From positions 1 through 25,111 of the IMG/VR virus record IMGVR_UViG_3300032246_002442: a stretch of DNA of 25,111 bases; one strand, written 5' to 3'. Under the pieces are notes generated by a model. The model saw nothing but the letters and a program-made list of their open reading frames with translations. It ran no database searches and was not told where the DNA came from. Source of the DNA: a virus. This document shows positions 1-25,111 of the stretch, in pieces (the first letter of the stretch is position 1; the number at the start of each line of letters is the position of its first letter). The translations under genes were made by a program, and so were the position numbers.

Positions 1-1
1 C

Positions 2-1450
2 AGGATCCTTTGCAACGGCTCGCAGACGGTCATGCCGCCGAGCCTCCACATCAGCGGGCGCCAATATACCTGGATTGAAGGGCGGAGCCCCGATGACCTG
101 CCGGTGGCCGATGCGCCGGAGTGGCTGTTGGCCATGGTGCGCCAGAACGGCCCGACTCCCAGTCACGCCGCACCGCTCACCGACGCCGAGCTGGTCACCG
201 AAGGCGGGCGCAACCAATACCTGACCAAAATGGCCGGATCGCTCCGGCGGATCGGAGCCACCGAGGCCACGATCCGGGCGGCCCTTTTGGCCGAGAACGA
301 AGCGAGGATCGAGCCGCCTTTGGAGATCGCCGAGGTCGAGGGAATCGTTCAATCGATCCGCCGCTACGAGCCCGACCCGCTCGCCACCGTCACGATGAAA
401 CTGCCAGGTGAGATTCCATCGGGTCCTGTTTCGCTTACCGATGATCCGTGGGGCGACCCGCTTCCCTGGTCCCGACTCGCCGCGATGCCCGACGACCAGC
501 GATGGATCTGGCAAGGTTTCCTCGCACGAAACCACGTGACGCTATTTTCCGCCGCACCGAAGACCGGGAAGACCACGCTAATCGCGGCGCTCCTTGGCGC
601 CCTTGGTAACGCCGATGAGTTTATCGGCCAACCAGTCAAGCGAGGCGCCAAAGTCCTTTACATCACAGAGGAACACGAGAGCCTTTGGCACGACCGGGCA
701 GCCGAAGTGGACGGAAAGGATAACGTGCACTTCTACTGCCAGAAGAACCAGGCACGAATGAACGAGGCCCAATGGATTGAGCGCCTCTCCTTCATCCGAA
801 AACGCATCGATGCCGAAGGCTATGACCTCGTGGTCTTCGACACACTCGCCAGCATCTGGGCCGCGAAGGACGAGAACGACGCCACCGGCGTACAGGCAAG
901 CCTCATGCCTCTCCGCACGCTTCCCTGTGCCGTGCTGATCGTCCACCACACCCGCAAGGCACAACATGGCGACACCGAAGACGGAAGCGCCGCCCGCGGC
1001 TCTTCGGCCCTTACCGGATTCGTGGACCTCATCCTTGAACTTAAACGATGGAAGGCCGGAGCAAGGCAGCGACTGCTTATTGCCAAAGGCCGATTCCCCT
1101 CCACGATCACACCCGAGGAATCGGTGATCGAGCGAACGCGTGACGACAAGTCCTACATCCTCATGGGCAACCGTGACGAGGTGAACCAGGCAGCCGAGAC
1201 CGAGCAGCTCCTGTCCGCCATCCCCTATGGCGAACCAGGCGCCACCGTCGAGGACATCAAGGAATTACTAAACGGCGAAGGGCCGACGCGAACCAAGTTG
1301 TTCGACCGGCTTAAAAAGCTCCACGCCGATAACGTTCTGGGCCGATCCGGCACCGGAAAAAAAGGATCTCCATTTTTGTTTTGGAGGATTAATGGCATGG
1401 GAATTGTTCCCAATGCCGTTTCTATCAAGTTTGAAAAAGACGTTTGTTAA
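2..1450 (+). CDS. Primase-polymerase / RepA-type helicase, 5'-truncated by window edge
   Basis: Replication protein that would prime and unwind phage DNA. The reading frame is open from base 2, and the residues before the first ATG (base 32) read ILCNGSQTV, followed by MPPSLHISGRQYTW. This resembles the end of a bifunctional primase-polymerase domain, so the ATG at 32 is probably internal and the true start lies left of the window. Numbering from that ATG, residues 52-113 resemble a PriCT_1 primase C-terminal domain (GGRNQYLTKMAGSLRR, PPLEIAEVEGI). Residues 155-380 form a RecA-like AAA_25/RepA ATPase, with Walker A AAPKTGKTT at 174-182, Walker B YDLVVFD at 264-270 and VLIVHHTRK at 301-309. 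Residues 390-450 look like a winged-helix tail. The stop lies just upstream of the next start. Domain calls are by eye. Confidence 0.85.
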   Translation, partial: RILCNGSQTVMPPSLHISGRQYTWIEGRSPDDLPVADAPEWLLAMVRQNGPTPSHAAPLTDAELVTEGGRNQYLTKMAGSLRRIGATEATIRAALLAENEARIEPPLEIAEVEGIVQSIRRYEPDPLATVTMKLPGEIPSGPVSLTDDPWGDPLPWSRLAAMPDDQRWIWQGFLARNHVTLFSAAPKTGKTTLIAALLGALGNADEFIGQPVKRGAKVLYITEEHESLWHDRAAEVDGKDNVHFYCQKNQARMNEAQWIERLSFIRKRIDAEGYDLVVFDTLASIWAAKDENDATGVQASLMPLRTLPCAVLIVHHTRKAQHGDTEDGSAARGSSALTGFVDLILELKRWKAGARQRLLIAKGRFPSTITPEESVIERTRDDKSYILMGNRDEVNQAAETEQLLSAIPYGEPGATVEDIKELLNGEGPTRTKLFDRLKKLHADNVLGRSGTGKKGSPFLFWRINGMGIVPNAVSIKFEKDVC

Positions 1451-1464
1451 CGGAGGTTATGTTG

Positions 1465-2076
1465 ATGATTTTGACGTTTCAGGAAAACAAGTACGGCGTA
1501 CCTGTCGGCTCCTATGTTGCGAAGTTTGTGGAGGTTCAGAATGTAACGCACCCCGAACACGGCCCGGGTCTCGAATGGGTATTCGAGGTGACAAAAGGAC
1601 CTCACGCCGGATCGAAAACCAGCCGCACCACCGGCACCGCGCCCAGCGGCAAAAACGCTTGTGGGCGTATTCTCGGCGGTGTGACCGGCGGAGCCATCAG
1701 CCCCGGCGCCCAGATCAACCTAGCCGATTATGTTGGTAAAAAATTCCTCGTAATGGTCGAGCCCAATTCCACCAACACCGGAACCCGGATCGGCACCGTG
1801 ATGCCGAATCCCGACGACAATTCCTCACCTACCAACCATCAGGCGCCACCACCTCCTCCGCGCCGCTCGAACAAACCGAACCTGCCGGTCAACACCGCCA
1901 CGGATCTCAACGCGATGATCACCGTGGACATCGGCAACGAACAGCCCAGCGTGATGACTGTGACGGAGGTGCGAGGCCTGATCGAATCGGGCAAACTTCT
2001 GGCCGCCGATGTCTATGTTCTCCAGGGCACGACCTGGGTGGCCTGGAGCGAGACGGCGGGCGGCTTGCCGTTCTAG
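1465..2076 (+). CDS. SSB-like phage protein with C-terminal GYF-like domain
   Basis: A 203-residue protein next to the replicative helicase. Residues 5-115 have the pattern PVGSYVAKFVEV, LEWVFEV, ADYVGKKFLVMVEP. This recalls small beta-barrel phage proteins (DUF669 and SSB-like) that bind single-stranded DNA. Residues 116-145 form a Pro/Asn-rich linker with six prolines in a row. Residues 150-203 resemble a GYF_2-type domain (VTEVRGLIESGKLLAADVYV, then WVAW). I prefer the ATG at 1465 because GGAGG at 1452-1456 is spaced well for it; ATG 1459 is too close to that site and TTG 1444 lies upstream of it. The SSB role is inferred from fold-like pattern and position. The GYF-like tail would be a protein-interaction module, comparable in role to the acidic tail of SSB. 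Confidence 0.55.
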   Translation: MILTFQENKYGVPVGSYVAKFVEVQNVTHPEHGPGLEWVFEVTKGPHAGSKTSRTTGTAPSGKNACGRILGGVTGGAISPGAQINLADYVGKKFLVMVEPNSTNTGTRIGTVMPNPDDNSSPTNHQAPPPPPRRSNKPNLPVNTATDLNAMITVDIGNEQPSVMTVTEVRGLIESGKLLAADVYVLQGTTWVAWSETAGGLPF

Positions 2077-2100
2077 GTAAAGGCGGGTTACTTCTTTGTC

Positions 2101-2129
2101 GGGAGCATGGAGGCTCCCATTTCTTTTTC
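2101..2129 (+). terminator. Candidate weak terminator or attenuator
   Basis: GGGAGC (2101-2106), a six-base loop and GCTCCC (2113-2118) form a 6-bp stem followed by ATTTCTTTTTC. It sits in the 65-base gap between the SSB-like gene and the next gene. The stem is short and the T tract is interrupted, so it may only attenuate read-through. Confidence 0.4.
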
Positions 2130-2141
2130 AGGAGGCTCATC

Positions 2142-2561
2142 GTGGGATCATGGCGTGATCAGGATCAATCGATTCGGAACTACTACTACCAGCAACGCAA
2201 GGCTAACGAGCGAATCCAGAAGCGGGAGGCGGCCCTGCCACCGATCGGCGCGACCGATCCCGAATCCGGCAAGCTGATCGTAGGCTACCGGAGCCGTGCG
2301 GGAAGACTCGGTAAATATTTGCTTTTGAGTGAGAGGGCCGTTGTCTATGGGAACGAGAAGATCACCTTCGTCACGCTCGGATTCATCGGCGGACGCACCA
2401 TGGCCGACGGACGTGACGGCTTTGATGTTCGAGGCGAATCTATCTATCGCTCGGAGGAGGATGCGGAAAATGCTGAAAGCCTTCTGCAAAAAGCAGAAAA
2501 CAACCAGAAAGATTCTAAAATTCCTGAAATCTCAAAAGGTGACGAGGGAATAAAAGAATAG
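2142..2561 (+). CDS. Hypothetical protein
   Basis: A 139-residue protein I do not recognise. The start is GTG, supported by AGGAGG at 2130-2135 about six bases upstream; no in-frame ATG fits this site. The N-terminal 35 residues are charged and Arg/Gln/Tyr-rich (IRNYYYQQRKANERIQKREA), probably helical. The middle (about 45-95) has beta-like stretches (GKLIVGYRSRAGRLGKYLLL, EKITFVTLGFIGG). The C-terminus is acidic and Lys-rich with likely helices. There is no signal peptide or membrane segment. Its place between replication genes and the clamp operon suggests an early accessory role, but function is unknown. Confidence 0.7.
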   Translation: MGSWRDQDQSIRNYYYQQRKANERIQKREAALPPIGATDPESGKLIVGYRSRAGRLGKYLLLSERAVVYGNEKITFVTLGFIGGRTMADGRDGFDVRGESIYRSEEDAENAESLLQKAENNQKDSKIPEISKGDEGIKE

Positions 2562-2732
2562 ACGCGAGCCAACTCGCGCGCGGCTATGGCGCTTGTTTTT
2601 TCACTTTTGGGGCGCCGCCAGGGGTAGGGGTGAATAACTCCTTCTGCACACCAACGCCACCACATCGGGACCGGGCGGGTCCCGAGCTTCTGGCACACCG
2701 CGCGCGAGGTTTCTTTTTAAGGAGCGAATTGA
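2562..2732 (+). promoter_or_regulatory. Hairpin-rich leader of the clamp/sigma operon
   Basis: A 171-base gap without a supported gene. It holds a CGCGAG/CTCGCG 6-bp hairpin (2563-2578) and a strong 8-bp hairpin, TCGGGACC (2665-2672) and GGTCCCGA (2678-2685), with a five-base loop. Neither is directly followed by a T tract. The strong hairpin ends 47 bases before the clamp ATG, and AAGGAG lies just before that ATG. Read as an untranslated leader with possible RNA-level control. No clear sigma-70 promoter was seen. Confidence 0.4.
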
Positions 2733-3782
2733 ATGAGATTTGAGCCAGCGAAGATATTGCCAATGGTGGCCGCCTGTGCGGCAATCGCCGAAAAATCGAT
2801 GAAAGCCAAGGTTGTTGCCGTGCAGGGTAGCGCCGAGCTTTTCGGCGCAACCGATCAGGAGACGACGCTCCTTACTGCGGGCTTCGACCTGACGCAGGAT
2901 TGGGTGCTCGTCCCGGCCTCGAAGCTTTTGAGCGCGCTCAAATCGATTGGCAGCACCGAGGCAGATTGGGAGCTGTTGCCCGAGTCGGTCGTGATCACGG
3001 CAAAGGGTTTGCGGTACAGCCTGCCGCTTATGCCCAAGGGAGATTTCCCGCCGCTTAACGCTTTGGCCGGGGAGAATCCGGAATCCAGGAAAAGCTACCT
3101 GGTACAAGCCGCGCCGCTGATCGAGGCGGTCGAAACGGTGGCGCCGTGCGCGGCGTCGCAGGCCGCCAGATATACGATGACCGGGATTTCCCTGGAACAT
3201 GGCAAGGCGATTGCGACCGACGGGCGTAGGCTCGCCGTTGCCGATTATCCGATTGAAGGCGAGGACAAATTCTCCGCGGTGATTCCGGGGAAGCTTGGCC
3301 CGATTCTACGGAGCCTGTTTGGCGAGGCCGAATCCCTGACGCTTTCCGTTGGGACAAACAAGGTTCATTTCTTCGGGCCCGAGGCGATCCTGTCCACAGC
3401 CCAGATCGAGGGAAAGTTCCCCGACTGGTCCGCCATCATGCCCAGGATCATCGCGCACAAGATTACAACCAGCACGGCGGACCTGGTCGAGGCGATCCAG
3501 CGGGTTTCCTTTATGGCAGACGCTTTGGATAAAAAAGTGAGATTGAAACTGGAGCCGGGCCAACTCACCGCCACCGCCAAAACAACCGACGGCGAGGCCT
3601 TCGCTTCCATGGATTTCGCCTGGGACGACAAGCCGATCGAGATCGCCCTTAACGCCGCGTATCTGCTTCCGATGCTCAAATCAATTAAGGCCGAAGCCTT
3701 CACGCTGGGCATCAACGACCCAGGCAAACCGATCATCTTACAGGCCGAGGGATTCCAAGGTCTGCTGATGCCAATGTCGTAA
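2733..3782 (+). CDS. dnaN: DNA polymerase III beta sliding clamp (phage-encoded)
   Basis: Ring-shaped processivity clamp that tethers polymerases and other partners to DNA. The 349-residue length is close to the usual ~366 of bacterial beta, with three repeated domains of about 115 residues. Family signatures are visible: the mid-protein RYTMTGISLEHGKAIATDGR followed by RLAV, EGKFPDWSAIMP in domain 2, and ADLVEAIQRVSFMAD in domain 3. The C-terminus PMS matches the start of the conserved PMR/PMRL end but stops short of it. The start ATG follows TTAAGGAGCG at good spacing. It leads an operon of overlapping genes that includes two sigma-like proteins. A phage-owned clamp may serve replication and possibly, as in T4 gp45, late transcription; the second role is inference. 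Confidence 0.93.
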   Translation: MRFEPAKILPMVAACAAIAEKSMKAKVVAVQGSAELFGATDQETTLLTAGFDLTQDWVLVPASKLLSALKSIGSTEADWELLPESVVITAKGLRYSLPLMPKGDFPPLNALAGENPESRKSYLVQAAPLIEAVETVAPCAASQAARYTMTGISLEHGKAIATDGRRLAVADYPIEGEDKFSAVIPGKLGPILRSLFGEAESLTLSVGTNKVHFFGPEAILSTAQIEGKFPDWSAIMPRIIAHKITTSTADLVEAIQRVSFMADALDKKVRLKLEPGQLTATAKTTDGEAFASMDFAWDDKPIEIALNAAYLLPMLKSIKAEAFTLGINDPGKPIILQAEGFQGLLMPMS

Positions 3783-3850
3783 TGAGCATTCTTTTAATCG
3801 CCGTTACCTGTTGGGCCTGTTGCTGGCTGTTCGAGGAATTGGATGCCTGA
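3782..3850 (+). CDS. Possible 22-residue hydrophobic peptide
   Basis: A very short ORF whose ATG overlaps the clamp stop codon (TAATG at 3780-3784). Its TGA (3848-3850) overlaps the start of the next gene by eight bases. The product begins MSILLIAVTCWACCWLF and is hydrophobic with three cysteines, consistent with a single membrane-crossing segment. Its own Shine-Dalgarno site is weak, so it could only be made by translational coupling to the clamp. It may equally be a bridge that carries ribosomes to the next start, without a functional product. Confidence 0.35.
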   Translation: MSILLIAVTCWACCWLFEELDA

Positions 3851-4229
3851 TCTCGAAATCGTTCCCGCTCTCGGTCCCGGGGAAACCGGGCCGATCCTGA
3901 AACGCTTCGCCCGCGTTACGAATGGTCCATGGGCGATTGGCAGAGAAGATGGAGACCCGGGTGTCTACATCTTTCCCGAAGCCAATCCTGGTCAACCAAT
4001 CGCCTTTGTTTTTGATTCCGTGGCCAGAAATGCGAAATTTCTTGTGAACGCTTACGAGGATCAACGGCGATTACTCGCATCCGTTTTGCGCTACAAGGCA
4101 GCGTTTGCAACTTTGTCCAAACAGATTCGCGAGTCCGCACGCAGCGATGATGGAGAGGGCGAGCGAGGTTTCCTGGTCAAGGTTCCCGAGGCGCTGCTGT
4201 TTCAGATTGAGGAGTTTGGGAAATTATGA
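3843..4229 (+). CDS. Hypothetical protein in clamp/sigma operon
   Basis: A 128-residue soluble protein I do not recognise. The start ATG follows GAGGAATTG. The first ~60 residues look beta-rich (GPWAIGREDGDPGVYIF, PIAFVFDSV). Residues 62-110 look helical (KFLVNAYEDQRRLLASVLRY, FATLSKQIRESARS). There are no recognisable catalytic motifs. Its TGA overlaps the ATG of the downstream sigma factor (ATGA), so the two are translationally coupled and likely made together. Confidence 0.7.
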   Translation: MPDLEIVPALGPGETGPILKRFARVTNGPWAIGREDGDPGVYIFPEANPGQPIAFVFDSVARNAKFLVNAYEDQRRLLASVLRYKAAFATLSKQIRESARSDDGEGERGFLVKVPEALLFQIEEFGKL

Positions 4230-4831
4230 GTAAGGATATCTTTTTGCACCGGCAAAAGAAACAAGAGAAGAAATGCGAACCTCTGACGCCAGAACAGGCG
4301 CAGCTCGTCGCCGACAATGTGAAACTGGTGCCGTATCTGGTGGCGAAATTTAGCTCCGTGTTTCTGACCCACGAAGACGCGGTGGCTGAATGCAACTTTA
4401 TCCTGTGCCGGGTGGCTAAGGTTTATCGAGCCGAAACCGGATGGAAATTTTCCACAATTATGGCCGTTTCGTGGCGTCGGTACCTAGGCCGGATTTCCGC
4501 GGTCTATTCGGCAAAAAAAAATGGCTACCGAAATACGGGCGCATGGAGACAGACCAAAAACGATGAAGGAGAGGACCGGGATGAAGACATCGCCATGATC
4601 AATGATCCAACCAGGGCGCTCGAGCTGAGGGAAGAGCTGGAGATTCTGAAGCGGTTATTCCGCGGGCTTCCGCCGCGACACCGGCGGGTCCTAAAACTCC
4701 GTTACCAGGGTCACACACTTCAGGCAATTGGAGATCGGCTGAAGATTACGAGGGAGCGGGTTCGGCAAATTGAAGACAAGGCAAAGCAGGCACTAGCTTT
4801 GAGGTACCAGGCGATGACGAGGCAATCATGA
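4226..4831 (+). CDS. RNA polymerase sigma-70 family factor (regions 2 and 4)
   Basis: A 201-residue sigma-like protein that would redirect host RNA polymerase. Region 2-like helices span about residues 30-95 (NVKLVPYLVAKF, HEDAVAECNFILCRVAKVYR, GWKFSTIMAVSWRRYL). A charged linker follows (105-128). Region 4 spans about 142-195 (LPPRHRRVLKLRYQGHTLQA, RLKITRERVRQIEDKAKQAL) and has the classic helix-turn-helix for -35 recognition. Region 3 is missing or minimal, as in ECF-like and phage sigmas. It overlaps both neighbours by four bases (ATGA). Placed upstream of the late genes, it is a good candidate for a middle or late transcription switch. The sigma-family call is strong; the regulatory target is inference. 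Confidence 0.85.
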   Translation: MSKDIFLHRQKKQEKKCEPLTPEQAQLVADNVKLVPYLVAKFSSVFLTHEDAVAECNFILCRVAKVYRAETGWKFSTIMAVSWRRYLGRISAVYSAKKNGYRNTGAWRQTKNDEGEDRDEDIAMINDPTRALELREELEILKRLFRGLPPRHRRVLKLRYQGHTLQAIGDRLKITRERVRQIEDKAKQALALRYQAMTRQS

Positions 4832-5097
4832 CGCTAACCCTCCCACAGATTCAGAAACTTTTGGACGATCACAAGTGCGGTGTGCTGGTTTTCCCGTACC
4901 ACGGGATCGAACGGCTAAGCGCCCGGCACGCGGCGGCCAAACTGGGCTTTGAGCTGATCGCGGCGAGGCAGCGGATTACCAGACTTGAAGGAGCCATCAA
5001 GGCGCACAAGGCGAAGATGGCATCGCCCAATTACGCGGCGTGTCTGGACGATAACGCGGATTTATGGGAGATGGTCAACGATGATCGACTGGAGTGA
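4828..5097 (+). CDS. Small hypothetical protein, coiled-coil C-terminus
   Basis: An 89-residue protein whose ATG overlaps the sigma stop codon (ATGA). The N-terminal half contains LTLPQIQKLLDDHKCGVLVF. Residues 38-65 are helical and basic (AARQRITRLEGAIKAHKAK) and may form a short coiled coil. Function is not recognised. Its last codons overlap the start of the next gene by 17 bases, in keeping with the compact operon. Confidence 0.65.
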   Translation: MTLTLPQIQKLLDDHKCGVLVFPYHGIERLSARHAAAKLGFELIAARQRITRLEGAIKAHKAKMASPNYAACLDDNADLWEMVNDDRLE

Positions 5098-5401
5098 TGG
5101 CCTCGCCGTTATGGTTCGGCTCGCTGGTTTGCCCGAGCCCGTGCGCGAGTACCGGTTTCACTCCAAGCGAAAGTGGAGGATCGATCTGGCATGGCCTGAT
5201 CACAAACTTGCGGTCGAGGTAGAAGGCGGGGTCTGGAGCCGCGGTCGTCATGTGCGCCCCAAGGGTTTTCTGGGAGATCTGGAGAAGTATAATACCATAA
5301 ATCTAATGGGCTGGTCACTATTGCGCGTCACGCCAAAACAGGTCAGGACCGGTGAAGCGCTTACGCTGATCGAATTGTGGTTCAAAAAAGGAGCGAGCTG
5401 A
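5081..5401 (+). CDS. PD-(D/E)XK-type endonuclease domain protein
   Basis: A 106-residue nuclease-like protein. The core WRIDLAWPDHKLAVEVEGG (about residues 27-45) has the Asp followed by Glu-x-Glu arrangement of the PD-(D/E)XK fold. WSRGRHVRPKGFLGDLEKYN and GWSLLRVTP follow, a pattern seen in the DUF559/VSR-like single-domain endonucleases common in phages. I chose ATG 5081, preceded by GGGAG at 5066-5070. The frame is open further left to 4985, but that start would nest almost the whole upstream gene. Its stop overlaps the next ATG (TGATG). Likely roles are recombination or repair, or host DNA degradation; which one cannot be told from sequence. Confidence 0.75.
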   Translation: MIDWSDGLAVMVRLAGLPEPVREYRFHSKRKWRIDLAWPDHKLAVEVEGGVWSRGRHVRPKGFLGDLEKYNTINLMGWSLLRVTPKQVRTGEALTLIELWFKKGAS

Positions 5402-5886
5402 TGGCGCAACTAACACTTTTTGATATCCCTGAAGAGCCTGTCAAGCTCTCACGCCACATAGTCTGGCGGCGCCGCGTTGCCCGCATCATCCAGACCCAGG
5501 ATGACGGGCCTTTATTCTTTCGACGGGCGAGAGGCAGCGTCCTTACCGCCGAGGAACAGTCGTATCTTGAGGCGTACATTCCTTTGATTAAAGCAACCGC
5601 GCGACGGGCGCACCTGCGCGGGATTCGCATTGACGATTTGGAAGGCGAGCTGCTGGCATACGCCGCGCACATCATGCCCCAATTTGACCCGACCCGCGCC
5701 AAGCTGGGCTCGCTGCTTAGGGTGGCGCTCTCGAACAAGATCAAGAACATGATTCGCGATAGTGCCAAGAAGATTCGATACCGCACGGACCAGGGAGAAC
5801 GACTAGCGGAAATCGCGAGCGAGGACACGGCTGCCATTGACGCGGTCGATGAGCTGGATGAATTGGAAGCATGGGCGGCGGTGTAA
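5401..5886 (+). CDS. Region-2-only sigma-like protein with N-terminal clamp-binding motif
   Basis: A 161-residue protein whose start overlaps the nuclease stop and is preceded by AAAGGAGCGAGCTG. Residues 48-125 resemble sigma region 2: YLEAYIPLIKATARRAHLRG, IDDLEGELLAYAAHIMPQFD, then GSLLRVALSNKIKNMIRDS. No region 4 helix-turn-helix follows; the C-terminus is an acidic tail (DAVDELDELEAWAAV). The N-terminus MAQLTLFDIPEE contains QLTLF at residues 3-7, close to the bacterial beta-clamp binding pentapeptide QL[S/D]LF. The same operon encodes a clamp. The arrangement mirrors T4 gp55, a sigma without region 4 that binds the gp45 clamp for late transcription. The sigma resemblance is moderate and the clamp link is inferred from the motif. 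Confidence 0.65.
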   Translation: MAQLTLFDIPEEPVKLSRHIVWRRRVARIIQTQDDGPLFFRRARGSVLTAEEQSYLEAYIPLIKATARRAHLRGIRIDDLEGELLAYAAHIMPQFDPTRAKLGSLLRVALSNKIKNMIRDSAKKIRYRTDQGERLAEIASEDTAAIDAVDELDELEAWAAV

Positions 5887-5921
5887 CTCAAAAGAGAGCG
5901 CAACCGGCGCTGGCCTGTTTG

Positions 5922-5945
5922 GCAACATGTGATATCACATGTTGC
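5922..5945. promoter_or_regulatory. Perfect 24-bp palindrome, candidate operator upstream of late genes
   Basis: The half site GCAACATGTGAT is followed immediately by its exact reverse complement. There is no loop and no downstream T tract, which argues against a terminator. It lies in the 177-base spacer between the early/regulatory operon and the terminase genes, 118 bases before the TerS start. It is best read as a binding site for a dimeric regulator. AT-rich TAGCTATAGG further downstream (near 5966) could be a -10-like element, but this is weak. Confidence 0.6.
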
Positions 5946-6063
5946 GCTAAGCCCAGCGGGAGTTAGCTATAGGTAGAGGGGGCCATGGCGTGTCAGATTT
6001 GGCTGACCGACTTGGACCCATCGCGTGTTTTTGTGTGGCTTTTTGTGGAAAAAGGGCAAGCTT

Positions 6064-6495
6064 ATGAAGCGCGGGCGCCGCGTGTCACCGAAAACAGACG
6101 GAGCTCCGCTCCCGAGATCCTCGCCGCTGTTGTCGTCAGACGAAAATGTGTGCCTTGGTATCCTTGTTGCCGACCTTGACCGTACAGGGTGGGCTCAAGC
6201 CTGCGATCTTCAGGCCGTTTTGCTGGCGGCTCGCCGGATGGCCAGGGCTCAACAAATGGCCGCGCTGGTCAAGGCGTTGCCGAAGCTGACGGTTATCGGA
6301 GGTAATGGGCAGGAAATGTTACATCCGTTTATCGGTGAATGCCGGGCTGCTGAGCGCGATTTGGCGGATTCGCTTAGGGTGTTCAATCTCACACCTGGCG
6401 CTCGCAAATCTGCCCGAGGCGTGGCCCGCGAGGTCAAGCAGGCCATCGAGACCGACGACCCGCAAAAGGATAAGATCCTAAGGCTACTGGGCTGA
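6064..6495 (+). CDS. Terminase small subunit (P27-like)
   Basis: DNA-recognition subunit of the packaging motor. The 143 residues begin MKRGRRVSPKTDG, like many P27-family small terminases. Helices follow (LDRTGWAQACDLQAVLLAAR, ALVKALPKLTVIGGNGQEM, then a block centred on HPFIGECRAAERDL), and the family-like motif LRVFNLTPGARKSA lies near residues 110-123. I chose ATG 6064, behind AAAGGGCAAGCTT. An ATG at 6025 would add 13 hydrophobic residues that do not fit the family. It sits 19 bases upstream of TerL, the canonical order. As first gene of the late operon it is the probable target of the palindrome-containing spacer. Confidence 0.8.
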   Translation: MKRGRRVSPKTDGAPLPRSSPLLSSDENVCLGILVADLDRTGWAQACDLQAVLLAARRMARAQQMAALVKALPKLTVIGGNGQEMLHPFIGECRAAERDLADSLRVFNLTPGARKSARGVAREVKQAIETDDPQKDKILRLLG

Positions 6496-6514
6496 TCCGG
6501 GGTAGCTCCTCCGC

Positions 6515-8041
6515 ATGAAGCCTTCCGCTGTTTTCGAATTATTTTGTAAATCGCTACTCTCCCACACGAAGGGCCCGCTCGGTGGTCAGCCGCTGACCCT
6601 CGATCGTTGGCAGATGCGCGACATCATCCGCCCGCTGCTTGATACGCGCCTTCCGGATGGCCGCCGCCAATATCGTCAGGCGCTGGTGATGCTCGGGCGC
6701 AAAAATGGCAAAACCACGCTGGCCTCGGCGCTTGCGCTTTATATGCTCTTTGCCGATCACGAGCCGGGCGCCGAAATTCTCTCCGCCGCCTGCGACTCCG
6801 ACCAGGCCGCCTTGGCCTTCGACATCGCGAAGAATATGGTGTTGCGGAGCCCGGAGCTCTCAAAGAAGTGCAAGGTCTACCGCAGACACATCGAGGCAAA
6901 CCGTGGAGCCGTTTACAAGGTGATTGCCGCCGACGCCGCTGGCAACCTCGGCCACAACATTTCCACGCTGATCTTCGACGAATTGCTTACGCAAAAGAAC
7001 CGGGACCTTTACGAAGCACTTGTCACCTCGATGGGCGCTCGCACCGAGCCGCTCGCTTTCATGATCAGCACCGCAGGCCATGACCGCGGGACGCTGCTGC
7101 ATGAATTGTATTCGTACGGAATCCAGGTTCGTGACGGCGTCGTCAGCGATCCAACTTTTTTACCGGTGATCTATGAAGCTCCACCTGAGATGGATTGGAA
7201 GAGCCCCGAGGCATGGAAAGCGGCGAATCCTGGACTAGGAAAATCCGTAACGCTCGAATATTTGAAAGACACCTGCCAAACGGCGCAGCACAATCCGGCC
7301 CGCGAGCAATCCTTCCGCCAATATCATCTCAACCAATGGGTGGAATCCGCCGCTCGCTGGATCGCCACCGAGTCGTGGAACTCCTGCGAATCGCGCCCGA
7401 CGAATCTGGAGGAGGTGCCTTGTTACGCGGCGCTCGACCTCTCCAGCCGCACCGACCTGACCAGCTTCACCCTGGCCTTCCCGCTGGCCGGAGCGATCCA
7501 TCTGAAATCTTTCGCCTGGACGACCTCGGCGATGGTGGCGAAACGCAACGACACCAACCGGATGAGATACGACCAGTTCGCCCGCAGCGGAAATCTGGAG
7601 ATTATCCCGGGCGAAATCATCGACTATGAGGTGGTCCTCAGGCGTATCGCCGAGATTTCCGAGGAATACAAGATAAGGGAGATCGCCGTCGACCCTTGGA
7701 ACGCCGAATTTTTGATGCAAAAACTCGAAAATCAGGGCTATGTTGTCCGCGAATTCCGTCAGGGATTCCGCTCGATGTCTCCGCCGACCAAGGATTTCGA
7801 GGCTGCGGTCCTGCAAAAGCAGATTTCACACGATGGAAATCCTCTTTTGAGGTGGTGTATCGACAATGTTGTCATCGAATTCGACGCCGCTGGCAACCAA
7901 AAGCCCTCCAAAAAGCGCTCCGTCGAGCGAATTGACGCCGCCGTCAGCGCGATTATGGCCTTCGCGCGGGCCCGCACCGCCGAGGCAACCGGGGTAAATG
8001 GAGAGAGTATCTACGAACTCCAGGGACTTGAGGTGTTTTAA
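6515..8041 (+). CDS. terL: Terminase large subunit
   Basis: ATP-driven packaging motor and nuclease, 508 residues, a normal length. The ATPase domain has Walker A GRKNGKTT (61-68) and Walker B TLIFDE (151-156). The nuclease domain has ALDLSSRTDLTSF (Asp 308), IREIAVDPWNAEF (Asp 393) and ERIDAAVSAIMA (Asp 474), matching the acidic triad of RNase H-like terminase nucleases of the Terminase_1 family. The start ATG has only a weak upstream purine tract. The stop TAA shares its last base with the portal ATG. All key residues appear intact. Confidence 0.95.
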   Translation: MKPSAVFELFCKSLLSHTKGPLGGQPLTLDRWQMRDIIRPLLDTRLPDGRRQYRQALVMLGRKNGKTTLASALALYMLFADHEPGAEILSAACDSDQAALAFDIAKNMVLRSPELSKKCKVYRRHIEANRGAVYKVIAADAAGNLGHNISTLIFDELLTQKNRDLYEALVTSMGARTEPLAFMISTAGHDRGTLLHELYSYGIQVRDGVVSDPTFLPVIYEAPPEMDWKSPEAWKAANPGLGKSVTLEYLKDTCQTAQHNPAREQSFRQYHLNQWVESAARWIATESWNSCESRPTNLEEVPCYAALDLSSRTDLTSFTLAFPLAGAIHLKSFAWTTSAMVAKRNDTNRMRYDQFARSGNLEIIPGEIIDYEVVLRRIAEISEEYKIREIAVDPWNAEFLMQKLENQGYVVREFRQGFRSMSPPTKDFEAAVLQKQISHDGNPLLRWCIDNVVIEFDAAGNQKPSKKRSVERIDAAVSAIMAFARARTAEATGVNGESIYELQGLEVF

Positions 8042-9591
8042 TGTCCGATTGGGTGCATTCCGCCGACACAATCGACCTGGAACTTCGCATGGGCAAGGTA
8101 AAGCCGTCGCCGATTGGGCCGATTACCACATCGATTCTGACTGCGCCGAGCTCCACCGGCGTGACCGTTTCCGAATCGTCGGCGCTCGCGGTCTCCGCGG
8201 TGTTCGCCGCCACGCGTGTGATCGCCGAGGCCATCGGTACGCTGCCTCTCCATGTTTACAAAAAAGAGGGGCGAAGGGGTGTGCGGGCCCTTGAGCACCC
8301 CGCTTACCGGATTCTTTACAGTCAGGCAAATCCCGAGTCGCCCGCTTCCGTCGCCCGCGTCTCGCTGGTGGCGAAGATGCTGCTTCACGGCAACAGTTAC
8401 GCCGAAATTGAGCGTGACCCGATCACGGGCGAGGTGGTCAACATCTGGCCCTTGACCTTCGCCCAGGTCGTACCATGGCGTGACGAGGCCGGGTTTCTGT
8501 TTTATCGATGTACGCCGTACATGGGCGCCGTTGTGGATTTTTCGCCTCAGGATATCCTGCATTTCCGCGGCTTCAGTCTTGATGGGTTGGTGGGCGTCTC
8601 GGTGATCCGGCAGGCCCGCGAATCGCTTGGTCTCAACATCAGCCTCGAGCGCTATGGTGCAGGATTCTTTGGCCGTGGCGCTCGTCCGGGCGTGCTGCTC
8701 AAGCATCCGGGCCGGTTGTCGGACGATGCGCGCAAGCGCTTGCGCGAGGGCTGGGAGGCAATCCACGCCGGTGGCGAGAACAGCCACCGCACCGCCATTC
8801 TCGAGGAAGGCATGGAGGTCAGCACGGTTTCCGTTCCCAACGATGACGCGCAGTTTCTGGAGAGCCGCAAATTCGGCGTGGAAGAAATCGCGCGCTGGTT
8901 TGGCCTGCCGCTTTCCCGCCTCCGGGTCCAGGGCGCAACCGCCTTTAGCAACATCGAACAGGATGGGATCGATTTTGTCGTCAATACGCTCCGCCCGCAC
9001 CTGGTGCGCATGGAACAGGAGATCTCGGTAAAGCTCTTTCCCGATGGAGACTATTACGCCGAACATTCGGTCGAGGGCCTTCTCCGCGGTGACATTCAGA
9101 CCCGGTACAACACTTACGCCATCGGTCGCAACAACGGTTGGCTCTCGGTCAACGATGTGCGCACCCTGGAAGGCCAACCGCCGATCGAAGGCGGAGATAC
9201 CTATATGCAGCCTTTGAATATGCAGACGATCAGCCAGCAAACCAGCGGCACGCAGTTACCTCCATCGACTCCGCAATTCGGGCAGATTCCGCTTCCTGGC
9301 CAAGCGCCTGTCATCGGGAAACCTGTTACGGATGTTGATAGTAAAATACCGCTGAAAGATGCTGCGCCTCTCGCATCCAATGAGGTGGCTAGCGCGGATG
9401 TTGACATTTCATCGACTGCGCTTAACGGCGCCCAAGTTGCAAGCCTTCTCGAAATTATTATGCAAGTAACGCAGGGCATTATCACCAAAGAAATTGGCAA
9501 AGTGATTGCCGAGGCAAGTTTTCCGTTCATGACGGAATCCATTTTGGATCGCATTTTTGACAAATTGGAAGTCAAACCTCCTGTCACATAA
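8041..9591 (+). CDS. HK97-type portal protein
   Basis: Dodecameric ring at the capsid vertex through which DNA passes. The 516 residues begin at an ATG overlapping the TerL stop. Portal signatures include AVSAVFAATRVIAEAIGTLP, HPAYRILYSQANPESPASVA, LLHGNSYAEIERD, GFSLDGLVGVSVI and FGLPLSRLRVQGATAFSNIE. The core ends near residue 400. Residues 400-516 are a Pro/Gln-rich linker and a helical tail (VASLLEIIMQVTQGIITKEI), longer than in HK97 and possibly contacting scaffold or protease. The strand-opposite frame is also open over this gene but shows no coding features. Confidence 0.93.
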   Translation: MSDWVHSADTIDLELRMGKVKPSPIGPITTSILTAPSSTGVTVSESSALAVSAVFAATRVIAEAIGTLPLHVYKKEGRRGVRALEHPAYRILYSQANPESPASVARVSLVAKMLLHGNSYAEIERDPITGEVVNIWPLTFAQVVPWRDEAGFLFYRCTPYMGAVVDFSPQDILHFRGFSLDGLVGVSVIRQARESLGLNISLERYGAGFFGRGARPGVLLKHPGRLSDDARKRLREGWEAIHAGGENSHRTAILEEGMEVSTVSVPNDDAQFLESRKFGVEEIARWFGLPLSRLRVQGATAFSNIEQDGIDFVVNTLRPHLVRMEQEISVKLFPDGDYYAEHSVEGLLRGDIQTRYNTYAIGRNNGWLSVNDVRTLEGQPPIEGGDTYMQPLNMQTISQQTSGTQLPPSTPQFGQIPLPGQAPVIGKPVTDVDSKIPLKDAAPLASNEVASADVDISSTALNGAQVASLLEIIMQVTQGIITKEIGKVIAEASFPFMTESILDRIFDKLEVKPPVT

Positions 9592-9638
9592 AGCCTTTAT
9601 CGATTGCCGTTCGTGTAACTCCCAACCAAGGAGGCGAC

Positions 9639-10208
9639 ATGATGACCGAACGGCGCACCATTGCGATTCACGAACTCCGGGCCGATCCCGCATCGCGACA
9701 GATTACCGGGATCGCCGCGCCCTACGGCGTGCTTTCCGCCGACCTGGGCGGATTCCGCGAGCGGATTGATTCCGCGGCGTTCACGCGGTCGCTCTCCGAA
9801 CGGTCCAACATCCTGGCTTACTACAACCACGATTCGTCTTTGGTTCTCGGCTCGACCCGCTCCGGGTCGCTTTCGCTTTCGTCGGTTCCCGCCGGTCTCT
9901 CGTTCCGCCTTGATCTTCCCGATACCACCTACGCCCGCGACCTGATCACGCTGATGGAACGCGGCGATGTGTCGCAGATGAGTTTTGGATTCGTGACGCG
10001 CAAGCAATCGTGGGACGAACCCGCGCCGGGCGAAAGCGCCCGCATTCGCACGCTGCTTGATGTCGAGCTTCGTGAGATCTCTGTAGTCGCAGATCCCGCT
10101 TATCCGCAGGGAACCGAGGCCGCCCTCCGCTCCCTCTCAAGCCACCGAGCCCGTCAGGCCGTGGAGCGCTCCAAGCGCTGGTTTTCCCTTGCTTCCCGAC
10201 GGGCCTAA
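9639..10208 (+). CDS. HK97-family prohead protease
   Basis: Serine protease (herpesvirus-protease fold, U35/S78) that matures the capsid by removing scaffold segments. In 189 residues the expected motifs are present: ILAYYNHDSSLVLGSTRSG with His 64, GDVSQMSFGF with Ser 115, and DVELREISVVADPAYP with Glu 146. The ATG follows AAGGAGGCGAC, an excellent ribosome site; an adjacent ATG three bases later is possible. It lies between portal and capsid, the standard position. The C-terminal Arg-rich end (RQAVERSKRWFS) is likely cut or bound to DNA or scaffold. Confidence 0.92.
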   Translation: MMTERRTIAIHELRADPASRQITGIAAPYGVLSADLGGFRERIDSAAFTRSLSERSNILAYYNHDSSLVLGSTRSGSLSLSSVPAGLSFRLDLPDTTYARDLITLMERGDVSQMSFGFVTRKQSWDEPAPGESARIRTLLDVELREISVVADPAYPQGTEAALRSLSSHRARQAVERSKRWFSLASRRA

Positions 10209-10226
10209 AGCCCAGGAGATTTTCGT

Positions 10227-11579
10227 ATGGAACAGCTCAAGAAATTAAGAGAGCAACGCTCTGAAGTGGTGGCCAAGTGGTCCGGGCTTTTGAACGCTAG
10301 CGAGACCCGGGAGCTTTCTCCTGAGGAAACGCAAATGCTTTCCGATCTTCAAACGAAGTTGGACGACATCGACGCGCGCCTGAAAGCGTGCGAGGATTAC
10401 ATTGGCGCCGACTCCGCCGAGGACGACACCGAAACCAGCGCGGACGATCCCGCGGCGAAGGATGAGGCCAAGAGCCGAGGCCGCGCGATTGTGCAGGCTT
10501 CACGCTCGGCATTTACCTACGCCTCCCGCCGGGCGCTGCCCGCACCGGGCTTTGTCTCCGACTACAACGATCGCCAGCGGATCCGGGATAAGAATCTGGC
10601 CCTTCGCGGATTCCTTTTGGGCCCTGACGCAACCAACGAACAACGGGCGGCAGCTGAACGCAGCGGCCTCAACCTCAACAGGACCTCCCTCACGATTCCT
10701 CTCAGCAAGTACCAGCTTGAGGAACGCGACAATACAACCTCCGGTTCCGCCGGTGGTTTCACCGTCCCGCAGGGATTCCTCGCCGAACTGAATGTTCGCC
10801 GGGCATTGTTTAACCCGATGCGTGATCATGCGCGGGTGATCCAAACAGAATCGGGCAATCCGATGCCGCTTCCCACCGCGGATGATACCGCAGTCACGGC
10901 GACGCTGACGGCGGAAGCCGCAACGAGCACCGCGACGGATGTGACCTTCGCTCAGGTGACCCTGAGTGCTTATACCTATCGCACGCTGATCAAGGCGTCG
11001 AACGAGCTTCTCCGGGACAGCGGGATTGATATTCAGTCCTATCTGGCTCAGCTTATGGGTGACCGGATCGGCCGCTCGGAAGCGGCTGCGTTCGCCATCG
11101 GCACCGGCACCGGTCAGCCTCAAGGATTTGTCACCGGCGCTTCCGCTGGTGTCACCGCCGCGACCGCGACGGCGATCACTATCAACGATGTGGTGGGTCT
11201 CATTAATAGCTTGGATGCGGCCTATCAACCGAACGCGAAATTCGCGATGCATCAGGCGGTTTGGTATTCGTTGTTGCGCCTGCAAGATCTGCAGGGGCGG
11301 CAGTTGATCCCGATGAACTACGCCGACCCTGTCGACCGTAGGATCTTTGGGTTCCCGGTGATCATCAACAACAGCATGGCAAGCGCCATCGCCACCGGAG
11401 CGAAGACCATCGCGTTCGGCGATTTTGAACAGTTCTATATCCGCGATGCGGGCCCGCTCGAGATTCGCCGCCTTGACGAGCGTTTCGCCGATGCGTATGA
11501 AACCGGGTTCCTCGCGGTTGGTCGCCGCGATTCCCGCGTTGTGATTTCGCAAGCGGTCAAGCTCCTTACCCAGGCGTAA
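10227..11579 (+). CDS. HK97-fold major capsid protein
   Basis: Main shell protein, 450 residues. Residues 1-95 form a helical, charged delta/scaffold domain (LKKLREQRSEVVAKWSGLLN, MLSDLQTKLDDIDARLKACE), probably removed by the upstream protease near residues 90-110. The HK97 fold follows: SGSAGGFTVPQGFLAEL, a P-domain with LIKASNELLRDSGIDIQSYL, AFAIGTGTGQPQGF, and LPA-like segments FGFPVIINNSMASAIATGAK and IAFGDFEQFYI. The ATG follows CAGGAG. It ends 23 bases before a strong terminator, which would favour high capsid expression. Confidence 0.95.
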   Translation: MEQLKKLREQRSEVVAKWSGLLNASETRELSPEETQMLSDLQTKLDDIDARLKACEDYIGADSAEDDTETSADDPAAKDEAKSRGRAIVQASRSAFTYASRRALPAPGFVSDYNDRQRIRDKNLALRGFLLGPDATNEQRAAAERSGLNLNRTSLTIPLSKYQLEERDNTTSGSAGGFTVPQGFLAELNVRRALFNPMRDHARVIQTESGNPMPLPTADDTAVTATLTAEAATSTATDVTFAQVTLSAYTYRTLIKASNELLRDSGIDIQSYLAQLMGDRIGRSEAAAFAIGTGTGQPQGFVTGASAGVTAATATAITINDVVGLINSLDAAYQPNAKFAMHQAVWYSLLRLQDLQGRQLIPMNYADPVDRRIFGFPVIINNSMASAIATGAKTIAFGDFEQFYIRDAGPLEIRRLDERFADAYETGFLAVGRRDSRVVISQAVKLLTQA

Positions 11580-11602
11580 TTCTGGCAGAAGAGCCTTCCC
11601 CG

Positions 11603-11640
11603 GGCCCGCTCGTCTGAATCGGCGGGCGGGCCTTTTTTTT
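11603..11640 (+). terminator. Intrinsic terminator after the capsid gene
   Basis: A 12-bp stem (11603-11614 with 11621-11632, two G-U pairs) closes a six-base loop and is followed directly by eight T residues. It lies between the capsid and connector genes, so it likely sets a high capsid to low connector/tail ratio through partial read-through. No new promoter was evident just downstream. Confidence 0.88.
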
Positions 11641-11663
11641 CATTCAACAGGTGAGGTAGGAAA

Positions 11664-11870
11664 ATGTCGGATCTATTTTTGGTAAGACAGGGGTTGGTGG
11701 GTGAGACATTCGACCACAAGCCCGGAGATATCATCGAGTGGCCGGAGGCGAAGGAAATCCCGACGCTACTGGAATCGGGAGTCCTGGAGGTTTACCAGGC
11801 GACGCCGCCCGTGGTAAGGAAGGCGGAAACGCCCGAAGCTCCGAAGGCAAAAAAGAAGGAAACCCGCTAA
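11664..11870 (+). CDS. Small hypothetical head/connector-region protein
   Basis: A 68-residue protein with start ATG after GAGGTAGGAAA. Residues 1-45 are compact (FLVRQGLVGETFDHKPGDII, then EIPTLLESGVLEVY), a pattern seen in small phage proteins between capsid and connector genes. The C-terminus is a Pro/Lys/Ala-rich flexible tail ending KAKKKETR. The stop overlaps the next ATG by one base (TAATG). No function is assigned with confidence. Confidence 0.7.
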   Translation: MSDLFLVRQGLVGETFDHKPGDIIEWPEAKEIPTLLESGVLEVYQATPPVVRKAETPEAPKAKKKETR

Positions 11871-12403
11871 TGCCGCTTCCCACCCTGGCCGATGTGAAGC
11901 TCCATCTCCGGGTGGACCACGACTACGAGGATGCGTTGATCACGACGATCCTTGGCGGTGCCATCGATCTATTCGAGAAGCACACCAGGCGCGTCCTCAG
12001 CGAACAAACCCTGACGCACAGGCTTGATAGCCTGCCCGACCGGATCGAGCTTCCCAGAGGGCCCGTGACGGGCGTTTCCTCGGTGACGGTGCGGACGCCA
12101 AGCGGCGTGGTGACGGTGAGCCCGCAGTCGTATTTGGTGTTTGCTGGCCAGTCGGAAACGAGGCCACAGATTTACTTCACCAATGCGGCGAGCCTGCCAA
12201 GCCCCGATGGTCACCCTTACGCCGTGACGGTGGTCTATACTGCGGCGACCACCACCATCGCGCCATCGATTAACCAGGCGATTTTGCTAATGTGCGGGCA
12301 TTGGTACGAAAATCGGTCGCAAGTTGGCCCGACCGGAGGCGGTGAAGTGCCGTTTGCGTTCGAGGCTATCGCCAACAAATACATTTGGAACGCTTACTCA
12401 TGA
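11870..12403 (+). CDS. Head-tail connector protein (gp6-like)
   Basis: Ring protein that joins the portal to the tail. The 177 residues begin at an ATG overlapping the preceding stop; the longer open frame to 11738 would overlap the previous gene and is not favoured. The N-terminus LADVKLHLRVDHDYEDALIT, followed by DLFEKHTRRVLSEQTL, is the helical signature of the gp6-like connector family (PF05135). A beta-rich insertion follows, and the end is helical (INQAILLMCGHWYENR). It is coupled to the next gene through ATGA. Confidence 0.85.
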   Translation: MPLPTLADVKLHLRVDHDYEDALITTILGGAIDLFEKHTRRVLSEQTLTHRLDSLPDRIELPRGPVTGVSSVTVRTPSGVVTVSPQSYLVFAGQSETRPQIYFTNAASLPSPDGHPYAVTVVYTAATTTIAPSINQAILLMCGHWYENRSQVGPTGGGEVPFAFEAIANKYIWNAYS

Positions 12404-12747
12404 AAATTGGCGACCTAAAACGGCGCATGGAGCTCCAGGCGCCCACGGATTCGATGGATGATTTGGGCCAACCAGTCCGGACCTGGTCCACCTACGCCGC
12501 GATTTGGGCCCAGATTTCGCCTATTTCGGCGGCTGAAGGGCTATTCGGGAGTCAATTAAAGGGATTAGAGACCCATTCTATCCTGATTCGATGGCGGGAC
12601 GATGTGCGGATCAACCACCGGATGCTCTACGAAGGGCGCATCTTTCTGATTTCGAGCGTGCGAAACCTCGATGAAAACCGACAAGCGCTGGCAATCGCCG
12701 CGACCGAGTGGCTCGAAAGTCCTAGTGGCGTGGTGGTGGCGACATGA
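12400..12747 (+). CDS. Head closure / head-tail adaptor protein
   Basis: A 115-residue protein of the SPP1 gp16 / HK97 head-tail adaptor type (PF05521). MKIGDLKRRMELQAPTDSMD with a DLGQPVRTW turn, WAQISPISAAEGLFG, and the beta pattern HSILIRWRDDVRINHRMLYE match the family. The ATG at 12400 overlaps the connector stop. An ATG fifteen bases upstream would enter the previous gene and lacks support. It likely forms the stopper ring below the connector. Confidence 0.85.
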   Translation: MKIGDLKRRMELQAPTDSMDDLGQPVRTWSTYAAIWAQISPISAAEGLFGSQLKGLETHSILIRWRDDVRINHRMLYEGRIFLISSVRNLDENRQALAIAATEWLESPSGVVVAT

Positions 12748-13442
12748 TTAAGGCCAATGTGCAGAAATTTAACGAGGAAATGAAAGCGGGAATCGACCGC
12801 CTCGGCTCCGTCCTCATCAAGGATAAGCAGTTCGCCAGGGCGCAGGCCAACGGATTGGGAGCCGGTGCGAAGATCGTCGCGACCAAAGCGAAATCGCTTG
12901 CACCCAAAGGCGGCAAAACCAAAAAAGGTCAGACGAAGGCCTACGGCAAAACCGGTATGTTGAAAAAGTCGATCAAGTCCCGAAACGGTGTGAGCAGGAA
13001 GGGCGCGCCTTTCGCTGTGGTTGGTCCGTCGCGTTCGGTCGGGGAATCGGTGCGCCGTGGCAAATCCACGATCATGCAGCGCCCTTCGAACTATGCGCAC
13101 CTGGTCGAATTCGGTTTCAAGGCCCATTCCCGGGTTCCGCTGGTGACCGGTCGGCAACACGAATCGATCGTTAAAAAAGGCGTGCTGTGGGTGAGTTCGG
13201 ACCTCGACAAGTACATGAAGAAAAACAAGATCAAGCAAGCCGACCTGACCGCCAAACAATTGGCCTCGGTCGACCGGTTCCGATCCACCGGGCAAAAGTC
13301 CACCACAGTTCCCGGTCAGTTCTTTATGGAACGCGCCTGGTCCGCCTCAAAGGGCTCGATCGGCGAGGTGATTGTTGAGCGACTGAAAACCGAGACCGAA
13401 AAGGCGATCGCCAAGATCGAAAAGAAACGGAAGGCCGCCTAA
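12744..13442 (+). CDS. HK97 gp10-like tail completion / head-tail joining protein
   Basis: A 232-residue, strongly basic protein in the position of HK97 gp10. Family-like features are a helical start (VQKFNEEMKAGIDRL), VATKAKSLAPKGGKTKKGQT, KTGMLKKSIKSR, NYAHLVEFGFKAH, and a C-terminal PGQFFMERAWSASKGSI. It carries an extra Lys-rich insert near residues 145-195 (DLDKYMKKNKIKQADLTAKQ), which makes it longer than typical members. It starts in an ATGA overlap with the adaptor and ends in a TAATG overlap with the next gene. Confidence 0.8.
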   Translation: MIKANVQKFNEEMKAGIDRLGSVLIKDKQFARAQANGLGAGAKIVATKAKSLAPKGGKTKKGQTKAYGKTGMLKKSIKSRNGVSRKGAPFAVVGPSRSVGESVRRGKSTIMQRPSNYAHLVEFGFKAHSRVPLVTGRQHESIVKKGVLWVSSDLDKYMKKNKIKQADLTAKQLASVDRFRSTGQKSTTVPGQFFMERAWSASKGSIGEVIVERLKTETEKAIAKIEKKRKAA

Positions 13443-13861
13443 TGTCCATCCCATTCGCCCGCATCGTCCGTTCGCTTCTGGTCGCCGATTCCGCCGTGCA
13501 GGCGGCGCTTCCGGGCGGCATCCACCCTGACCAGATCCCGCAAGAGGCCGAGCTGCCCGCCGCGGCGTGGCAGGTTTCCTCGGAGCCGTTCCAATCGCTC
13601 TCGTCGGCTTCGGGGCTGTCCCGAATCGGCTACGCAACGCTGACCCTGACCGGCATCGCCCGCACCAGCACCCAAAGCGAAGCGATCGACAAGGCGGTAC
13701 GAGCGGTGATTGAGGCCAATCGTGCGCGGATCATTCAGGGCACATCGGAGATTCACCGACTGCAATACTCCGGCATTCAGTTCGACAACGAATTTTTGGC
13801 CGATGGCGATGATGAAAGTTATCGCCGGGTGCAGATGACGATCACCGGCTTTTGTCGGTAA
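13442..13861 (+). CDS. Tail terminator-like protein (DUF3168 type)
   Basis: A 139-residue protein in the lambda gpU / DUF3168 position. An N-terminal helix (FARIVRSLLVADSAVQAALP) is followed by beta strands (AAWQVSSE, IGYATLTLTGIARTST), a helix (AIDKAVRAVIEANRARI) and a final strand (YRRVQMTITGF). This order fits the family that caps the tail tube. The assignment rests on pattern and gene order. Confidence 0.72.
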   Translation: MSIPFARIVRSLLVADSAVQAALPGGIHPDQIPQEAELPAAAWQVSSEPFQSLSSASGLSRIGYATLTLTGIARTSTQSEAIDKAVRAVIEANRARIIQGTSEIHRLQYSGIQFDNEFLADGDDESYRRVQMTITGFCR

Positions 13862-13903
13862 TTTTGCCGATTTTGGGTATCTGGATTTCAAGGAGATTTC
13901 GCC

Positions 13904-14332
13904 ATGCCAACTTCTACGGTGACCGCGTCGCCTCATATCGTTACTTCGCTCACCGTGGGAGGTGAAGCGATCGATGATCCATTTGACATCGACGGCGGCG
14001 GCGCCTCGTTGGTCAAGATTACATTCGGTTCGCTGGTGCGCGGTCAGAAGTATTCCCTGGTGGGAATCAAGGAATTCGAGGACATCAATTTCACCGCAAA
14101 GTACATCAAGACCGAGTATGATCTGATGGTGACGAAGCGGGACGCGAAGGCCGAGATCGAGTTGGTTGTAATTTATCCCGCGCCGATTGGCGGCACAGGA
14201 ACGGAAACCCATACTTATACCGGTTTTATCCAAAAGGTGATCAAGGAAAAGATCACGCAAGGAAGTTCGGATGTCCAGTCGTATAGTGTGACCTTCGTGG
14301 TTAATTCGATCACGATCACCGGCGGCGTTTAG
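13904..14332 (+). CDS. Probable major tail protein
   Basis: A 142-residue, beta-rich protein directly before the G/GT chaperone pair, the usual place of the tail tube subunit. The ATG follows AAGGAGATTTCGCC, one of the strongest ribosome sites in the region, fitting a highly expressed structural protein. Features are VKITFGSLVRGQKYSLVGIK, DLMVTKRDAKAEIELVVIYP and a C-terminal beta stretch ending VNSITITGGV. No family match is certain by eye. It is smaller than many tail tube proteins. Confidence 0.65.
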   Translation: MPTSTVTASPHIVTSLTVGGEAIDDPFDIDGGGASLVKITFGSLVRGQKYSLVGIKEFEDINFTAKYIKTEYDLMVTKRDAKAEIELVVIYPAPIGGTGTETHTYTGFIQKVIKEKITQGSSDVQSYSVTFVVNSITITGGV

Positions 14333-14352
14333 TCTCCTACCAAAAGGATCTT

Positions 14353-14721
14353 ATGTTCGAGCTTTCCGATCCCGTTTCCGTCGTTGTCGAAGGTCTGCGG
14401 GATCCTATCTATCTGCGTGGCTGGCCGTTGGGCAAGCTTTTGTCGATGTATGAGTGCATCGAGAGGATCAGCGAGCCAAAGACGCAGGCAAGCGCCGTAC
14501 GGACGATGCTGGCCGGTTCGCTTTGTCGGCCAGATGGCGAGGAGCTAAGCGTTGGCGACATCGAGGCGCTGAACTCGGTGCCGCTTCCGGTGTGTATGCG
14601 GATCGCTCAGGAAGTCTTGAAGGTCAACGGGTTGACTTCCGGAGCGGTGGAAGCCGCAAAAAAAAATTCGGCAGACCCGAACAGCGAGCCCTCTTCCAGC
14701 TCGCCGCCACCCTCGGTCTGA
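14353..14721 (+). CDS. Tail assembly chaperone G (unshifted product)
   Basis: A 122-residue chaperone that would coat the tape measure protein before tail assembly. Residues 15-90 look helical (IYLRGWPLGKLLSMYECIER, CRPDGEELSVGDIEALNSVP, VCMRIAQEVLKVNG). After the A9 run the zero frame gives a low-complexity Ser/Pro tail (SEPSSSSPPPSV), a normal sign of a frameshift-terminated G protein. Position between the major tail protein and the tape measure supports the call. Confidence 0.8.
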   Translation: MFELSDPVSVVVEGLRDPIYLRGWPLGKLLSMYECIERISEPKTQASAVRTMLAGSLCRPDGEELSVGDIEALNSVPLPVCMRIAQEVLKVNGLTSGAVEAAKKNSADPNSEPSSSSPPPSV

Positions 14722-14984
14722 CGGTCGCCGAGCTCTGCCAAAGGATGAGCTTTGCGGAGTTTTCCGAGTGGCTCATTCTGTTGGGTATCGAGCCATGGGG
14801 ACCGTATCGGGAGGACTGCCTCTCGGCGCTGAATCGTCACGCGGCGCTCTCTCCATGGTCAAAGGATACAATCAAGATCTCTGAATTGATTCCCAAGTGG
14901 GGCGTCGAGCACGACCCCAAAAACCGGTGGCAGGAAAAGGCCCGCAAGCTGGCCGAGAAAGCGAGGTCGGCACTCGATGGCTAA
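14353..14984 (+). CDS. Tail assembly chaperone G-T fusion by -1 frameshift
   Basis: Slipping back one base in the A9 run at 14658-14666 joins the G frame to the open -1 frame. This gives a product of about 210 residues that ends at 14984. The T part reads KKKFGRPEQRALFQLAATLG, then LTVAELCQRMSFAEFSEWLI and GIEPWGPYREDCLSALNR, a pattern typical of GT C-terminal domains. The T frame has no good start of its own near the junction. It overlaps the tape measure start by eight bases, as in lambda-like tails. GT would be the minor product needed for tape measure loading. Confidence 0.82.
14658..14681 (+). other. Programmed -1 frameshift site
   Basis: Nine A residues (14658-14666) sit in the zero frame as GCA AAA AAA AAT, giving the slippery heptamer A AAA AAA. 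A 5-bp hairpin, TTCGG (14667-14671) and CCGAA (14677-14681), follows directly. GGAG at 14641-14644, about 13 bases upstream, could act as an SD-like stimulator, as known for bacterial dnaX. Confidence 0.82.
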
Positions 14985-16236
14985 GCAATCAATCGCCAAT
15001 CCGGTCGTATCGCTTGGACTGGATTCCTCGGGCCTGAGGTCGGGCATCGCTTCTTCGATGAGCGATGTCAAAAATGTCGGATCGAAAATCGGCCAAAGCC
15101 TCAAGCAGGCAATCGGCACTCCGCTATCTCTTGCCGGATCCGCCGCCGCGATGGCCGTCCCGCTCAATGCGGCGCTGAACATCGCCAACATGGCGGCCAG
15201 CGCGGCCAAGTCGGTGCTGACGGCACCGGTCAACGCGCTGATGGGCCGGGAATCTTTCCTTGCCGAGCAGCGCGGTATGCCGCTTTTGGAAGGATCCGAC
15301 GCCGGATATTCTGGCGTTTTCGCTCGCTTGGGCGCCCAATGGAACGATCTCCTGGCCGACATGATGGTGGCCTTGGATAAGGCGTTCGATTTTCGGGGCT
15401 GGATCGAGTACGCCCGTGGCGCGATGGCTGCGATTTCGTCGGTGTTTAGTGTGTTTTTGGGACCTCTCCAGGAGATAACGCAGAATCCCAAGCATCTGGA
15501 GGAGATGTTTCGGGCAGGTGGCGAGATGCTGATCGATGTGTTCGAGACCGGGGCCAATGTTTTCGCCGCAGGCTATGACATCCTGATGGATGTTTGGCAA
15601 GCGGGAGCAGACATTTTCGTAGATGTTTACAACAGTTTTGTTGGCTTGGTGGACATGATCGCCGAGCTAAAGCCTGCTTTCGCGAAAATGATGGCGGGTC
15701 TTTACAATTTTGGCGAAACGGCAATGATGGGCGGGCAACTTGGCGACAAGGGCCGCCAGACATGGCGTGATCTTCAGGTCCAATGGGGAATCACCGACAA
15801 CAAGGGAAACCCGCTGAAGCAGCCAGGTCCTTCGGAACAGATGGGCTATCTGGATCTGGGCCTAAAAAAGCTGGGGGTCAACTTTGGCGCAATCCTTGGC
15901 GGCACCGCACGGGCGCTGTTTGCCGGGACAGATTTCGCGCCGCAACAAATAAACGCAGCCGACGCCGGAAAAACGGCGGGAAGACTGATTCCGATCATGG
16001 AAAGGATGGCACAATCGAGGCTTTCCTCGGCGCTCACCTCGGATTCCACCGCCCTGGTCGAAGCCGTCACAAGGGCCTCGGTCACCGGTCCAGGTCAGGA
16101 TCTCCAACAGCGTGTTGCCATGGCCGCCGAGGAGAATGTGCGGATCGCCAAGGCGACGCAGACCGTGCAGCAAAAGATCCTTGACGCATATTTAAAATCC
16201 GACGCCTACAAAAACAATCCCGACATCAGAATCTGA
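14977..16236 (+). CDS. Tape measure protein (short)
   Basis: Protein that sets tail length. The start overlaps the GT stop region by eight bases. The 419 residues are mostly helical, with hydrophobic membrane-prone stretches (PLSLAGSAAAMAVPLNAALN, AAISSVFSVFLGPLQEI, VFAAGYDILMDVWQAGADIF) typical of tape measures. It is short for this family; at about 0.15 nm per residue, the relation derived from lambda, it would give a tail near 60 nm. The N-terminus VVSLGLDSSGLRSGIASSMS resembles the start of many tape measures. There is no evident peptidase domain. Confidence 0.78.
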   Translation: MAKQSIANPVVSLGLDSSGLRSGIASSMSDVKNVGSKIGQSLKQAIGTPLSLAGSAAAMAVPLNAALNIANMAASAAKSVLTAPVNALMGRESFLAEQRGMPLLEGSDAGYSGVFARLGAQWNDLLADMMVALDKAFDFRGWIEYARGAMAAISSVFSVFLGPLQEITQNPKHLEEMFRAGGEMLIDVFETGANVFAAGYDILMDVWQAGADIFVDVYNSFVGLVDMIAELKPAFAKMMAGLYNFGETAMMGGQLGDKGRQTWRDLQVQWGITDNKGNPLKQPGPSEQMGYLDLGLKKLGVNFGAILGGTARALFAGTDFAPQQINAADAGKTAGRLIPIMERMAQSRLSSALTSDSTALVEAVTRASVTGPGQDLQQRVAMAAEENVRIAKATQTVQQKILDAYLKSDAYKNNPDIRI

Positions 16237-16257
16237 TCCAGAGGGTATTTTCCTTTC

Positions 16258-17214
16258 ATGGGCACCCTATTCGAACTCGCTCCTGGCCGCCGCGCATCGG
16301 TCGATGACCAGTTGATCCACACCTATACGCGCACCTACCATTGCACCGACGATACGGGCAAGGACGAGCACGGCATCGGCGTGGCCATGGCCTTGCCAAT
16401 CGGTACGCCGCATCCTTCGTTTCCTTACGCGCGTGTGGCCAGCATCGATGTGAGTGAGGACGAGGGCAACGGATCGACCGGCGTAAAGCATTGGATCTGC
16501 ACGGTCACCTACAAAAACCGTTGGGACGAATCGGGTTCAACGCAATCGAGCCAGGCTGGCACCGATCCCGCCGACCGGGTTGAAGATCCCACGCTCAAGG
16601 CTCCGGACATCACCGTCTCTGGAGATCTCAAAAGCATCCCGTGCGTTGTGGACAAGGACGGCAAGATCTTTTCCAATTCGGTCGGCGATCCGCTTTTGCC
16701 GCCTCAGACGCGCACGGTGCCCTCGGTCAAAATCACCGTAGGCCGGAACTTTTTGGTGTTTCCTTCGGCGCTATTCGAGAATACGGGCAAAGTGAATGAT
16801 CGCCAGGTGATATTGCCAAGATTGAATTGGACGCTGGGGCCTCGCACGCTCAAACTGGTCAATACCTCGGCCAATCCCGTTTTCGATTACAATATGTTCT
16901 TTTGGTCATGCAAATTTACTTTGGAACTGGGTACCAATCTCAACCTTTACGAAAAGCGATATTTGGGATGGGATGTGGAGCTGGCCAACATGGGCAGGCG
17001 GGCAGTTGATCCTGTATCCAAAAAACTGACCACCATTTATGATGAGCTTATGACCTCGCAACCTCTTGCGGATCCTCAGTTCCTCACCTGGTCGGGCCTT
17101 CGCATTAAGACGCTCAACGCCGACGGCACAACCAGGGTTGGATGGGAAAATGATATTGAGTGGCTGCATTTCAAACCCGACGCTGAATTTAACATGTCAC
17201 CTATCTGGAGCTAA
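16258..17214 (+). CDS. Unrecognised distal tail protein
   Basis: A 318-residue soluble protein directly after the tape measure, where distal tail or baseplate proteins usually sit. It is rich in beta patterns (VKHWICTVTYKNRWDESGS, SVKITVGRNFLVFPSALFEN, FFWSCKFTLELGTNLN). The C-terminal part is aromatic (TRVGWENDIEWLHFKPD). I find no match to Dit or Tal by eye. A structural tail role is inferred from position and composition only. Confidence 0.65.
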   Translation: MGTLFELAPGRRASVDDQLIHTYTRTYHCTDDTGKDEHGIGVAMALPIGTPHPSFPYARVASIDVSEDEGNGSTGVKHWICTVTYKNRWDESGSTQSSQAGTDPADRVEDPTLKAPDITVSGDLKSIPCVVDKDGKIFSNSVGDPLLPPQTRTVPSVKITVGRNFLVFPSALFENTGKVNDRQVILPRLNWTLGPRTLKLVNTSANPVFDYNMFFWSCKFTLELGTNLNLYEKRYLGWDVELANMGRRAVDPVSKKLTTIYDELMTSQPLADPQFLTWSGLRIKTLNADGTTRVGWENDIEWLHFKPDAEFNMSPIWS

Positions 17215-17217
17215 TCG

Positions 17218-18015
17218 ATGCCCGGCTTTGACATCGACAGCGCCAAGCGCATCGCCCAGTCTGTGCGATATACCGAGCGGCTCCAGGGTGTTCCTTCGAC
17301 CGACCCCAACGAAAACTACGGCGCTGCCATCGGCGGCCAGATTTGTCTGGTCCGCACGGATGCGACGCTTCCGCCGGGCTATACCGGAGCCATGGCCGCG
17401 CCGGGGCAAGTTGTCGAAAAGCAACCCGATGGCACCATCAACAAACTCGGCGCGATCTGGATTAAGGATATCAACGGCGGCGCGCTATCGGCAAACACCA
17501 ACTACATGGCGCGCATCGGCGGCACCTGGACGCAGGGCGTCACCACCAACGATGTCGCGACCAATGCCGTCACCACGACATCGACGACGCTGGGGCTGTA
17601 CCTGGTGCAGATGCCGGGCGGTAGTGGCGGAAGCATAAGCGTAAGCCAATTTGTTTCGGGAAAGATTCAAGGCGCCTCGCTGGTCTGGCAAGATGCCCAG
17701 GGTGCAAATGTGATATTCACCCTGTCCAATGTTTCAGCCTCAAGCTGGCAAGTTACCGTCGCGCTTCGTTACGGCACCGCTTTTGTTCTCGATGCGACGG
17801 CGAAAACGGCAAGGCTGATATTTTACACACCGGTTGTATTCTTGGACCATTGCCAAAAGATTCCAGGCTCCGGGCTTTATATTGCAAGCAAGGGAATCTA
17901 CGCGTCCGACCTCATTGGATTGACTGCCAAGATCGCAGACTACGGCGGCTTCAATGCGCTCCTGTACGACATGGGCCAACCCGGTCTGGATCCGTCGATT
18001 GGCGCAATCAATTAA
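17218..18015 (+). CDS. Unrecognised tail-associated protein
   Basis: A 265-residue protein starting three bases after the previous stop. The N-terminal part has a helical segment (DIDSAKRIAQSVRYTERLQG) and a Thr/Asn-rich middle (TNDVATNAVTTTSTTLGLYL). A Gly-rich hinge (MPGGSGGSISVSQ) near residues 137-149 separates it from a C-terminal beta region (SSWQVTVALRYGTAF, ARLIFYTPVVFLDHC). The two-part layout with a flexible hinge fits a tail tip or fibre connector. No family is recognised. Confidence 0.62.
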   Translation: MPGFDIDSAKRIAQSVRYTERLQGVPSTDPNENYGAAIGGQICLVRTDATLPPGYTGAMAAPGQVVEKQPDGTINKLGAIWIKDINGGALSANTNYMARIGGTWTQGVTTNDVATNAVTTTSTTLGLYLVQMPGGSGGSISVSQFVSGKIQGASLVWQDAQGANVIFTLSNVSASSWQVTVALRYGTAFVLDATAKTARLIFYTPVVFLDHCQKIPGSGLYIASKGIYASDLIGLTAKIADYGGFNALLYDMGQPGLDPSIGAIN

Positions 18016-18025
18016 GGGCCCTAAC

Positions 18026-18316
18026 TTGGTCAACAAACGCGGCATCCACCGAAATCCCGGACCAAGGCGCAAGGAGGCGCCCCGGGAGCTGACCACCGCC
18101 GAACGCGGCTATGACGGCACCTGGCAAAAGCTCCGCCGCTGGAAGCTGGCCACGGATCCTTTTTGTGCAAAATGCGGCACCAGCGCCAATCAGGTCGATC
18201 ATATTAAACCAATCGCCGACGGTGGCGCAAGGCTCGACCCGGGCAATTTGCAGAGCCTTTGTATCTCTTGTCATAGCGCAAAAACAGCGATCGACAAAAA
18301 ATCCAGGAAGCCCTGA
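18026..18316 (+). CDS. HNH endonuclease (small, zinc-binding)
   Basis: A 96-residue HNH nuclease. Visible motifs are a CxxC pair at 47-50 (CAKC), VDHIKPIADGG with the catalytic His near 59, NLQSLC with Asn 74, and CISCHSAKT with Cys 79, Cys 82 and His 83. Together these make an HNH core with two zinc knuckles. The start is probably TTG at 18026, behind TTAAGGGCC. An in-frame ATG at 17954 would overlap the preceding gene by about 60 bases. HNH proteins of this size near terminase genes help packaging, but this one lies in the tail genes, so a homing role is as likely. Confidence 0.8.
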   Translation: MVNKRGIHRNPGPRRKEAPRELTTAERGYDGTWQKLRRWKLATDPFCAKCGTSANQVDHIKPIADGGARLDPGNLQSLCISCHSAKTAIDKKSRKP

Positions 18317-18319
18317 ACC

Positions 18320-20161
18320 ATGGCCTACATCACCGCGGATCGCATTAGGGAATCTACGGAAGTCGTTGGCTCCGATGTTATCGTTTTGCTCGGCGCCGCC
18401 AATAGTTTCCTTCCGTTTTCGTCGGCTATGGCGATTGGCGATCGTTGCACTTATACCATTGTCGCGCGCGTGGGAAACGATTGGGAAAGCGGGATCGCCA
18501 CCTATTCTGCTGTTGGCACGCTGACCAGGACGCAGGTGAGGAAGAGCTCCAACAACAACCAGCGGGTGGCATTCACCGCTGGCGCCAAAGATGTTTTCAT
18601 GGGTCCAACAAGTTGGAATATGCCAGCGTTTGACCCGATTACCAATGCGATCACGGGCGCCAACTGGGGAGGCTCGCCGATTCCTGTCACGAGCGGTGGT
18701 ACCGGAGCGACAGCTGCTTCCGAGGCAAGAGCTAATTTGGGTCTGGTGATTGGCACGGATGTGCTGGCTCCCAATGGGTCAGCGGCATCATTAACGAACT
18801 TCCCTACGCTGAATCAAAACACTACTGGAACTGCTGCGAATGTTACCGGCATTGTCGCTGTTGCTAATGGCGGAACTGGCGTCACCGCTAGCACGGGCAC
18901 CGGGTCTGTTGTTCTGTCCAATAGTCCAACTCTGACATCTCCCAATTTCCCCGGTGATTTGACTTGTAATAGCATCTATCCTGCTGATGTCCGTGCAGGT
19001 GGGAATGCCGCGACCGCCACATGGAAAGCCAGCCTCAACGCCATGGGCACCGGTGACCTGATCCTCGCATCTTCTGGCTCTGTGGGTTTCGCATCCGTCG
19101 CTGGCCCAGCGGATTTGCGGAATTCAATTGATACAATGCTACTCCGGGATTCCGCAAACGCTCTGGCCCAGCGGTTCGGATCGACTGCCCAGTCTTTCCG
19201 GGTCTACAATAGCTTCAGCGATTCCGCCAATTACGAGCGATTTGGTATCACATGGGAAGGCAATATTTGTACGCTCGGACTTGCGCAAGCAGGAACCGGA
19301 GCAACAAGATCTTTGATGGTCACAGGGGCGAACGCCACAACCGGAGCTGGTGGCAATGTCACCATTGCGGCGGGCAATGGCTCCGGTGTGGGTGCTGGTG
19401 GGAATATTATTCTGCAACCGGGAGCGCAGGGAAGTAGTGGTGGGAATGGTTGGGTTAAATTTTATGATGTTACTGGTGCAAATACTCGTATGGGGGCATG
19501 GAATAATAGTACACAAGGGTATGGATTTGGTTGGGATACACAAAATAATGGGACATTGGGGACCGGGCTTGTATCTAGCTCTGTCAATGGAACAGGATAT
19601 ATTGGAGTAAAAAGTCAAACATCAAATCACTTTATGATTGAGACCAATAATGGGATTACTGCGCTTTTAACTAACTCGGCAAACACCCAATCTAGGTTGA
19701 TTTTTGTAAACGGAAATAATGCTCAGACAACTTCAGGCTCTGCGGGTATTTGCTCGTACACTACTGGCGTGATCACGATCCGTGATGGTGGTACTTCTAT
19801 TGCTGGCGGTTCTTTTTCCTTCCCATCATCAACCACCGCCTTCTCTGCCAACACAAATGATCTTGCCCTTATTGCTTCAGCTTTTCAGCGCATTAACTGC
19901 ACATCAGCAGCTAGTCTGACAGGCATCGCTCCTCCATCTGGTGGAACCCATGCCGATGGCCGTATGATCCGCATCTACAATGTCGGCACGACCAACCTAA
20001 CGCTTGCTCACAATAGCGCATCATCCACAGCAGCAAATAGGATGTTTAGTTCAACAGGCGCTGACATCGTCATCGTCCCCAACCAATCCTGCGAATTGAT
20101 CTACGATTCAACCAACAACGGCAGCGGCGCCGCTGGCTGGCGTGTTTCGGCTGCCCGATAA
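18320..20161 (+). CDS. Tail fibre / receptor-binding protein
   Basis: A 613-residue protein at the end of the tail module. Residues 1-115 form a conserved-looking attachment domain (ADRIRESTEVVGSDVIVLLG, TLTRTQVRKSSNNNQRVAF). GGTGATAASEARANLGL at about 128-144 and ANGGTGVTAS later are the GGTG fibre motifs common in phage tail fibres. Residues 330-375 carry Gly-rich repeats (GAGGNVTIAAGNGSG, GAGGNIILQPGAQGSSGGNG) that suggest a beta-helix or trimeric shaft. The C-terminus (RMIRIYNVGTTNLTLAHN, then CELIYDSTNNGSGAAGW) looks like a folded tip. Bases about 19440-19740 are clearly more AT-rich than the flanks, suggesting acquired sequence in the binding part. Confidence 0.85.
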   Translation: MAYITADRIRESTEVVGSDVIVLLGAANSFLPFSSAMAIGDRCTYTIVARVGNDWESGIATYSAVGTLTRTQVRKSSNNNQRVAFTAGAKDVFMGPTSWNMPAFDPITNAITGANWGGSPIPVTSGGTGATAASEARANLGLVIGTDVLAPNGSAASLTNFPTLNQNTTGTAANVTGIVAVANGGTGVTASTGTGSVVLSNSPTLTSPNFPGDLTCNSIYPADVRAGGNAATATWKASLNAMGTGDLILASSGSVGFASVAGPADLRNSIDTMLLRDSANALAQRFGSTAQSFRVYNSFSDSANYERFGITWEGNICTLGLAQAGTGATRSLMVTGANATTGAGGNVTIAAGNGSGVGAGGNIILQPGAQGSSGGNGWVKFYDVTGANTRMGAWNNSTQGYGFGWDTQNNGTLGTGLVSSSVNGTGYIGVKSQTSNHFMIETNNGITALLTNSANTQSRLIFVNGNNAQTTSGSAGICSYTTGVITIRDGGTSIAGGSFSFPSSTTAFSANTNDLALIASAFQRINCTSAASLTGIAPPSGGTHADGRMIRIYNVGTTNLTLAHNSASSTAANRMFSSTGADIVIVPNQSCELIYDSTNNGSGAAGWRVSAAR

Positions 20162-20176
20162 TTAAGGAGCTTTCTA

Positions 20177-20524
20177 ATGGCTGATGATGTACCAGTTCCC
20201 GTTTTCCCTGAAATCCCGGCCACCAAGCCGACGGTGGTGCCTCCGACAAGCGGAGCGACCTATGACCAATGGTTTTTTACCGGGACGCGAATTAGCTGGA
20301 TGGGCGGGCAGACCTATGACCTGGAATCGTACTGGGCCAAAGGCAACGCCGTTGCGTTGAACGGCGAGACCACCAACAACATCATCCGGAATTTTGTGGA
20401 TCTGGAATCTCTGAAACAGCAATTGGGCCAGGAATTCCTCGATGCCAACCCGGATGTGGTGGAGATCATGCCGCATTTCCTCCAGGTGATGGCGAAAATA
20501 GCGAAACGGCAAGGAGTGCTGTAA
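20177..20524 (+). CDS. Hypothetical protein after tail fibre
   Basis: A 115-residue protein with start ATG after AAGGAGCTTTCTA. The N-terminus is Pro/Val-rich and extended (VPVPVFPEIPATKPTVVPPT). Then come aromatic segments (YDQWFFTGTRISWMGG) and a helical C-terminus (VDLESLKQQLGQEFLDANPD, MPHFLQVMAKIAKRQG). It may be a fibre chaperone or a small tail accessory protein. No family is recognised. Confidence 0.65.
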   Translation: MADDVPVPVFPEIPATKPTVVPPTSGATYDQWFFTGTRISWMGGQTYDLESYWAKGNAVALNGETTNNIIRNFVDLESLKQQLGQEFLDANPDVVEIMPHFLQVMAKIAKRQGVL

Positions 20525-20526
20525 GG

Positions 20527-20697
20527 ATGTGGGGCGACGCGCCGTTTACCTTTGTCCCTTATTCCACCTCATCGCTCGCGGTCACGGCTCGGCCAACCAG
20601 GGGAAAGGTCACGCTGGAAGAGCATGCGCTGTATTCCTGCACGCTGGCCGCCCGTTCGCTGTTCAAAGTACAAACGGAGGCATCCATTGACAAATAG
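20527..20697 (+). CDS. Small 56-residue protein
   Basis: A short gene running from ATG 20527 to TAG 20697. AAGGAG lies about ten bases upstream inside the end of the previous gene, and the stop-to-start gap is two bases. The product begins MWGDAPFTFVPYSTS and continues TARPTRGKVTLEEHALYSCT. Its end overlaps the next gene's TTG start by 11 bases, as expected for operon coupling. Function is unknown. The tight fit between neighbours is the main support. Confidence 0.5.
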   Translation: MWGDAPFTFVPYSTSSLAVTARPTRGKVTLEEHALYSCTLAARSLFKVQTEASIDK

Positions 20698-20986
20698 CAA
20701 AATTGACATTGGCGACCTGGTCCGCCTGTCCGGCACATTCGCCGATCTGAACGGGAATCTTTTGGACCCGACTGCGGTGACGCTTTCGATCAAGGAACCG
20801 AACGGAGCGACGGCGAGCTTCCAATATGGACGGGATGCGTTTGTAGTGAGAGAGAGCGTTGGCTGCTATCTCATGGATTTCGCGCCGAGCACGGAGGGAT
20901 TATACACATATAGATTTGCCGGAACCGGCGCCGTGACGGCCGCGGAAGAAAAAATGTTTTATGTCTATAAAAGAGAAACCGCATAA
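20687..20986 (+). CDS. Ig-like small phage structural protein
   Basis: A 99-residue beta-rich protein: DIGDLVRLSGTFADLNGN, DPTAVTLSIKEPNGA, and a final GLYTYRFAGTGAVTAAEEKM with FYV. This fits a single Ig-like or beta-sandwich domain common among small phage tail or head decoration proteins. The start is probably TTG 20687, with GGAGG at 20676-20680 spaced six bases before it. Longer upstream frames would overlap the 56-residue gene and read basic, low-quality sequence. Role is inferred, likely a tail accessory. Confidence 0.65.
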   Translation: MTNSKIDIGDLVRLSGTFADLNGNLLDPTAVTLSIKEPNGATASFQYGRDAFVVRESVGCYLMDFAPSTEGLYTYRFAGTGAVTAAEEKMFYVYKRETA

Positions 20987-21000
20987 AGGAAGGTGAACTT

Positions 21001-21273
21001 ATGAATGATTTAATCAGCGCGATTGAGAGAATTGGATTTCCTACCGCCCTAGTGGCTTTTTCGGCATGGTTCGTCCTGCTGCCCCTCCGGGACGCGGGGT
21101 TAAAGTTCGTGGCCACGCTGGAAAATTTCCTGACCATGGCTGGGAAAGACATTCATGATTTGAAGAGCTCGACCAGCTTGATAATGAAGAATTTCGAGGT
21201 CACTCAGGAGACGGTGAAGGATACGAATCGGAAGGTAAGGGATTTAACAGAAAGCCAGGTGTCGGAGAAATAA
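21001..21273 (+). CDS. Small membrane protein, holin candidate
   Basis: A 90-residue protein with a single N-terminal membrane segment (RIGFPTALVAFSAWFVLLPL, about residues 10-29). A helical, charged C-terminal part follows (DLKSSTSLIMKNFEVTQETV), likely a coiled coil. The ATG follows GGAAGGTGAACTT. One membrane span, short length and the nearby cysteine peptidase and exported protein make it a holin or lysis-accessory candidate. Many phages carry similar small proteins of unknown role, so the lysis call is tentative. Confidence 0.6.
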   Translation: MNDLISAIERIGFPTALVAFSAWFVLLPLRDAGLKFVATLENFLTMAGKDIHDLKSSTSLIMKNFEVTQETVKDTNRKVRDLTESQVSEK

Positions 21274-21297
21274 TCGATCCTGATCAGGGTAAATAGA

Positions 21298-21326
21298 GAA
21301 GCCGGAGACCATTCACCTCCGGCTTC
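21298..21326 (+). terminator. Strong hairpin after the small membrane protein gene
   Basis: GAAGCCGGAG (21298-21307) pairs perfectly with CTCCGGCTTC (21317-21326) over a nine-base loop. No T tract follows, so it may stop or pause RNA polymerase only with a factor, or protect the 3' end of the upstream mRNA. It sits just before the homing endonuclease gene. Confidence 0.5.
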
Positions 21327-21355
21327 GATGCCAACCCTGAAAGAGAGGATTGACG

Positions 21356-21847
21356 ATGTCTAATATAGATTGGAAAAATGTGTTTGTCTACGATGCCGAG
21401 GCGGGAAAATTATACTGGAAGGTAAAACCAGGGCGGAAGGTTTGTATCGGCAACGAGGCAGGATCACCAAAAGGCAATGGCTATTTGCAGGTGGCGTACC
21501 AAGGGAAGCGCTGCCTGATTCATCGAGCAATTTGGGAAATGTTTTACGGGCCGATTCCTCCTGGGCTTCACATCGACCACATTAATGGAAATCCATCGGA
21601 TAACCGCATAGAGAATTTACGGTTGGCCACCAGGTCAGAGAATCAATGGAACTCCAAAATACCGAAGAATAACACATCCGGCCTTAAGGGTGCCTCCTGG
21701 TGTAAAGTAAAACAAAAATGGGTGGCGGAAATCTGGGTCTTTGGAAGAAAAAAGTATTTAGGTCTCTTCCTCGCCGCCTCAGACGCGCACGCTGCTTATG
21801 TGAAAGCAGCAAACATCTATCACGGCGCTTTCGCCCGGGCACAATAA
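21356..21847 (+). CDS. HNH homing endonuclease with AP2-like domain
   Basis: A 163-residue free-standing homing endonuclease. The HNH core spans about residues 56-98 (HRAIWEMFYGPIPPGLHIDH, NPSDNRIENLRLATRSENQW). The AP2-like DNA-binding region spans about 106-160 (NTSGLKGASWCKVKQKWVAE, GRKKYLGLFLAASDAHAAYV). I chose ATG 21356, with AGAGAGGA well spaced upstream; TTG 21350 is less likely. Its base composition is more AT-rich than the neighbours at the 5' end, and it lies between hairpins. Both suggest a mobile insertion between lysis-region genes. Such enzymes cut alleles lacking them and spread by repair. Confidence 0.9.
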   Translation: MSNIDWKNVFVYDAEAGKLYWKVKPGRKVCIGNEAGSPKGNGYLQVAYQGKRCLIHRAIWEMFYGPIPPGLHIDHINGNPSDNRIENLRLATRSENQWNSKIPKNNTSGLKGASWCKVKQKWVAEIWVFGRKKYLGLFLAASDAHAAYVKAANIYHGAFARAQ

Positions 21848-21856
21848 GGAGATTCT

Positions 21857-22378
21857 ATGACTCTAATTTATCCTATTCTCGCCTTTACAGCCTTGGCCGC
21901 GCCACCTCAAATACGGGTGGAGCCGAACCAGACCGTTATTCGACAAAACGCCGTTACGGTCACGATTCAGGCTGATGGCTCCATTCTGGTGCGCGGGCCA
22001 AATATCGATTTGGTTTTGCCGGGCAGCAATTCACCTTTACCTCCGAATCCCGGACCCGCGCCGGATGACGAGTTGGCCAATGCGCTGAAGTCGATCTATG
22101 GCGGTGAACAGGACGCTTTGAAAAGGGTGAAGGCGAATGCCCTCGTCAAAAGCTATGAGGCCGCCTTTCGGAGTCTCGACCAAGCCTCGACGGTGGCGGA
22201 TTTCGCGCAGGCGATGACCAGGGCCCAGACGCTGAAATTCGATGATCTTCGCCCGCTCCGTGATCGGATTGCGACGGAGATCAACAGCGTCGTCGGGAGC
22301 GACCCGGAAGCGCCGCTTGACATCGCGGCGGCCAAGGGTGTTCTCCAGCGCATCATCTCGATTCTGAAGGGAGTTTAG
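21857..22378 (+). CDS. Exported hypothetical protein
   Basis: A 173-residue protein starting after AAGGAGATTCT. The first 15 residues (MTLIYPILAFTALAA) are hydrophobic and end in small residues before PPQIRVEP, consistent with a signal peptide although no N-terminal Lys/Arg is present. A beta part (NAVTVTIQADGSILVRGPNI) and a Pro-rich hinge (PLPPNPGPAP) follow, then a helical C-terminal domain (NALKSIYGGEQDALKRVKAN, ALVKSYEAAFRSLDQAST). It lies immediately before the papain-like peptidase with a two-base gap, so it may be a lysis partner, inhibitor or spanin-like factor. This is inference. Confidence 0.62.
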   Translation: MTLIYPILAFTALAAPPQIRVEPNQTVIRQNAVTVTIQADGSILVRGPNIDLVLPGSNSPLPPNPGPAPDDELANALKSIYGGEQDALKRVKANALVKSYEAAFRSLDQASTVADFAQAMTRAQTLKFDDLRPLRDRIATEINSVVGSDPEAPLDIAAAKGVLQRIISILKGV

Positions 22379-22380
22379 CC

Positions 22381-23310
22381 TTGGACAAGAAGCACGAGTC
22401 TTACGAGCCTTGGGAATTCGGCGGATGGATCCACGACCCGCTGGCGGTGAGTCAAGTTGCAGAGCTGCAACCGGAGCCTCGTTTCGGTGACACTCCGGCG
22501 GGCATGGATAATACGCCTCTCCCGGACCATGTTTTTCTTTGGGATGCAGCTCGAAAGGTGCTGGGCCATCTGCTGCCGCCGCGGTCGCAAGGGTCAATAG
22601 GAACCTGCGTTAGCTTCGGAACCGCTCGGGCTGTGGAGCTTACGATGCTTTGCGAGATTGCCGCTGGGGAACACGAGCACTTCCGCGAAGTCTGTACCGA
22701 GCCGATCTATGGCGGTTCACGGGTCGAGATCGGCAAAGGCCGGTTGGGCCGCGGCGATGGCAGCATAGGGGCATGGGCCGCCGAGTTCGTGAAATCTTAT
22801 GGCATCATGGAACGCGCGGTACATGGCAGCTACGACCTCTCCGAATACAGCGTCGAGCTGTCCCGGAAATGGGGAAACGCTGGCATTCCCGCCGATATCG
22901 AGGATCTGTCGCGGCTTCACCCGATCCGCGCGATCACGGAAATCAATTCCTGGGAGGAGGCAAAGCGCGCGCTGGCGTCCGGATACGGGATCTCTGTTTG
23001 TAGCAATCAAGGTTTTAGCATGGACCGGGACCGCGACGGATTCGCCCGACCTCGTGGCCGCTGGGCCCATTGTATGGCGTTGACCGGATATCAAACCGGT
23101 CGGCGCGAAGGCGGCCGGTTAGATAATTCCTGGGGGCCGAGCGTCCACACCGGACCGGTTGGAGCCGGAGACCCAGGACCGGAAGGGTTTTGGGCCGATG
23201 CGGATGTCATCGATGAGATGCTTTCGCAAAACGATTCGTGGGCCTTCTCCGCGTTTGATGGCTTCCCCAGTCACCCAACCAAGTCGATTGACTGGACCAA
23301 GTGCGTTTGA
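22381..23310 (+). CDS. Papain-fold (C1-like) cysteine peptidase, endolysin candidate
   Basis: A 309-residue peptidase with a complete papain-like catalytic set: oxyanion Gln 70 and nucleophile Cys 76 in SQGSIGTCVSFGTARAVE, His 230 in RGRWAHCMALTGY, and Asn 249 in LDNSWGPSV. The order Q-C-H-N and the NSWG motif are typical of the C1 family. No signal peptide or pro-domain is evident; the first 50 residues are an extended lead. The start is TTG 22381, behind GGGAG. It lies beside a holin candidate and an exported protein. A peptidoglycan-peptide cleaving endolysin is a reasonable idea, but a virion-associated or host-targeting protease is also possible. The fold call is strong and the role uncertain. 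Confidence 0.82.
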   Translation: MDKKHESYEPWEFGGWIHDPLAVSQVAELQPEPRFGDTPAGMDNTPLPDHVFLWDAARKVLGHLLPPRSQGSIGTCVSFGTARAVELTMLCEIAAGEHEHFREVCTEPIYGGSRVEIGKGRLGRGDGSIGAWAAEFVKSYGIMERAVHGSYDLSEYSVELSRKWGNAGIPADIEDLSRLHPIRAITEINSWEEAKRALASGYGISVCSNQGFSMDRDRDGFARPRGRWAHCMALTGYQTGRREGGRLDNSWGPSVHTGPVGAGDPGPEGFWADADVIDEMLSQNDSWAFSAFDGFPSHPTKSIDWTKCV

Positions 23311-23333
23311 TTTCTTTACCCAAGGAGATTTTT

Positions 23334-23645
23334 ATGGTTGATTATCCCGACAGCTTAAGCACCGACGCCCTGATGACGCTGGTAGATGTCGCCCGCGGAA
23401 AGGTGGACAAAAGCCTCGGAATCCAGGCGGCTTGGAATCTGCTCGGATTCGGTTTGGGGCAGGGCTTCCCGATTCAGCAAGGATTCGGCGACGCCGAACC
23501 GAATTCGCCCTCCGAGATTGTTGAGGCGTGCCACGAGTTGATAGCCGACCTGGAGCACCCGGAGGTTAAAAAAGGCCTCGGCGGGCTTGCTCTGGGCATC
23601 GTGCTAAAGTTTGCGGTTAAGATTGTTTTGGAGGCCCTGTCCTAG
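23334..23645 (+). CDS. Small hypothetical protein with hydrophobic C-terminus
   Basis: A 103-residue protein with ATG 23334 after AAGGAGATTTTT. An earlier in-frame ATG at 23301 would overlap the peptidase end. The N-terminal part contains ALMTLVDVARGKVDKSLG. The C-terminal 25 residues (GLGGLALGIVLKFAVKIVLE) form a hydrophobic or amphipathic helix, a membrane-binding feature that makes it a second lysis-accessory or holin candidate. It is the last gene before a strong terminator and so ends the late transcript. Confidence 0.6.
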   Translation: MVDYPDSLSTDALMTLVDVARGKVDKSLGIQAAWNLLGFGLGQGFPIQQGFGDAEPNSPSEIVEACHELIADLEHPEVKKGLGGLALGIVLKFAVKIVLEALS

Positions 23646-23679
23646 GGTATATCCCATCGGCTCCCTTTGTTGTCGCTCG

Positions 23680-23715
23680 CGCCCCGGGTTCGCTCGCCCG
23701 GGGCGTTTTTTTTTT
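23680..23715 (+). terminator. Intrinsic terminator ending the late operon
   Basis: CGCCCCGGG (23680-23688) pairs perfectly with CCCGGGGCG (23697-23705) over an eight-base loop, followed by ten T residues. It is a textbook rho-independent terminator separating phage late genes from the independently transcribed cassette downstream. Confidence 0.95.
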
Positions 23716-23733
23716 GAAATTTTTTATCCTCCC

Positions 23734-23762
23734 TTGATACTGTCCTGCATTCGGGATAGTAT
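23734..23762 (+). promoter_or_regulatory. Sigma-70-type promoter of the moron cassette with overlapping inverted repeat
   Basis: The -35 element TTGATA (23734-23739), a 17-base spacer and the -10 element TAGTAT (23757-23762) match the housekeeping consensus at 5/6 and 4/6. An imperfect inverted repeat, ATACTGTCC (from 23737) and GGATAGTAT (to 23762), spans spacer and -10, so a repressor could act here. A 7-bp hairpin GAGATCG/CGATCTC (23772-23788) lies in the predicted 5' leader. Confidence 0.7.
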
Positions 23763-23812
23763 AGGTGCATGGAGATCGCAGCGATCTCTGCCCAAAAGCA
23801 GGAGAGGAAAAG

Positions 23813-24667
23813 ATGAAACTCACATTACAAATTGCATTCGGTTTGGTTCTGGCTTCTGCAAGCTGTGCTGTTCGTGCCGAGGATTTGACGGGCAAGCCTT
23901 TTACAAACGGCGAAATTGCAGTCTCTGCAGTCAATCCAGTTTTGAAAAACCGGACCCTGGAGTTTGAAGTCCGGATTCAGAATGTAAGCAAAAAGGTAAT
24001 TAAGCTGGCTCACCGTCGTCTTTTTTCAAAGGACTTCGATTTGAATGACGGTGTTGCCTATGTTTTCTCCGGATACGGTGTGACAGAAAACGGAGAAAAA
24101 AGCGCGGTAGCCCAGATGAGGTCTACTTATCTGTTTGCGAAAAGAGAACTGTTTCTTGGTCCTGAAGAAGACCACAAGTTTCATGTCTTGGTGGAAGGTA
24201 TCAATTTACCCATCTCTGATCTGGTAATTGAAGTGAGCTTGGGTCGGCGGATTGTTGAGGGAATGATGAAATTTAAAATCAGTATGGGCAAGAACGGCCT
24301 TTCAATCCAACCGGTTCGCAAACCCGCCGCAAATGCCGAGGGAAAAAAAGAAGCTGCCGCGCCAAAAGCGGAAGACCTGAAAAAGAAGGAAGAGGAAAGG
24401 CAGGCCCGGGTCAAGCCGCTCAAGGAAGAGCGCGAAAAGAAATTGGCTATGGCGAACGAGATAAGCAAGACATTGGTCGCCCTCGACAAGGCATACCGCG
24501 AAGCCGCCAAAAAGGCCATGGTGGCGGACAAGGCCGACAAGCTTGAGGACGCCAAAAATTACAAGGCCGAGAGCCTCAAAGGCTACGCCGAGTGGAAGAA
24601 ACAAAAGGCGAAGCTGGACAGTCTCGCCGCCGAGATCAAGAAACTTGCCAACCTGATCGAATACTAA
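23813..24667 (+). CDS. Secreted coiled-coil protein, moron candidate
   Basis: A 284-residue protein with a clear signal peptide (MKLTLQIAFGLVLASASCAV, cleavage likely after RA at residue 22); a lipoprotein reading at Cys 18 is weaker. Residues 30-160 form a beta-rich domain (NRTLEFEVRIQNVSKKVIKL, DLVIEVSLGRRIVEGMMKF). From about residue 175 there is a Lys/Glu/Ala-rich coiled coil (AEDLKKKEEERQARVKPLKE, AKKAMVADKADKLEDAKNYK). The ATG follows AGGAGAGGAAAAG. It has its own promoter and terminators on both sides. The 5' half is more AT-rich than surrounding phage genes. This is the layout of a moron expressed from a prophage to alter the host envelope. Function is unknown. Confidence 0.8.
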   Translation: MKLTLQIAFGLVLASASCAVRAEDLTGKPFTNGEIAVSAVNPVLKNRTLEFEVRIQNVSKKVIKLAHRRLFSKDFDLNDGVAYVFSGYGVTENGEKSAVAQMRSTYLFAKRELFLGPEEDHKFHVLVEGINLPISDLVIEVSLGRRIVEGMMKFKISMGKNGLSIQPVRKPAANAEGKKEAAAPKAEDLKKKEEERQARVKPLKEEREKKLAMANEISKTLVALDKAYREAAKKAMVADKADKLEDAKNYKAESLKGYAEWKKQKAKLDSLAAEIKKLANLIEY

Positions 24668-24686
24668 AGCCTCAAAGGAGCACCGA

Positions 24687-24869
24687 ATGTTGACCATCGC
24701 CGACGCAGCCGCCCGGCTCGGGATCGATCCCAGCCGGGTCCGGCGTTTAATCCGGGAAGGCCGAATCCCGGCCCGCCGTTTTGGCCGAGCCTGGATGATT
24801 GCCGAGACCGACCTCGACGCCTACCAGCCGCGCCCTCAGGGCCGCCCGGGCCACCGTCCCAAAACTTAG
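24687..24869 (+). CDS. Excisionase-like HTH DNA-binding protein
   Basis: A 60-residue protein of the HTH_17/excisionase family (MerR-like winged helix). TIADAAARLGIDPSRVRRLI is the helix-turn-helix, followed by REGRIPARRFGRAWMIAETD and LDAY, the standard wing motif. The C-terminus is a short basic tail ending GHRPKT. The ATG follows AAAGGAGCACCGA. It is cotranscribed with the secreted protein and ends before a terminator. Candidate roles are excision control or repression of the adjacent cassette through the repeats downstream. No integrase is present in this window. Confidence 0.88.
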   Translation: MLTIADAAARLGIDPSRVRRLIREGRIPARRFGRAWMIAETDLDAYQPRPQGRPGHRPKT

Positions 24870-24899
24870 CAAAGCATTTGTTAACTCGTAGCTAAGCCC

Positions 24900-24932
24900 C
24901 GCCCCGGACCCAACCCGGGGCGTTTTTTTTTT
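24900..24932 (+). terminator. Intrinsic terminator ending the moron cassette
   Basis: CGCCCCGG (24900-24907) pairs perfectly with CCGGGGCG (24915-24922) over a seven-base loop and is followed by ten T residues. It closely resembles the terminator at 23680-23715, so the cassette is bracketed by near-identical stems. Confidence 0.95.
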
Positions 24933-25111
24933 CGGCTATCTTATCTAAATTAACCACCTGGATTAGTCCGTCAAAAGCCTTTCGTCCCTCCTAGGAGAGT
25001 GCCTCCGTACGGACGAATTCGCATTTGCCTATTCTTAAGATCCCGTAATCTTCTGAAGGCTTTCCGTAGGGCCAAAAAAGCTTGTACGGAAACTACGGAA
25101 TTTGTTCCGAA
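24933..25111. repeat. Non-coding region with short palindromes and TACGGAA/TTCCGTA half sites
   Basis: No gene is supported in these last 179 bases. Two perfect 10-bp palindromes lie close together: CTCCTAGGAG (24988-24997) and TCCGTACGGA (25004-25013). Further copies of the half site occur as TTCCGTA (25062-25068), TACGGAA (25085-25091 and 25094-25100) and the variant TTCCGAA (25105-25111). AAAGCCTT (24974-24981) and AAGGCTTT (25056-25063) form an inverted pair. It may be an operator cluster, replication origin or attachment region, continuing beyond the window. Confidence 0.5.

Follow-up and report, generated by a model that had tools for sequence, protein, structure and literature searches.

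Gene block between the sliding clamp and the late genes

We analysed a 25,111-nucleotide stretch of viral DNA (hereafter, the window), which contains 35 open reading frames (ORFs). A predicted sliding clamp (P0002), a complete sigma factor (P0003) and a smaller sigma-like protein (P0001) are encoded upstream of the terminase genes, with clamp and P0001 both on the + strand (Table 1). The genes at 3843–5886 overlap end to end and the clamp gene is set apart from the next gene by 60 bp; an earlier note on this DNA had placed the clamp at the head of an overlapping operon, a description of which the upstream DnaN-type clamp stands and the overlap with the following gene does not. That reader had overlooked P0003, located between the clamp and P0001. 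The nuclease-like gene of the block was also found in sister phages.

Table 1 Features of the clamp–sigma gene block and adjoining late genes, as predicted from sequence
Feature	Position	Strand	Evidence or remark
P0002, DnaN-type sliding clamp, 349 aa	2733..3782	+	phrog_947 E=5e-58, PF02768/PF02767
Conserved cassette gene of unknown function, 128 aa	3843..4229	+	58% identity to relatives
P0003, complete sigma factor, 201 aa	4226..4831	+	PF04545 E=2e-14, phrog_351 E=1.5e-19
Small conserved gene of unknown function, 89 aa	4828..5097	+	84–86% identity to relatives
Small nuclease-like protein, 106 aa	5081..5401	+	phrog_503 E=1.8e-34; weak MTES_1575 endonuclease match
Ribosome-binding site AGGAG, 7 nt before ATG at 5401	5389..5393	+	sequence
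P0001, sigma-region-2-only protein, 161 aa	5401..5886	+	
QLTLF codons, P0001 residues 3–7, clamp-binding-motif-like	5407..5421	+	QLTFF in four relatives
Sigma region 2 domain of P0001, residues ~47–122	5539..5766	+	
Acidic C-terminal tail of P0001, residues 133–161, ending DAVDELDELEAWAAV	5797..5883	+	largely kept in relatives
Perfect 22-bp palindrome CAACATGTGATATCACATGTTG, between P0001 and terS, possible operator	5923..5944	.	
Probable cohesive-end (cos) site	6008..6017	.	
Terminase small subunit (terS), first late gene, likely start 6064	6064..6495	+	PF05119 E=2e-4; relatives compared
Terminase large subunit	6515..8041	+	PF20441 E=4e-50, PF03354 E=3e-26

Pfam clamp domains 2 and 3 were matched in P0002, and domain 1 weakly (E = 0.029). 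Comparison with E. coli DnaN showed identity at 11 of 19 checked pocket positions, against 24% overall; the pocket keeps T172, G174, R176, L177, P242, N320, Y323, M362, P363 and M364, and its charge changes are H175R, R246A and R365S. Judged on these alignments, P0002 is a DnaN-type clamp whose peptide-binding pocket is largely kept. No DNA polymerase was recognized in the related phage G003, so clamp loading would depend on host machinery during replication. P0003 contains both region 2 (GWKFST...W) and region 4 (ITRERVRQIE), and its family profile matched both regions of SigA structures (E = 3.5e-19). Its identity to the syntenic protein of the relatives of this phage is about 30%, compared with 45% to that of the sister phage G009, which suggests that the gene was probably exchanged.

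A sigma region 2 domain with an N-terminal clamp-motif-like peptide

Profile searches placed P0001 close to the sigma-70 and ECF sigma factors. It matched NCBIfam TIGR02937 (E = 4.6e-6; best family member, 1.6e-6) below the curated cut-off, as expected of a protein without region 4, and Pfam Sigma70_r2 (E = 4e-4, 20.4 bits, below the cut-off of 24), the latter profile matching 5/5 members of the P0001 family (best, 2.3e-4). The core of the P0001 structure model (residues ~47–122) resembles sigma domain 2 (8b3z; Z 9.9, 2.2 Å over 76 residues), and all 50 structural matches listed for the model were sigma factors. AlphaFold2 was uninformative on the five-member alignment (pLDDT 40) and gave a usable core model (pLDDT about 70) only after sigma-2 fragments from the same phages were added; given these sigma sequences in its alignment, the model is not independent evidence of homology. 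A search of the P0001 sequence against solved structures returned chance matches only. Like sigma-70 and ECF factors, P0001 has the region 2.1–2.3 fold and the core-binding acidic signature, D79 and E83 aligning with sigma70 D403 and E407. Unlike them, it has L102, L105, V108 and A109 at the positions of RpoD F427, Y430, W433 and W434, so that the promoter-melting aromatics of region 2.3 are missing, and no member of the family matched region 4 in Pfam, NCBIfam or PHROGs. By sequence and predicted fold, P0001 is thus a sigma region 2 domain of the sigma-70 family, and it is not a full promoter-specific sigma factor, as region 4 and the region 2.3 aromatics are both missing. The region-2-like helices, the lack of region 4 and the acidic tail that had been described from the sequence alone were all borne out, with the region 2 fold present in the structure prediction at moderate model confidence.

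The N-terminus of P0001 resembles a clamp-binding peptide. Its start as MAQLTLFD, read in the same way by the earlier note, agrees with the ORF, with the overlap of its ATG and the upstream stop codon (TGATG) and with the ribosome-binding site, which supports it as the true N-terminus. Residues 3–7 (QLTLF) match the canonical definition Q-phi-x-[L/M]-[F/L], the strongest bacterial clamp peptide consensus being of the QLxLF type (PMC11139829), and have acidic residues on their C-terminal side, as known motifs do. This is the sole QLxLF among the 35 ORFs; shuffling of these ORFs gave 0.08 occurrences per proteome and 0.003 at a terminus, and shuffles of P0001 alone had QLxLF within the first 11 residues at 6e-5. 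The bacterial beta-clamp ligand Hda likewise carries an N-terminal motif (PMC11139829), and P0001 shares with it the terminal Q-L-x-L-F and acidic flank; it differs in that the motif is joined to a sigma-2 domain and that Phe stands at motif position 4 in the relatives. Putative clamp-docking peptides are MAQLTLFDIPEEP and MAQLTFFDIPEEP. The N-terminus of P0001 is predicted to be disordered or is modelled with low confidence, and the acidic tail contains no clamp-motif pattern.

All four relatives begin MAQLTFFD, sharing Q, L, T and the final F of the motif with the window protein. Codon comparison indicates that the N-terminal segment is under purifying selection: across residues 1–13, the window and the relatives show 7 codon differences, 6 of which are synonymous and 1 non-synonymous (Leu/Phe at motif position 4). 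QLTFF falls outside the canonical definition, and the motif is not conserved in canonical form among the homologues. Only Leu and Met are known at position 4 in natural ligands, and a Phe-substituted peptide is a poorer inhibitor that binds the E. coli clamp more weakly. The hydrophobic subsite of the pocket is the same across the window phage and its relatives, so there is no pocket change to match the Phe.

Occurrence of the clamp together with P0001

The P0001 family comprises, besides the window protein, four members (G001, G002, G003 and G004) that share 83–85% identity with P0001 and hardly differ among themselves. The window, G001, G003 and G004 each encode both the clamp and P0001, the short G002 contig beginning downstream of the clamp; the sister phages G007, G008, G009 and G012 lack both, and G009 has P0003. 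Identity to the relatives is about 77% for the clamp and about 85% for P0001, and only about 30% for P0003 between them. Given the near identity of the relatives, these genomes represent about two lineages only, and the joint presence and absence amounts to one or a few events. The earlier note had looked to conservation of QLxLF together with dnaN; the two genes do co-occur, and the peptide is QLTFF in place of QLxLF in 4/4 relatives. The P0001 family is narrow, as searches for more distant relatives (in viral_contigs by P0001, the family alignment, the neighbouring nuclease and a degenerate N-terminal DNA pattern, and in genome_contigs) found only the same four. A scan of the phage collection with P0001 gave one chance-level match, a scan of the plasmid collection yielded no additional relatives, and scans with P0003 and with clamp alignment A3 gave nothing new. 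A host search in genome_contigs by TerL alignment found none.

In the other phages examined that encode a DnaN-type clamp, no sigma-like protein with a clamp motif was found near the clamp gene. Rhizobium phages 16-3, AP-16-3 and RHph_TM3_3_14B resemble the window in encoding such a clamp, followed at a distance of a few genes by sigma-like genes; in contrast to P0001, the sigma-like proteins of these phages contain region 4 as well as region 2 and are free of a clamp motif, which is found on a RecB-like nuclease (QLRLF). Together with the match of the P0001 motif to host-type clamp ligands and the location of the gene near replication genes, these nuclease-borne candidates beside phage DnaN (in 16-3 and RHph) would fit a P0001 that influences replication by way of the host or phage clamp, for instance through polymerase exchange or a host replication block, using its sigma-2-like fold for DNA or protein binding outside transcription. 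We consider such a role quite improbable, given the sigma-specific profile matches, the retained acidic residues for beta-prime contact and the adjacency of P0001 to the late operon.

The pattern in the Rhizobium phages 16-3 and RHph_TM3 also favours the possibility that P0003 alone serves as the late (or middle) sigma factor. P0001 would then be an accessory factor that binds RNA polymerase or DNA, its QLT[L/F]F would have no affinity for clamps, and the phage clamp would be confined to replication. P0003 is, from its domain content, the likelier promoter-recognition factor of the two: it has both promoter-contact regions in a family matching SigA regions 2 and 4, and the melting aromatics are missing from P0001. 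The off-consensus QLTFF of all relatives points the same way. A terminal QLxLF is nonetheless improbable by chance, the N-terminal segment is under selection, and P0001 tracks the clamp in presence and absence where P0003, as seen in G009, does not; we regard this explanation as only slightly less probable than clamp-tethered late transcription.

Late-gene position and a proposed coupling to replication

No gene separates P0001 from the probable cohesive-end site, beyond which come the terminase and other late genes. Contigs from several metagenomes start just downstream of 6008–6017 and G003 stops just upstream, which makes this a probable cohesive-end site; the linear genome would then open with terS on the left and close with P0001 on the right. 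The position of P0001 is that of a late regulator, and it is the sole support for a late-gene role. The lambda Q gene occupies the same place, immediately ahead of its cohesive-end site and late operon; its product is of a different protein family and has no clamp motif. P0001 could accordingly be pictured as a regulator of that kind, one that engages RNA polymerase at the late promoter or beyond it and alters elongation or termination, with clamp binding secondary or absent; its sigma-2 fold could bind core enzyme even without melting residues, and its slot is filled by a different small protein in the sister phages. Such a function seems improbable: searches of Pfam, NCBIfam and PHROGs linked P0001 to no known antiterminator, and both the N-terminal motif and the link to the clamp gene would be left unexplained.

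T4 late transcription involves the sigma-2-like gp55, gp33 and the gp45 clamp (PMC2988020, PMC7892883). P0001 resembles gp55 in being a sigma domain 2 without region 4 that bears a short putative clamp-binding tag, and the systems share a phage-encoded clamp and, as proposed for P0001, a role in late-gene expression. Unlike the gp55 family, whose clamp-binding motif is C-terminal, P0001 carries its tag, a bacterial QLxLF-type peptide, at the N-terminus; the clamp is of the DnaN rather than the gp45 type, a complete sigma factor stands beside P0001, and the window has no TATAAATA promoters (no exact match to this T4 late promoter, and 3 one-mismatch matches against 4.3 expected). Sigma-70-like promoters in the window were not above chance, and no RNA families were found. 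The gp55 family is not named among the PHROG or Pfam matches of P0001, a sigma-like factor of the T4-like Klebsiella phage KPV15 is in its viral fold list at weak E, and gp55 itself is absent among the structural matches listed, an absence that is not informative. The families matched by the genes around P0001 did not include gp33.

We assign a probability of roughly one in three to clamp-tethered late transcription through P0001, resembling T4 gp55 in its working; the bindings to RNA polymerase and clamp, the coupling and a sharing of tasks between P0001 and P0003 are inferred. P0001 would serve a late-gene control cassette as its adaptor. The most likely docking sites would be the beta-prime clamp helices of host RNA polymerase for the sigma-2 domain and, for the N-terminal QLT[L/F]F, the peptide-binding pocket of a clamp, with the phage's own DnaN as the first candidate. 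Clamps remaining on replicating phage DNA would thereby act as tethers for RNA polymerase, and transcription of the late operon, which begins immediately beyond the probable cos site, would be most efficient once replication starts, with promoter choice probably made by P0003 and not by P0001. The T4-like coupling suggested in the earlier note thus keeps the sigma-2 fold without region 4, the N-terminal motif, the clamp pocket, co-occurrence and the pre-late position in its favour, and has against it QLTFF in the relatives, the missing melting aromatics, a better promoter candidate in P0003 and the lack of a T4-like late promoter. The charge changes in the clamp pocket, its unchanged hydrophobic subsite and the small number of lineages also speak against clamp tethering. 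In general form, which we hold slightly more tentatively, a small temperate phage that encodes no DNA polymerase of its own may couple late transcription to replication through a bacterial-type clamp and an N-terminally QLxLF-tagged sigma-2 adaptor, leaving promoters to a separate complete sigma factor, and may have invented the gp55/gp45 principle independently. If true, this second, unrelated version, made from a host-type clamp and an ordinary docking peptide, would mean that the principle evolves repeatedly; it would offer a minimal system that could be studied using standard E. coli proteins, and a reason why some temperate phages that rely on the host replicase still carry their own DnaN.

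The AT-rich block TTTATTAAATTTGC upstream of terS in the relatives was considered as a late promoter and rejected: it accompanies the relatives' type of P0003 but occurs once per genome, and the conserved block adjoining it is better explained as the cohesive-end site. The palindrome CAACATGTGATATCACATGTTG, absent from the other relatives, has an imperfect copy in G003.

The sigma region 2 domain of P0001

The start of P0001 at ATG 5401 is well supported, since this codon overlaps the stop of the gene before it and AGGAG lies 7 nt upstream. All five P0001 family members matched both Sigma70_r2 (best E = 2.3e-4) and, with a best E of 1.6e-6, the sigma-70/ECF superfamily model; scores stayed under the curated cut-offs, as the lack of region 4 would predict. 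A sigma profile whose only members were RpoD and RpoE of E. coli, the family of P0003 (a complete sigma factor) and Rhizobium-phage sigma-like proteins found residues 46–131, and two neighbouring control proteins gave noise. All 50 listed structural matches to an AlphaFold2 model of P0001 (core pLDDT about 62–78) were sigma factors, the best listed being SigE domain 2 (Z 9.9, 2.2 Å over 76 residues); given that its alignment comprised P0001 and sigma-2 fragments from the same phages, the model is not independent of homology. Domain and predicted-structure matches thus agree with the earlier note in assigning a sigma region 2 fold, and region 4 is absent, as it had said. In sigma70, D403 and E407 of region 2.2 contact the beta-prime clamp helices, and F427, Y430, W433 and W434 of region 2.3 open the −10 element. 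D79 and E83 of P0001 align with the former, and L102, L105, V108 and A109 with the latter; with the acidic residues kept and the aromatics replaced, P0001 resembles a core-binding domain with no obvious means of melting DNA in the usual way.

The N-terminal motif and the phage clamp

The proposed clamp motif is present: QLTLF occupies residues 3–7, is followed by DIPEE and is the sole QLxLF among the 35 ORFs of the window (chance expectation, 0.08 per proteome and 0.003 at a terminus). The consensus of known clamp ligands is Q-phi-x-[L/M]-[F/L], and QLxLF is its strongest form; such motifs often have acidic flanks, and that of Hda is located in a disordered N-terminus (PMC11139829). Conservation of QLxLF in homologues, a check that the earlier note had called for, was not found, as all four relatives recovered (L001, L002, L003/G003 and L004/G004; 83–85% identical over the alignment) carry QLTFF. 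Codons for residues 1–13 differ between the window and relatives by six silent changes and one replacement, so this segment is constrained; the replacement falls on motif position 4 (Leu in the window, Phe in relatives), a position at which only Leu and Met occur in natural ligands and substitution by Phe made a peptide a weaker inhibitor (PMC11139829). This Phe is what most weakens the case for clamp binding.

Overall, the phage clamp shares about 24–26% identity with E. coli DnaN, and 10–11 of 19 checked pocket positions are the same (including T172, G174, R176, L177, P242, N320, Y323, M362, P363 and M364). L155M, V247I and V360L are conservative, and H175R, R246A and R365S alter charge or its pattern. 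The hydrophobic subsite is the same in the window and relatives, so QLTFF occurs without a compensating pocket change. G003, a contig that seems to reach from cohesive end to cohesive end, has no recognised DNA polymerase gene, so these phages probably pair their own clamp with the host replicase.

Gene order, co-occurrence and late-gene position

Gene order in the 25,111-bp virus contig IMGVR_UViG_3300032246_002442
Feature	Position	Remark
Primase-helicase	32-1450	PriCT-1 and AAA_25 domains
Gene	1444-2076	between primase-helicase and clamp
Gene	2142-2561	between primase-helicase and clamp
DnaN-type clamp	2733-3782	
Gene	3843-4229	after clamp, before P0003
P0003	4226-4831	complete sigma factor
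Gene	4828-5097	after P0003
Small nuclease-like gene	5081-5401	directly before P0001
P0001	5401-5886	followed by terminase and structural genes

Gene-to-gene overlaps run through 3843–5886 as described in the earlier note; the clamp, said to head this operon, lies 60 bp upstream, and P0003 had been overlooked. P0003 has region 4 (ITRERVRQIE, E = 2e-14) and a region 2 including GWKFST, and its family profile matches SigA structures in two stretches (E = 3.5e-19); it is a better candidate than P0001 for promoter recognition. P0003 was probably exchanged between related phages while the clamp and P0001 stayed, since it is 28–29% identical to the syntenic protein of relatives (45% to that of sister phage G009), versus 77% for the clamp and 85% for P0001. 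The apparent exchange (window versus L001, L003 and L004) occurs despite 95–97% identical large terminases, and the relatives' version is extended at its C-terminus by an HTH-like stretch.

The window, G001, G003 and G004 carry both the clamp and P0001 (the short contig G002 starts downstream of the clamp). Neither gene occurs in sister phages G007, G008, G009 and G012, whose terminase is about 82% identical and which encode a different small protein in the slot that follows the nuclease gene. G009, which appears complete because its two ends repeat each other, has P0003 without either.

Contigs from several metagenomes begin within a few bases of one point upstream of the small terminase gene terS (starts of L012, L013, L015, L021 and L022 coincide), and the G003 contig stops about 10 nt before it. 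These coinciding ends point to a probable cohesive-end site with an overhang of about 10 nt at ~6008–6017, which would make P0001 right-most in the linear genome and, once circular, last before the late operon, the late-regulator position of lambda Q. A conserved block, (C)TGACCGAC...TTTTT, lies at this site, also in sister phages. Between P0001 and terS is a perfect 22-bp palindrome, CAACATGTGATATCACATGTTG (5923–5944), possibly an operator, with an imperfect copy at G003 28571 and none in L001, L002 or G004.

The observed sigma-2 domain, motif, clamp pocket, synteny, co-occurrence and position are best accounted for, at about one chance in three, by an adaptor: the sigma-2 domain of P0001 would sit on RNA polymerase and its N-terminal peptide on the clamp, coupling transcription of the downstream late operon to replication, with the promoter chosen by P0003. 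The odds reflect the off-consensus motif of relatives, the narrow family and support drawn from sequence and model. In T4, the tether between polymerase and gp45 is formed by gp55 and gp33 (PMC2988020, PMC7892883). T4 late transcription is the model for how P0001 would work, but tag position, clamp type and promoters set P0001 apart from the gp55 family; the T4-like coupling proposed in the earlier note is partly supported.

Other phage clamps and a probable temperate lifestyle

Among the phages examined, a sigma-2 domain linked to a clamp motif was seen only in this clade, and no clamp-linked sigma outside T4-related phages was found described in the open literature (subscription papers were mostly outside this scope). 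Rhizobium phages 16-3, AP-16-3 and RHph_TM3_3_14B encode a DnaN-type clamp followed at short distance by one or two sigma-like genes (L042 6776–11201, L043 and L045); these sigma-like proteins lack the clamp motif. QLRLF occurs in the RecB-like nuclease of 16-3 (p085, residue 61) and of RHph. The 16-3 protein p086 bears a pseudouridylate synthase annotation but looks sigma-like. In a gut record (L047; MT839543, 1763–3215), a DnaN-like clamp precedes a 130-aa protein, resembling PcfK and ending in LQFSLFEGL, a candidate C-terminal clamp motif; phage clamps with motif-bearing partners may be commoner than described. The G003 phage is probably temperate. It encodes a CsrA homologue (L034 5047–5250, G003 20047–20250; PF02599, E = 2e-19) and, close by, a tyrosine integrase (PF00589).
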